A DNA stretch of 64,000 nt, taken from contig JAHQIW010007107.1 in the NCBI GenBank assembly GCA_019055375.1, positions 124,001 through 188,000 of the forward strand, given 5' to 3'. A program made the position numbers and the translations under genes. This document shows, one piece after another, positions 1 to 64,000 of the stretch. The first letter of the stretch is position 1. Each line of letters opens with the position of its first letter. The DNA is from Parelaphostrongylus tenuis (taxonomy: Eukaryota > Nematoda > Chromadorea > Rhabditida > Metastrongylidae). The notes below the pieces were generated by a model. The model saw only the letters and a program-made list of their open reading frames with translations, did no database searches and was not told the origin of the DNA.

Positions 1-1502
1 GTTTCCATTTGAGTATCGTTGTTGTTCTCAGTCACGCTTCTTCTTGCGATTAGGCAGCCATGTTTAACCGAGACAATGAGGTCGTTGACAATCGCAATAG
101 CCGTGCTTTCCCGCTTCTGTAGGTTGAGTGAGATGTCCTGCTTACGTTAAATGCAGAAAGCAATAAAACTGATTCTTTACCTTTGATATCTAACCACGTG
201 AAGTCTCATACTAAGCACCTCTTGAACTGGTTTATACAATCGTGCATATTACCTATGAAGCTTGTCGACTATTGAAGGACTATCATGTGAAGTCGTCCGC
301 GTATGTGCATTGGACATATACTCGGATCTGACTGCGTAATGAAGTATCTATTCAGTGGCGAGTTGTTGAAAATGGCCGACCACGCACGTTGGTTCCGGAT
401 GGTACGACTATTATGAACGTCAATCATAGTGCTGTGGTAAACGGTAGGAACTACTTCAAGCTCTAATGTCCTGGTGTCAGTAATAGCAGCTGTGATGATA
501 TCTTTGTCATTATTATTGTTACTGCCATTATTTACACCAGATTTTCTACAATAAGTTGGGTATCCGGTTGGTAAAGACGTATTTATATGCCTTGTACTCT
601 ATCTAGAGCTATCAAAGACTGTAGTGTTTATCTGCCGCATGATCGAAGAAGCGTTAGCTGAGTTGTTGATAAAACTAGTCTTTATAAATTTCCACTGTAG
701 CTTACGTTTTGATTCATTACCTTCTTCAAAACCAAGTGATTCGACTAAGGTATCCGTAACAGTGATTTTCTCTGTTAGTAGAGTCCTCGTTATTGTGTCG
801 AGCCGAGTCGAGTAGATGGTGCTCCCCACAAATGTGGTAACCTCTATACCAGTTCTCCAGGGTAAAGAATGACTCTATGGTGGTTGTCATCTAACCTTAT
901 CTGCTTTCATAGTAGCAGTTTATCCAGTATACTTCAAGCAGAAATCATTATATTTGGCCGCCTTTAGCGGTGGTATGATGTCATAATATACCCAATGACG
1001 TAGAGTGGTGTGCAAAAACTTTTGCGTCGGCCTAGATTCGAACCCACATTTCATACTATCCGGGTGCGCGCTCAACCGTTGCACTACCGACGCCCGTTTC
1101 GAGCTTTTTGTACACCACTCTACATCATTGTATATTTGTAGCAGAATACTTTATCTGTGCATTGCCTCAGTGCAGACGATTCGGCTCAATGCGGCCATGC
1201 TTCTATCAGTATAATAAGTGTTTAGCTATTAATGTCATTAACTCTCACCGACTCGAGCCGCTGTTGGCGTTTTCCTTTATTGGCTTTTTTTTTCTTTAGT
1301 CCACTGAGCCTCTAAATGTTTACTATATCTATCTATACAATTGTATATACGTTGAATTTATCCTTTAGAGATGACAAATTCAGAGCATCACCAAATAAAT
1401 AAAAGTCCTTCTTTGGTTTACTTACTTCGATTTCGTTTATTTCTACTTTTAAACGTCTATTGCGTATTTTTCGCATTTATTCAACACCTTATGATTATTC
1501 AG
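1..1502. other. Non-coding or intronic stretch upstream of the Ig gene exons
   Basis: No convincing exon is visible here apart from the tRNA-Gly-like repeat at 993-1132. The missing first half of the immunoglobulin domain that ends at 1661 should lie in or before this stretch, but no segment with the expected Cys and Trp framework residues was found. The small open frames here have no recognisable content. Confidence 0.4.
993..1132 (-). repeat. Single unit of the tRNA-Gly-like terminal-inverted-repeat element (family B)
   Basis: The unit starts CAATGACGTAGAGTGGTGTG and ends with its inverted counterpart CACTCTACATCATTG. Between these the minus strand carries a tRNA-Gly-like core: GTCGGTAGTGCAACGGTT (A-box-like) and GGTTCGAATC (B box). 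Compared with the full twin element at 13512-14108, this copy has only one tRNA module. Confidence 0.65.
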
Positions 1503-4500
1503 TTAGTTGCCTCAGAGCCAACTTTAGGAACCATCAACGGTCACGAGCTGGTCAGTGGCGAACTGGTGTTGCTCGATGTCTCGACGTCTGATGGAGCTGA
1601 GTATCAGTGTGTGGTACGGAATCGTTTTGCTGCTGAACACAGTACACTGTCAACTCTCAAGGTCCACTTTAAATTATAAGCACTTTTTCTGTATCGCAGC
1701 AAAAAGAGTGTATCTCACTGTCTCACACTATTTTTTGAAGCTACTCTTCTTTCAACTTCGACTTTTCATTTCGTTGCCAACATCTATTTTTCGTCTGTAG
1801 TACCGATTATCGACAAACTCAAACCAGTGAAGATCGTTCAGTCTCGTCACTTGCCAAAACTGCCGTCAATGAACTTCTGCTTGGCCAGTAACACGAAAAA
1901 TGTCGCAGTTTTGTAGGAGGCCCGTTAGTTTTCACTGATCATAACGATAAAGCTACCATGATTAGCTCGTCAAACCCTGCAGCGGCGTACGTTGATTCCT
2001 AGCTGCTCTTGTGGATGTAAATGTCCTACATCTAATCAGCTTTAGAAACCTTAGGAGAGCGATGAATAAGAGCCAATGTAAACGTTTTGATACTCTGCAA
2101 CACTCGAGTTCAAGAGGAGGTCCTAAATCATTGAAGGAAGCAGGTTATACAAAGTTTTTGATCCAGTTATTTACGTAAGAAACCCTTTATCACGCAGTTA
2201 ATTATTCAGTCATATTCATGACTTTTTGCCACCTCTGGACTAAAAAATTTGTTTTATTGCGCTTTTTGATTGAATTATTTTGCAATCTATTCATATTTTC
2301 TTATTTAAGATATTTCAAGTGCCTGTATTTTCTAACGAACCTGATGATATGTCGTTGCTTATTGGACAGAACGCGAAAATCATGTGTGCCGCCACTGGTA
2401 CGTTCACCTAATGAAAACTATGCCTATTGGTTGATTCATACTTCTATTTCATTTGGTTAACGTCCGAAATATTGTTATGAAGTCGTTCAACCTATAGTTT
2501 TGAAAGAGTTAATCTATAAAGTGACTTAAAAGAGTTCGTAACAGCGTCCTATCGCAGGTTTTTGATTATACTTTGAAAAATGTCTGCTCCTCTTGTTCTG
2601 TCGTGGGACTTTAATGAGTCTTGTATTGTGTTGATGTAGTCTGCAGTACTGAATCCTTCTCAAAATTCTACTTGTTTATATAGCTGTCCTTCGTCCAGTG
2701 TTCTGTCAATCCTGTTTAGGATGACTCGAGTAAAAAGTTTATAGACAACGGACAGGTAGCAGATTGAGCGACAAATGCCTATGTCGTGAAGGTCTCCATT
2801 TTTGAAGAATTACACTGTGTTGTTGGTTTTCCATTGACTGGGAGCCTTGCATTCTAACAGGTAACGAGTGAAGAGCCGAGCCAGGGTGCTGATGAGGAAT
2901 GGCAGTAGGTTCTTCAGGTGTTCTGGCCTATCCCCTCTGAATCAGGTGTTCCTCAATTCTTCACCGACGGGATAGCGTGTCGGATTTTGAAGGAAGAACT
3001 GATGGAGCAATAAATCCATCTTCTTTCAATTCATATGACGGTAAGAGGGCTTGGCTATGCAAGAGGTCCGATTAGTAGTCGCGGGTGGTTTTCTTCATTG
3101 TCCATCTGGAAGCTGTAGCTGCCGCATTAGGGCGTTGTAGTGCAATCACCTTTATGTTGTAATTGGCGAAGCTTCGGTGGGCTTTACGAGTACCCTTTCC
3201 AGTTTCTACAGCTTAGTAAATCAATGGTTCTGCAGCTTGGTATATAAAGGCTTTGCATATATAATCCCCTGTTTCCATGCGACACGCCCCAGACCACTCT
3301 ATCTAACACACGGCGACGATCGGTTTATTCAGATAGACACACGCGGTTCGCTTAGGCTACATGGTGATAGGACGTAGTTTTTTAGGTATTCCGCCTCCAG
3401 TAATCAAATGGTCGAAGGACGGTGGCGCTGCGTTTCCGGCAGCTCTTCAACATCGGCTTTTCGTCCGCCCAAATGATGACCATCTCTACGTCGTTAACGT
3501 GACCAGAGAGGATCAGGCTTGTTATTCAAGCTTGATATTTTTCTCTAAATAACGCAAAATTATGCAGTGTGACAAGAAAAACCCCGAGAAAGAATCAGAA
3601 AGAAGTATCTGAAAAAAGTTGTTGGAATCCGGTCGCAAAAATTCTCAAAAAAGATTAAACTGGTTGAGGAACAAGAATTTTCAAGAGGTTAAAATAGATC
3701 TTACTTTTTATCACCTGCGAAAAATTATCTTAGCGATTTGCGTTCATCACAGGGTGTATACACATGTCATGCTGTCAACGATGCCGGAACCATACAAGCA
3801 AGCGCAATGTTAAGAATCTATGGTTAGTTCTCGCCTGCTTCATTACCTTTAGTAGTTGTAATTGATCATGATTTGATCTAATATCGTATAATTTGCTTTA
3901 AATCATGCTTTCTCAATAGTTTTCATGCTCGCTTTCGGTAGGCAGTTATTTGGCGATCTCTTTCGTGATTCCAAAACACTGATGTCTTGTCTAATAAAGT
4001 TTTATTTGTAATTTTCACTCGCCATTTACCCGTTCGTCTAATTTAAAGATGGACATAGTTTTAATACTAGTGTATTGGTTGAACTTGTTAATGAGTCCTA
4101 TTTCCTATTGCTTGCCGCAAAGGCAGAGTCTTTGGCTCTCGTTGGGCAATAGCAGGTGAATGCGCGACCAAAGCGATAGAGCGCTTTGTCATTTGACCAT
4201 TCGATGAATGAGCAAGAACATATTTAAATTTTTTCATTGTTTATGGAGAGGTTCTTTTTAACGAAAGTAAGCTAATGAGAAAATTTGTGCTCTTATACAA
4301 TTCTTCATTGCTCAACATATGATCCTCGATGTTTTTTTTGACCTTGTGTTTCTTTTGCAGAAAACTCTTTCAACGTCACGTTGAAAGACACAGTGATTTG
4401 TGTAAATGACACTTTGCTTTTGGATTGCTATGCGGATATATCTCATCCATCGCAAAGAATGGTCAGTTCTTTCTCGTCATCGCTTCCTTATTTTTACTTC

Positions 4501-5725
4501 TTCACTTATCCATCCTTTTAGTAAGACATCTATACATTGTGGTTATCTCTGATTGACGCTTTACCGAACTTCCTAACGTTTTTTAGTAACTTCTGAAAGC
4601 GAGAGCGAGAGAGAGAGAGAGAGAGAGAGAGGGTACTATGGGAGTGGTAGAAAGCTCAAAAACAAACCAACAAGAGGAGATTCTTTCTTTTTCTCTAAAT
4701 ACCCGTTCAAGTTTTCCTTGTCATTAATTAATTGGAAGGAATCCTCCGTTTCACCAGGTACTTCTATTACTAACTATATCATTTCAGTTCTGAATAATCT
4801 ACTTTCATTCCCACCCAGCAAAATGCGCTGAATGTAGTGCACCATTTGCATGTCGATCTCTGTTCTTTCGGCGACAGAAAACTAGTGCCCAAATTTGCTG
4901 CTGAGAGCAAAGGCTGGTTACAATGTATGGGAAAGAACAAACCGAAACTTTCCTAGGATTCTAAAGGAAACCAATTCGGCCAGTATTCAGAAAAAAATCA
5001 TGAAAATCGAAAATCTTTGAGTATTAACCCAACCTATACGTGACTCCGAAGATTTTCGGTGATGATAGATGAAAGGAAACAAATGATTGAATAAAGTTGC
5101 GTACACACAAAAGGTGATTTCATAGCAAATTGATGACTGGATGAATGAGTTTCCATTTGGATATGAACTACTTTGTTGCGATTTTTCTTGCCTTTTCTAT
5201 TTTGTTTTCTACTGCTGAATCTCCTTCAACCATTGCTACTATGATTGTCTGAACTTAACAACCTTCAACAGTCATTTTCATTTAGAAGTGGACGTTAAAT
5301 GGTGAGCCAGTGTTTGTTGATGATGAACGAGTGTCACTCAAAGCTCTTGGACAAATTCTCGCCATCAAAAAGGTCCATATTTTTCAATAAAAATATCACT
5401 CCGTTTCCAGTGTCTCTTATCAGTATGTCCTACAAGTAGTTTTTTTACGTTTCACTCATTCCCATTCTTCATCATCTTTGTTTTTCTTTCTCGTTATCGG
5501 CTTTCTTTGTAGGTTCAAGCAAGCGATTCTGGTGAATATGCATGCGAACTGTGGGCTGGCAATGATCAGTTGGCCCGACAAACAGCCGTCATCATGGTAG
5601 TCGGTCGTGAGGAGATCAAGAAGGAAATGAATCCACATCGAACGATTTCCTTCCAACCGACATCCATCCTTCTTATACTAATCTTCTTCTTAGCTTCGTA
5701 TGGTTTTCGATTTTCTAGAAACTGA
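1503..5725 (+). CDS. Immunoglobulin-superfamily cell-surface protein, probably GPI-anchored (3' part; 7 exons seen)
   Basis: Exons with matching phases: 1503-1661 (start uncertain; 1516 is possible), 2310-2397, 3386-3516, 3753-3822, 4361-4461, 5286-5372 and 5513-5725 (TGA). They encode about 282 residues. First comes the end of one Ig domain (SDGAEYQC). Then there is a complete I-set domain (Cys in IMCAATG, Trp in VIKWSKDG, then DQGVYTC) and a third domain (Cys in LLLDCYAD, Trp in MKWTLNGEP, then DSGEYACELW). The C-terminus is a linker (GREEIKKEMNPHR) followed by a hydrophobic run (TSILLILIFFLASYGF) and a very short tail, which suggests a GPI signal or a minimal membrane anchor. The role is probably adhesion or recognition at the cell surface. 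The intron after 3516 starts with GC. N-terminal exons lie upstream of the window. Small nematode GPI-linked Ig proteins such as WRK-1 are possible relatives, but orthology was not established. Confidence 0.8.
2530..3060 (-). pseudogene. RTE-type non-LTR retrotransposon reverse transcriptase fragment
   Basis: Read on the minus strand with frameshifts, this gives the RTE thumb/palm signature: a KKGD-like GDLHDIG, then ICYLSVVYKLFTRVILNRI, DEGQ and EGFSTADYINT. These correspond to GNYRPICLLSVxYKLFTRVILNRI and GFRKGFSTxDHI in intact RTE elements. It lies antisense inside the second visible intron of the Ig gene (2398-3385). Several stops and frame changes show it is dead. Sister copies occur at 18830, 35090, 37560 and 50920. 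Confidence 0.7.
4588..4632. repeat. (GA)n microsatellite
   Basis: A run of GAGAGAGAG dinucleotides, preceded by imperfect GCGAGA units, in an intron of the Ig gene. Confidence 0.9.
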
Positions 5726-6553
5726 CCAGGAACTAAGCCCATTTTCAAATTTCTGATTTCCAACACGTTCTAAAAGGGTTAATTAGTGGTAATACTTAAG
5801 CTTTCCAGTATCTCTACAATTTTCATAGAACATTGTTAATGGTCTTAGCTAAATTTTACCCACTCTCTGGCTCTGAATACCAGCTCTGCTTAAGGGTTTT
5901 TCTTTCGTTTTTATTTGTTTTAAGCTTCTCTTAAGAGGCTTATTTACAGAATTTTCACGCTGACAACGTGCTTTATGGGATTTCGAAGAGTATGCAACAG
6001 CGGAAAAGTGACAGATCGTCCAGAACCAGTGTGAATGAGATGTCTCAAAACGACATCGACAGAAACACATCGACATCATGTCGAAGAGTGCGATATGACC
6101 GAAGGAGCCACGAATAAATGAGTCATCCAGGTCGATCCTGAAGACGTTCAATCTCCGCCCACGAGCAGAGTTGTATGTGTTACAAAAATACTCTGTTTTT
6201 AGGTAGTTCCGATTGATTTTGACGTTACCACGATTTATTGTTATAATTCTCTCATCAATTTCAAGATTTACATAAACATTTCTTCATTCAGTAATATAAT
6301 ATATATTTTATCTATTAACTATTGACTTCTCAAGCATCCACATCTATGAAAAATATCAAAATGTGAAATAATCCATAAAAATTTGTGGCGCTAGAAACTT
6401 TTTTGTCTTTGCAAGGCTACAGTCATTGATGAAAGAACTTTTGTATGTTCAAAGAATATTGTAATTGAGCACAACGATAATTAATGTCGACTAGCATACA
6501 GTTATCACTGGATCGATCGTACTCACAGGGATTATGTAGTTGTCGTAGAATTA
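5726..6553. other. Convergent intergenic region between the Ig gene and the acidic-protein gene
   Basis: The Ig gene stops at 5725 on the plus strand and the acidic-protein gene stops at 6554 on the minus strand, so this roughly 0.8-kb gap holds both 3' ends. The minus-strand 100-codon frame at 5849-6151 has no recognisable domain and is probably accidental. No repeat family was recognised. Confidence 0.5.
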
Positions 6554-9500
6554 TTAAATGAGCTTCTCGGAGAACTCTTCGTCAGTCATCGCTTCTCGAG
6601 CTTCAAAATTCATTTTAACCTTCACTGACGAGAACTGATTTGTTGGCGATGAGTCGTCCTCTAACACGATTTTCGTTACCGCCAACGATTTCTAAAGCCA
6701 AATCAATGTAAGCATTCGAAAAGTAATACCGAAAAAAGTAACGAGTGAGCTTGAAAAATTAATAGTGGACAGTCCTATGCTTGCTTAGAGACGTATTAGT
6801 GTGTGCATCTGTTTCTTTTTTCCCCCTCTGAGGAGCAAACATTGAAAAGTTGATGGTATTTCATGCCTCAGTATTGAATTTCCTATTAACAGTACTAAAA
6901 AAGTTCTTACTTTCTCCGAAGTCTTCTCCGTCTCGTCGTCCGACTTTGTTTTGTTGAATAAGTTCGTGCCCACATCATTCGTGCTCAAGACGTTGCCGTT
7001 ATTCTTGCCGCTGACTTCTGATGGGCTATCTGGTGGGACGTGTAGGACTTTATGAATGTTCACGATGCCTTGAGATCGTTGAATTGGCGGCATAGTCTCG
7101 CGACTTTCTTCATCGTCACTAGTCTCATCAGAAGAGGTGTCAACATACATGATAGATGTCGGAGCAGTTGACGGTGGATCGGGCGTCTCTAGAAAAGAAT
7201 GAATTGTGAGCTGCGCTGATAAACGAGGAAACGCAGGATGAACAAAAAAGTTGAGTGTTGACGAACGATGACTAAATTGTTTTCGGATAATATTCATACT
7301 CACCATAGTTTGTAAATAAATAAGATTTTATAATGTTATGCCTCTTAGCCCACAAAAATAACATTGCGCAGTGAATCGAATATTCGAGTGCTATAACTAG
7401 TATTCAAGTACTGTAACTAGTGAATATTCGAGTACTACAACTGACTGTCCTATTACGTTCAAAAGTTCATAGAGCATAATGCTTCGTGTTACACCCTCTT
7501 TGCCTCTTTTTTGAAGTAATATCGTTTCATCGAGGCGCGTACACTTCTGGGAGTTGAACTTCAAAGAACATTAAATTTTTAACTTCGAAACTAGACATTG
7601 CCCTAAAAAAAATAGTCCCGAGGTGACGAACATCCTTACGATTTCAGTTATTCAAAGACAAAGATAACCTGATAGCTCCTTGACATGGCTATTTGGCCTC
7701 CAAGTAAAATTATTTAGTCACTCGCAGTTACTGGACCGCGCCATTTTCGATGAAGACATGCCAATAAGGTATTTATTCAATGACACAGCAATAAGTGGTA
7801 GGTGTAGACGTTAGTTAAAAATCAAATGAGCTGGGTTTGCATAACTAGTCTTCAATAACTGACCGCCTCATTAGGGGTTGAGGTTGATCTGAAAGACGAT
7901 GTGAAGTGCATAGTTCATCACTCAGCAGCTTTCTTCTAACTAAGAAAAAGACAGTCATAAGTAGTTCCCGTCATTCTCTGTCATCCTGGTGACAATATAG
8001 TCATTAATTAGAAGATTAACATCTATGTTAACATTAGTCCGGCCGTTGAGACTCGAGGGAAAGGTAATTTTGACCAGCTGTCAAACTTCTGGTTGAAGAA
8101 AATTTTTCTGGTTCTTGCATGATTCATCTTCATCCATGATATTGGCCCTTCAAGCGTTGAGGTAAGTAACATTTCAACTCAAGAAAACCTTAATGCATTA
8201 CAAAAAGGAGGAATAAACATGTGAAGAGATAAAATCTAAGATCAGATGTACCGCATCTTTTTCTATACTTCTTCTATTGAGATGTAAAGAAAATGTCAAG
8301 TGAAGTATGTATAACCTTTTCTTGATAAAGCAAAACGACAATCAACAAAGATTACCGAGGTTTGCTGATGGTGATTTGCGTTGTACACCACGCTGAGAGT
8401 CATTGATGATAATTTCCTCATCAGATTCCGTTTCATCTTCACTCGCTTGTGATGATGCTGAACTCGCACCAACTTTCTCCATGACTGAATGCGAGTGTTT
8501 CTTGTCAAATTTGAACTCGGACCAGCGTTCGCAGTATCATCCTCCTCCAAATCCGAATTTTCCTCATCGGTTCTCTCTCCTTCGCCCACCTTTCCGTCTG
8601 CATCGGTAGAATCATTCATTGATTCCGTAGATTTTTCGTTTATTTTCGATGTCGACGGATTCTCTAGCGAAGATGTTTGAGAGGGCTCGTTCTCATAAGT
8701 TTCTGAAACACCCAACTGTTTTCTCGTCGTCTAAGCAGTCTCGTTGCTTCTCAGATGGCCGCGACACAGACTGCAGTTGAAGGCGTGAGAGCTCAGCCTC
8801 GTCGACTTCTTCAACCACGTCTGTGCTGATGGATATGGCATCCTGAAAGGAATGTATGGATTTTGAGGGAATTTCCAAGATTCTTTTCCATACATTTTCC
8901 AGAATCTTTTACTATATATTTGTGACATTGTAAATGTTCACTCCGCATATTTCAAGTTTAGAAGAATGTTAGAAAATTCTTGTTTATTTTGTTTCAAAAC
9001 TTAAAGAGCAGCGCTTTGGAAGACGAAACTCCAGCATTTATAATAAGGTCTCGACAGAAGTTTTATGATAAATCTAAGTTGAAAAAAGACGTTTCATGGT
9101 ACTCTCAAAGGATCGATACAGAAAAGCAATAAACGCACAAATAAGTTGAAGAATTGGCTTGAAAGAATTCTTACTATCTTTACACAGAATTGTTATGGTA
9201 ATATAACTACATATCCAACAACGCCATATTTATGCAAAACTCTGAACCTCATGTGGGATTTGCCGCTTCACCTTTGGCAAGGCGCGTACAAATCACCAAA
9301 TTACCAAAGCTCCCGCTCTGTCATTTTTGGAGTTTGAAAACTCAATTGCTTATATACCTCTGAATTCTTTGAGTATTTGAAATTACTTTGTTAGTTATAA
9401 AAACACTATTTCAAACTCGCGTAGGATTGTTTGATCAGCAATGAATGCAGAAACTTATGCGAAATAATGAATAAAGAGCGACTGAAAATGAAATTAAACA

Positions 9501-12500
9501 AATGGAGTACGATAAATCAAGACCTATGGAGAAAAATGAATGATACAATGAACAATCCCACTCACCAAACTGGAAAATGAATTCATTGAATGGAATATAT
9601 GTGAAGAAGGATTAAGTCGAAGGTAACCCGACCTCAATGACAGTGTCGACGTCTTCCGTCTTGTCGTCTCCAATAATCTCATCCATCATGATGTCATTCA
9701 TGATTAAGTCGTCGTTTGTCGCCTTTCCGACTAAAATCCTCGCTTGCGATCGATCAGCTGTCGGTTCTTCTAGAAACGTTAACTATCATTTTTTCCTAGC
9801 TCCAATTTGTAAATTAGGCTCATAAAAAGTTTTAGTACTCTGAGTACATCTCGAAAACTCATTACCTCATTAGATATATTTTACCTTCATTATACACTCA
9901 TTGATGTAGAGTGATGTGCAAAACCTTGGCATCAGATGGGAACCGAACCTACATTTCACCCATTCGGGGTCGCACGCTTGAACCGCTGCACTACTGACGC
10001 CTGTTTTGACACCACTATTTCTACGCCAAAACGTATTTATCTGTCAGCAACTAACCGTTAATGGTATGGCACGGGTAATCGCTATCGACATTGAACCCAG
10101 TCACGCTGACAGATATTGAGTGTTAGATGATCAAACACAATTCCTTTTTTAATATAATTTTTAAGAATGTTCAGAGCCTTACCCGAGATTGGTGTGCCAG
10201 AGCCATTCACGTGTTTCGGAGGTCTCGCCCTCTTCGTCAGTGGCCCACGCTCGTCATTAAGCCCTGCACTGTAGCAAGGGGGGAGGCGAATGTGGTGACG
10301 GCACATGTACAATGACATTGTCCTATCACCACTTTTCAGTCGATGGATCGATGGATGCGAAGTTTTGTGACTCTATTGAGACACTTCTGTGATTCATAAA
10401 TCGTCTCCAAATTTTAAATGGTTGAGGTAAGTTACAGAAATATCCACCACCTTTGGACATGGCTGTTTCAGAGGAATAGAGGATGAAACCATACTTTTGA
10501 AAATAGTAGAATCCTTCTCCGCTCATTCCCCTTTGGTTTTCAAGCAACATGTATCTTCTATTACTATGCGATTTTCAAAACCGCTCGAGGTTTCGTCTCA
10601 ACAACATTACAATCCTACTAATAAGCGCATGGTTTCCAGTCTGTCGGCGGCTTTTCGAAACATGATCGTGGCCTACTCTTCTCTGTCTTTTTTTTTCTTC
10701 AACACACCAATCAAATGTAACATATGGTCTCGTATGGTCACCACACATCGTCATTCTTTTTTTCCTGTCACAGCATCAGGAGAAGGTATAACAAGTGCTT
10801 TGAAATTTTACTCTTGCTTGAAAATCGAACCCAAGTATTTGATACAGCTTTCTAATGAACGTCTGTGCTTTTTTTCCTGTCAAAGTTATAACACAGTACA
10901 GAGGTACTGCTTGATCAATATGCGCTTGACGAGTGTCGTTCGTGCGTTCCATGACAGGAGAACTTGAAGTTAAGCTTGACGGAGTAAATAACGAAGTTTA
11001 TTGTTAGAAAACCCCCTTTAACTGCATACCAGCCACAGTTCCGAGTCCACGATCACAGTCTTTGGTGAGATCGACATTAGAAATGAGACTTGCAGAGTAC
11101 TTAGTTTTCATACTTTTCGTTTCGAGTGTTTCTTGAGACCTAGCTCAAATTTCAAAATGCCTTATAGTTATATTTGAACGATGCGTGAGGTCTGTTATGA
11201 GCACTTTTACAATGCAATACACGTGTTTCGGGCTTCCAGCTTCGTCAGTTGCACGATGCCTTTTCGTTCAGTCACTTCCTCGTGGATCTACCCCTAACAT
11301 AGAGGATTCGACGACGAACGTTTTACTAGCGACGTTACGTGTCAAAATCACCAAACGGGCAGTATTGTACACTCGATTGCTCTTGGCTGCACAGTGCACT
11401 GTACTGTATAAATGCCCACAACAAACCTCATGCATAGCTCAAAAAGCTATAAGGCATACTCAGTATACATTCAACGTCGTTTATTTATGAAAGGAATTTA
11501 GTGTATATCAAATAATGAAATAACCGTTATCATATCTGAATTTTTCTCGATCGTTGTAATAATTGACGTTAGGAAGGCTGCTAAAGGTTTGTATCGATAA
11601 TAATATGAAAAAACCCTGTTCAAAGAGTGAAGCGAGTGGGATAGAAATTCAACAGATCCTAAATCTCTTTTAAAAATTGTCTCCGTACTGTCTTATTTGT
11701 AGAGACGGGATTTGGTGGCGCTTTAGGTATAGAAGGTTATCGACTTGAAGGAAAAACAGGACGGTGAACAAGGAGGGAAATCGGAACATAAAGGGTGTCC
11801 GGTAAAAATGATCGGAACCAAGTTTCTGAACTAAACAGGAACTAAAAAAAATAGTTGGGAAATTGGAAATTGAATAACACTTTGAGGTTCTAAACAAAGC
11901 TATACAGTCGAGATGCTAAAACTAGGCATTGAACGGCGAAGTACCGAGTCATGTTTTTATCAACCTTATGCCTACATAAAGAAAACTGATTTATTAGGGT
12001 TGGAAAGATCTGAGGCACTTGTATAAAAACTGAGAATTTGTGCACAAATTCAAAACAAAACAATGATAAATACTCTTCGGTGCATAGGTCATCGTCTTCT
12101 ACGGTTTTCTTCCATCGAGCCGCCAAGTTTTGGATCTGGTCCCGGTTTTGGTCAACCGAAAGCGCATTCTGATGAAGCAAGACACTGCCAGGCGGCACAC
12201 CGCCAAAAGGACCAAAAACAACTCTGATCAATTTGCACAGAGTCAAGATTATGCCGCATCCTGCCTGAAGTCTAATTTGTAAATTGCGCATCTGACTTTG
12301 GCCTTTCCGCATCAATGCAACACTTTTGGAGGGTCGCCAGTTTGAATCGTTCGAAGAAGTTGAAGAATCATGTCAAGAGCTCCTTGATTCGAAGTCGAAG
12401 AAGCTGTCGAATTCGCAAATCCGTAACTTGGTTGGCCGATGGCAGAAAGTTGTAGAAAACGTTGCCTTCATTTTGAAGATTAGCTATTATCGAATACTCA

Positions 12501-13289
12501 TGCCTTCTAATGTTTTTATTGGATTTTCGCAGTGCTGTGATGTTTCCAATACACCTAAGAAAATTCAGCGGTGAGCAAAAATTCGACCTCAGGTGGGAGT
12601 TCAACCCGCTTTTCACCCTTACCAGGAGCGCGCAATATCACTACACCGCATACTTTATCGCTTCGATCAAACCTATTATAGGTTGATGGCTGGTAGCCAT
12701 ATCAAAGGCATTGGAGAATGAGTGGTGGTGAAACAGTGTCTCCGGTACCACGCATTACCATGAGTAGGACGCGGGTTCAGCTCTTGCCTGAAGTTGAATT
12801 TCCCCTCACCCCACTCAATTCTTTCAATTATTATTATTTTTGCTTGAAATTCATGCATCAATTTCAATTTTTTTTTCTGGGTGCCCATAACTTTCTCTCA
12901 AACCTAATATTTTGAGAATGCGACGGTTAAATTTCCGTTCGTAAGAAGGGAATTTCATATCAATTGAAGAACTAACAACCGTATTTTTATGGCCGTCACA
13001 GAAAATTGCTGAAAGTGATAAACAACACAACTTTCACAGAATGTACCGGATGAAATAGAATTTGACAATCGAGATTTACTGTTAATTCACTAGTTTGAGT
13101 AATTGTTATAATATGATAGCTGAAAGTAAACATGTGGAATGATGACAAAAGATCGATAACTCATAAACTAGAGGAGAAATAGAGTCAATGACCTTAAAAA
13201 CCTACCCAAATTCACATCTTCAAATCCGTCGACTGTCTGCTCAGCCGTTGATATATAGCCGTTTGGTTTGGATGTCGATTGAAGTTTTC
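6554..13289 (-). CDS. Acidic, Ser/Asp/Glu-rich intrinsically disordered protein (7 exons)
   Basis: Minus-strand exons, in transcription order: 13289-13206, 9769-9633, 8842-8768, 8715-8523, 8484-8356, 7188-6911 and 6691-6554 (TAA). Every donor and acceptor pair keeps phase. The two introns that look like frameshifts resolve as short introns of 52 nt (8716-8767, weak donor GTGTCG) and 38 nt (8485-8522). The product is low-complexity and acidic: TDVVEEVDEAEL, DSTDADGKVGEGERTDEE, SEDETESDEEIIIND and DTSSDETSDDEESRE. It ends FEAREAMTDEEFSEKLI. No folded domain, signal peptide or membrane segment is visible, so a nuclear or scaffolding protein is possible, but the function is unknown. The first intron listed here (9770-13205) holds mariner, ribozyme and tRNA-like repeats. 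The exon at 13206-13289 enters in phase 1, so at least one exon is missing upstream. Confidence 0.65.
7377..7450. repeat. Short tandem repeat of about 20-27 bp
   Basis: Imperfect repeats of GAATATTCGAGTGCTATAAC and AGTATTCAAGTACTGTAAC alternate three to four times within an intron of the acidic-protein gene. Confidence 0.5.
9900..10080 (-). repeat. tRNA-Gly-like family B unit, degenerate
   Basis: It begins CATTGATGTAGAGTGATGTG, the family B terminus. The minus strand carries GTCAGTAGTGCAGCGGTT and GGTTCGGTTCC, weakened A and B boxes of the tRNA-Gly-like core. The right half is degraded. It lies in the large intron of the acidic-protein gene. Confidence 0.55.
10200..10246 (-). ncRNA. Degenerate hammerhead ribozyme motif (family 1)
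   Basis: Minus strand: stem I GGGCCA, core CTGACGA, stem II GAGG...CCTC, GAAA, then CACGTG. The expected NUH cleavage triplet has become GAA, so the copy is probably inactive. Stem I still pairs with TGGCTC and differs from the pairs in other copies, so it co-varies. The open frame read through here is not an exon. Confidence 0.6.
11095..11480 (-). repeat. Family 1 ribozyme repeat unit (retrozyme-like)
   Basis: The unit has the landmarks of the family. On the plus strand these are CGAGTGTTTCTTGAGACC, CTCAAATTTCAA, a GAGGTCTGTTATG block, the ribozyme at 11212-11254, GACGACGAACGTTTTAC and TACACTCGATTGCTCTTGGC. It compares directly with the copies at 33339, 37166 and 48187. Confidence 0.65.
11212..11254 (-). 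ncRNA. Hammerhead ribozyme, family 1, with alternative stem I
   Basis: Minus strand in order: stem I GTGCAA, CTGACGA, stem II region, GAAA, CACGTGTA with GTA as cleavage triplet, then TTGCAT. GTGCAA pairs with TTGCAT over six positions, although the sequence differs completely from the GCCCGG/TCGGGC pair at 33922. Stem II is weak (A·C at its base), so activity may be low. Confidence 0.7.
12015..12305 (-). pseudogene. Mariner-like transposase C-terminal relic
   Basis: The minus frame reads NALSVDQNRDQIQNLAARWK followed by KTVEDDD, close to the mariner C-terminal pattern in which an RWQK box precedes the last few residues. It lies beside an oppositely oriented relic at 12323-12500. Similarity is short and the frame upstream is not conserved, so the assignment is tentative. 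Confidence 0.4.
12323..12500 (+). pseudogene. Mariner transposase C-terminal fragment
   Basis: Plus frame: GRQFESFEEVEESCQELLDS, then KSKKLSNSQIRNLVGRWQKV and VEN. This matches the conserved end of mariner transposases (F.S.E.V...L..F..S....FY..GI..L..RWQKVVE). The catalytic DD34D region is absent. It sits in an intron of the acidic-protein gene. Confidence 0.7.
12560..12825. repeat. Degenerate twin tRNA-like foldback element (family B)
   Basis: Two inverted tRNA-like modules: GGTGGGAGTTCAACCCGC at the left and GACGCGGGTTCAGCTCTTGC at the right, each followed or preceded by ACCACGCATTAC/ATCACTACACCGC-like A-box remnants. The layout matches 13512-14108 and 38163-38532 but is more diverged. 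Confidence 0.5.
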
Positions 13290-13809
13290 CTGCTACAACT
13301 TGGATGATTTTCGGAAGAAATTGCAGAAAATAAAACAAAAGTCCTTCGCAGCTCTGTTTTAAGAATTTTGATTAATATTCTAATAGTACAAACAGAGTTT
13401 GCTGGAGAAAAAAAAAACTGCAACATCATTCATATGTGATGAGATGAAAAAGAAAACGAAATGAAAATCATTTTATTTGACTGTCTATTGCGTTGTTATG
13501 ATGTTTTCAATGAACCCAATAATGTAGAGTGGTGTGCAAAAACGTTCGCGTCAGCCGGGATTCGAACCCCGATCTTACTCTTTTCAGGAGGATGTGCTAA
13601 ACCGTTGCACCACCGACGCTCGTTTTGCACTGCCCTCTTTCTACACTATTGAAACCCAATATTTGTCAACAAAACTAAGTTCACTGTCGATAATGACTGC
13701 CCGCCACACCGTAAACTTGCTGTTGACAGATATCGCGTTGTAGCGTAGTAAGAGTGGAATGCAGAACGAGCGTCGGTGGTGCAACGGTTTAACACATCCT
13801 CCCGAAAAG

Positions 13810-14057
13810 AGTAAGATCTGGCTGGTAATCATTATTTTAGCCACGCATGTCAGTGGTCTGTCAATGAGGGCTGACTTATAGAGCCCGATACACGTGTTTC
13901 GATCTTGCGATCTCGTCAGTCGGGCAGTTACCCTTTCTCGTCTTTTGCTAATCTCTGTGGGTGCTCCAGTCCCCACAATAAGAGTTAGCGGCGACGTACG
14001 ATTTACACTCTGTGTCCAGTGAAAAGTCTGGTCTGTCCAAACAAAAGTAAGATCTGG
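13810..14057. mobile_element. Ribozyme-bearing retrozyme-like insertion with 12-bp target-site duplication
   Basis: The sequence AGTAAGATCTGG flanks the insert on both sides (13810-13821 and 14046-14057) and belongs to the interrupted tRNA-like arm. The 224-bp insert carries the family 1 ribozyme at 13883-13925 and ends CCAAACAAAA. The insertion defines an end near ATCATTATTTTAGCC and shows that the family moved as a discrete unit. Confidence 0.75.
13883..13925 (-). ncRNA. Hammerhead ribozyme, family 1, full core
   Basis: Minus strand: stem I GCCCGA, core CTGACGA, stem II GATC-GCAA-GATC, GAAA, short stem III on CACGTG, cleavage triplet GTA, then TCGGGC closing stem I with six pairs. All conserved core residues are present. 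Confidence 0.85.
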
Positions 14058-14517
14058 GTTCGAATCCCGGCTGACGCGAACGTTTTGCACACCACTCCAC
14101 ATCATTGGGTATAAAAAGGAAATGATCAAGTACTCAAGAAGTAAGAATGATTAGAACATTTGCGAACAAGAATAAAATAAAACTGTTTTGTAATGTCAGG
14201 CGATGCGCTACCTATTTTCTTGAATAGTTAGTTGTGTGGATGTCTAGCAGGCGGGGGATTTACACGACCACTTCGGATATAAAAAATAGTTAGACGCTTT
14301 TCTTGATAGTCTCGACAACTCATTCTTTTATTACGTTTACTTTTCACTATCCTGCATTTTATAATTGAACATGTGTTTGAAAAATCGACCAAATTTACTA
14401 AAAATATTTCGCCACGGAGTGCCCAAACAAAAGTTATTTTTGGTTCATCAAACCTTACTCTTTATCAAAACGCAATGATATACGGCTGTGCAAAGTTTCT
14501 ATATGCTTACATTTTAC

Positions 14518-14637
14518 GAATTGTACAGGAGGTTCCTTCAAGCGAACATTACGACAACAACATAATCGCTGACACAAAGTAGGTTCGCCTGGCTCCAAAT
14601 CGGTCATCAGTAGTTGTGACCTGCTACCAAATGAATT
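14518..14637 (-). CDS. Possible first coding exon with a Cys-rich N-terminus
   Basis: A minus-strand segment between a good acceptor (TTCAG, before 14637) and a good donor (GTAAAA, after 14518) is open in one frame. The first ATG at 14607 gives MTDLEPGEPTLCQRLCCCRN and then VRLKEPPVQF. The CCC cluster could be acylated. It could be the start of the acidic-protein gene just downstream. However, it ends in phase 0 and the next known exon (13289) enters in phase 1, so an intermediate exon would be needed. Function unknown. Confidence 0.4.
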
Positions 14638-14709
14638 CTGAACGCTAGGAAATTTCTTAACGATCAAATAATATTCATGACAAGACGATAAACTTTGTAC
14701 TATCAAAGC

Positions 14710-15530
14710 GATGCCGCTAAATCAAAGACAAAGAGAAACCAATCAATCGCTTCGTACAGAGACGAAATCACATAATAACCAGGCAAATGACCAGATGAAT
14801 AAATACAAAAATGTACAATTGTCGTTAATCGCCCGTCTCCTTTCTAGCTGTCATCTTATGACGAGAGAATTATTTTCTGATGTTTTCTCTTGCAGTCGAA
14901 TATTCTTCGCAGAAATAGTTACTAGAAAAAATAGACTAAGGTATAACTCTAGTAAATATATAGGTGCATAAAAATCGGTAAATAACTAGAAGTGCACAAA
15001 ATTTTTTATTCAAATATGTCAAAATGTAGCTTCAGGGGGAAGGCTTCTATTATTACAGAGAAGTTATTACGAGAAAAAGAAGATGTCTAGTTTGATGAAA
15101 AAAAGAGTGGCAGAGAATCGAAGACGTAAAGATGAGAAAAGTCGAAAAAACATAGAAAGAAAAAAAATGAAGAGATAAGTAAGATAGAATTTTTCTGGTA
15201 ACAATTGTAGGCGGAGTAACTTTGTTAACATGTTGGGGACGAAGGTATTGTATTTCTCAGCAAAGTAAACACTTTAACGAGAACATTTTTGTGGTCAAAA
15301 AAGAAAACCAGATCGACGAGTCTAACAAAACTCTAGGACGTCCAGACATTTCAGCCAGGAAATATTGCCTGTAACTTTGCTAATATTTGAAATATCATTA
15401 CATTAGCCACATTCAGCGCTCGAAGCGTGTTCTCAACAAATGATGACAATTTCTCGATTAATAAAGTATACAGATGATAACTGAGAACTTCACAGATTTA
15501 CAGAAATGATTTTGTAGTGTTGCCCTCAAG
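14710..15530. other. A+T-rich non-coding stretch
   Basis: No exon, recognisable repeat or RNA was found. Purine-rich tracts dominate 15060-15190. Confidence 0.4.
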
Positions 15531-15535
15531 GGTAC

Positions 15536-15660
15536 ATCATATATATAATATATGCATATACATACATACATATATGTATATAGTATATGCATGTACATAC
15601 ATATATGTATATATGTTCGTGTGCATATATATGTATATATTGCAAAATATATAATATATA
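15536..15660. repeat. (TA)n/(CATA)n microsatellite
   Basis: TATATG, CATACATA and similar units fill this segment and run directly into ACGAAACAGGCGCCTG of the family 2 ribozyme repeat, replacing the 5' half of that ribozyme copy. Confidence 0.85.
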
Positions 15661-16015
15661 ACGAAACAGGCGCCTGTATAGCACTAGACCTATCAGCTCG
15701 AAACATGTCATATCCTTCTCAGATTACATCATTTTGAGCGGGTCTATGAAAAACGGCCGATAGAAGAGGTTTGATTCATTATAACAGCCACGTAGTCAAC
15801 TGCCGGTCATCACAATGTCAGATAAGTACATCACCTGACTGGGGGTGATTTTTTATTTTGCTCGGCGTCAATTCGTTTAGAGGATTCTTTAACCTCAAGG
15901 GATTGGCTGAACCGAGGGAGGGTGGTACTAATTAGTCCCAGTAGGACGAAACAGGCGCCTGTATACCACTAGACCTGTCAGCTCAAAACATGTTATACAC
16001 TTATCAGATTATAGG
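15661..16015 (+). mobile_element. Family 2 ribozyme repeat, 285-bp monomer plus partial second copy
   Basis: ACGAAACAGGCGCCTGTATA recurs at 15661 and 15946, a period of 285 bp, and the following 60 or so bases (CACTAGACCTRTCAGCTC, then AAACATGT) are also repeated. One monomer is therefore bounded by the same ribozyme cleavage site on each side, the layout expected of an animal retrozyme. Confidence 0.65.
15922..15969 (+). ncRNA. Hammerhead-like ribozyme, family 2, core decayed
   Basis: Order: stem I GTGGTA; CTAATTA where CTGATGA is expected (two substitutions); stem II GTCC-CAGTA-GGAC; GAAA; palindromic stem III CAGGCGCCTG; GTA cleavage triplet; TACCAC, a perfect partner of GTGGTA. The architecture is complete but the core changes suggest it is inactive. 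Confidence 0.65.
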
Positions 16016-16017
16016 TA

Positions 16018-16133
16018 TATAGTATATTATGTACATATATATGTATATAAGTATACATATGCATACATATATATGTATGTAGCATATGTATGTACATATT
16101 TACATATACATATGCACACATATAGTATATGTA

Positions 16134-16182
<49 letters not shown>
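16018..16182. repeat. (TA)n/(CATA)n microsatellite
   Basis: Long TATATATAT run with GTATACATATGC variants, following the family 2 repeat. The open frames over it on both strands (MYIYIYIYI type) are artefacts. Confidence 0.9.
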
Positions 16183-17510
16183 AACCTGTATCACCTGTCG
16201 GCTCGTTGATCGTCGAGTGACTCGAGCGGGTACCAGTAACACTTCCCATTTTTCCTATCGCCTGCAAGAGTAGCCCAGTGGGTCCTCCTCGCTCTAGGGA
16301 TTCGTTGAACATTATATCTATCTTCCAATTTTTGTGAAGAAATCGGACAATCGAGTCGGTGGTCGTCCTGTAGAGCGTTTGATATCGCGAGGCAACCAGT
16401 TGGTAACACCTTGGTATTGCATATTAGCGGTGTGCAAATATTACGTCGGTTTCGTCCGTCTCATACTAAAAGTAGCACAGGAGGGAAGATGTGCCAATGA
16501 TCGACGAGTGAATTATCACGTATTGCACCGTCTGGGTACCAACGAGGTTTTCAAGGAAAACAATCAGTTGAGTATAGGACAATATTTAAAACTCTCTAGA
16601 AATTTCAGTGCAATGCCGACAGTAGCACATATCGCGACATATTAGGAGAATATTTCTGGACCAAAACCCGCCTAGTTCAATTGTTTTTCTACTCGTTATA
16701 AGAGCTTTGACGAAAAAAAAACTGTCTCATATAGAATGCCCGTGGATTTCAAACGATTTATACTCTAATCAACTGAATTCATTACGAGTTGAATTTTCGT
16801 CGAATTAGATTTGAAATTGGTATTATACTGCCAGCATTTTTATTGAGATGAATGGAGCTCAAGCGGTTGAGTACTAAAACTACTCTTTTTGCTCCAGATT
16901 ATTACTGCCGCCATAATCTCACCTCTGCTATCATTAATAAAACTGTTCATCCCGATTCAGGAAGAATTTTGAAGGCCAAGAAACAAAATTCGTACAATTG
17001 ATGTGCTACGAGTTGGACACGGCTTCCTCTTTTTTTTTTCTCCGACGAATCCTCAAGTAGTCGATTAACTTGTGGCTAGATCATTACTGTTACTGGCCAA
17101 TGCTGTTCTGAAGGCTGTCTGTGGCTTTTCGTTCTTACAAGGATGAAAACATTCCTGGTATTCGCTCACTTGAAGCTGGTCTTGAGGATGTAGAAAATTG
17201 GCTCTTTTTCCAACTTGAAGTATCTGCTCATTGTGGAAAAAAGAAGAGAAAATTGCCGCATCTCACGGCAACATTCCCAGTAACTCTCATTCGAAAAGCT
17301 TAATAGTAATCTCGAGTACAAAAATACTATCGAGAACTTGTTATACGTGCAGAATGATTACTCTCTGGTTTCTGACACAGTTTTCCGCATTGTGAAGGTA
17401 GATTTACAATCTAATTAATATAAGTAAATGAAAAAAAAAACCACGTACACTGGAATGACTTTATAAACAACCAGAAAAGAATGCAAGAAATGGTTGCAGA
17501 AAACAGAGTC
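16183..17510. other. Unassigned stretch without a supported gene
   Basis: Several 60-100-codon frames occur (16334-16645 and 17121-17303 on the plus strand) but none shows a recognisable domain with matching splice sites. Confidence 0.35.
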
Positions 17511-17757
17511 GAATCCTTTCACCACCGTAACTTCTGCATCTTTATTGGCAACTGTGGACGGTCTGTTCCACCTCCTCTGCATCTCTGACCCCTGGCGTGC
17601 TCCGTCTAACGTGGCAGGCTGCTGCATGTAGCAATGACACGCTGCCGCGTCTACCAACGGCACGCCGGGTTAAAGATGTAGAGGAGGTAAAGCATACCGT
17701 CCAGAGCTGCCAGTTGGAGAGGCGGATGAGGTGGGTCCATGGTCTCGAAAGGGTTGA
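17511..17757. repeat. Palindromic MITE, possibly piggyBac-related
   Basis: The left arm (GGCAACTGTGGACGGTCTGT, CACCTCCTCTGCATCT, GGCGTGC) is the inverse of the right arm (GGCACGCC, AGATGTAGAGGAGGTAAAGC, CCGTCCAGAGCTGCC). The outer ends CCTTTCACCACC and CGAAAGGGTT resemble the CCCTTTC termini of the piggyBac copy at 24306-28294. No intact TTAA remains on both sides. Confidence 0.5.
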
Positions 17758-18027
17758 AAGCAATTTTAGTAGAATCAGCGCCAATGCATTCTAAACTTCC
17801 GCTTCTTCAAAAAGAAAACCACATCCTTGCAAAAAGAAACATGTTCTCAGCTATTACGCAACATTTTTTCCTGTCCGCTTATGTTTTCGCTGTGGATCGA
17901 AAACTTGAAAAATCTGATTTTGATACCACACTCGGTTTGTGAAAAGATCTGCATAGGACGTTTTTCAAATAAAATATCTTGGAGTGCGTTGTTTCAACTT
18001 CATAGCTCAGTCCTTGATTAATTTCAG

Positions 18028-18215
18028 AAGTTTTCTTTTTATATCAAAACCCAAAGGATGGCAATTTCGAGAAATTTCGGAAGCTTGCAGATTGTTGGCA
18101 GAAGATCGTAAGTATAGATGGTCTTTATTTTGAAGAATAGTTGTTGTTGTTTTTAATTGAATTTGTGTATTGACTTTCTTTACAGCGGCTTATAAGGAAT
18201 TTTTTCTACAACCTA
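18028..18215 (+). pseudogene. Mariner C-terminal fragment with 3' end
   Basis: In frame: FEKFRKLADCWQKIVSIDGL then YFEE and stop, matching the mariner end (L..RWQK.V..DG.YFEE). The downstream block GCGGCTTATAAGGAATTTTT closely matches GCGGATAATGAGGAACTTTT after the relic at 62640-62950, so it is probably the 3' terminal inverted repeat. Confidence 0.65.
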
Positions 18216-18829
18216 GTACAATGTGCTTGATTACTTCTGAAAGCAATCCATTGTTTTATGATTGTTATAGAAGGTTTCAATTAAAAATAGTCCCATTTGT
18301 ACGGGATGTGAGCACTGAATTCTGCGCACAAAGATTCGATCCAGCCATAAGCTGGGAGAGAAGTGTTGTTTTCGTTAAAAAAGAACAAAATGTGATGTAC
18401 GACGAGGATGTTGTCAATGAGTCCTCTCTTCATATAAATGGCTGACAAAGAAAGAGCCGACCGATAACAGTGAACTACTTGTTGATGGACCTGAAACTTG
18501 TGGCGATTTAGCATCAGTTCCTCGGACAAGGAGTTTAGACCACATACACATTACTACTAAGAAGTTGCCGAAAAGAGAAAGGAATTGAAGCGCGATTCTA
18601 TTATAACACACTAACTAAGCTGGTAATAAATGTCAGTTGTAGAAGATTGCAGCAAGTTTTACATCGGTATAAGCATTAAGAGTTGTTAAAAAAAAGCTCA
18701 AAAGCGGGATTGAGTCTGAAGAAATGCCGTTGACATCTCTGCATAAAATATGTTCCGTTATCCGCTCTGACGATAGAAGGGTCATTACCATATCACGCCA
18801 TGAGATGGATTTGATTAGTGAAAAGTCCT

Positions 18830-20270
18830 TAACCAAACTTTTCCATTCCACAGCGCCCGTATGTGAACCCGACCCTATTGGAGAGAAACCACTTGGGATT
18901 CTAACCTCTGAAGTTCGAGCTACGAGTGAAAGCATAAAGAGAAGCACACCAAGACCAAATACTGCCGATTTTCATTAGAGCACAAGACCACAATTTACAT
19001 ATAATTCTCGCGGTACATGCCCAAACCAGGGGGACTTTGCGCACAGCCATTCCACCTAAGAAGGGTGACAGAAGAAATCTTTGCAAGTACCGTTCAATAT
19101 GCCTGTTGTGTGTGCTTTGCAAGCTCTTCGCAAAGATCATCCTCGTGTGGATATAGAAGATCTTGAAGGAGGCACAGCCAGCTGAGCAAGCAAGGTTACG
19201 AAAAGGATTCAGCTGCATGGACCACACCCAAACCATGTCACGGGTCACTGAGCTATTTTGAGAATGCCATCTACCCGCTACCTTTACCATTACAGACTAT
19301 AAAGAAGAGCTTAGCAGCGTCGAAACGAACGCAATCCTATAAGCGCTTGTCGATCAAGGTGTAGATCCCTTCTGCCCATGATAACAGATTCTATCAAACT
19401 TCCAACACAAAAATATGGCTGTTCCATCAATCCCTCACCACACCTATGGGAAAGGTGGTTTGATAAATCGACATTATACCGCCAAAGATGTTCACTGTTG
19501 CACTACAAGGGATCATGAAGTCGCTCGATTGGGAGGAGAAAGGAATGCGTTTTATTGATGAAAAATTCCTATCATACCTTCGAAAGCGCATGACATCGAT
19601 ATCTTTCGAGAATTACCAGTGAAGAATGAAACGATACTCAATAATTTCAACGAAAAGAAGAAGGATCGAACCACGCATTCATGTGACGAAGGCTCAGTTC
19701 ATATATAGTCTATAATGCAAAGGTGAATAAATGGAATTGAACGGTTCTATGATTACGGGGACCACATCGTACGTGAATCTTGAGCGTTTAATAAACATGA
19801 AGAACAACATGAGGGAGGCATTGGACAGAAAAAGGAGAGGAGCGTGAGCAGCATTCGGGCCTCTCAATGATGTCACCGGCTAGTTAACGAACCCCAAACT
19901 TTGTGCTCATCTTTCAATTCAACAGTCCTTCTAGCAATCTGTTCTGCAGTAGAGGCATCGACTGACACTTCAACCACGTTACAAAATTTCTGCACCACCC
20001 ACAAGGCACTTTTTGAAGTTTTTTTGAAGTATAATCGAGACTCATGTCGTCAGACACGTTGCACTCCACATTTCCAAACTATCGCATCTTCAAGATCTAG
20101 GATTATATGCAACAATATTGAAACACAGATGGGCCAGTCACATAATAAGAAGAACAGATGGCAAGTGGACGAAAAGATTAGCAGAATGGACTCCACGAAT
20201 AGCAAGCATCCTCTTGAACGACTGCCAAAACGATGGTTCGAACTTCCCACCACATCCGCCTGTCAGCAGG
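18830..20270 (+). pseudogene. RTE-type retrotransposon, reverse transcriptase to C-terminus, decayed
   Basis: With frame changes the plus strand shows successive RTE blocks: ESIKRSTPRP; the fingers segment KEGDRRNLCKYRSICLLCVL then CKLFAKIILVWI; EAQPAEQARLRKGFSCMDHT; NAILXALVDQGVDP; a KSLDWEEKGM palm segment; then the C-terminal AAFGPLNDVTG, LFNSTVLLAICSAVEASTDT and LERLPKRWFELP blocks. Many stops are present. It is the longest RTE copy in the window, about 1.4 kb. Confidence 0.75.
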
Positions 20271-20279
20271 ATTAATTAG

Positions 20280-21390
20280 GCTATCATAGAGTTCAATGCT
20301 CTCATGTCGAGTTCTTAGTATTCGAAGGTAAGGATCATTAACGTGATGGAAACCTCCCTCAGGTACAGAACTACCGCAAGAGTATCATTGGTGTAGACCT
20401 AAACACTGTGTTATGGGTTTTTTGGGATTCGTTGAAACCATTCGTGATAGTGGACCGGACGATTTTCATGTAAAAGAAGCTACTCACGTCTTTAATTGCA
20501 AGAAGCACTACGTAATCTTGCTTTCTAAGCAGCAGCTCCATCTTAGAATGTCCGATGCAAAATGAACTTGTAAAAGCAAGGGAAAGAGATTGCTTAGAAA
20601 TTCGTCATTATGATCTGAATTACAAACTGCATTAAGTGATTAGTCAACGACATCGAGCTTATAATTTGTCATCAGATATACCTGGAGACAGAAAGTCGCC
20701 CACGCGTCAGCCATATAATGACAGCAAAAACAAAAAACAACAAAAACAACGGTAATCGATATCAACTTCGAATCAACTCATCAAGGACATTCTCTGAGAT
20801 TCAAAATATACCAACGCCGTCAAGTGCTTTTCCTTTAACAGATTTGTCTAGTTTTATTGTCTATGTTCAAATTTCTTGTTTATAACTCCACTGAGCTAAG
20901 GTTTAGACGAAGTTTTGCTAGCTTCTGAACAACTTCTGGTCTAGAGAGAGACAAACAGACAACAGTGAATGCAATCGAATCTGCATAAAAGATGACGGCA
21001 AACAACAGCCATCATTCGCTTACTACTGGATGCATATTAGGATATCGGTGCGGAATTTTTTTGTTTTGATATGATTCTAGGCTAATTTTTTCTTGATTCC
21101 ACTGAGTTGACTGCACGATTTCTCACTGACTACTAAATTTTGGCTACTCTGCTAATGGATTTCATCAGAGTCAGGAGTCATTCCAACAATCTTCCTAATA
21201 GCACCGGTAGATAGAGACCCAACGTTGCTAACGTAAATTTTTTGGACGACGCACCTTGATCCATAACAAACGCGTGCATTCTATACAATCAACATATAGC
21301 TCATCTAAGATAGATCGTATAGCTGATGTTAGTTCAAAGAAGCTGGTGATAAATGGTGAATTATTGCTATTGTGCGCAGTGTGCGAGCTT
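20280..21390. other. No gene or known repeat recognised
   Basis: No supported coding exon, RNA or repeat family was identified between the RTE copy and the SINE at 21395. Confidence 0.35.
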
Positions 21391-21394
21391 GAAG

Positions 21395-21640
21395 GATCAA
21401 AAGCACTCGGCGTTGATCAATCCATGAGAGATGCGACATGCATTCGTCTTCATTTTTAAACTTCGTTAAAGGTTCTTGAGTGCATATCTGGGGCCTTTAC
21501 AATGATTCGCGATGGCCTCCCGCTGTCTCGAGTCAGTGCTGCTTATTCTCCCAGGGAATCCTATGACTAGCCCGGTACCGATTTACGGACTATTGAAGGA
21601 TGAATGGCTTGGTGAGCCAACGAGCGCGGCTCTGACCATT
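21395..21640 (-). mobile_element. SINE family A copy
   Basis: On the minus strand it carries the body landmarks of 56647-56953: GCAGCACTGACTCGAGACAG-like block, GGCCTCCCGC in inverse, CAGATATGCACTCAAG, GTCTCATGGATTGATCAACG-like 3' block. The tRNA head (GAGCCGCGCTCGTTGGCTCA-like) is degraded. Confidence 0.6.
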
Positions 21641-22079
21641 TAAAAACGCGTAAATAGACGTGGCACAAGTAACAAAACACTTTCATGTGCTGATACCAAA
21701 ATAGTTGTATGATAAACGGCAGTACCGTATTGGAATTTGATAAAATATGTAGCATATTATCATTCATAGTCATTCAGAGAGCGACTTAACAAAACTCTTC
21801 TGTAATTTTGCCTTGCCTGCAACCTCCGAAATACTCTCATTATCAAAAAAAAAACTGTAGAATTGATGAAAATGACCAGAAATTTCTCAAAGGGCGAAAT
21901 GTGGACGTCATTTCGAAGACAGACGCTGAAACGGCCCCTTGCAAAAGTAATAAGTTGTTTTCGACGATAGAACAGAAGAAAATATGTAAACTTCAAAAAG
22001 GTGATAAAAGAGAAAAACGAAGCACGAAAATTCTTGAAAATTTTCAACGAACGTTGAGAAAAATTTCGAAATCCTTAGA

Positions 22080-23995
22080 TTAGATAATAGAGATAGGAGA
22101 GTAGAGAGGAATAGGAAAAATTATTACCATAATCTCTTGCTGGCTATTGATATTGGAGTGGTAAAGACGTCTTTGAACAATGATACGCACAAAGTGGCTC
22201 TTATCTTCCTGGGTTCAGGAATGTGGCACTAGACTTATCTGCAAATAGCTTTCTTTTAGGTCTTATCATAAGTTTTGGACCAAAACGATAAACATTAGAT
22301 TTGTTCACCAATAATTAAAATTACACAACAACACCAAACAAAGTATGTGCTACCAGCCTGAACATATTTCTGCCATCTTTCAGGCAACAAATCTTCAACT
22401 GCTTCGACGACGGCCTCTCAATCAAGTTGGCGTGGACATGCAAAGTGCAGCTGGCCTTTCAAGATCCCAATTCATGCCCGTAAAATGTCAGATTGTGATA
22501 AGCTTTGCTGAGCAGCCACCGATGTGGTAGGTGTGGACAAGATTTGATACCGAAAAAGCTCACAAAATTTTGCTTAAAAGCGGTATTAAATTGTCGCATG
22601 AAAGATAGTAGATATGTGTTTGGTTGATAAGGCATATTTTGAATAGTGTTGTTGAGCAATTTTATTTACTTTTGGTTAGTAAACTTGGTGTTCATTGCTG
22701 CAGTGCCACAACTTATAAAAGATCCAATAATTCAATAGGGTCAGTGACTGCCAACTTCGAGGAACTTGGTACGCCTTGGTATAGCTAGTTCAGGATTCCA
22801 AGAGGAAGCTATCTGACCAGCATTCGGTAAGTTTCATAAAGAAGGCAAGAAATTTGAAAGCAACAACTAAACCTACACGATAATTAGGACTCTCTAGCGG
22901 ATGATGAATGTGAGGAAGCAAATCAAAAGCAAGAAGTGCTGCGATTCTCACAGTATATGATTTCGAGTGAAATCAATTAGTAAACCAATAATAATTGAGA
23001 GCATCAGTGCAGCAAACGGACACATGAAAGAGGCATTAGTTACGAAACCAAGCAGCTTATGATGTTGAGTAAAAAATCCGTAAAATAACTGAACAAATAT
23101 TCTGAACAAAGAAAAACAAGTGATGTGTTGCGGTGTTTTGAAACGAACACATAGACAGAATCGATAGTTCACTGGTGGGTGTCCAGTAGTAGTGAATCCA
23201 GTAAGTTATTGCCAGGTGTGAAATGCGTGTTCGTGTAGTCGTGTGCCGTTTATCGACTTGCTGTAAAGATTAGCTCAATTATCACTATTAGATAATATTA
23301 TAGGAAATCAATTGCACGTTTAGAAAAGTAGTTGCTCGAAACACAGTCGTAAAATATTTTTTATTTGGAAGAAATAATCACAAGGGTTGCCATAAAACAA
23401 AGAGGAAAACGGTGAAAATCAAAAATGGTTTAAACGATTGAACAAAATGTAAACGGAAAACGGAAAAATATGAACAAAAAACAGGACGAAAAAAACGGAA
23501 GAATGTTATGGATGCTCGAAGCAGCTCATTTGCTTGTGTTTTTTTTCAACAATTGAGTAAATATACAGGGAAATACCTAATGAATATGATTCGGAAATGA
23601 GAAGAATCAAGACTAATTTATGAAGCGTGAAGTGAAGTGTTAAGAAACTGGAGAATATGCGAGATCAGAAGAATGTTTTGGAAGAAGAAAGATTTAGAAA
23701 ATTTGAGAACATTGTTAAGCGCAAAGAACTTCTTGTCTCAATGGAATAGGGTACCTAATAATAATGAATAAGTAGAAACAGCTACTAGAATTCTTAGATA
23801 CGAGTAAAAACAGGACCGCGTATAAGCTTCTCAACTGCGACAACTCTTTGCGAGCACTCGCATGTTCTCCACTGCTCCATTAAGTCCTTAGATATGAGAA
23901 GACGTTTAAATTAATAAAAATGCAGCACAAATCAAGGTAATATAAATACCAATATGATACTGATGAATAAATAATAAATGGTAATGATTGTAAAT
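22080..23995. other. A+T-rich stretch without recognised features
   Basis: Short frames only, with no domains and no consistent splice-site pairs. Ends at a (TA)n tract (24000-24175). Confidence 0.35.
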
Positions 23996-23999
23996 ATAT

Positions 24000-24144
24000 A
24001 AATATATGTATATATATACATGCATATATATACATATACACATGCATATGTATGTAAACAATCATCCATGTGCATGTTTATATATAAACATTATATGTAT
24101 ATATATGTATATATATATACATGTATGTATATACACATATATAA

Positions 24145-24175
<31 letters not shown>
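24000..24175. repeat. (TA)n/(CATA)n microsatellite
   Basis: ATATATGTATATAC units with embedded CATGCATATG; frames reading MYIYIY across it are artefacts. Confidence 0.9.
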
Positions 24176-24178
<3 letters not shown>

Positions 24179-25489
24179 GGTGTTGGGGCGTGTGGCTCCG
24201 ATGAAGTGGACGATAGCACCGAAACGTATGCAACCCACTGTCGTACCACCGCGAAAAGATTTGAGATTTTTGCAAACTATATTGAATGTTTATAACGAGC
24301 TTTAACCCTTCCACGACCACCAATTGTAATCGCCACTCGCAGTGCAAATCGCAGCCGATGCGCAGATTTTGTTATTTGGATAGGCTTTTTTCTACCGTTG
24401 GAAGAAAATCTAAGGTTTCTTGTAATACTTCGATACTTAACTATTTTTTTAGCACACTCATATGCTTTTGGTGCACTTATAATGTTCATGTTTGATTGAA
24501 AAGCTCTCTTTTATTTCGCAATCACAAGGATGCTGGCATTCTATCAATTGTAATAGCTTGTAGAAAGAAGGCAATGACGCAAGTGTATCAGTTTTGATAT
24601 ATTTCATTTTATACATCATTTGAAAGGTTTTGATGATATGATTGAAAACCGGCATACAATGAATGTCGTGCCAGAAAAGGATGTTGCGCAGTCCATGCGA
24701 TGCCAGGTCATCGATAATGAGAGTAAAAACCGTTTTGAAGCCAAGCTTTTTTTTGGTGGAGAAAGCTTTTTCCAAAACTTTAGTATTTATTCAATAGCTT
24801 GAACCTTGGCGATTACGATTCCTTGGACGGTTTCTAGAAAAAGTCAGTGCATTGTAACAGCGAAAACAAAGCTATGTATTGAATATGGTTTTCTTTGCTC
24901 GCTCGGATAAGGCCTGCGAATAGCTTTGCATTCAAAGTTCAGTAGCCATTTGATAGCATCAAACAGTGGCAATTATAGAACTATTTGTTGTTGCAACGAG
25001 TTTTCACAGAATATTTTGCGGACAAGAAGATAACTACGTTTCGCCCTTGGAGTTATCTTCCCACATAAGACATATATATGTATATATGTATATATTATAT
25101 ATATATGCATCAAAATCATATGAGCATGTAGAGGTAATCGTATTGAATTAGATTATCGAAATGAATTCGAACATTTTCTTGCCATTGAATAAATATCATT
25201 CAACTAAATAACGAAAATCGCGTTCACTCTGAACGCGCTGCGCGCAGAAATTTCATTTGTCGCCTTGAGCAGCCCAATTTTTGTCATTTATTTAGAGAAA
25301 TTTTCTCCGTCTCGAAAAAAACTTTCACGTTTGACGTGATTGACGTAGCAGCAAAAGGCACAGGTACTGGATGAAACTGTTCAAAATGTGCAGTTCAGGA
25401 GTATACGCGTACAACACGTTCCCACGCGCATATGCAGGCACGATTCCCATGTGCGCGGACGAATCTCGTACAGTATTGTGATGGACCCA

Positions 25490-26230
25490 ATGGATGGCTT
25501 ACTAGAGGAGGACCGACCCTCTACACCGTTAGTGGGTATACTAGTATTGAACTTGCCAAGGATCTGTTGCAGAAAAAATCGTACTTGATCGGAACATGCA
25601 GAAAGAATAGGCGAGGATTTCCTAATGATTTTATGCAACACCAGCTGAGAAGGGTCACGCAATTGTCGTACAGAATAAGAAAGGCGTAATAGTGCTCAAA
25701 TGGAATGTCAAGAGAAGTGTTGTGATAATTTTCGCACCGCGCGCGGTCCCACCATCGACACAACAAGGAGGAAACTTGAGGTCGTGCTCAGTTACAATCA
25801 CAAGTTGCTGTGGAGTTCACCGACCCAAATTGGTGCTTATTTTCATTACACCAGGCAGACATATAAATGGGAGTGCATTCATTGCGACATTGCTGCGGAA
25901 TATCTATTTCACACTTCAGATGCATCCGCTTTTCTTCCACCTAATGGCCTTATGAAGGCGTGGAAAATCTACAAAGACTATGCGAAAAAAAATTCCGTTC
26001 ATTGATTTCAAGGTGGAAGTTTATCTCAAATACTTACAAGACCATATCGCTCAACAGCCGACACCCAGCAGTATTCTGGAAGTAACCTTACCACGTCGTG
26101 AACGTCGTGTTGGATCTAATAGAAAATTGATATTACGTGTAAGTACTGCTTATGCTCGAAGCAAAACTAAACGAGAAAGGACAAGGTGCAGTCGCTTCAA
26201 GCTTTGCTTATATTGTTTCAAAACTTCTCA
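25490..26230 (+). pseudogene. piggyBac transposase (DDE_Tnp_1_7) C-terminal half, frameshifted
   Basis: The first segment reads VSGYTSIELAKDLLQKKSYL then IGTCRKNRRGFPNDF, the piggyBac DNxYTSxELAxxLL...GTxRKNRxGxP block. Next come VIVLKWNVKRSVVII (KWxDKR block), KLEVVLSYNHKLLWSS and YFHYTRQTYKWE (the xDYNKxMGGVD...YxxxRKxxKW region), then KIYKDYAKK, IPFIDFKVEVYLKYL and a Cys-bearing tail CLYCFKTSH. The MGGVD motif and its catalytic Asp are lost. Two frame changes, one in an A9 run near 25990, break the gene. The N-terminal part is not recognisable, so the copy is not functional. Confidence 0.7.
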
Positions 26231-26309
26231 TCGATTCTCAGGCGTTATTATAGAGACTTGCCTATCGACTAGTTTCTATTTGATCTATCACACGAGTTCT
26301 TGACCTCAA

Positions 26310-28280
26310 TAACTCGATGGGCAACAACAAATTCAATACTTGTAGGTCGATCAGTACACTAACCAAGCGGCTGCATACGTACTCAAAGAAAGGCCAAAAG
26401 CTATTAGCGAACGATCCGAGATGTGCATATGGATGTGTCGAGGGTAGACTACTTTCGGCTGAATAATCAGTCGAGCGATCGACTCTCACCGGCCGCCTCC
26501 AGACGGACCGTCGGCGACGACAGTCGACCATCGAGTGCTCACCTGCCAACACGCTTCTCTTATCTTCCGTCTTAATTTTCTATTCAACCTAAATTGTCCT
26601 ATTTCTCATGCTCTCTTTCAAGATAAGGTATTGCCTTCACCATACATCATCAAGATTAGCCACTCTCTGATCATTTCATCTACAATTTGCTACATGTAGT
26701 ATAGATAAGCCTATATCTTTTACTTGATAGTTGAATGTCCGTGACCGTTCTAATCCCTAAGACATGAGCTGCTTTTCATGTTCTTTTGAAATGCAGTATT
26801 TGTGTAGTGCAGCGAAACGTTAAGCCTAAACTTACTTGACATTTGTGTTTTCAGTTACACGGTTCGTAGAAACTGATGTATTGAGTCAATATTGGAGATC
26901 TTGCAAAATGATCAAGGTTTTGCATATAAATTTGGGCTGCACCCACATTACTGCTATAATGTTACTGTTATGAGTGTTAGTGTTTGTTTGTGTTGCTACT
27001 GTTATAAATATTATTATGAAGGTTCAATTACCCAAGTTTGAGCTGCGCGGTTCGCACAGTTATAACATGCGACAAGTTGTGTGATTTGAGTCGAAAAAAC
27101 ATGTTTATAATATTGTAGACAATAATGAAGTGAAAACTGATTATTTTGGGGTTTGAGGTTTGTTGTCTTAGAACGCATGAATTGTTGAGTGTGACAAACA
27201 AAATTCTATGCAACGCGGGAAATATCGACCGGCACTTATATTTAGCGTGAATTGCTAATGAACGGTGCTTGTTCTATTGATTATTGTCTGCTGAATACAT
27301 AATTCAAACAAAACAATAACAACAACATTGAAATGTTCGAATAGTTTGGGTCAGAAATATCCAAGTTCTCCAAAGAAGTGCTCTTCAAATTAATGATTGT
27401 GGCTCTATGAAGGTTTATTCCAACTTGACGTACTAAAAGTCACAACGTATAAGATTACTGAAAAAGTCACACATCAAACAAAATGCGTTTTTGAATTCAA
27501 TCTTTGCATACTGTCACAAAATAAGAAGTAAGAAATGAAAATGCGTTGTTTCTCATTGATGTGACCTTCGTCCTAAAAATGGAATTTTTCAAAACACATG
27601 GGCGCTCTTTTTACTGAAAAAATTTTTATAGAAGGCTCTTGGTAAAATATAATTCTTTTTCAACCATAAATTGTCCCAAGCGTACAATTTTTGCACTATG
27701 TAATTACCATACTCCTACTGCGAATCAAGCAACGGGCTGTTCACTCAAAGCGTAAAATGCGAACTTGATTCCCTTGCCATAGCGCACTTGGAAAATCAGT
27801 TTAAAAACAAATTGGTTTTTATAATCCATGCATTTTGAACCACCAAACGTTTATTGAAATTCATTGCGAAGCCAGGCACAAACGATAGCGAGGTACGCAA
27901 AGCACTCGAAGGCGAAAACGCAATTTTTGTCATCGTTTACAGCGCTTCAAAAGCACACATTTGCCATTAAATCCAAAAACTAAAACTACGACCGGAATCG
28001 CCATTTTTCAAGCTACCGCACAATCATTGAAACTACGGTTTAAAAACGTTTGTTCGGTGAAAAGACCATGCAAACACCAGTGCAAATCACACTGTGCACT
28101 CCGGGAAAAAAACACAATTTTCTCTTTGTTGCTACAGCTCGTCGGAAAAGCGATTTGAAAGGCCAGTATACCGTCAGAACCGCAATTTTTCTGCTATCGA
28201 ATGACTATTTAAAGTCTAATGAAAAGTCTGTGCTCCACGAGAAAACCACGAAAATATGTGTGCATTATGAGTGGTGCACG
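26310..28280. other. 3' part of the piggyBac element: no other gene seen
   Basis: From the end of the transposase relic to the right terminus the sequence is A+T-rich with no supported exon. Its final 500 bases contain repeated GCAAATC/GTGCAC words shared with the left interior. Confidence 0.4.
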
Positions 28281-28483
28281 TGATCTTGAAAGGGTTAAAA
28301 ACAGTCGACTGAAAGGATGGATGACGGAGCGGTGTCATTTGTTAATGAGATGAATACTCCAGATCATCAGACGAAACGGGAGTGATTGTGATGTTCACAG
28401 CGGAGCGCGCGGTGTACGAAACTCATCCCAACATTCCCGGGCAGTCAAAAGCGAACGTCATACCCAGGCTATCCACGAGATAG

Positions 28484-28781
28484 GAGCGCGTGTGGAGTAG
28501 TAGTTAAAAGTGCTCTGCGACAGACATGATTGATTAATCGATGGTCGATCGCTCGATACCACGTTTCAAAGCTCAGCAAGCCTTTCTCTTTCCGCAGTGA
28601 GTCAGTTGTACGAGACTAATTTTACGGTATAGCAGCATTGACATGAAGTATCGGTAAGCCATCGCCAGTTACTGTAAAAGGCCAGATATCCAGATATTCA
28701 ATCACATTGAACGAAGTCAAAAATTGAAGGCGACTGCATGATGTATCTTTTAGAGATTGATCAACACCGAAAGCTTTATTC

Positions 28782-28782
<1 letters not shown>
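28484..28782 (+). mobile_element. SINE family A copy, diverged
   Basis: Starts GAGCGCGTGTGGAGTAGTAG (tRNA-like head), has CGCCAGTTACTGTAAAAGGC then CAGATATCCAG in the body and GATTGATCAACACCGAAAGC at the 3' end, and runs into (TA)n. Confidence 0.65.

Positions 28783-28850
<68 letters not shown>
28783..28850. repeat. (TA)n microsatellite at SINE 3' end
   Basis: TATATATATATA run directly after the SINE 3' block CTTTATTCA. Confidence 0.9.
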
Positions 28851-29334
28851 CATTCAGTAGAGGAATTGCTTTTATATTCTATCTTTGCTTTATATTCTGC
28901 AAAAATTTTTGAGGAAGGAATGGAACGCGCAAATATATTTCAAAAAGAGTAAATTGCTTAAGAATGGACAATTAAGTATCCTCAAGAGCAGAAAAGTCTT
29001 CCATTGTTAAGGATTTCTATCCCAGATCAACGCATATGCTCAAGTACATAAGCAAAAGTACTAACAACCTCGATAAAAATATCAAACGGAATCAGTCATC
29101 AATGTCAACGAATGTCACTTTTGTTTCCATCTTTCGATCAGAAACATAGACACGACACAATGATTGTTGACATTTGAATGATGTGTTCAGAAGAAGAATA
29201 ACAATGATGGCATAAATGGCAGGAATAGAAATGTAAGGGAAAAAAGGTTCCTGTTTGTGCTGCCACTTCAAGCCCTTTGCTGTCATTTTGGAATGCTTTT
29301 TGCCATCTACTTTAGTACTGATAATTTATTTGCT

Positions 29335-29557
29335 GAGCGTGTGACACAGCACTTAGAGTTCTGTAGCATACGTGGTCTCTGATTCACACCAGGTCCTTGG
29401 CCCATCAAGCCTTACATCGCTTGGAATCGGTAGGCCACCGTCGGTCATTGCCTAGGTAGGCTACGCATACAATCACTTCCAACGATGCTTTATAGATTAG
29501 AGTGCATGGTGTATCCCTCAGATTTGATCAACATCAAAAGCTTATGCTTTTATTCAT
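29335..29557 (+). mobile_element. SINE family A copy, internally deleted
   Basis: Head GAGCGTGTGACACAGCACTT, GGTAGGCCACCGTCGGTCAT in the body and GATTTGATCAACATCAAAAG, then CTT at the 3' end, all equivalents of 56647-56953. About 80 bases of the body are missing. Confidence 0.6.
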
Positions 29558-29589
29558 TCATAGTAACATTTATTGTATAGGGATTTGGC

Positions 29590-29815
29590 TCCTACATCAT
29601 CCGTCAGCGTAGGAAGCCCGGCCGAGGAAACGTCAGCGAAACCCATTCCTTGGAAACGACATCATGAAAACCTGAAGAAGCCCTTGCAAGGTTACCTCAG
29701 GAAACCAAGAAATATTATATGCACGGCCAGCAATATACCATTTGGAATCTTTGCTGTGCCCGCACAACTAGTGAAGACGGACAGCTAAGTATCTAAGTAA
29801 ATAAGTGAGTAAGTA
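29590..29815 (+). repeat. Coding-like repeat, inverted partner of 31010-31205, ending in (TAAG)-like tail
   Basis: Reads VGSPAEETSAKPIPWKRHHE then NLKKPLQGYL and AQLVKTDS with a stop, followed by TAAGTAAATAAGTGAGTAAG. The inverted copy at 31010-31205 shares these blocks and the ACTTAC tail. A short 3' tandem tail is typical of RTE-clade retrotransposon ends, but the coding part was not matched to a domain. Confidence 0.5.
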
Positions 29816-29829
29816 CGTATTGTATAATA

Positions 29830-31005
29830 TATTCTTGTGGTTGTACATCGCACCGTATTCTACTATGGCAAAAAGTAGGGAAAAAAGTAAATAAAGAAAA
29901 CAATATGTATCATTACCATTACACTACCATTTATACTGTTCCATTGATATATCACTACATACAATTTGTCATTGTCTATTTTTTTTAGAGGAAGAGTGGC
30001 GCCATATTAGAGAAGAGCATTGAATTTGTTAACATTTCCACATGATGTTCTGGGGAAAAGAGGAAAAGGGAGAAGGGAGCAAGAGGGCGAGATTATGAGC
30101 TAGAAAGAAATATGTGTAGGGAACAAGTAGAAAAAAAAAACGTTTGTGTTTACACAGATTTCATGCCAAGGTTCATCAAAGAGGTAGAATTTAGTCAAAA
30201 ATATTTCCCAACACCTAATAAATTAATCAATCACAGCGCCGCATTAAAATCTTTATTCTGTTCGAAGCAATGAAGACTCAAGGAACTAATTTCGTGAGCC
30301 GTCGTTCTACTACTCCGCTCATAAAGTGGAAAAAGTGCTCAAAGAGAACTTAAGAGGCCTAGAAAAAAGGATTTAGTGGGTTGTCATCATTTTACCTACA
30401 GCCACAGTAGCAATTGTACGATACGTTAGGTGTTATCGCAAATTTTGTTAATTTTGGTTTTTTTTTTATAATTTCTTTGATAAATAAGGGGAACTTCATG
30501 ACACATTCTAAGGTAAAGTTCAATGCTTACAAAAACAAATAATCCGAGAGTTCTGTGCCGTGATGGTTTTCTTTCAATTCATGATGTGAAGCAGGCATAA
30601 TTACATGATTAAAATTTTTTCCATAAAATATAACAAAATAAGAAGAACTTCTACTAAATCTTACCGATAAGATATGAACTGAAAAAAATGAAGCCACCTA
30701 TGAAAGGAAAAGTCAAAGAAGAGGAGACAAAAGACAACCGGTATTGAACGACATTCACGGTGTCCAGCTAGATTTTCGACTCATTGTATCGCTTGGCTGC
30801 TTCGTTATCGGTTTGCACTTTGTCGTGGAAAAATACACAAATGTTCTACAATGATATTGTCTCTTCAATGCAGACGTGCAATAATTAGAGGTTGGTGGGT
30901 GTACCGTTACAGCGTATACTGCGATGCATGCGTGATGGCTGATTCAGTCCAGCACCTCAGGCTAACCTGGTCCTCTTTATCTGTGGGGTACACGATACAT
31001 GAAGG
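29830..31005. other. A+T-rich spacer between inverted repeat copies
   Basis: No exon or RNA recognised. Purine-rich 30050-30140. Confidence 0.35.
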
Positions 31006-31009
31006 TACT

Positions 31010-31205
31010 TACTTACTTACTTAGATACTCAGATGGTCCGTCTTCACTAGTTGTGCGTGCCCCAGCAGATATTCCAAAGGTACATTGATGGTCGTGCATA
31101 TCCTGACGTAATCTTGCAAGGGCTTTCTTAGGTCTTCATGATGCCGTTTCCAAGAAATGGATTACACGACGAATCCTCGGCAGGGCTTCCTACTAGTTGA
31201 TTCAG
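31010..31205 (-). repeat. Inverted copy of the 29590-29815 repeat
   Basis: Minus frame VGSPAEDSSCNPFLGNGIMK then T and stop, with the plus-strand start ACTTACTTACTTACTTAG as the 3' tail. Blocks match the copy at 29590 in the opposite orientation. Confidence 0.5.
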
Positions 31206-31469
31206 AGATGGTGTTAAGCCGAAGTCAAATGTAGAGGTAGAAAAGAAAATCAACCGACCGCTTACGGATGATGTAGAAGCGGTAATCCGACATAGAGGTA
31301 GGTCGTTCCAATTCATTGTTTAAGCCAAACATACATTCAGTGAATTCTTCGATGTTACGAATGTTGTCGAACGCATAGCGTTTCGAGAAGAAATTGACTT
31401 TCGTCAAATAAGAGGATAAAGGAAAAAGTTCTTGACGTTAATTATTCCCTGAAGGATGTGCAATGTATT

Positions 31470-31745
31470 TGATTTCATCAAGTATCTTTGGAGGTGATTG
31501 AATGGACATCTAGTCTATAGAATGACTCAAAGTGGTCTATTGATGTATCAAGCCAGTGCTGCTATCCTCCCAGACACTTTGGCACCAACTTGTCCACCCC
31601 GTACTGATAGAAGACTTGGTGCATCGTGAACGCGTGATCGAACTGTTGACCGAATGGTATTGCAGGGTACTTCTAACCACTGCCACGCACGCGCCCCATC
31701 AACGTCGAATAACTTTTATAATTATATGGAACGCCTTCGGATTCT
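31470..31745 (-). mobile_element. SINE family A copy, degenerate
   Basis: Inverse of GGGAGGATAGCAGCACTGGC, CCAAGTC, and TTCAATCACCTCCAAAGATA. The tRNA-like head is recognisable as GGTCAACAGTTCGATCACGC (B-box region). Confidence 0.55.
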
Positions 31746-31749
31746 GACT

Positions 31750-33335
31750 ATTTGGAAGACTTCACTCGATTCGATTCCCAGGGATTGTTGAGTTCTAGTA
31801 ATAACTTTGACAACTCGTACTTTTCGGATTTTGCACTTTCAAACTGAGGTGTTTATGACGCCGTGGAAAATCTGGAAACATGAGCTAACTAATTCGTCGA
31901 GCCTCAAAAAGTGTACAAACTATCATTACTAACTATATTGATGAGAAGATGAGGGAACAGATGTTGGACTTCAGTTAAATGTGGCGCACAGTGATATTAC
32001 TAAAGTTTTTCTATTTCTTCGCCACTTTATTTTTCCAAACTTCTCTTGAATGGCAGTTGTTTGAGAGAAAGCAAAGTGAGAAAAAGAATCGACAGAGGTC
32101 TGTGAGAAATGTGAAGATGAGACATGTCAGTGCTCATGTGAATATTGTAAGCACACAAATCTCCATACATGCACACACAATAATTTCATTCAAATTGTGC
32201 GCTTTTATTCAAACGATAACAACAGCCACCATCGTTAGTCATTGTATAAATCAAAGATGAATCGACGCATAGCACGGCGGAATGGCGGCTATCTTACAAG
32301 CAAAAATAATAATGTAAAAGGACTTCTAAAAAGGTGTTACGCGCTCCTAATCGGGGTTTGTTTATAGCGCATTACAATGACTTATAATGAGTAAAGGTTG
32401 TTTAATCAAAAACATGATATTTATGCCCATTGATGGATAACGGAAAGACTAATGTGCAGTTCTTGTGCATTATAGGGTGGATGACTGAAGATGTAGCTGT
32501 AGCGCGCCCGAGGTACTTGATTACTAGTTGAAACTCGATTGATATTGACAATGAGTGCTGAAAATAAAGAGAAAGGAAATAAAGATGTAAAGAAAGCAGC
32601 TACAATGAAACACTTGTGACAATTGCAATTTTCTATTGACAGTGGATCGCTAAATAGAAGCACCATTAAATTGTCTTCATTACAGTTCAAGTGTGAGAGC
32701 TTCAAGTGCTTTGCGAGTACTGAGATAAATCATGCAACTAGTCAATAAATTTGCGTAAGACAAATTAAAACGCGCAAATAAATTTAGTGAAGTAGAACAG
32801 AAATTTGAATAGGAAAGAAAAATAAATGGCCAAATTTTACATGATTGGTGACATTGATTATACTGATTTGTATTTTCTCTTCCCTATTGTATTTTGCGCT
32901 CAAAGAAAAAGAAAAAGGCACACCAGAGCACTGCATCCAAGATAAATTCATGTTTAAGACACGGTTAGGTAATGGGTCAATCTGTTTTAAGCAAGAAATT
33001 ATTTCCAACCGAATGAATGATTCAAAAATGAAAAGCAAGTGGTCCGCAAAAAGCATCTCACTCTCACGACGCGGTGACACCTATGGGTAGCAAACTTGTT
33101 CCTGGTGATCGATTTCAATGCACAGAAGTTTTTAGTTTTTCGAAATTTTTGCGACCAATCGTTATTCAAAAATATGGAGACACCATAGCAAACGTTGTTC
33201 CTAGGAAAATGTTTGCTTGGTAATTTTCTACCTGAATGTTTTAATAATTTCCCGGCTCAAGCTTTTTCCATCTGCTATGAATTGGCAGTGCTTGCACAAT
33301 ATTCTGCAAAACATCTTGCTTGGAGAATATATATA
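31750..33335. other. No gene or known repeat recognised
   Basis: Only short frames; 32421-32705 and 32784-33080 (minus) show no domain. Confidence 0.35.
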
Positions 33336-33338
33336 TAC

Positions 33339-33722
33339 CTTTATTTTGAGTGCTTTATTAAAACCACGCTCAAATTTCAATAGATCCTTTCATCATTATT
33401 TGAGCCAACATGTCATGTGGTCTGGTAAGGGATCTTGTACAGCCCGAGACACGTGTTTCGTCCTTACAGACTCATCAGCCGGGCAGAACCCGTCGTGTCT
33501 TTCTTTTTATAGTCAGTTCTCCTCGGGAGCGTTACACTCCTTGTAGAGAGTAATCGACGACGTACGCTTTACACTCAATGTCAAGTGAAACGTTCACCCA
33601 ACACAGAGTGTTTCACACTCGATTGATCGCTGCTGTATTTCTATCATACCATACCTTTATTTCGAGTGCTTTATTAAGACCACGCTCAAATTTCAATAGA
33701 TCCTTTCATTATCATTTGAGCC
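33339..33722 (-). mobile_element. Family 1 ribozyme element with 316-bp direct repeat
   Basis: A 66-bp block (TTATTTYGAGTGCTTTATTA, then ARACCACGCTCAAATTTCAA, then TAGATCCTTT and TTTGAGCC) occurs at 33341-33406 and again at 33657-33722, a period of 316 bp. One ribozyme lies in between. The element is therefore about 1.2 monomers of a tandem unit, on the strand where the ribozyme is read as minus. Confidence 0.75.
33442..33484 (-). ncRNA. Hammerhead ribozyme, family 1, full core
   Basis: Minus strand: GCCCGG (stem I), CTGATGA, stem II GTC-TGTAAG-GAC, GAAA, CACGTG as minimal stem III, cleavage triplet GTC, TCGGGC (stem I partner). The predicted cut lies between 33448 and 33447. Core residues match the hammerhead consensus exactly. 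Confidence 0.9.
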
Positions 33723-33921
33723 TCTTAATAAAGTACTCGAAATAAAGGTATAATATGATAAAAATACCAGCCAGCGGCCAATCGAGTGCGAAAACACTCT
33801 GTGTTGGGTGAATGTTTCACTTGACATAGAGTGTAAAGCGTACGTCGTCGATAACTCTCTATAAGGAGTGTAATGCTCCCGATAGAACTGACTATAAAAA
33901 GATCGACAGACGACGGGTTCT

Positions 33922-33964
33922 GCCCGGCTGATGAGTCTGCAAGGACGAAACACGTGTCTCGGGC
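33922..33964 (+). ncRNA. Hammerhead ribozyme, family 1, full core
   Basis: Plus strand: GCCCGG, CTGATGA (33928-33934), stem II GTC-TGCAAG-GAC, GAAA, CACGTG, GTC, then TCGGGC. The predicted cut is between 33958 and 33959. It mirrors the copy at 33442-33484 in the other arm of the inverted repeat. Confidence 0.9.
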
Positions 33965-34020
33965 TGTACAAGAGCCCTTACCAGACCACATGACATGTTG
34001 GCTCAATGAATGATGAAAGG

Positions 34021-34075
34021 TATATATATATATATATAATATTATCTATATATCATATATATAATAATAATATAA
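34021..34075. repeat. (TA)n microsatellite between ribozyme element and SINE
   Basis: TATATATATA with ATAATAATAATA variants, joining the inverted repeat to the SINE at 34075. Confidence 0.85.
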
Positions 34076-34366
34076 AGGATAAAGCTCTCGCCGTTGATCA
34101 ATCTCTGAGGGATGCGCCATGCATTCGACTTCAATTTTAACTTCGTTTGAGGTGATTGAATGCATATTTGGCCTTTACAATGACTCGCGGTGGCCTCCCG
34201 CTGAACCGAGTCAGTGCTGCCTATCCTCCCAGACAAGTCTGAGACCGTCTGGTACCATTTACCGACCACGAGGGAAGGATGACTTGCTAAGCCATGAGCG
34301 TGACATCGAACATTGACCTCGTGTGCACGCAGACGCCTCCAACCACTGCGCCACATGCACTCTATG
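34075..34366 (-). mobile_element. SINE family A copy
   Basis: Minus strand: GAGTGCATGTGGCGCAGTGG head (A box), GGTCAATGTTCGATGTCACG (B box), GGCCACCGCGAGTCATTGTA, CCTCAGAGATTGATCAACGG and a TTTATCCTTT tail. Nearly complete. Confidence 0.8.
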
Positions 34367-34439
34367 TCATGTACAGTACATACTATGTATATATATGCAT
34401 ATGCATGCATATGTCGGTGTAGAGATAAAGGATTAGGTT

Positions 34440-34692
34440 GCTGACATTATTTAATCACTGAGGGATGGACGAGCTAAGCTGTCGACTTTATCAATCGTCG
34501 TTTGAGTTGATCCTATGCATATCTGTCCTATGAAATGACTTGCGTTGGCCTACCGATGTATCAAGCCAGTGTTTCCAGATAGATCTGCTACTACCAGGCT
34601 GACTACAGAAGCAGGAAGAGGAGATGAGCTGCGCGAGCACGACTGAACCATTGACCGTTGCAGGACACTTTTAATCACCGCGCGCAAGAGTC
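34440..34692 (-). mobile_element. SINE family A copy, degenerate
   Basis: Inverse of the family body: GGCCAACGCAAGTCATTTCA, CAGATATGCATAGGATCAAC, and a head region with GGTCAATGGTTCAGTCGTGC as B box and CGCGGTGATTAAAAGTG as A-box region. Confidence 0.65.
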
Positions 34693-35089
34693 ATTGTGTA
34701 TAAATATGTTTATATAAACAAAAAGCATGTAATTTGAGTTGCCCAATTGCAAATATCACCTTTACGAGTGAATTTCAGTGCTTCAAGTAAGCCTTTTCCT
34801 TTATTTGGTCGTGATCACCTCGCAGCAAGCGGTGTCATTTTTAATTTTGTTGCTTTGCTTTTCGCGCACAACCAACTCTTGCAATGCAAGACAATAGCTG
34901 TGCACATTCACTTACACTTATAATCAAAATTTCTGATTGTGAGAAATAACTAGAGCTTTCTTAGCTACTGATCTGCACGTCTTCAGAAGTTGTGCTCTCA
35001 TTGTCTCGTATCGTCGTGAATGGTGGTGCTTCAAATTAAGCATAATAGCTGATGCGGGTCTCATACCGTGATCTGTTGAACATTAAAAC

Positions 35090-35650
35090 ATCAAGAGATG
35101 CAGGAGCAGCTGGTAATTTTGCTTACGAATACATCTGCCCAACTTTTAACTGGTCGTCCTCGAGAATAGATGTATTCCGAAGTCCACTTTTTAGTTCTTT
35201 TCGTCCATCTGTCATCTGCCCTTTTTATTGTATGGTCCGCCGATTTGTCTGTCATTATCAATGTACATTGTTTTGAATCACGAAGATGGGACAGACTGCG
35301 GCGTAAGAAGGCTAAACGTTGTGAAGTGCCGAGCAAATTTTAGAATGAATCGTTTAAGCCTTTGAAGAGCTGTTTCCAGTAGTCTGACATAGTCGAAGTA
35401 CCAACCGGCATCTTCGCTGCATCACAAAACGCTGCGGGGACTGCCGTGGTGAAAAGATTGTCACGCAGCTTTGAGTCCGTCGTTTGGTCAAATGTCTCTT
35501 TGAGAGGTTCCAATGCAGTCCTTCCTCTATGTAATACTTCCTTGAAATTGTTTTTCATGTTCAATGAACATCAACGTACACGCACGAGATGGTTTCCAAC
35601 AATCAAAGAACCATTCATATTGATTTGCTCACCATTTTACCATTAGTTTT
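35090..35650 (-). pseudogene. RTE-type retrotransposon C-terminal region
   Basis: The minus strand reads NMKNNFKEVLHRGRTALEPL then KETFDQTTDSKLRDNLFTTA and VPAAFCDAAK, then DDRWTKRTKKW and RGRPVKSWADVF. These are the RTE blocks LKEELNRRRRAAWAALEPLK...LFDxTVLPALCYAAE and RGRPPTRWADVF. Frame changes are present. It is the downstream part of the copy whose palm is at 36330-36600; two SINEs lie between. Confidence 0.75.
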
Positions 35651-35829
35651 TCATGAACTAGGTCTTCTTCCGATTCATACGTATTCTGACCTATTTTTCC
35701 GCTTCAGTAAATTTATTGAGCTCGTGTCTGAATCACTGGTAGTTCCGAAAAGATAAAGATGTCATCTGATCTGCAAAATAAAAATTTGACACTGTTTAAC
35801 ACATCATTGATCTCTCTTAACAGTGTTTT

Positions 35830-36060
35830 TTTTTCACTGTGCGGATCCCACTACTTTTAGCATTCAAATCGTTTCTTCGTCTTCTTCCTGAATGTCGCAG
35901 AATACTAATTGAGCGAGTCTTCTTGCAATCACGAGGATAGCCTGTCCGTGGCGTCCCATAAGGGGATGTTAACTTCCGAAGAGGATTGAGGGGGTGTGAC
36001 GTTGCTTCACTCGAGCAGCACGAGCATCGCAACCACTCGACCACGGCGGCCCCAGATATA
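35830..36060 (-). mobile_element. SINE family C copy, tRNA-Leu/Ser-like head
   Basis: Minus strand begins GCCGCCGTGGTCGAGTGGTT (A box of a class II tRNA type). The body includes TATTCTGCGACATTCAGGAA then GAAGACGAAG, and the end ACGATTTGAATGCTAAAAG, shared with copies at 42420-42655 and 43455-43800. Confidence 0.65.
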
Positions 36061-36089
36061 AAGTTTGATAGGAATTTTCCATCATTACA

Positions 36090-36328
36090 TCACCTTCGTC
36101 CATCCCTTCGGGGTCAGTCAAGTAGTACCAGACTGGTCTCAGACTTGCCTGAGAGGATGAGCAGCACTGACTCGGTTCAATGGGAGGCCACCGCGAGTCA
36201 CTGTAAAGGCCAGATATGCATTTAATCACCTCAAACGAAAATTAAAAATTGAAGACGAATGCATGGCGCATCTCTCAAGGATTGATGAACGCCGAGAGCA
36301 ATATCCTTTTATCCTTTACGTATGCTCT
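36090..36328 (+). mobile_element. SINE family A copy, head truncated
   Basis: Starts in the body (GTACCAGACTGGTCTCAGAC), then GAGGATGAGCAGCACTGACT, GGCCACCGCGAGTCACTGTA, GGATTGATGAACGCCGAGAG and the tail ATATCCTTTTATCCTTTA. It lies head to head with the family C SINE inside the RTE copy. Confidence 0.75.
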
Positions 36329-36329
36329 C

Positions 36330-36600
36330 CTCGTCCCAATGAAGCAACTTTATTATCCACGGTAGAGCGGTGAACAGCTTTGGCGATATCATATCACTTT
36401 ATCGAGCCCCTTTTGCAGTGTATATGGCAAGGAATAGAAAAAGCTGCATTCTTATGGCGAAGTTCTGATAGCAGTTTGATAGAGCTTTTGTATAGGACGG
36501 ATCCACCCTTTGGTCGACAAGCGCTGATAAGTCTGCATTTGTTTTGACGCTATCAAACGCCTGTTCATAGTCGATAAGAGTCAGGGTTAAGGGCAAGTAG
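36330..36600 (-). pseudogene. RTE-type reverse transcriptase palm fragment
   Basis: The minus strand reads LTLIDYEQAFDSVKTNADLS then ALVDQRVDPSYTKALSNCYQ, the RTE palm A motif (FVDYEKAFDSVETNAILSAL). It continues with a PWIIKLLHWDEESI version of the QWIMKSLDWDEKGI block. Confidence 0.75.
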
Positions 36601-36604
36601 GATT

Positions 36605-37155
36605 TTCAACAGACTTCTCTAACCCTTATAATTAAATTCAACAGATACCTAATGCACCTGTTAGTGGGAATGCTATATTCTTCTATGGTAAATGGCCTAG
36701 TCATCTGTGATTAGGTGAACATGGAAAACACATGCTTTTTTGGAAAATTTCTAGACTGAAGTAGGAGCGACAATATTTGTCTAGAAAAACTGCGCACACA
36801 GGCGCCGACTTTGATATGGATAAATCATTTAGAATCAGAGCGCTTAGCGTCACTGTAGATAATTAGTTTGCACTTTCGGCTCAAGTTTTCATGCTGCGTT
36901 CATCCCAAGTGTCACAGTATTCCGTCAAGAATTTCAAGAAGCATTTAGTGGTAGCGATCTGCGCAAACGAAAACAAGGGCGACTCTAACAAAGACCACGG
37001 CGAGCATGAATAAAACATTTCGATTATGTAAATTACGAAATGACTGTTTTAGAAAAACTATGCTATGCCAAAATAAGGGTTTCAACGAAAAGAAACTCCC
37101 AGTAAGAGGAAAAAAATGAGTATGAATAAGCACTAACAAATATTTCATTTAACTC
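36605..37155. other. No gene recognised
   Basis: A+T-rich, without domains or repeat families recognised. Confidence 0.35.
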
Positions 37156-37165
37156 TTCGCTCTGA

Positions 37166-37555
37166 GTGTTTTTTTAAGATCACGCTCAAATATTAATATG
37201 CCTGATAATTACTTCTGAGCCATGCATGTGGTCTGCTATGGGTGCACTTGCATGTGGTCTGCTATGGGTGATACAGCACAATACACGTGTTTCGGCCTTG
37301 CAGCCTCGTCAGTCGTTCTGTCTTTTTCGTCTGAACCAATCCATCTTGGGACTGATCCTCCTTACATAAGGGAACCGCAGATGTAATATACTTCCACGAG
37401 CTGTTAAGTGATGAAAATTACCAAATAGCGGTATTACACATTTGATTCTTGACTGATAATCTGAAAATATCACACCGTTTGTTCCAAGTGTTTTCTCAAG
37501 GCCACCTGCACATTTCAATATGCCTGATAATCATCTTCCGTGTTCCATTTTAGCT
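37166..37555 (-). mobile_element. Family 1 ribozyme element with direct repeat of about 323 bp
   Basis: GAGTGTTTTTTTAAGATCAC then ATATGCCTGATAATTA at 37166 recurs as AAGTGTTTTCTCAAGGCCAC then ATATGCCTGATAATCA near 37489. The ribozyme at 37276-37318 lies between. A 25-bp block (GCATGTGGTCTGCTATGGGT) is also duplicated locally at 37225-37270. Confidence 0.65.
37276..37318 (-). ncRNA. Hammerhead ribozyme, family 1, full core
   Basis: Minus strand: GAACGA (stem I), CTGACGA, stem II GGC-TGCAAG-GCC, GAAA, CACGTG, GTA, TTGTGC. Stem I pairs with one mismatch and a G-U. Confidence 0.8.
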
Positions 37556-37559
37556 TATT

Positions 37560-38085
37560 ACTCAGCGTTATTGATAGCCAACGGACACGGAACTCCTCAT
37601 TTACATTTTCGACTCAGTTCAGCAGTCCTCTGTGCACTTTTGAAGCAGCAGAGGCCCAAGCTGATGCTTCAAGCACGTCGAGAATTCTGCGAACCACCTA
37701 TGCACTGCTGGAACGATGTTTTACAATCTCTAATCGACTTTCAAAACATTCAGCCAGAATGTACACGTGAGATCCTTGAAACCTCGATTAATTGGACACA
37801 GTTTAGAAGGATGAGAGTGGACGAAAAAAGCAATGAGTGAATTCCTACAGAATGCAAGCGACCTTTTGGGAGATCAGGCAAACTATGGGCGGACGTGTTC
37901 GTTGCTAACGCCAACGATTTGCATTCGATGATGGGAACAATTCCAGGAACATGGAACGGGATTCGAGGACGTCACCACGTTCGAAGAAGGTTACCACCGT
38001 GGTGAGTAATCATGAAGCAAAAAAGCTGAAGTACTATTGTCCATACCACTCATTAGGACGGGCCGTCCAAGTATTTATATGGGTA
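37560..38085 (+). pseudogene. RTE-type retrotransposon C-terminal end
   Basis: In frame pieces: EAQADASSTSRILRTTYALL then ERCFTISNRLSKHS, and later GRSGKLWADVFVANANDLHS then MMGTIPGTWNGIRGRHHVRR, matching the RTE C-terminus (ADTxxTSRxLRTTHRALERC; RGRPPTRWADVFVARMNQLH). It directly follows the ribozyme element ending near 37555. Confidence 0.75.
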
Positions 38086-38162
38086 ATAATTCATTTAGCC
38101 TATGAAAAAATGAAACTACGTAATCGGAAATCAATTTATTAGACCGCCTATTGCGTGTTATG

Positions 38163-38532
38163 ATGTTACATTAAGCCCAATGTAATGTGCAAAAACGTTT
38201 ATGTCGACCGGGATTCGAAACCAAATCTTACTCTTTCGGGGAGCATGCTCTAAACCGTTGCACCACCGACGCTTTGTTTTTAATGACTTTCGATCAATTA
38301 TTGAAACTCAATATCTGTCAGTATAAGTAGGTTCAAGATCGATAATAACTGCCTCGCCACACCGTAGACGGTTAGCTGTTGACAGGTAACGCGTTGTAGC
38401 GTGAAAGAGTGAACTCCGAAACGAGCGTCGGTGGTGCAACGGTTCAGCACATGCTCCCGAAAAGAGTAATATCTGGGTTCAAATTTCGGTCGACGCAGTC
38501 GTTTTTGCACACCACTTTACATCATTGGGTTT
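38163..38532. mobile_element. Twin tRNA-Gly-like foldback element, 370 bp, family B
   Basis: Left module: CGACCGGGATTCGAAACC with GCACCACCGACGC. Right module inverted: GCGTCGGTGGTGCAACGGTT with GGGTTCAAATTTCGGTCGAC. Ends CCCAATGTAATGTGCAAAAA and TTTTTGCACACCACTTTACA then TCATTGGG. The central spacer (TTGAAACTCAATATCTGTCA) matches that at 13650-13750. Confidence 0.75.
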
Positions 38533-38539
38533 AAAGTAA

Positions 38540-38985
38540 AATTGTCTCAATAAAGTTATTTAAAAGTTATACGAAATGCTTCCAACATTCTTCACAAAGT
38601 GAAATTTCATTTCGAATTATTGTGGTTCGATATTTACAACCGAGTTATATCAAAAGGTGCGATTCCGTTATGCGATATTCAAAAATGTATGGCTCGGTAC
38701 GCTTGGGTGAAATTTGGCTGCTTTAAGTGTGGATATGCAACGTTAGAAAACCTACTCGTTTTCTACTTTACCGCTAATTTTCTACTGATTCAACTATTTT
38801 CTGTTTGTTTTAGATTTTCCACCCTGATAACTCCGCTGGGATCCGATAAAAGCCAGGAGTTGAACTCGTGATTTCGGATCATAACGATCTATGAGCAATG
38901 GTGCCATCTTTAACACACTTGTAATAGCCTGAACCATCGCGAGTCTGGTCAACATTCAATTGTTCAAATTTCTTGCCTATCTTAG

Positions 38986-39018
<33 letters not shown>

Positions 39019-42000
39019 TTATTATTATTTATTATATATTAGAATCCACTATGTACGTGGCAAACTAATTTATCGAGATTGCCGCCCTACTGTTCAGATC
39101 TCAAAATGAAAAGTTCAAAACAGGCTGAAAAAAACCTTTCCGAAGAGACATATTTCAGGGCAATCGATTCCGCGGATCCACTGAAGTCAATGCGTACAGG
39201 GCCCGAATCACGCGTGACCTCTAAGGAAGTCATATGTCACGAATGTGTCAAGGATATCAATGATTGTCCATTCCGCCATTTCTACAAATAAGTCCTGGAT
39301 TTAGTAATAACTATCAAAAAGTGAGAATTATGCAACTACAGCAAATGTACAAAATTTTTTCTCTTTCAAGAAGCAAAAGAGTGAAGGTATTCTTTCCAAC
39401 TTTCTGTTATAAAGACAGAATGATAACATAGCAGCAGCTCCAGTTAGTATTTACAAGAAGATAGGGGGGACTGGACCGAGTAAAAGATCTAAATATGAAG
39501 AAAGAGAAAAGATAGAAAAAAAATCATGAATTGAAAACCAGTATTATTATGTTTTCTCTAATAAATGCTTCGATCATCACTTAAACCAATTTACATGTGA
39601 AGGAGTGTTCACATGCATAATTTTGCTGCCCATCAGGAACTGTCTGCAGTTTTTCAAGAATTTTTCTCAGAGAAATCAATTATTTTGAAGGTCGTGATGT
39701 AATAAAAACTGTGGCGCTAGAGTTCTCACTGACTTACTGACGAAGAAAAGGTCAAAGTACACATTGAACCCAAAATCAAATGTAAGTGAAGTTGAAAAAC
39801 TACAGAATTCCACTCAAAAGTATATAGTAACGGCCATCAGCTAAAGAATATCAATTAAGAGGTCACCGGCGAGTTCGGTGATTCTGCTACGGTACAGAAG
39901 TTGCTATTCATGAATATTCAAGCAATAAAACTCTTTCTTCTACAAATAAACGATCAAATGGACCAACATACGAATATTTTTCCGGCTTTCGCATAGTGAT
40001 GAATCAGTTGTTGGTTGGCTGATTTGAATTTCAGTTTTGGCGACGAAAAATACGTTATTCAAAAAAAAAAGCAGCTGTCATTTCTCAACGACCGAATAAT
40101 ATCGACGACAAATGACGAATGGAAAAACGAACGTAAGGGAAATAAACCGAATCGGAACGTTGGCTTTTTCGAAGTGGATCGCTTGCGCTTTAGAAACCGA
40201 CAAAAGAAATCTGCTAAGTGACCTTCACGTCGCATCATTAAGACGATAGTCGACACTCCACGGAACTTAAGGCAAGTTATTTCCTAAGCGAATTTCATTC
40301 AAATCCTTTTCAAGTGAACAAAACAAAAGCAGTTTAAGTATGTGGCCTGAACGAGATGTTCTCACCTCTTTTGAGTTTCAAATCTTCTCAGTTTCTCAAA
40401 GACTGCTGAACCAATCTGTGTTTCCAACGAGAAAAGAAGACTCGTACTTATCGTCGTAGCAAGCAATATGTTTTCTATGCTTGCATTTATTCTGCGAAAT
40501 TTCTTTTAGATATACGTCTCATTGTTAGTTCGTCAGAAGTGTTTGTATTTTTCAAAGGTAAAATGGCCTAATAAACCGAATTTGAGAGCTGCAAAGGAGC
40601 TAGTTCTATTTTTACCAGTACTTCAAAGCACGAACTCTATGACTGGTAGAATGTGGTAATAACAAACTCCATTTAGAAAATGACTGAGGGAGCTAACCGT
40701 ATTTGATTAGTGTTTCTTGATCAATTAAGGAAATTAGTAGGAAAATGTAGATACGTAATATATGAAGAGTAACGTCGATGGAAAACACTCAGAAGAGGAG
40801 GTCCCAAAAGAAATGGACAAGTAAGAGTGGAGTGGACCCTCATTGAAACGAAACACATCGGAAAAGAACGAAAGACAATCAAGAAAGGCTTTCAAATTAG
40901 GAAGGACTAGTGTATTGAAAAGGCTGAATGAGTTGTTGCAAAACTCTGTGCAACTAAAAGGATCGTGCCCATCCTTCGTAATCATCATCTACTGTACGAA
41001 AATGAAAATGGACACCTCAAGCAGTTTTTTTGATTCTATCTTTTTCATTCATAACGAAAAAACTAGCGGAAATATTTCCAGAACTTTTTTTAGGTGCATA
41101 TGTCGAAAGCTGTAATCTTGGTTATTTTTGATTGACCGTTGCCAATAGACTGGCTTCCGTTTCCCAAAGTGATGAAGGTGACTGATTGTACTGCATACAT
41201 TTTGTGCAAGATTACGAAACTTTGCGAGCAAAATAGTTGTGTCAATTGTTCAGATGGACTTTGAAATCAACGTAGCATTAAGAGCTCGCACTGAAATGAA
41301 AAACCTATGAAACTGTATAAAAAGCGTGTGTTATCAGGACTACGGGTCTTCTGCTCGGTGATTAGTTCGTGATTGAAGTGGGTGGGCAAATATTTGTTTG
41401 AATGAGCCACAACTCTCATGCCGTAACATTTCAATTCAACGCCCACACCACCGACTCTTAGAAGCCAATGAGAAAATTTCTTTTTGATTTTTGTTTTGTT
41501 CGAATCTGTTTCCCCTCTGGTGGGCGAAATTGCCATTTTTGATAGACAAACGAAGTCAAAGAAAAAAAGAATTGTTGTAAGATCAAGGCAGCTCAAAAAA
41601 GGAATACTGTCTGCTCAACTCAATGAACCGAGTTTATTTTGTTCATACTAGACAAGATTTTACCAGCAAGAAATTCAAACTGTGACGGAAAAATTAGTGA
41701 ACGTTAAGAAATCCCTGAAAAAAAGACATCGATGGAAATCTTCTGCTGCGATTTACGAGGTGTAAATGGTTTTTTAAATAAAATTCTCCGCTGTTAACGT
41801 TACTTGATGCCTTAATACTTGTATGGTGGGTCCTTATTGAGAATCATTAGAGCCCCATAGTAGCTTCAATTTGATCGATAATCTGTAGATCGGATAAGAT
41901 CTGGCATTCTCACAATTACTAAAGCTGAGTTAGTGCTTGATAGTAATAGTATTATGATGGGCATCAAAACTCTGAAACTCGTTGATAGTTTCCGAGGCTT

Positions 42001-42235
42001 TCTTATCTTTTTCCTTGTATAGTTCGTGCAAACGAAGCATCACTTTGATGATATGGAAAAGAATTATAGTTTCCTGAGCTGGTTTTCCTTAAAAGTCTTC
42101 GAAGAGATAAAAAAGTGGAAAAAAAAGCAAAAAAAAAATCAAAAAATCAAAAATTATCATAGAAAACTGTAATGAATTCGTTTGCATAAGAAAAATATGA
42201 TAGTGAGGTAGCGATGAAATAGAATCATCCTCTAT
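38540..42235. other. Long A+T-rich stretch without supported genes
   Basis: Contains a (TA)n tract at 38985-39045. Frames such as 39079-39291, 40015-40221 and 40843-41115 (plus) or 41267-41596 (minus) lack domains and convincing splice partners. No repeat family seen elsewhere in the window was recognised here. Confidence 0.35.
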
Positions 42236-42419
42236 TTCCAAAATTATGACGAATTATGACTTAAACAGGAAAAATAAAAGTATGAAAACGAGATTAATTG
42301 ACGCGGACGGAAATCAAAAACAATCTTTCACAAAGAAATTTCGGAATACTAGTTCTTTCACTTTATCACATCATTTGATCAGTGTAATGGTTCACTGGGC
42401 GGGTCCCAGGACTCTTGGC

Positions 42420-42655
42420 ATTCACTTTGTCGACTAGCGTTCATCGGTTGACTGCGTGCTTGTCTTCTTTATGGATCTCGCAGAATTCTGGTTTAATATA
42501 TCTCCTTACGAACTCGAAGATAGCCAGGCTAAGGCTTTCCGCAGTATGTTCGTGATTTATTGCCGGAGCGATTTGAGGACGTCGGGTATCAAACTCGTGT
42601 TGTGCGACGCCGAGCATTATTAGCCATTCGGCCACAGGCCCCCACAAAGTACTAT
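42420..42655 (-). mobile_element. SINE family C copy
   Basis: Minus strand GTGGGGGCCTGTGGCCGAAT (A box), GCTCGGCGTCGCACAACACG, GAGTTTGATACCCGACGTCC (B box), then AATTCTGCGAGATCCATAAA and GAAGACAAGC, as in 35830-36060. Confidence 0.65.
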
Positions 42656-43454
42656 AAATAGCAGAAATGCTAAAAATAATATTATTATGAAATTTTTACT
42701 CACATAACACTTACACAAACTTGCCAGAGTACGATCTTCGAAAAAATGCAATAAACTGATTTATAAGTGCAGCCGGTGTCAAAATAGCAAAGAACGAAAG
42801 GAACCTACGTTGAAAGTGAAAAAATGAAGTTAACTGAGAAACGGTTATATTACAAAGTAAAGAATGATTTAAAATCCTGGAAAACGTTTTTCAAGGTGGC
42901 CCAAAGAAGAAGAGAATCGATATTCTAATTTATGCTTTGTTTTGAATTAACTGAGTGAAGTTGAGATTGCCGCTTCGATCGGTCTTATTCACACAATGAG
43001 ACTCTGATTGCCATGGTGATTTTATGGGGAAACGCTTCTTCGACTAACAAATCAACTCCACGCTATCGAGAAGTAGTTCTCTCTGTAATCTCGAGGGAAT
43101 TATTCAAACTCGTTTGGAATCGAGATGACACAAGCGATAATACATCGTCGTATGTTTTTGAGAATCTGTTATTTTTTCGGAAATGTGAAAGAGTAATGTA
43201 AATAAAATAAAAACATTGCCACGCGCTCCAGGTATGGGTAAAACGTGAGTTTAATTTCCGCCTGGAGTCGAAAGTTTTGGCTATCACACAGCATCCTCGG
43301 GTAAAAAAGTTGCTTTTGTGTAGGCTAAAATGTCAGTTCCTTCCTCACCTCTGAGTCTTGGATAGTCATTTCGAATACCCAAGTCATTACAAGTTCAACG
43401 CCTTGATGCTATGGAATATATAGTTAGTTATTAGCTTTCCTGTTTTACTCGATC

Positions 43455-43800
43455 CTGACGTCACATATTCTGTGCGTACACCATTTCTTCTACCATTCAA
43501 ATCGTTTCCTCGTAGCCGCCGTTTCAAAGATTTTTGGACATCTCGCATGTTGTTTCGACTGTTGCTAAGATTATGTTTTCTTCATGGATATAATAAAATT
43601 CTTGCTGAGTCAAATCATCTTGCAATCTTAGAGACTTCTGAGCTAAGGTGTTCTCACGTAATTGCAGAAAAGTGTTGGAAGAGGGGATCGAATCGCACCA
43701 TGCCTCTTGATAGTTTGTATCATCAATCACTCGGCTCTCTCTCTTCATCCAATTGGTGTTTGAAGGCTGCTGAGCTTTTGATGCGCAGAGCATATACGAA
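43455..43800 (-). mobile_element. SINE family C copy, diverged
   Basis: Minus strand B box GCGATTCGATCCCCTCTTCC; body GAATTTTATTATATCCATGA then AGAAAACATA; end ACGAGGAAACGATTTGAATG then GTAGAAG, equivalent to the end of 35830-36060. The 151-codon plus-strand frame over it is therefore not a gene. Confidence 0.55.
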
Positions 43801-44424
43801 AACTGAGAGAGTGGAATCCATCCATCATCGGATTTCTGGACCTTGTGCGCTACTATTTCATCAGCAGGTCAAAGAAAGAGTCATTTTCTGCGAAGCAGTT
43901 TTGAATGAGACTCAATATTATATGTGACCTCATTTCAAGTCTAAACAGGTGAAAGAAAGTGGAATTCGCGTCGATTACAAATTGCTGTGCAAAGCTACGT
44001 ATCGACGGACTCGACAACTTGATCGACAATATGGTCATCATCGATATAACAAATGTGGTTTTGTGTTTCCTTCAGAATTGGTTTATGACACGAAATGCAA
44101 AGAGTGAGGATTGTATAGGAAAAGGAATACTTGTTTGTGTCGAAGTCGGAGAAATGGACTTTTCTTCAGATCACTGATAGTTCTGATAAGGCACTCAATA
44201 TAAAGCTGGTTGAAGCATGTTATTACATTCTTAGTTTTTTTCTATGGAGGTTAGACGCGTAGAACCGTTTTTCAAGGTGAGAAATAGTTATCCTTCAGTA
44301 ACAGCACCGTTTTTATGACAGCAGTGAAGATTACAAGGACTAATACACCTTTATTAGGGACCAATATTTATTATTGAGAATAGGTGCTCTACGGAGTCCA
44401 GTCCTACATATTAGAAGGTCATCA

Positions 44425-44435
44425 CCTCTTTTCAG
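44425..44435 (+). promoter_or_regulatory. Probable spliced-leader (trans-splice) acceptor of the BTG/Tob gene
   Basis: CCTCTTTTCAG ends at 44435, directly followed by the ATG at 44436. A strong acceptor abutting the start codon, with no upstream coding exon in phase, is the usual form of a nematode SL trans-splice site. Confidence 0.6.
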
Positions 44436-47400
44436 ATGTTCATAGAAATTGAAGAAACTGTTTGCTTCATTGCTTCGTTCTTATATGGCAGAATACCAAA
44501 AAGGTAACTCTGTAATGACCAAGATGATTATTAATCGATTCCGGGAATATGTCAGTGTTTGTAATATTCGCTTATTGGAAGACGTGATTTCATGCTTGTT
44601 TTAGTAGAATAGATTCGTTTGCCGAATTGCTAGCTAATGGTCTCGCCGATCGAATTTACATTCGATCCGAACCTGTCAAATCCTTCTCGCTCGTGGTGAA
44701 CGTCGATGATAGTAAAGATAAAGTCATTGAAGAGGTTCGCAAAGATTTTCACTGAGATAAGCGCACTTCAGTGCGATTGACTAGTAATGGGTCGATATTT
44801 CAATTGACTTGTAGCAAATAACCTCTAATCAATAGATTCAGTTCTAGTGAATAGCGGACTATGCATCTCTGTGTTACAGGCAGCTTTGGGGCTTTCATTT
44901 CATCTGCTGAGCTTGCTAAAGCGTTACCAGCTAATTTGCTGCTCGAACTTCGTGACGGTGCTGTGCACGCAGTGAATGTCGAGACCGGCCACGTGAAGTG
45001 TATCTACGCACCACGAGGATGTTATACTGGTATGTTGCAATTCTGATTTTTTGATAATTCATCACAACGATTGTGAAGACGTTACGACCAATCGTAATAA
45101 GTATAACTAAAAAATAGTTAGTAAGTTGACGTGGAAGATTACGGCAAAAAATGATAGAATAGCAAAGCTTGTGCGAAATTTGTGTGTGTTGATTGACTAT
45201 GAATTAAAGTAACGGCAACACCTCACTTCGATTCCCATTTTGTGAAGATAAGTTAACGATTGTACAGACGAAAAGCTGTAGATCCACGGCACCACAGATA
45301 CAGCTATCTGGAGGGAAGATGAACTGTATTACTAATTTTGTCAGCAATACGAAATTCTGATAGAAATTATGCTAAGTTCCACATAAGGACTGCTCGTAAT
45401 TGTCCCGAGAAATAAACTGACGGCTGTTTACTAACTTAATTAAGAGCTTCACATTTTAAGTGAGGAGTAAAAAAGATTGGAATTTTCGTTTATCCATTTG
45501 TCATGTGTATAAGCTGCTGTTCCCTTGAGCGCTGAGTCACTTTAGACGCCTCAGTGAATTCCACTTATCTCCATCGAGCTCCACTCACTCGAGGGACATA
45601 AAGTTCACTGAGCATTTCACTACGACACCAACTAATCTTACTTTTTTTGTGCAACAATGCATCCGTTGGGAACTGAAAAGGCTCTATAGCGACACAATTT
45701 TACTCTTAGATAAAAATCCGCATAGAAATGCCGTTTCCTTCTCGCGAACTAACTTTCTGTTAATCCCGGCACTGTTGAAATGATTCACTGTAATGCTTAT
45801 GAGCACAGATGAAGTTATAAAAAGCAAAAATCTCTCCTAGTACAATCTTGGCCAAAGCTTCGGCCGTTTCACTTTCTTCAGAGCTTGGATGGTTAAATTC
45901 TCTCAATCTGCACGGTTATGCACTTTCATAACCTCAATAACACTTGATACACTACATATTGCATATCAATTTTTCCTGATGAAGTATGATACTGTTTGAC
46001 CGATTCCAGCAAGATCATGCACTGATCTCCACTTACAGCGATAGCAATGCTGAGAGGATATAACTTTTGGCGTCATCGATGTTTGGAACAAAAAAAAAAA
46101 GAATTTAAAAAAATGAGGCACGTAATGAAGTGATGGTTCAGTGTGAGAAGAAGATGAAGAGCATGGGCAGATTGAACAAATAAATAAAACGAAATAATCA
46201 GAGGTTTAATCACCATGATTTCGGATATAAGGTTCATGGGAGCGCATGTCGCGCGGTGGTTAGAGGTGCTCTGCGTCGCACACAAAGTCGGTTGTTCGAT
46301 CTCGCACTCATGGTTCACTAAGCCATCCATTTCTCCGGCGTCGGTAAATTTTTACCAGACTGGTCTCAGGCTTGTCTTGGAAGATAAGCACCACTGACTG
46401 GATAAAGCGGGAGGCCACCGCTCAACTTTAAAGTTAAAAACTTGATCAAAGCTAATTCATACACCCTGATCACCTCAAGCGAGATTAAAAATTAAAGACG
46501 AATGCATGGCGCATCCCTCAGGGGATCGTTCAACGTCGAGAGCTTTATCCTTTTATAAGGTTTATGAAACAGCTTAACGGTCACTGAAAGGATGATCGCT
46601 TGTGTTCTGTGTATCACTGAGTAAGGTAAATGGAAATAATCTGGCCAAAACGAAGAAAACTTTTAGATGTACGGCTTCTCTTCACATACACTGTGTGAAT
46701 ATGAACAGTTTCTGTAGTCGATTTGTTTCTTCACAATCATCATCCACGAAGATGTTCGGACTTCTTGCAAAAGTGGTTATGCGCCTGCTTGAGGATTCTT
46801 TGTCTTACTCATGCATGCCGCAATATGATGGTCGAGTCAGCACTCCGCTGAATCCTAGGACAGCCTACTAAATTGTTCCAACGGATATCGGAGAAAGTGA
46901 GTTAAGCCCAGAAAAATCTGGTATCAATCTTCTCATCCTAGAAAGATGAGGGACTTAACGGACATGACATAGGTCGAAACCTTCCAATACTCTGATAAAC
47001 AACATCACTGCTGCTGTCCCCCCACCCCTTCCTCCCCTCTCCTTCCAATCAAGTTGCTGTTTTTAAGATTCATTCTATCCAACCAAGATCTTTGTGAGCC
47101 TTTTGGAAAACTCTTAGTCTAAATAAACGACGAAACCACGACTAAATCGTAAGTTTCGTTAGCTAATGTACGACGCAAACTGTTGAAGTGATTGATTCAT
47201 TCTCATTATTTCCCTTTAAGTAGCATTTCAGAGTATTATTGCATCTGATAAAATTTTCTCATCAGAGGTGAATCGTCGCAACGGACGCCGTTTCATCAGA
47301 CGAACAGCGGGCACTCGCCGTCGTTTGAGTTTTCGTGTAGATTTCACCTATCCGAAGGGAACTGGGCGTGATGAGCAAACGATTGCTAAGCCAACTTATG

Positions 47401-50400
47401 AGGTGGGAGAAAAGTTAAGCTCGTTGGTGAGTAATAAAACGCACTCTATTCTTTAGTGAGATTTCAGTAGGACTGAGATGCTGATTTATTATTGATGAAT
47501 TCTTATCATGAAATCACCTTCTTTCAAATAACAGAGATCTAGATATCAATACACGATTGTTCTTTAGAACTTTTAACTGATTACGAAACTTTCGATTGAA
47601 AGCTTTCTTTGAAGATATTGAACTTGACAATTTCTTTCTCAGAAGTACATAGGTTGCATAAATTGAATACGTTCAAAAATCAAAGATTTTCATAACCACA
47701 TTTGAAGTTTCATGCCTATTCTGCCTTATTGTTTTCATGTGTGTTTTTATATTAGTTCGCATTCTGGCCGCATTTATTCTCGCTTTTTCAATACACAGAC
47801 TGCGTTGAAATAATGTCAACTGCCTTGCCAGTATTTTGAAAACTTCTTAGACATAATAAAATTTTTGATCGCGTGTAGCGCAGTGGCTAGAGGTATTCTA
47901 CTACCTATGAGCGGTCGATCAACTGATAGTCGATGGTACTTTGCTGCGCCCATAGCTCATCAAGCTTTCCATCGGACCGCGCTGGTCAAATTGATACCAG
48001 CCCCAAGTGGGAGGATAACAGCACTGACCTGATGATCGGTAAACCACTGCGAGTCATTGAAAAGGCCAGATATGTGTGCATTCAACCCTACGAGTGATGC
48101 TAGATGAAAACGAATTCATGGTGCATCGCCCTGGGATTGATCAGCGTTGAGACTCCCTGATAAGTGCTAAACTATACAAGAAACTCATAATTATCATTTG
48201 AGCCAGCATGTATGTGGTCTATGAATGGGCTCTTGTACAGCTCGACACTCGTGGTCTTGGCCTCTTCGGCAGGCCTGTCTTCTTTGGATGCTCCAGTCCC
48301 CCTAGTTAAGAGAGGAGACGAGGAACGATTTAAACAATTGCCGTCAAGTGAAATAATCACTAGATCGGCAATGTTGTACACTCGATTGTTCTTGGCTGGT
48401 ATTTTTGGAACTTTTTTTCTTTCACCTTCGCCTACTAAATAGGGTGACTGGAGCACCTCGAGAGGACTGGTTGAAGGCGAAGGACCTGCCCGAGTGACGA
48501 GGGTGTTCAAGGCCGCAATACGTGTATCGAGCTGTACAAGAGCCCATTAACAAACAACATGACATGTTGGCTTAAATAATAATTATGAGATATAGTTGGA
48601 ATTTGAGCGTGGCTGTGATCTTAAGAAAACACTCGAAACAAGCAGCGTATAAGAAACTGTAATTGATTTTCCATACCGAGGTTCAAGGAAGATCGATCTT
48701 CATGATGAAATTTCGTTGACGTGTCGTGGAAAAATTACAAAAATCAAAGAAGTAAATGCGGCAGTACGAGAGTTAGCAAAAAATGCTCAATAACGACTGT
48801 TGTAAAATATAATCGTATATTAGTCATGTCTGATATGCTTTTCAACTGTAGGTAGAACGCAGTGACCAAGTCTACACTGCACAAGCTTTCGCGGCTACTC
48901 GCTTCGGATCGACAAAGCTCAAAACGTACCAAGTGCGTCGATGCTCTAATCCACTAAAACATGATTAGGCGAGAATACAAATACCATAAGATGTACTGGC
49001 TGAGATCAAAATGTATTACTCATTGGCATATATAGCCAACAGAAACAAAATTGAAAAAAGCTTCAATCGAACAAAAAAAGCATTCAGAAGTCCGCATTCG
49101 GATTGTGACGGCAAAAAGTTGAATGTTAGAATTGAGAACTTTGAGTCAATAGAGGATTTCTGACTAATCATTCATTTATGGATAAGTGATTTCAAAGTGT
49201 GTTCTTTTTCAAATTCTAGTCATCACAAGGCGGTGACAATGGTTTTCGTCATCATCCGTTCACAATGCCTTCGATCTATGCGTATTTGAGGTAAACTTCA
49301 GATGTTTTGCTGTTGCATGGCATCCCTGAATGATTGTCACCCAGCTGTTCGTCTTCAGACTGTTTTCGTTTCTGAACACAATTGCTTCTGCGGCGACGAT
49401 GATACAAAAAAATGGCGAGGACACCAACACTCAAAAGGCGAATGAAGAGTTTTCAAATGACAGAAAGGTAGACTGTGTAGGTGGAAATTTTAGGAGAATC
49501 AATGTCGACGAATTAAAACGGTTAGAATAGTTCGACACGTGTAATGGTCCTAAGTGCTAAAAAATATTTTTTCTATCTGCATTGTTCTCTATCCATGTAG
49601 AATTACTCTTGAAGCATAAAAGTAGAAAAATATAATCTGACAATGTTTTTGAGCCCTCTATGAGGTCTGTTATGGGCAGTTATACGGCCCAAGACACTGT
49701 CTCGGCTTTCGAGCCTCTTTTTAAATCAATCAGTTCCTCAGGGATCTACCCCTACATAAAGAAATCGACGGCAAAGTGTTTACCTTTCAAAGTCGATTTG
49801 ATTGTCGATTGTATGGTGTATAGCTGCTACGTTGGCATATGTAACAAACACTGCAATCGACTATTTTGAGACTTCGCTCACAGACAATAAATTTGCCAAT
49901 GTTTTCCTCTATACAGAAGTAGATTACCGAAGAACTGACTCAAAGAAGAGGCACCGTGCAGCTGACGAGGCTGGAATGTCGAAACTGTGTCTAGCACTGT
50001 ATAGGTGCCCATCAAAATAGTCGACTGCAGTAGATAAATAGTGTGACTATCATAAGAATGAGGAACCGCTTTTGTCTCTAAGAGAGTTTTGATAAGCATT
50101 CTTGGCTATTTAGAACGGTAGTTGTCTTCAACATGATTCATTTCGTACGGACAATTCAGCGTTCATGCACAATTGAATAGTTCTTCATATTCAGTCAATC
50201 AACTGACTTTTTTTATTACGAGATTTACTTCCTTTTCCTTTCTTTCCTTGTTGGGGCCGCATAATAGAACAACTGTTTCAAGAAACCAGTTCACAGCGCC
50301 TCTTTCTCGAGTCCCAGAGAAAATGTTCACTGAAACACGTGTAATCACTTATGGAGCCTCAATCGAAAGAAAAAACACTTAGGGTGATGTGTAAACAGCA

Positions 50401-52763
50401 TAAATCCGTCTTTGGCACATACACTCAATCAAAAATACGTTTCTCATAATCGCTATCTGAGGCATTTGTCATGTGGTGTGTTGAATGGGCTCTTGTACAG
50501 CCCGATACATGTGTTTCGACCTTGACAGTCCCGTCAGTAGGGCAGAAATCTCGTCTTTTAGCCAATCCTCTGGTCGCCCTTTGAGGCAGACGATACAGCC
50601 TTGGGGTGTCCACCTCACGACTTTTGTTCGTCCATAAGGCGTCCGTTTCTGTAGTCACTTGAATACCCATCGTGCTTCACTAGCGATTTATAAGCTTGTG
50701 AACCTCGAAGATAAGATAGATTTTGAGGGTTTGAGTTGTTTTCCGCCTAAATGTCGTGCGTGCCGGTTATACTGTAGAAGACATTGTTAAAAAGCTTTTG
50801 TTTAATTCCTTCTTCATGTTACTTCCTATGATCAAGAGACGCTCAAGGTAGACTTCACGAGGTGGTCTCTATGTCAAAAGACTGTCTAATGCGGCTTATT
50901 TACTCTCCCATTACAAATTTTTCAGAACAAGGTTGCTTTCAGTCTATTCGCATAATCTTCCTCTTTTTGTTGATGAGATGACATCTTCTTTACTTTGTTG
51001 GTATCTCCTAAAATCATAGCGATATCTTCAGCAAAACGATGATTTAATGGAAAATCTCCATCAACATGCATATACCTCTCTTCCCAATCGAGCGACTTCA
51101 TTATCCACTGTAGTGCGGTATTTAACAACTTATACGAAATGGTGACACCTTGTTGGACTTCCTTTCTTATTAGTATGGTAAGCGGCTGGGAAAAGTGTAT
51201 TTTTGTGGTGTGTTTCGATAATAGTCGAAAAAGCTTTGTGTATGACAAATCCACTCATTGGTTAACGAGCGTTGATAGGATCGCATTCCTTTCATCGCTG
51301 TCGAACATTGTTCCCTAACCGAGAAACTGAGAATTAGAGACTTGTAATTCCCATGAAATTTCTGTGATCCAGAATACGATTTTGATATAGTCTATGCAGT
51401 AAAATCCGTGTCAAAAATCTGCTTACTCATCTTGTTGTGTCTCATCCAAGACCTTTGATAAAGTTGATAGAATTTACTTAATAGGCATATCGGACAGTAG
51501 TTAAGAAGATTTCTTTGGTCACCTTTCTGCGGCAACACTATAGTGCACGACGTTCTCCACTGGTCTGAGAATTGTTCCATTTAAGGGTAGGATAATCTAG
51601 AAGTTGTGAGGAATACATTTAGATTGAAGTTTCCAGCTCTAAGACAAATGGAGGTGATGTTATGGATTAGGATGGTTTTCACCAGCGGGGATTTCGATGC
51701 AAAAGTTTCAATTATCCTATTTTGCCATCTTTGCGCATGTCACGACGCTACTTCTTCAAACTGAATTTTCTTTTATGATACTTTTATCAGTTTATCTTGC
51801 TAGGTAAATCTTCCTACAAAGTTTTTCTGCAGATAACCTTTGATATTACTTCTATTGAAGGTGTAGCATAAGAATTATGACTCAGCTCCTTTTTCTTCCC
51901 GCGCAACTCCTTAGTAAAATTGGAGATGCGATGTGAACATCTTGCTTCAAGGATTGAAGCTAGTTCGGCACGGCTTTCACTCCTTAAATAAAAAGTCTCC
52001 GTTCAGCTCTTTCTCAGTCAGCTAGTTACGATTGGAGAGCATTTTGCTCAAAAGTTCTCATTATATATGGCTTACCTATTTCTTTGAGAACTGAAACCGA
52101 AGTCCTTCTCTAGTTTGTGGCTCAATCGAATCACTGTGGGAAGGAGAAAGCGGTGGTCGAACCCAACAACCAATGAGTCGAATAGGCGTTGCCTTCTGTT
52201 TGTAAAAAGTTGGTCGGTCTCAGTATGTATTGTGCCGTTGAATGATTCGCGGACTCTTTCTTTCTTTCGGGAAGAAGAATTTTGATGGGTGAAGCACTCT
52301 GCGAAAAGAAGTTCTGTCAAATGAATTCCAATCTTATTTCCTTTTCCTAGTCCATAGTCACAATGAATAACTCCCTCCAACTAGTAGAAGATCGCTCAAT
52401 TGATGATGATGACCTTTCTATGACAGTTTGGCTGACAATTGAGGAATGTCATTTGAGGTGGAAAGATTTCTTGTGAGTCGACACAATTGTCTTTGACACT
52501 GGACAAACATCTGCTTCGCTTTCATCTTTTATTTTACTCTATAAACAGTGAGAATTTATTACTGGACTTTATAATACGAGTCGTCTTTTGGTGATTAAGC
52601 ACACTTAAAGCAATCGCACTTCCTCAGACGAAACACATTGAATCTGTGTAGTTGTGTAATCGTTAATTTGCAACTTAAGGCGTATAATTCAAAGGTGCTG
52701 CCTTACAATTTTTTAGTAATATCTTCGTAGTCGTCGTTTGCCTTAATACCCGTATATGCATGC

Positions 52764-52794
<31 letters not shown>

Positions 52795-54774
52795 CGCTCA
52801 TAAATTTATGTAAATGTATGCATATTTGTACACATATGTAGCTGTATATGCATTCGTACACGTAATGTGAACACGAGCATGGTATATACGTACATGTGTG
52901 CATATGTATGTAATTAAACATAGACATTTATATTTATATATAGTTAAAAACTTGGAGATGAAATTAGAGCAATGAATTTCTTTAGTTGTCCATCGTCTGT
53001 GAATGATGATTTTGCCGCATTATAGTATCATTCCAGCTATCAGTGAAAAGTCTGAAGTGGTAAATGAAGAGTGAAGGTGATCAGAGTTGCTTGTTGGATC
53101 GAAACTGGTTAATAAATCTTAATTTTGGAAATTGGTTTCTCTTTTTTTTTGAACACTGTAGACAGTATAAACATGTGAGGCTCATATTACGATAAACACC
53201 AAAATGATGGGACGACTCCAGTAACCATCAGGTTAAAAAAACTGAACTTGATCACAGAGTTTTACTTGACGGCCATTAGGACTGAGTATTCTGAAATGTA
53301 TTCTGTGAAAGCATTAGTCTCAGTTGGAATACGAACCTACCAATAGGAGGATGAAAAGAGTGTGGACAAATTTCACTGACACCTGAAATTTCCGAAGTTT
53401 TATGGATAAGGGCAGATTATTTTTTTTGAAAAAAAGGACGGATAATACGAGCACTTTCTAAATTTCTAATGACTCTTAAAGAAAACCCACCTTACTAACG
53501 TGAAAGAAATAAAGAATTCAAGAGTAAAGAAAAATAGCTATAGCGAAATTCTGTAAAGAAATATACGCAAGCGCCTACTTTCCAGTGCAGACCGATCTAA
53601 ACTATTCAATTTTAAGGTGAGCACATTCCCTTTTCTCTGTTTACACTTGTTTTTGATATTTCATCAATATCTGGGAGCCCACAAAGTAATGGTCTGGACA
53701 GTTTCAAACATCAATGATTGCTGTAATGCGCACAACCGCCCATTTTCTGATTTACTGGTAATTATTGTTGTTATTAAGCAACTGTATCGATGATTTGTTA
53801 GATCATGTGTTAGAAGGGTGTTCTCTAAACGACGCTGCCGTAAGTGCTACACATCTCGCTTTTCGAGGCACTCAACTCAACTGTCTTGCACACTTTTCAC
53901 TACGCTACATAGGTCTAATCCAACTAGTGAGTGCACTTTTATCATCTCTTCAGCTAAGGAAGGATTTCACTCTCGCCATCTTATCCACCGTTTACCTGAT
54001 TGAAACCACTATTATTATTAACTAGAAATCTTTTTGAAGCTTTTAATGGTGATATGATGTTACAAATTATATCCAATATTGTTGAGAGATGAGCAATTTT
54101 GAACGTCGGAAGGGATTCAAACACGCATTTTACCCTTTCCAGAGGCACATAGTAACCATCGCGCTATCGCGCTCATTCTGCTATCATTCTTTCTGTAACA
54201 CATTTGTATCGATCTGTCAACAATCAACCGTCAACGTCGCAGCAAGAGTAGTGACAGAACAAGCTTCGTTAGTGCAATGGTTAGCATGCGTCCCCGGAAA
54301 AGTCGAAATGTGCGTTCGAATCCCTTTCGACATTTAAAGTTCTGCATATCACTCAACAATATTGAAAGGCCACTAAATTCATATTATATTGATTGGTCAG
54401 TTGCAAGCCGGTGGCTTCTGCCCACTATTCGTATAAACTATCTTTCGTCTCGTACTATGTTTTGAAAAAAAAAAAGAAAAAAGAAGAGTTTCCCCACTCA
54501 TGAATGACAAAGTGGCCGAACCATTGCTATCTCCTGCACTCGATGTACGTATTGAATCCGATTCAGACTCGGGCTTAATGGAGGAGTTGCGATCCTCCAC
54601 AAACCGTGCGTTGTAATTCACCTGGAATCATCGCCCGATCTCATCATTTTCAGATTCAGGTCTGAATTGACCCTTACTGAAGACGATGGCGAAGGCCAGA
54701 GGTCTGACCATAACAGCGGTGTGCCGTATCCCACACCTGTTTATCTCATGCATACAACATTGCCTTCGCGCTAA
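44436..54774 (+). CDS. fog-3: BTG/Tob-family protein, FOG-3-like (8 exons)
   Basis: Exons 44436-44503, 44605-44711, 44880-45029, 47266-47426, 48852-48932, 49220-49290, 54487-54612 and 54654-54774 (TAA) join in phase to give about 294 residues. The N-terminus MFIEIEETVCFIASFLYGRI then PKSRIDSFAELLANGLADRI matches the BTG/Tob start (hydrophobic helix, LYG.IP...V..F...L). SFGAFISSAELAKALPANLL then LELRDGAVHAVNVETGHVKC and IY matches box-B-like LP..L...I..G.V....E.G.VK.IY. The rest is Arg-rich, then acidic and Ser-rich (ESDSDSGLMEEL). BTG/Tob proteins act in mRNA regulation; in C. elegans FOG-3 specifies sperm fate. The symbol is by family resemblance only. Introns 3 and 4 (45030-47265, 47427-48851) and the 5.2-kb intron 6 are full of repeats. 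The acceptor of exon 7 is purine-rich, so exon 7 could be skipped: exon 6 also joins exon 8 in phase. Confidence 0.72.
46240..46558 (+). mobile_element. SINE family A copy in an intron of the BTG/Tob gene
   Basis: Head GAGCGCATGTCGCGCGGTGG, then TTAGAGGTGCTCTGCGTCGC and GGTTGTTCGATCTCGCACTC (B box). The body has ACCAGACTGGTCTCAGGCTT and the 3' block CGTCGAGAGCTTTATCCTTT. Almost full length. Confidence 0.8.
47867..48168 (+). mobile_element. SINE family A copy in an intron of the BTG/Tob gene
   Basis: Head GATCGCGTGTAGCGCAGTGG then CTAGAGGTATTCTAC; body GGGAGGATAACAGCACTGAC, GAAAAGGCCAGATATGTGTG; 3' end GGGATTGATCAGCGTTGAGA. Confidence 0.75.
48240..48276 (-). ncRNA. Hammerhead relic, family 1, core lost
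   Basis: Minus strand shows CTGCCGA in place of CTGATGA, and GAAAC replaced by CACGAG. GTC and TCGAGC remain. Not expected to cleave. Confidence 0.5.
48488..48532 (+). ncRNA. Hammerhead relic, family 1
   Basis: GCCCGA, GTGACGA (first core base changed), GCAA where GAAA is expected, ACGTGTA, then TCGAGC. Stem I still mostly pairs; core changes argue against activity. Confidence 0.55.
49686..49722 (-). ncRNA. Hammerhead relic, family 1
   Basis: The minus strand keeps GAGGCTCGAAAGCC-like stem II/core remnants and GTC followed by TTGGGCC, but CTGANGA is lost. Confidence 0.4.
49956..49997 (+). ncRNA. Hammerhead ribozyme, family 1, core intact
   Basis: GTGCAG (stem I), CTGACGA (49962-49968), stem II GGC...GTC with one G-U, GAAA, CTGTGTC with GTC as cleavage triplet, then TAGCAC. 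Stem I pairs at five of six positions (one G-U) and differs from the 33922 pair. The cut is predicted after 49991. Confidence 0.75.
50455..50680 (-). mobile_element. Family 1 ribozyme repeat, single unit
   Basis: Contains the block TGTCATGTGGTGTGTTGAAT then GGGCTCTTGTACAGCCCGAT and the ribozyme at 50500-50543, as in 33386-33520. The far end is diverged. Confidence 0.6.
50500..50543 (-). ncRNA. Hammerhead ribozyme, family 1, one core change
   Basis: GCCCTA, CTGACGG (last core A is G), stem II GAC...GTC, GAAA, CACATG, GTA, TCGGGC. Near-complete; the core substitution probably weakens or abolishes activity. Confidence 0.65.
50920..52400 (-). pseudogene. RTE-type retrotransposon: endonuclease end plus reverse transcriptase
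   Basis: In minus-strand order: end of the endonuclease domain (TDQLFTNRRQRLFDSLVVGF then DHRFLLPTVIRLSHKLEKDF, the SDHRLLRAKIRFSHKxEK block), then SDQWRTSCTIVLPQKGDQRN then LLNYCPICLLSKFYQLYQR, then LLNTALQWIMKSLDWEERYM then HVDGDFPLNHRFAEDIAMI. The last is the palm C block, where FADD has become FAED. Stops and frame changes show decay. It lies antisense in intron 6 of the BTG/Tob gene. Confidence 0.8.
52755..52940. repeat. (TA)n/(CATA)n microsatellite
   Basis: TATATATATG, GTATGCATATTT and GTACATGTGTGC units over about 185 bp. Confidence 0.85.
52945..54070. other. Intronic stretch, no exon assigned
   Basis: Within intron 6 of the BTG/Tob gene. The 86-codon frame at 53765-54025 has no domain and no consistent splice pair. 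No repeat recognised. Confidence 0.35.
54072..54363. mobile_element. Twin tRNA-like foldback element, 292 bp
   Basis: Ends CAATATTGTTGAGAGATGAG and its inverse CATATCACTCAACAATATTG. The left module has GGGATTCAAACACGCATTTT; the right has TTAGTGCAATGGTTAGCATG (A box) and GCGTTCGAATCCCTTTCGAC (B box). Same plan as 38163-38532 with a shorter spacer. Confidence 0.7.
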
Positions 54775-55329
54775 ATGATCAGTAAAATGTAAAAAATTGA
54801 GCGCAGTACCCTCTCACATTATCGAAATCATTCAAATCGATAGAATAACTAAAACTCCAATCCATATTTTCATATCCATGGGACTTCTCACAAGAAATGT
54901 ATTGCAGAAAGCGAATTTGTGCAATCTTCTGCTTTAAGAAGGATCATTGGCTATTGAGGAAACTGTCAAGTTCTCAAATCCTCCACTCGCTTTACGGATC
55001 AGATTAGAATAGATATGGAATATATTCAAAGAAATCATGGACCTCTGCAAACCGCTAAAAATTTAAGAGATTTCAAAAAGACTTCATTTCAAAAAGAGAT
55101 TCAGAAAAAAAGCTATTCAATTTACAAAAAAAAAAACCTCCAAGGGGCCTATACTAGAAATATTAGCAAACCTCAGAAAAAAATGATGTCATTTCACTTG
55201 TTAGAATACTTACGCGGGATGGATGGCGCAGTGACAATGATGCACGCTATTAGGAAGCTAAGTTCGGCCCTCCCTTCAGTGTTCTCTCGCAAGCCTACAT
55301 GGGGACGCCATAGCTCATCTATCCCTGGG

Positions 55330-55545
55330 ATCACAAGCGGAATTGTCTCAACCAGCATTCGACGACAATCATGAAGAAGACGAAGTGCTCAAGCAGCAGG
55401 CAAAACGACACGCGAAATGTTCGAAGACCATTGTGGAGAATGACTTCGAGGAGACGGATCGAGTGCAAGAAGTGGCCGCATCATATGTGATGACTGACGG
55501 GTCATGTGACTGGAAAGGAAAACCTACACACAAGTATAAATATCT
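55330..55545 (+). CDS. Possible exon of an unassigned gene
   Basis: The plus frame SQPAFDDNHEEDEVLKQQAK then RHAKCSKTIVENDFEETDRV is followed by MTDGSCDWKGKPTHK and a GTATAA donor-like site. The composition is protein-like (acidic then basic). The DGSxDWKGKP string recalls the N-terminus of POT/NPF-type transporters, but no other part of such a protein is visible. Weak call. Confidence 0.25.
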
Positions 55546-56274
55546 TGCACTAATAAAACACCGAGTTCGCTCAATAATCTTTTATATCACTAATAAACTT
55601 TTTGATTACGGTATTTTTTTGCTGAGAATGTTCGCTCATATTTCCGAAGACATCAATATGAGTCGGCCGCGCGACATAAAAAGAGGAAGAACCTCGTTTA
55701 TGCATCCAATCATCCCGTTTTATGTCTGAGCTCGGCTTACATTCCCGAGAGAAAAACCACTTTAGCATGTTGAATTGATTGATTCGTTATGCCGAAGTTA
55801 GAGGAAAGTCGTTTTACATTAGATTATGGCGCCCTGTGCGAGCCCTTAACAGTACCGCTTCCTATAGAATAGATCGTCCAGAGAAAACAAGTGTCATCAC
55901 TATCAACGAGTGACTAGCTAATTAGTAAATCAGATAGCCAATTAGCATAAGATCCGTTCTGCATATAAGCTCGCCCAGTGATGATACACTTCATTCGAGC
56001 GGTGCTCCACCGAAGAACTTCGTCTCGAGCGAAGCGAAAGCGAAAATCCACAACGAAATTGAAAGTGAATGACCGATTATGAGGATGAAACGCATCGAGA
56101 ATGTTAGCCGAACAAAATTTTTGAGCTAGTTGATCCCGCTTTTCAACAGACTACAGCGACAAATGATTAGTCAAACTATTTCCTTCAATTTCAATCACTT
56201 CCTCTCACTTTCCGGAAATTTCATAATTCCGCGGCGGAAAAACCCTTGATATCTTTCAGCCCAGACCTTGTCAA

Positions 56275-56510
56275 TCCGGCGTAAAGTCTCAGCAGCCCTT
56301 AAACCCGGAGATGCTCGTCTGACATCAACAATCGTTTTTCCTCTCGCGAAAATTTTATCTTAAAACAAATATATAAGGGTTGTATATCAAAATAACCATA
56401 AGGAGCTGCTCTAAACGACAGTAAAAACAAAGACCTGAATGCACGAAAAATAATGAACAAAAACAGAAAAGTCTGGAAAGTTTCCTGCCAACTCAAAATT
56501 AAGGACCTCA
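56275..56510. repeat. Dispersed repeat shared with 58640-58885
   Basis: Shared blocks: ACATCAACAATCG, TATCAAAATAACCA, ACAGTAAAAACAAAG, AAAATAATGAACAAAA, AAGTCTGGAAAGTTTCCTGC then CAACTCA. Confidence 0.55.
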
Positions 56511-56589
56511 CGCTACAAGTTTCATCAGTAAGGTATATACTATCAACCAGAATTCTTTTTGTCTACCACTTTTACCAGTGGTATGATGT

Positions 56590-56604
56590 TACATATATAT
56601 ATAC

Positions 56605-56646
<42 letters not shown>
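56590..56646. repeat. (TA)n microsatellite at SINE 5' end
   Basis: TATATATA run ending at the first base of the SINE head. Confidence 0.9.
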
Positions 56647-56649
<3 letters not shown>

Positions 56650-56953
56650 CGCGTGTGGCGCAGTGATTAGAGGTGCTCTGCGTCGCACACGAGGTCAATG
56701 GTTCGATCTCGCGCTCATGGCTCACCAAGCCATCCATCCCACCGAGGTAGGTAAATTGGTACCAGACAGGCCTCAGACTTGTCTGGGAGGATAAGCAGCA
56801 CTGACTCGGTTCAGCCTGAGGCCACCGCGAGTCATTGTAAAAGGCCAGATATGCATTCAAACACATCAAACGAAGTTGAAATTTGAAGTCGAATGCATGG
56901 CGCATCCCTCAGGGATTGATCAACGCCGAGAGCTTTATCCTTTATCCTTTTAT
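56647..56953 (+). mobile_element. SINE family A, best full-length copy (reference)
   Basis: tRNA-like head: acceptor strand GAGCGCG pairs with CGCGCTC; A box TGGCGCAGTGATTAGAGG; B box GGTTCGATCTC. Body of about 235 bp: GGGAGGATAAGCAGCACTGA, GGCCACCGCGAGTCATTGTA, AAAGGCCAGATATGCATTCA, GGGATTGATCAACGCCGAGA; tail CTTTATCCTTTATCCTTTTA. Flanked on both sides by (TA)n, consistent with insertion into a TA tract. Pol III transcription from the internal boxes is expected by analogy. Confidence 0.85.
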
Positions 56954-57075
56954 ATATATACATATATATATGCATACATAAATGTACTTATACATGTATG
57001 TATCAATACTGCATATATTAATGTACACATATATATGTGTATATACTCTTATGTATGTGCACATATATATACCTA
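56954..57075. repeat. (TA)n/(CATA)n microsatellite
   Basis: Continuation of the TA tract on the 3' side of the SINE. Confidence 0.9.
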
Positions 57076-57089
57076 CATCTAGTGTTGTT

Positions 57090-57190
57090 GAATTAGACAC
57101 AAAACCTCGACCGTTGGACGGGATTCGAACCCGCATTTCACCATTCCCGGGGACAAGTGCTAACCATTGCACTACATCAGCTATATTTCA
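57090..57190 (-). repeat. Single tRNA-like module, family B type
   Basis: Minus strand GCTGATGTAGTGCAATGGTT (A box), CCCCGGGAATGGTGAAATGC, GGGTTCGAATCCCGTCCAAC (B box). The stem ends do not pair well enough for a functional tRNA. Confidence 0.55.
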
Positions 57191-57399
57191 ATGGGTTTTC
57201 GACTACATCCATTTGAAACAAGTTTCGAATCCCTTACGTCATGAATTCCCCAATGACGTCATCGCCTTCAATCATCGCCATCGTCAACAGAAAACGCACA
57301 GGCGAACTCCGTCAAGTTTCACTGAGGCGCAGGGCGCAGAGGAGTCCAACTGACGGCTGGCAATTGTGTTCTTTGCTCGCTTAACGCGCTACCCTGCGT

Positions 57400-57880
57400 C
57401 CTTGGCGAGTGCCGCGCTCAGGTGCATGCCTTTGTCTCTGTCGAATGGCATGCAAGTACACGCTCTCTAGCTCACTACGCTGGTCGTCGGCGCTCTGACT
57501 GCACTCACCACGTCGGCGGCGTCGTCGTCGTCGTCGTGGTCGGGCCGTTGTCAGCGTCTGCCCGTCGTCCTTCCGTCCGTCCACCTCCCACTTCCCCATC
57601 CACGAAAGAAAATTCGCTTCCCGGAGGATTTCACTCCTGCTCATCTCTCTCTCCCTGTCACGGTGATCGATATCCACGATGTTGTGTGGCGACGACGTTC
57701 GAAGGTCGTCTGCTGCTCGGTCGGGTGAATATTTTCAGTGTTTAAGCAGCTGAGAGACGAAATTCGCACGCAATACCCATCGACGAGTCGAGTGTTTGTC
57801 GGTCGATGGCTCGGACCGACCGACGGGCGGACGTTGTTGCTTTTAACATTACTAATTGCAATTTGTTTTCCTCTCATCAA
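57400..57880. promoter_or_regulatory. G+C-rich island with (GTC)n run
   Basis: Composition rises clearly above the rest of the window and CpG words are frequent (CGTCGTCGTCGTCGTGG, GACCGACCGACGGGCGG). Together with the CT tract that follows it may be a promoter or 5' UTR, but no coding exon could be tied to it. Confidence 0.3.
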
Positions 57881-58065
57881 AATGCATCTTTGACTCGCTG
57901 TGAACGTGTGAGAATGCCTCGTAAGGTCGTTATCCTGCGCAGTTCTGTGGCAACTGACTGTAAGAGATTCGTGGCGGGACCGCCGCTCAGTGGTGCCTCC
58001 TTATGGTCTTCAGTGACCTTTTATATCGTCCGTCTCTTTTACACCACTCATTCATCAGTTGATTC

Positions 58066-58160
58066 CCTTTCTCTCTCTCTCTCTCATCTCTCCTTCTCCT
58101 TCTCTCTCTCTCCCTCCCTCTTTCTCTCTCTGTCTCTGTCTCTCTTTCTCTTTCTCTCAT
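58066..58160. repeat. Polypyrimidine (CT)n tract
   Basis: CTCTCTCTCTCTC with CTTT and CCCT interruptions over about 95 bp on the plus strand. Confidence 0.9.
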
Positions 58161-58639
58161 TGTACGAAGCTGTTTAAACTACATGATTGGTACAATGTTG
58201 TGTTTTTCGTGTATAGCGTTTAAATTCGTCAAGTTCTCCGCTATTGAATGACGTCATTTTTGTGCTACTAACGACTTTATAGTTTGAAAAAAGCTAGGAT
58301 TATATATTTTATAGTAATGTTTTTCTCTTATTTCGTAAATGCAGAGCCATTCGAACAAAGCTTCATTGTTAGTGTTATCTCGTGCAAATGATTAATCTTC
58401 AGTCTCGGTGATGTTGTTAGCCTCATTTATCCGGCCATGACTCTCAATTAAATTCAATTCGCACTGAGTGGAAAATTCGCTTCATTGAATTGAGTTGGCA
58501 AAAAATTTCTCGGACTTTCTCGTTTTTCTTGATTATTTCCCTGGATTTAAGCTTTTGTTATCACTATCCGTTTAGAGCAGCTTTTTGCGGTTATTTTCAT
58601 ATATAACACTTATACATTTATTTCAAGTTACAATTGCCC

Positions 58640-58885
58640 CGAAAGCAAAAACGATTGTTGATGCTTCACGAGTATCGCTGCGTTCCAATGCTGTACTCGA
58701 ATCCATGCGATACTCGGTAGCATCAACAATCGCTCTTGCCCTCGGGACTATTCCATCTCAAAATGAATGCATAAGTGTTATTTATCGAAATAACCACGCT
58801 AAAAGATAGTGAAAACAAAAGTGTAAGTCCGTGGAAAATAATTAGCAAAAGCGAAAAGTCCGAAAATCTCTTGCCAACTCAGTAG
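58640..58885. repeat. Dispersed repeat shared with 56275-56510, containing a hairpin
   Basis: CGATTGTTGATGCTTCACGA then GTATCG (from 58653) pairs with CGATACTCGGTAGCATCAAC then AATCG (to 58732), arms about 25 bp, loop about 30 bp. Downstream blocks match 56377-56505. Confidence 0.6.
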
Positions 58886-59199
58886 GAACGTCGTTTTGAG
58901 GCCTAAAATAATGAATCGTTGCTGTTGAGCCCTAATACGGAAATGTATAATCCTAGAGCATTACCTTCCAATCGACTATGTTTGAGACCTTTCCCAAAAT
59001 TCAATATAGTCTGGTCGAATTTTTCAAGCCTTTCAGGGGGTCTGGTATGGTATTCTGAGAGGTATATGTACCCTCTGGTTCTAGTACACCTCATCAGTAT
59101 CATACGCCTTTCAGTTCACCGCAATATACAACTTATAGTGGCGGCGCCGAAGATGCATTCAATGTAGTTGAAATGAAACGATCACAGTTGATTGGAAGA

Positions 59200-59560
59200 T
59201 ATATCTTTATGTGCTTTGTTACCAGCCGTAAGCCATCGACCGATAGTCAGTCTGAACTGCACATCAAGTGATCTTTTCACTTCGTCTAGGTTGAATATCT
59301 TCAGCACCGCTGCTGTTGGTTGTAGAAGTGAGCCGTAGGGAATGTGGTACTGATGAGGCATGCGTGTAATACACCAAAACCTACGTATACCACTCGAACT
59401 GCCGTACCAGACCTCAAAAAGGTGTAAGATTTCTATAGGACTGTGCAGTCTTTTTTGAGGACCATGTACATGCAATATGTATTGATTGATGTGGATCGCT
59501 GAATGACCGTATCTTCTTGAAAACCGTATATGTTTGGAAATGAAGTCAGAGTGAAGATAA
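59200..59560 (-). CDS. Possible receptor-like gene fragment (secretory start and ligand-gated-channel-like segment)
   Basis: The minus frame from an ATG near 59552 reads MWLMWVIFTLTSFPNIYGFQ, a signal-peptide-like start. Further on, from about 59350, another frame reads PTAAVLKIFNLDEVKRSLDV then QFRLTI, resembling the first extracellular strands of Cys-loop ligand-gated channels. The two segments are not joined by clear splice sites, and a ribozyme relic overlaps the gap, so this may be a broken fragment or chance. Confidence 0.25.
59344..59393 (+). ncRNA. Hammerhead-like motif, family 2
   Basis: GTGGTA, CTGATGA (59350-59356, intact), an imperfect stem II around GTGTAATACAC, AAAA where GAAA is expected, then GTA and TACCAC, perfect partner of GTGGTA. 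Same stem I as 15922-15969. A minus-strand copy (59045-59105) keeps CTGATGA and a pairing GTATGATA/TACCATAC stem but lacks GAAA. Confidence 0.5.
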
Positions 59561-60739
59561 CCCACATCAGCCACATCACTACATTCTTGTTGAATACCGA
59601 ATAATTCGAGCACAAATCCAGTTGATTTCAATTCCTCACCAACCATTCTAGTTTGTTGCCCTTTTCCCTCTGATTTGGTCAATGAAATAGCGAAATGTAG
59701 CATTTTGGGCTTTGATTTGCTTCCGGATGGATATTTCGAAGTCTTTTCTCTGCTTGAATGATCTCAGTGGCACAATAAAGTGCAGCTGTCCATGATGCCA
59801 GTTCAATGCCTGGCCTAACAACCCACTCATCTACTATGGGTTGGTAAACTGTTGGCAAGATAGGAGGTAAAAGGAACGAGTAGAACTAATCGCTGTTGTT
59901 CGTCGATCTAGTCAAATCACAATTAGACGTTTATTCATTGTTAATTAATTGAAATTCTGAGTTTATCGATGTTGCTAGTGGATTTGGCTGTTCTATTTGT
60001 CAACAGCAATTAGTATTTCCTGTGTGTTTTGTTCTAGAGCGTAGTTTGTCGTGGTTGATTGTGTTTACTGAATGAGCCAGAATATTTTAAAGTACGCCAC
60101 CGTATCCGTGCGTCTCTTTTATCTAATCTATTTTTATAGTAAGCACCATTTAACATCAATTTCATTCATCAAATGGATTCTCACAGATTGTTATTGTTGT
60201 TCCACGAGATGATGATCAAAGAGCACTGTTTAGAAATCAAACTTCAGAGAAAAATCTGATAAAAAAATTACTTGTCTTGCTTGAGTATCGTTTTTATTCA
60301 TGTTGATTGAATTTACGTATAGTGCAGATCCCAGCACTTTTTACATTCACTTTGACATCTCACCACAGTCATCTACGAATGTCTTCTGATTGCGTTTCGA
60401 ATCGGCTGCTGTCCGAGTATATTCCCCCTGGAGTACTGAGAGATCTGCGCCATGGCGTTCTCAAGTTTTTACCACTAGCAATAAGTAGCCTTTGTGGATA
60501 GGACGAAGCTTTTCCAGGGCAACTGTAGTAGCGACTTTTCTGTTCAAAAGTTTCGGGAAAGCTTAGTCGGATCAGTGCGACGTTGAGGCGACCTTGTGTC
60601 CATTACTGCCCAAAATAATTATAAAATGCTGAATGTGACGAAAGTTCAAATGCTCATTGTTGATTGACAACGGTGGTCACGTGGATCGATCCATCAACTC
60701 GACTTTTCTCATGTCATCCCCACATGGAAATCAATTTTG

Positions 60740-60880
60740 CTAGTTTACTTTCTTAGGTACGGTTTCTTTTCCTCGTCATCTTCATTAAATTTGTGGTTTT
60801 TTTCTTCTGAATTTTTCTTCTCGAGTTTGGCACTAGTTGCTATGGTGTTTGATGATATCGTGTCAAAAGAATGAATTCTT
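60740..60880 (-). CDS. Possible Lys/Glu-rich exon
   Basis: The minus frame SAKLEKKNSEEKNHKFNEDD then EEKKPYLRK runs to a GTAAAC donor-like site. No domain, and the acceptor side is unclear. Very tentative. Confidence 0.2.
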
Positions 60881-61179
60881 CTAGTACACTTGTCGTACCC
60901 TTGTCGTAGTCGACAGACTGGCTGGGCTGCCTGGCTTGTCAATGACTGGCCTGTCGATTTTTCAGTGTTCTCCACTCGCCAATGCACTCCTTCCGTTCAG
61001 TGTATTTCATACGAAGAAGAAAAAATAACGACTGCAACAAGTCGCACAATCCTGTTGACGGACGTTCTTACGATTGTTCAATGTTTCTGGAACCAAGGTC
61101 ATAATCATCGCAGACTTTTGATCGAAACCCAAGATGAGCGAAAGTTGAGTTTCTTTGGCAAAAACAAACGTATTCACTT

Positions 61180-61452
61180 CAAGAGGGCGCGTTCAACGCA
61201 GTTATGAGAGGTGCTCGGCGATACACATTCAATCAGTCACTGATTTAATTTGTAGTGCCGGTCCTACAAAGAATTCCGTCGCTCTGAAATGAGCAAAAGG
61301 GTACCGGACTTTTCCGGAAAGAAGGATAGATACATCGACAGACTAAGCAAATCGTTGTATGGACCAGATATGTGAGATACTCATTTCTAATTCTTCAAAG
61401 GTCAAATTAATGGTGCATTCCTCCAGGGATGGATCAGTACTAAGAGGCTCAT
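61180..61452 (+). mobile_element. SINE family A copy, degenerate
   Basis: Head GGGCGCGTTCAACGCAGTTA then TGAGAGGTGCTCGGCG, and 3' end AATGGTGCATTCCTCCAGGG then ATGGATCAGTACTAAGAGGC. The middle is partly rearranged. Confidence 0.6.
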
Positions 61453-61745
61453 ATCGCTAATGGTCACTGTTGTCTATTGCTTAAAGAGTATTACAACCAT
61501 ACGCATTGACTGTTGACCGAAGTGCTTGTATGTATATAAGCATGCTGAGATTGAATTATTGCGTGTTTTTTAGTTGGATGCAAAATTACTTTTTGCCGAG
61601 TGAAAGGATCATTTCTTTCTTTGTCATCGAAAAATTCCACTAACATTGCTTTTCAATCGACGGTTTTTTTTTTTGTAAACCTCGCTATGAACCTTCAACA
61701 TAGTTCGTGAGAATGTATAAAGCTTTTCCGAGGTTGGTACGTCAG

Positions 61746-61790
61746 TGGCCTACCTACATTTCGGCGGTATCGCCCGCTTCATGAGAACCC
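61746..61790 (-). ncRNA. Hammerhead relic related to the 10200 copy
   Basis: Minus strand: CTCATGA (one change from CTGATGA), stem II GCGG-GCGATA-CCGC, GAAA, TGTAGGTA, then GGCCAC. Stem II has the same plan as GAGG-GCGAGA-CCTC at 10200. Probably inactive. Confidence 0.45.
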
Positions 61791-62639
61791 TATTCCCTAC
61801 ACCGCACACTTTTCCAGTAACAGATTCTAGTAACAGATTTATACGAATGATGAATTCAGTTTTGTTGTAGCTATGGTTTAAATTGAATATACGGTGTCAA
61901 ACGAAATATGTCAATAAAATTCATGACGTGAGAAATGTGCTCACTCTTTCAAAAGGTAGCAGTCGCAGTTAACGTTGGATTAATGTTTGACTTCGTTTGT
62001 TTGAACAACCTTAGTTAATATAATCCATATCTATAATCTATAATGAAATGATTGAACGCTAGGAATCACCGTTCTAAAATTCTAATGTAATATTAAAGTT
62101 GGTCGCACGAAAATATAGTAGATTCATGTTCAAATATCTTTCAAAATTTCTCAAAGGCAAGAGTTTATCATTTGCTTTCATAGTCAAGATTATTATCTGA
62201 ATAAAGCGAAACTCAAACAAAAAAAAAAAAACAGTCGTTGCTTACTCTTCCTCAGTGATTATGAGAAGTTGACGATCTTGAGTTTCTTCGTCACCTAGGA
62301 ATCAGCAACTTCGATTTTCTTTGTCGTCAATTTCAAGGATAAATGACAAAGAATCAGACTTTCGCCAGTGGTCTTTCTCAACGGATGTGCCAGGCATTCA
62401 TTGAGGAACTGTACTAAGTTGAGGAAAAGGTTCCTTAACATTCCCAAAATTTTAATTCTATTTTTGTTTCGCACAGTATCGGCTATTATTTATTCGTGGG
62501 AATATCTCAAGAATATTCCCATTAGAAACTTTCACGGCAACGCTAGTTATAGTGCATCAAAATTTTAATTTACTCTACGGATATCAAATGATGTCGATGC
62601 GAATATCAAATGATGACGATGCACACGAATTGAGCTCTG

Positions 62640-62995
62640 AATTTTGATACGCTATTGATGGAAGCTATAACTTTCGACCGGAGATGGTGTAAAGGAGATT
62701 GTGGTGTCGAAGGTGAAGGAACTGTGAGCCATGTAACTGTTGCAAAATGGTACAACAATTTGAAGGTGATGATCTCAGTCTCGAAGACCAACCCCGTTGC
62801 TGCCGTCCACTGAAATTCGGCGGTGGAAATCTGTAAGCAGCTTTGGATGCTGACCCGTCATCAAGCATTCGTGAACTGCCAAGAGAACTTGGCGTCGATT
62901 CAAAAGACGTGAACAATGATGATCTTTATCTTGAAGAATAATTATATTGTATTTTTTAACTGAATTTATGTACCAACTTTTTTAGCGGATAATGA
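62640..62995 (+). pseudogene. Internally deleted mariner copy
   Basis: N-terminal helix-turn-helix region in frame pieces: VAKWYNNFEGDDLSLEDQPR then RPLKFGGG and ALDADPSSSIRELPRELGVD, the mariner WxxxFKxGDFSLEDxPRSGRPxxxD...L...P..S.RELAEELGV pattern. It then jumps directly to NNDDLYLEE and stop, the protein's last residues. About 800 bp of catalytic domain is missing. Downstream AGCGGATAATGAGGAACTTT matches the 3' block after 18028-18215. Confidence 0.75.
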
Positions 62996-63029
62996 GGAAC
63001 TTTTTCCTCAACGTAATGACTAACATATG

Positions 63030-63195
63030 TGTCAGCTCAGTACTTTTTATCCTCCCAGAAAAGTTTGATATCAATTTGCCAACGCCAGAGGGGTGAAACG
63101 CTGAACTGGGCCAAAGCCGAGATCGAACCAGCGGACATGTGTATGGGTTGCGGAGAACCTCTAATCACTACATTATACCCATCTGTCTTACACAT
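63030..63195 (-). mobile_element. SINE family A copy, 5' part
   Basis: Minus strand A box TATAATGTAGTGATTAGAGG, B box GCTGGTTCGATCTCGGC, body CTTTTCTGGGAGGATAAAAA then GTACTGA. Ends before the 3' half. Confidence 0.65.
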
Positions 63196-63199
63196 GATT

Positions 63200-64000
63200 T
63201 TCATATAATTTACCTCATTGATCAATAAGGTGTGATAAGATTGAAGCCTGCCATGGAATGGGGGTTCTCATCGATACCCGATCGTTATCGTTGTTTTGTG
63301 TTCTCAGTGTTGATGGCCGCTTCAGCTGTTCGTCGTGGTTCAATGAGCGATTTCCGATCGCTCCGATTTGCTCATCGCTAGTGCTCATACGTTGTTTCGG
63401 ATGTTATACGAATAATGATGGTGATGGTGATCGCATCATTCACACACAATACCTTGCTGTCCTTCTGATGTGTGCGTACGTTGCTACGGAAACTATCTAC
63501 TTTCAAGCATTAACCACTGCCCTCCTACGTGCGCCCATATGCCCTTAGACGTGTCTCTAGTTCGTAAAGAACACCCTCCCACACACCTGAACACATATCT
63601 CCAGCTCAATGCCCTCTTCCTGCGATCAATAGGCCATTGGATAAACAGGAAGTCACTACCCGTTGTAACTTTATCCCAGTGAACAACTGCACTTCTTTCT
63701 CATTTGATCACTGGGCCACAGGTCGATTTTTCTTCCTTTCACTTCACTAATTGATAATTTGAAGTATCCCAGTCAAGCAGATTTGCTTTTGATTTAACCA
63801 AGCAACTACAGATCTATTAACGAACGGTCAGACGTGGATCTGCTCTCTTGTTGATTTTACAACTATTCTTGATTCCCAAGTCTTCTATATCATTTCTGAG
63901 TCTATTTTTGGTTAATTTTTCTTTCACAAATGCTAAGCGTTCCATCGATTTCGTGGAAGAATTGACGTGCTCAAAAATGCGTTGAAAATTACTTGTTTCT
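63200..64000. other. Unassigned end of window
   Basis: Plus-strand frames at 63258-63548 and 63470-63682 have no recognisable domain. No repeat family recognised. Confidence 0.35.

Follow-up and report, generated by a model that had tools for sequence, protein, structure and literature searches.

The locus and its hammerheads

The window (64,000 nt of a Parelaphostrongylus tenuis contig) contains a 686-bp element at 33335-34020, in which two hammerhead-bearing arms are opposed head-to-head. Positions within the element refer to a 316-nt unit, U, defined as the minus-strand reading from 33722 to 33407. The features are as follows.

33335..33722, minus strand: arm A, 1.23 U units, from its outer end at U72 (tailed, site A) to its inner end at U1
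33335..33385, minus strand: tail, U22-U72, between sites B and A, outermost part of arm A
33442..33484, minus strand: type I hammerhead of arm A (RF00163, 34.9 bits, E 5.5e-05), predicted cleavage 33448/33447
33684..33721, minus strand: inner copy of the U stem-loop, predicted fold U2-9/U32-39 plus U12-16/U25-29, loop U17-24
33714..33723, unstranded: head-to-head junction, inner ends U1 (arm A) and U32 (arm B), with a 9-nt overlap
33714..34020, plus strand: arm B, U32 to U21, the outer end being site B, without tail
33922..33964, plus strand: type I hammerhead of arm B (RF00163, 35.1 bits, E 4.7e-05), predicted cleavage 33958/33959
34021..34038, unstranded: TA microsatellite at the insertion point, ATATATATATA on both sides of the element
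11109-11389, 13828-14027, 37164-37520, 48190-48404, 48486-48641 and 50444-50559: U-like remnants

The inverted repeat reported in a first-pass annotation is real, the arms being 92% identical over 299 alignment columns by BLAST (ungapped pieces of 126, 91 and 45 nt with 91-95% identity), although the element extends 51 bp further left than annotated. The same annotation's "316-bp direct repeat" does not hold, as 316 is the period of U and only 72 bp are repeated (33335-33406 and 33651-33722, 94% identity). The arms overlap over 33714-33722 and this central junction lies within the predicted U stem; site B falls in or beside the loop U17-24, and the tail segment U22-U72 is missing at the outer end of arm B. 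The target duplication of this copy is not delimitable because the insertion occurred in a TA microsatellite with ATATATATATA on both sides. The only frame of at least 110 codons across the element is a 113-codon stop-to-stop stretch, and the frames starting at the hammerhead ATG comprise 20 codons in arm B and 3 codons in arm A. A Pfam scan of 10 of the 33 window ORFs with at least 110 codons detected no family at the cut-off.

Other features were observed in the window. The six older U-like remnants listed above show 61-78% identity, and diverged direct repeats (72-76%, ~355 bp apart) occupy 34072-34576, just right of the element. Two tRNA-like stretches, 13547-13619 (minus strand) and 38425-38497 (plus strand), have nearly the same sequence, and since a portion is found again beside locus L050, in its flank, they are perhaps heads of a tRNA-derived SINE. 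Positions 54562-54683 (minus strand) match the U8 snoRNA with 41.5 bits against a cut-off of 41.

In a covariance search of both strands with the Rfam type I model, both hammerheads exceeded the gathering score of 34. The sequence agrees with the previous annotation in the complete core, both cleavage positions, the GTC triplet and stem I (GCCCGG/TCGGGC), and the assignment to type I, with a palindrome in the stem III region, was right. The suggestion that the two could act as a dimer is unlikely given the predicted fold, since whichever strand is transcribed, the RNA contains one hammerhead in sense and the other in antisense orientation. In the predicted fold of the plus-strand RNA of this copy (-513.7 kcal/mol), 42 of the 43 hammerhead nucleotides pair with the opposite arm. 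To act as a dimer, the hammerheads would have to meet on two separate RNAs or lie head-to-tail on one transcript. RNA from this locus is probably a silent hairpin, judging from the folding model, and active RNA more likely arises from arms longer than one unit or from single arms.

The ribozyme core is conserved within the family. Among 74 arms of the first genomic sample described below, which were scanned along U in 43-nt windows, 20 of the 316 windows were more conserved than that of the hammerhead. The commonest core changes are U275 C to A in 27 of 76 (C/A 49:27) and U249 T to C in 26 of 76 (T/C 50:26), followed by U244 in stem I, which is A in 15 of 75. U249 corresponds to hammerhead position 7 and U275 to the cleavage base; hammerheads tolerate change at both. 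Judged from the sequences, this pattern of variation is what selection for cleavage would leave, although descent from two sub-families would yield identical variants. A second hammerhead family, with a 49-nt motif, was also detected in the genome (45.8, 41 and 35.6 bits in L083-L085), and it too occurs as an inverted pair, in L082 (1015-1063, minus strand, and 1218-1266, plus strand, 154 nt apart).

Arrangement, ends and junctions of U copies

U is a dispersed non-coding 316-nt repeat family. Copies were sampled twice from the 481.5-Mb assembly (5105 contigs), and as each search retained the best-scoring windows only, the figures for copy number and for the proportion of pairs are estimates that apply to copies similar to the query. 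In the first sample the query was the 686-bp element, which gave 97 matches in the best 40 of 4820 candidate windows; 39 fetched loci plus the window copy were mapped onto U, and in 39 of these 40 a minus arm on the left adjoins a plus arm on the right, the exception being L045. Because this query is itself an inverted dimer, a second sample was drawn with the probe U100-230, which contains neither the ends nor the junction. The best 40 of 1777 candidate windows were scored and 34 loci fetched, of which L070/L071/L072 represent one copy and L053/L064 another, according to their common flanks, leaving 31 distinct loci; this probe favours arms that reach U100-230, short copies being under-sampled.

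In the second sample an adjacent head-to-head pair with each arm of at least 60 nt was found in 20 of the 31 distinct loci, and single arms make up eight of the remaining 11. An opposite arm is present but short in L069 (22 nt) and L079 (44 nt). Adjacent arms were arranged minus-plus in 27 cases, plus-minus in three and minus-minus in one (pieces longer than 20 nt, with L053 and L064 both counted). The inverted pair, which the first-pass annotation had regarded as an unusual form of dimeric retrozyme, is thus the commonest form of the family. Arrays of three or more units were absent from the mapped loci of both samples; same-strand matches ~320 nt apart occur at contigs C54 and C2683 (best 40 of 1568 candidates scored). 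Arms longer than 316 nt account for 28 of 64 in the second sample (longest 541) and 56 of 79 in the first (longest 739). In L076, 222 nt of non-U sequence (1378-1599) separate two opposed U arms and are perhaps filler captured at joining.

The two extremities of the arms behave differently. In the second sample (L064 included), 56 of 64 arm 3' ends fall in site A (U58-92) or site B (U7-45), windows that together cover 74 of the 316 U positions. The two outer-end sites are separated by ~50 nt and lie downstream of the hammerhead cut, at a distance of 62-113 nt (62-68 nt from the cut to B and 113 nt to A). The inner (5') ends are scattered and arm lengths vary widely. Considering both samples, 59 of 60 central junctions are distinct (58 with orientation ignored), which indicates that the pair arises at insertion. 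A palindromic 686-bp master copy that transposes as a unit, either transcribed or as DNA in a foldback- or MITE-like manner, so that the pair is inherited, is therefore very improbable: many copies can indeed be aligned with the window copy over its full length, but clustered outer ends together with differing inner ends are the opposite of what copying a finished palindrome would produce, and in the presumed allelic copies L013/L020 and L038/L039 the junctions differ by no more than 4 nt.

Many copies are flanked by target duplications of 8-15 bp. In the first sample a duplication of at least 7 bp (mostly 8-13 bp) was found in 27 of 39 copies, a set that includes two allelic duplicates, compared to 4.8% with swapped flanks. 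Comparison of the flanks of the 31 distinct loci of the second sample revealed clear 10-14 bp duplications at eight (L052, L060, L066, L068, L070, L075, L077 and L078), most loci having no clear one. The 20-nt flanks in the first sample are 67% and 71% AT, the window being ~61% AT.

These observations also bear on the origin of the inverted repeats as assembly or amplification chimeras. L070 and L071, which lie ~18 kb apart on contig C1918, are one U copy with common flanks in opposite orientation, and the copy appears again on C1222 (L072). Either a large segment was duplicated in inverted orientation or the assembly is faulty there, so that some contigs may hold artefactual inversions. As a general explanation, chimeras are hardly credible, since in many copies the two flanks differ except for the short target duplication, the ends lie at set positions of the element and presumed allelic copies agree.

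Regarding the combination of ends, the second sample included 11 copies with one A and one B end, one with two A ends and three with two B ends (11 of 15 mixed; p 0.06 against one half). One of the latter, L067, has a 27-nt piece reaching U67 outside the counted arm. Mixed ends were found in 29 of 31 copies of the first sample, but its query itself has one tail.

The inner ends of the first sample initially seemed to obey a rule: with the gap subtracted, the median of their sums was 42, close to the U stem register of 41, 38 of 39 copies lay between 19 and 70, and this spread was matched by none of 10,000 permutations. A constant junction register, first explained by the two cDNAs annealing at the U stem, was withdrawn together with that explanation, as the sums in the second sample spread over the whole unit and the regularity is consequently an artefact of the inverted-dimer query. 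The same result bears on self-priming, in which the cDNA folds back or an antisense RNA template primes itself, as proposed for the head-to-head pairs of rotifer Penelope (Arkhipova et al., 2013, PMC3846280). In four copies of the first sample, including that of the window, the junction lies in the U2-9/U32-39 stem with an overlap of 8-10 nt, as this process might leave; however, these four come from a sample whose query had that very junction, and the second sample fits no single stem register. Furthermore, self-priming does not predict a second outer end at the neighbouring start of reverse transcription (56 of 64 outer ends are located at A or B), nor the single tail of each of 11 resolvable coding pairs (see below). 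With both outer ends at start sites and junctions that vary, priming from two target ends fits better, and self-priming is considered unlikely. No pile-up of inner ends at U276, as run-off at the hammerhead 5' end would leave, was observed in the second sample, a weak test because the samples are biased to long arms.

The arms of one copy resemble each other more than arms of different copies. At variable sites they agreed in 45 of 50, 42 of 48 and 47 of 49 cases against expected fractions of 0.61, 0.52 and 0.70, and mean likeness was 94.0% between arms of one copy versus 89.6% between copies; in 47 of 51 copies, however, the partner arm was no closer to one of the arms than some other copy was. 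Agreement within copies would be expected if a single RNA, or RNAs from a single source locus, had served as template for both arms.

Coding Penelope-like elements in the same genome

Searching the genome with the GIY-YIG profile (PF01541), 150 matches were scored among 1723 candidate places. At one of the loci (L104) a single 608-aa open frame encodes RVT_1 and GIY-YIG domains, the combination found in Penelope-like elements; a search of solved structures with this frame gave no match. Among the 150 scored matches, neighbours within 8 kb were arranged minus-plus in 20 cases, plus-minus in none, plus-plus in one and minus-minus in one, evidencing that the coding elements are also placed head-to-head. 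Both outer ends were read in 12 of the 20 pairs, of which 11 were resolvable. In all 11, exactly one arm carries a 37-nt tail motif (score 34-37 of 37 versus 6-11 in the other arm), and 8-13 bp are common to both flanks, reaching at least 10 in 10 of 11 compared to 2 of 132 swapped pairs. Pooling the U copies of the second sample with these coding pairs, 22 of 26 have mixed ends (p 0.0003). In the twelfth pair (contig C411) the left end is replaced by a U arm. This arm (L128, G000:C411:53672-53832) lies in a coding Penelope-like 3' end, ~20 nt before the expected untailed end, and U thus appears to insert into its presumed helper.

A minimal hammerhead-like motif (CTGAAGA...GAAACGTC) was recognized by eye in the coding copies; Rfam did not report it in the 11 of 20 coding loci searched, in contrast to the hammerhead of U, which is type I by Rfam. 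In three coding copies (L102, L097 and L089) the tail segment, which lies just past the B end, follows this motif at 66-67 nt, and the conserved tail motif ends 103-104 nt from it, the corresponding distances in U being 62-68 nt (B) and 113 nt (A). Comparison of U with the coding 3' ends showed no firm sequence similarity, the score being reached by 111 of 1000 shuffles and, in further tests with 2000 shuffles each, by 17, 80 and 502 (local) and by 73, 102 and 1166 (global); sequence homology was therefore set aside as suggestive at best. An RNA stem common to U and the coding start site was unsupported by the folding of four coding copies.

U-like sequence was found near 4 of the 20 coding loci (L097, L101, L103 and L105). 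A U-like pLTR belonging to a coding element was considered and rejected, these occurrences being tentatively read as separate insertions, and an autonomous element with U as its pLTR was absent from the 20 coding loci. U itself contains no RT plus GIY-YIG ORF and, at 316 nt, is too short for one.

Proposed insertion from both target ends and kinship with retrozymes

Based on this evidence, the feature in the window is, in our judgement with good confidence, a copy of a non-autonomous, non-coding retroelement family, U, inserted by Penelope-type target-primed reverse transcription from both target ends. According to this model, the target would be cut with a stagger and both ends would prime reverse transcription, with antisense cDNA starting at site A (U~72) from one end and at site B (U~21-27) from the other. 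Both cDNAs would extend inward, stop at variable points and then be linked, which would leave a head-to-head inverted pair with a short target duplication on its flanks. The enzyme is presumably supplied in trans by a Penelope-like RT, and the template may be circular or multimeric RNA made by the hammerhead. Both cDNAs may often be primed on one RNA, each start site then being used once, which would explain the mixed ends.

Priming of both target strands is deduced here from the architecture of the copies. In vitro, the step itself has been reported with one lizard element: its Penelope-like protein cuts and extends both target strands, and reverse transcription starts inside the RNA at two adjacent sites, the segment between them being the genomic tail (Frangieh et al., 2024, PMC11167929). 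In that assay no difference between the strands was noted in where synthesis started, which alone does not predict mixed ends (PMC11167929). In rotifer Penelope the pLTRs are likewise head-to-head and a tail is optional on one of them (PMC3846280). U shares with Penelope-like elements the head-to-head plan, the optional tail on one arm, the short target duplications, the two adjacent starts of reverse transcription and a hammerhead upstream of them (PMC3846280, PMC11167929), and differs from them in lacking room for RT and endonuclease and, relative to the coding copies of this genome, in having a hammerhead that Rfam scores as type I. The two end sites of U point to the mobilising machinery, and the end marks suggest the Penelope-like genes of this genome as the movers of U. 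Since U and the coding 3' ends share a layout and no firm sequence similarity, mobilisation in trans is proposed from form.

The kinship with retrozymes and Penelope-like elements noted in the first-pass annotation was right. As metazoan retrozymes do, U has a non-coding unit within 170-400 nt, a type I hammerhead, multiple copies, target duplications of more than 4 bp and coexistence with Penelope-like elements (Cervera and de la Pena, 2020, PMC7229834). Metazoan non-LTR retrozymes, however, are described as tandem repeats, from dimers to 62-mers in Acropora, and the terms "inverted" and "head-to-head" are absent from the main text of that article (PMC7229834), whereas U occurs mostly as head-to-head pairs. 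The W-elements of schistosomes are also satellite-like, putatively mobile repeats, for which hammerheads and target duplications are discussed; neither "head-to-head" nor "retrozyme" occurs in the W-element description (PMC8490949). In the open-licence PMC literature, a head-to-head retrozyme was named in no title or abstract opening found. U can thus be described, from its sequence features, as retrozyme-like in form and not as an autonomous Penelope-like element, its multicopy non-coding unit having a type I hammerhead that passes the Rfam cut-off and carrying the two adjacent 3' end sites and the head-to-head, target-duplicated architecture of Penelope-type insertion.

A broader and more tentative reading, to which we give somewhat less than even weight, is that the head-to-head pair is the normal Penelope-type product, in which one RNA is used with each start once, so that a tailed arm would be opposed to an untailed one in every full insertion, and that hammerhead retrozymes would be parasitic on this machinery, presenting it with circular RNA. 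A circular RNA template would account for arms longer than one unit.

According to a review, metazoan retrozymes have no conserved motif betraying the retrotransposon that mobilises them, Penelope-like elements being only likely candidates (PMC7761336). U adds the case of a retrozyme-like element that bears the footprint of Penelope-type insertion. The two end sites, their spacing and the head-to-head plan constitute a footprint of the mobiliser that can be read from genomes alone, and the U copies provide a natural record, in a non-coding family, of Penelope-type two-ended priming.
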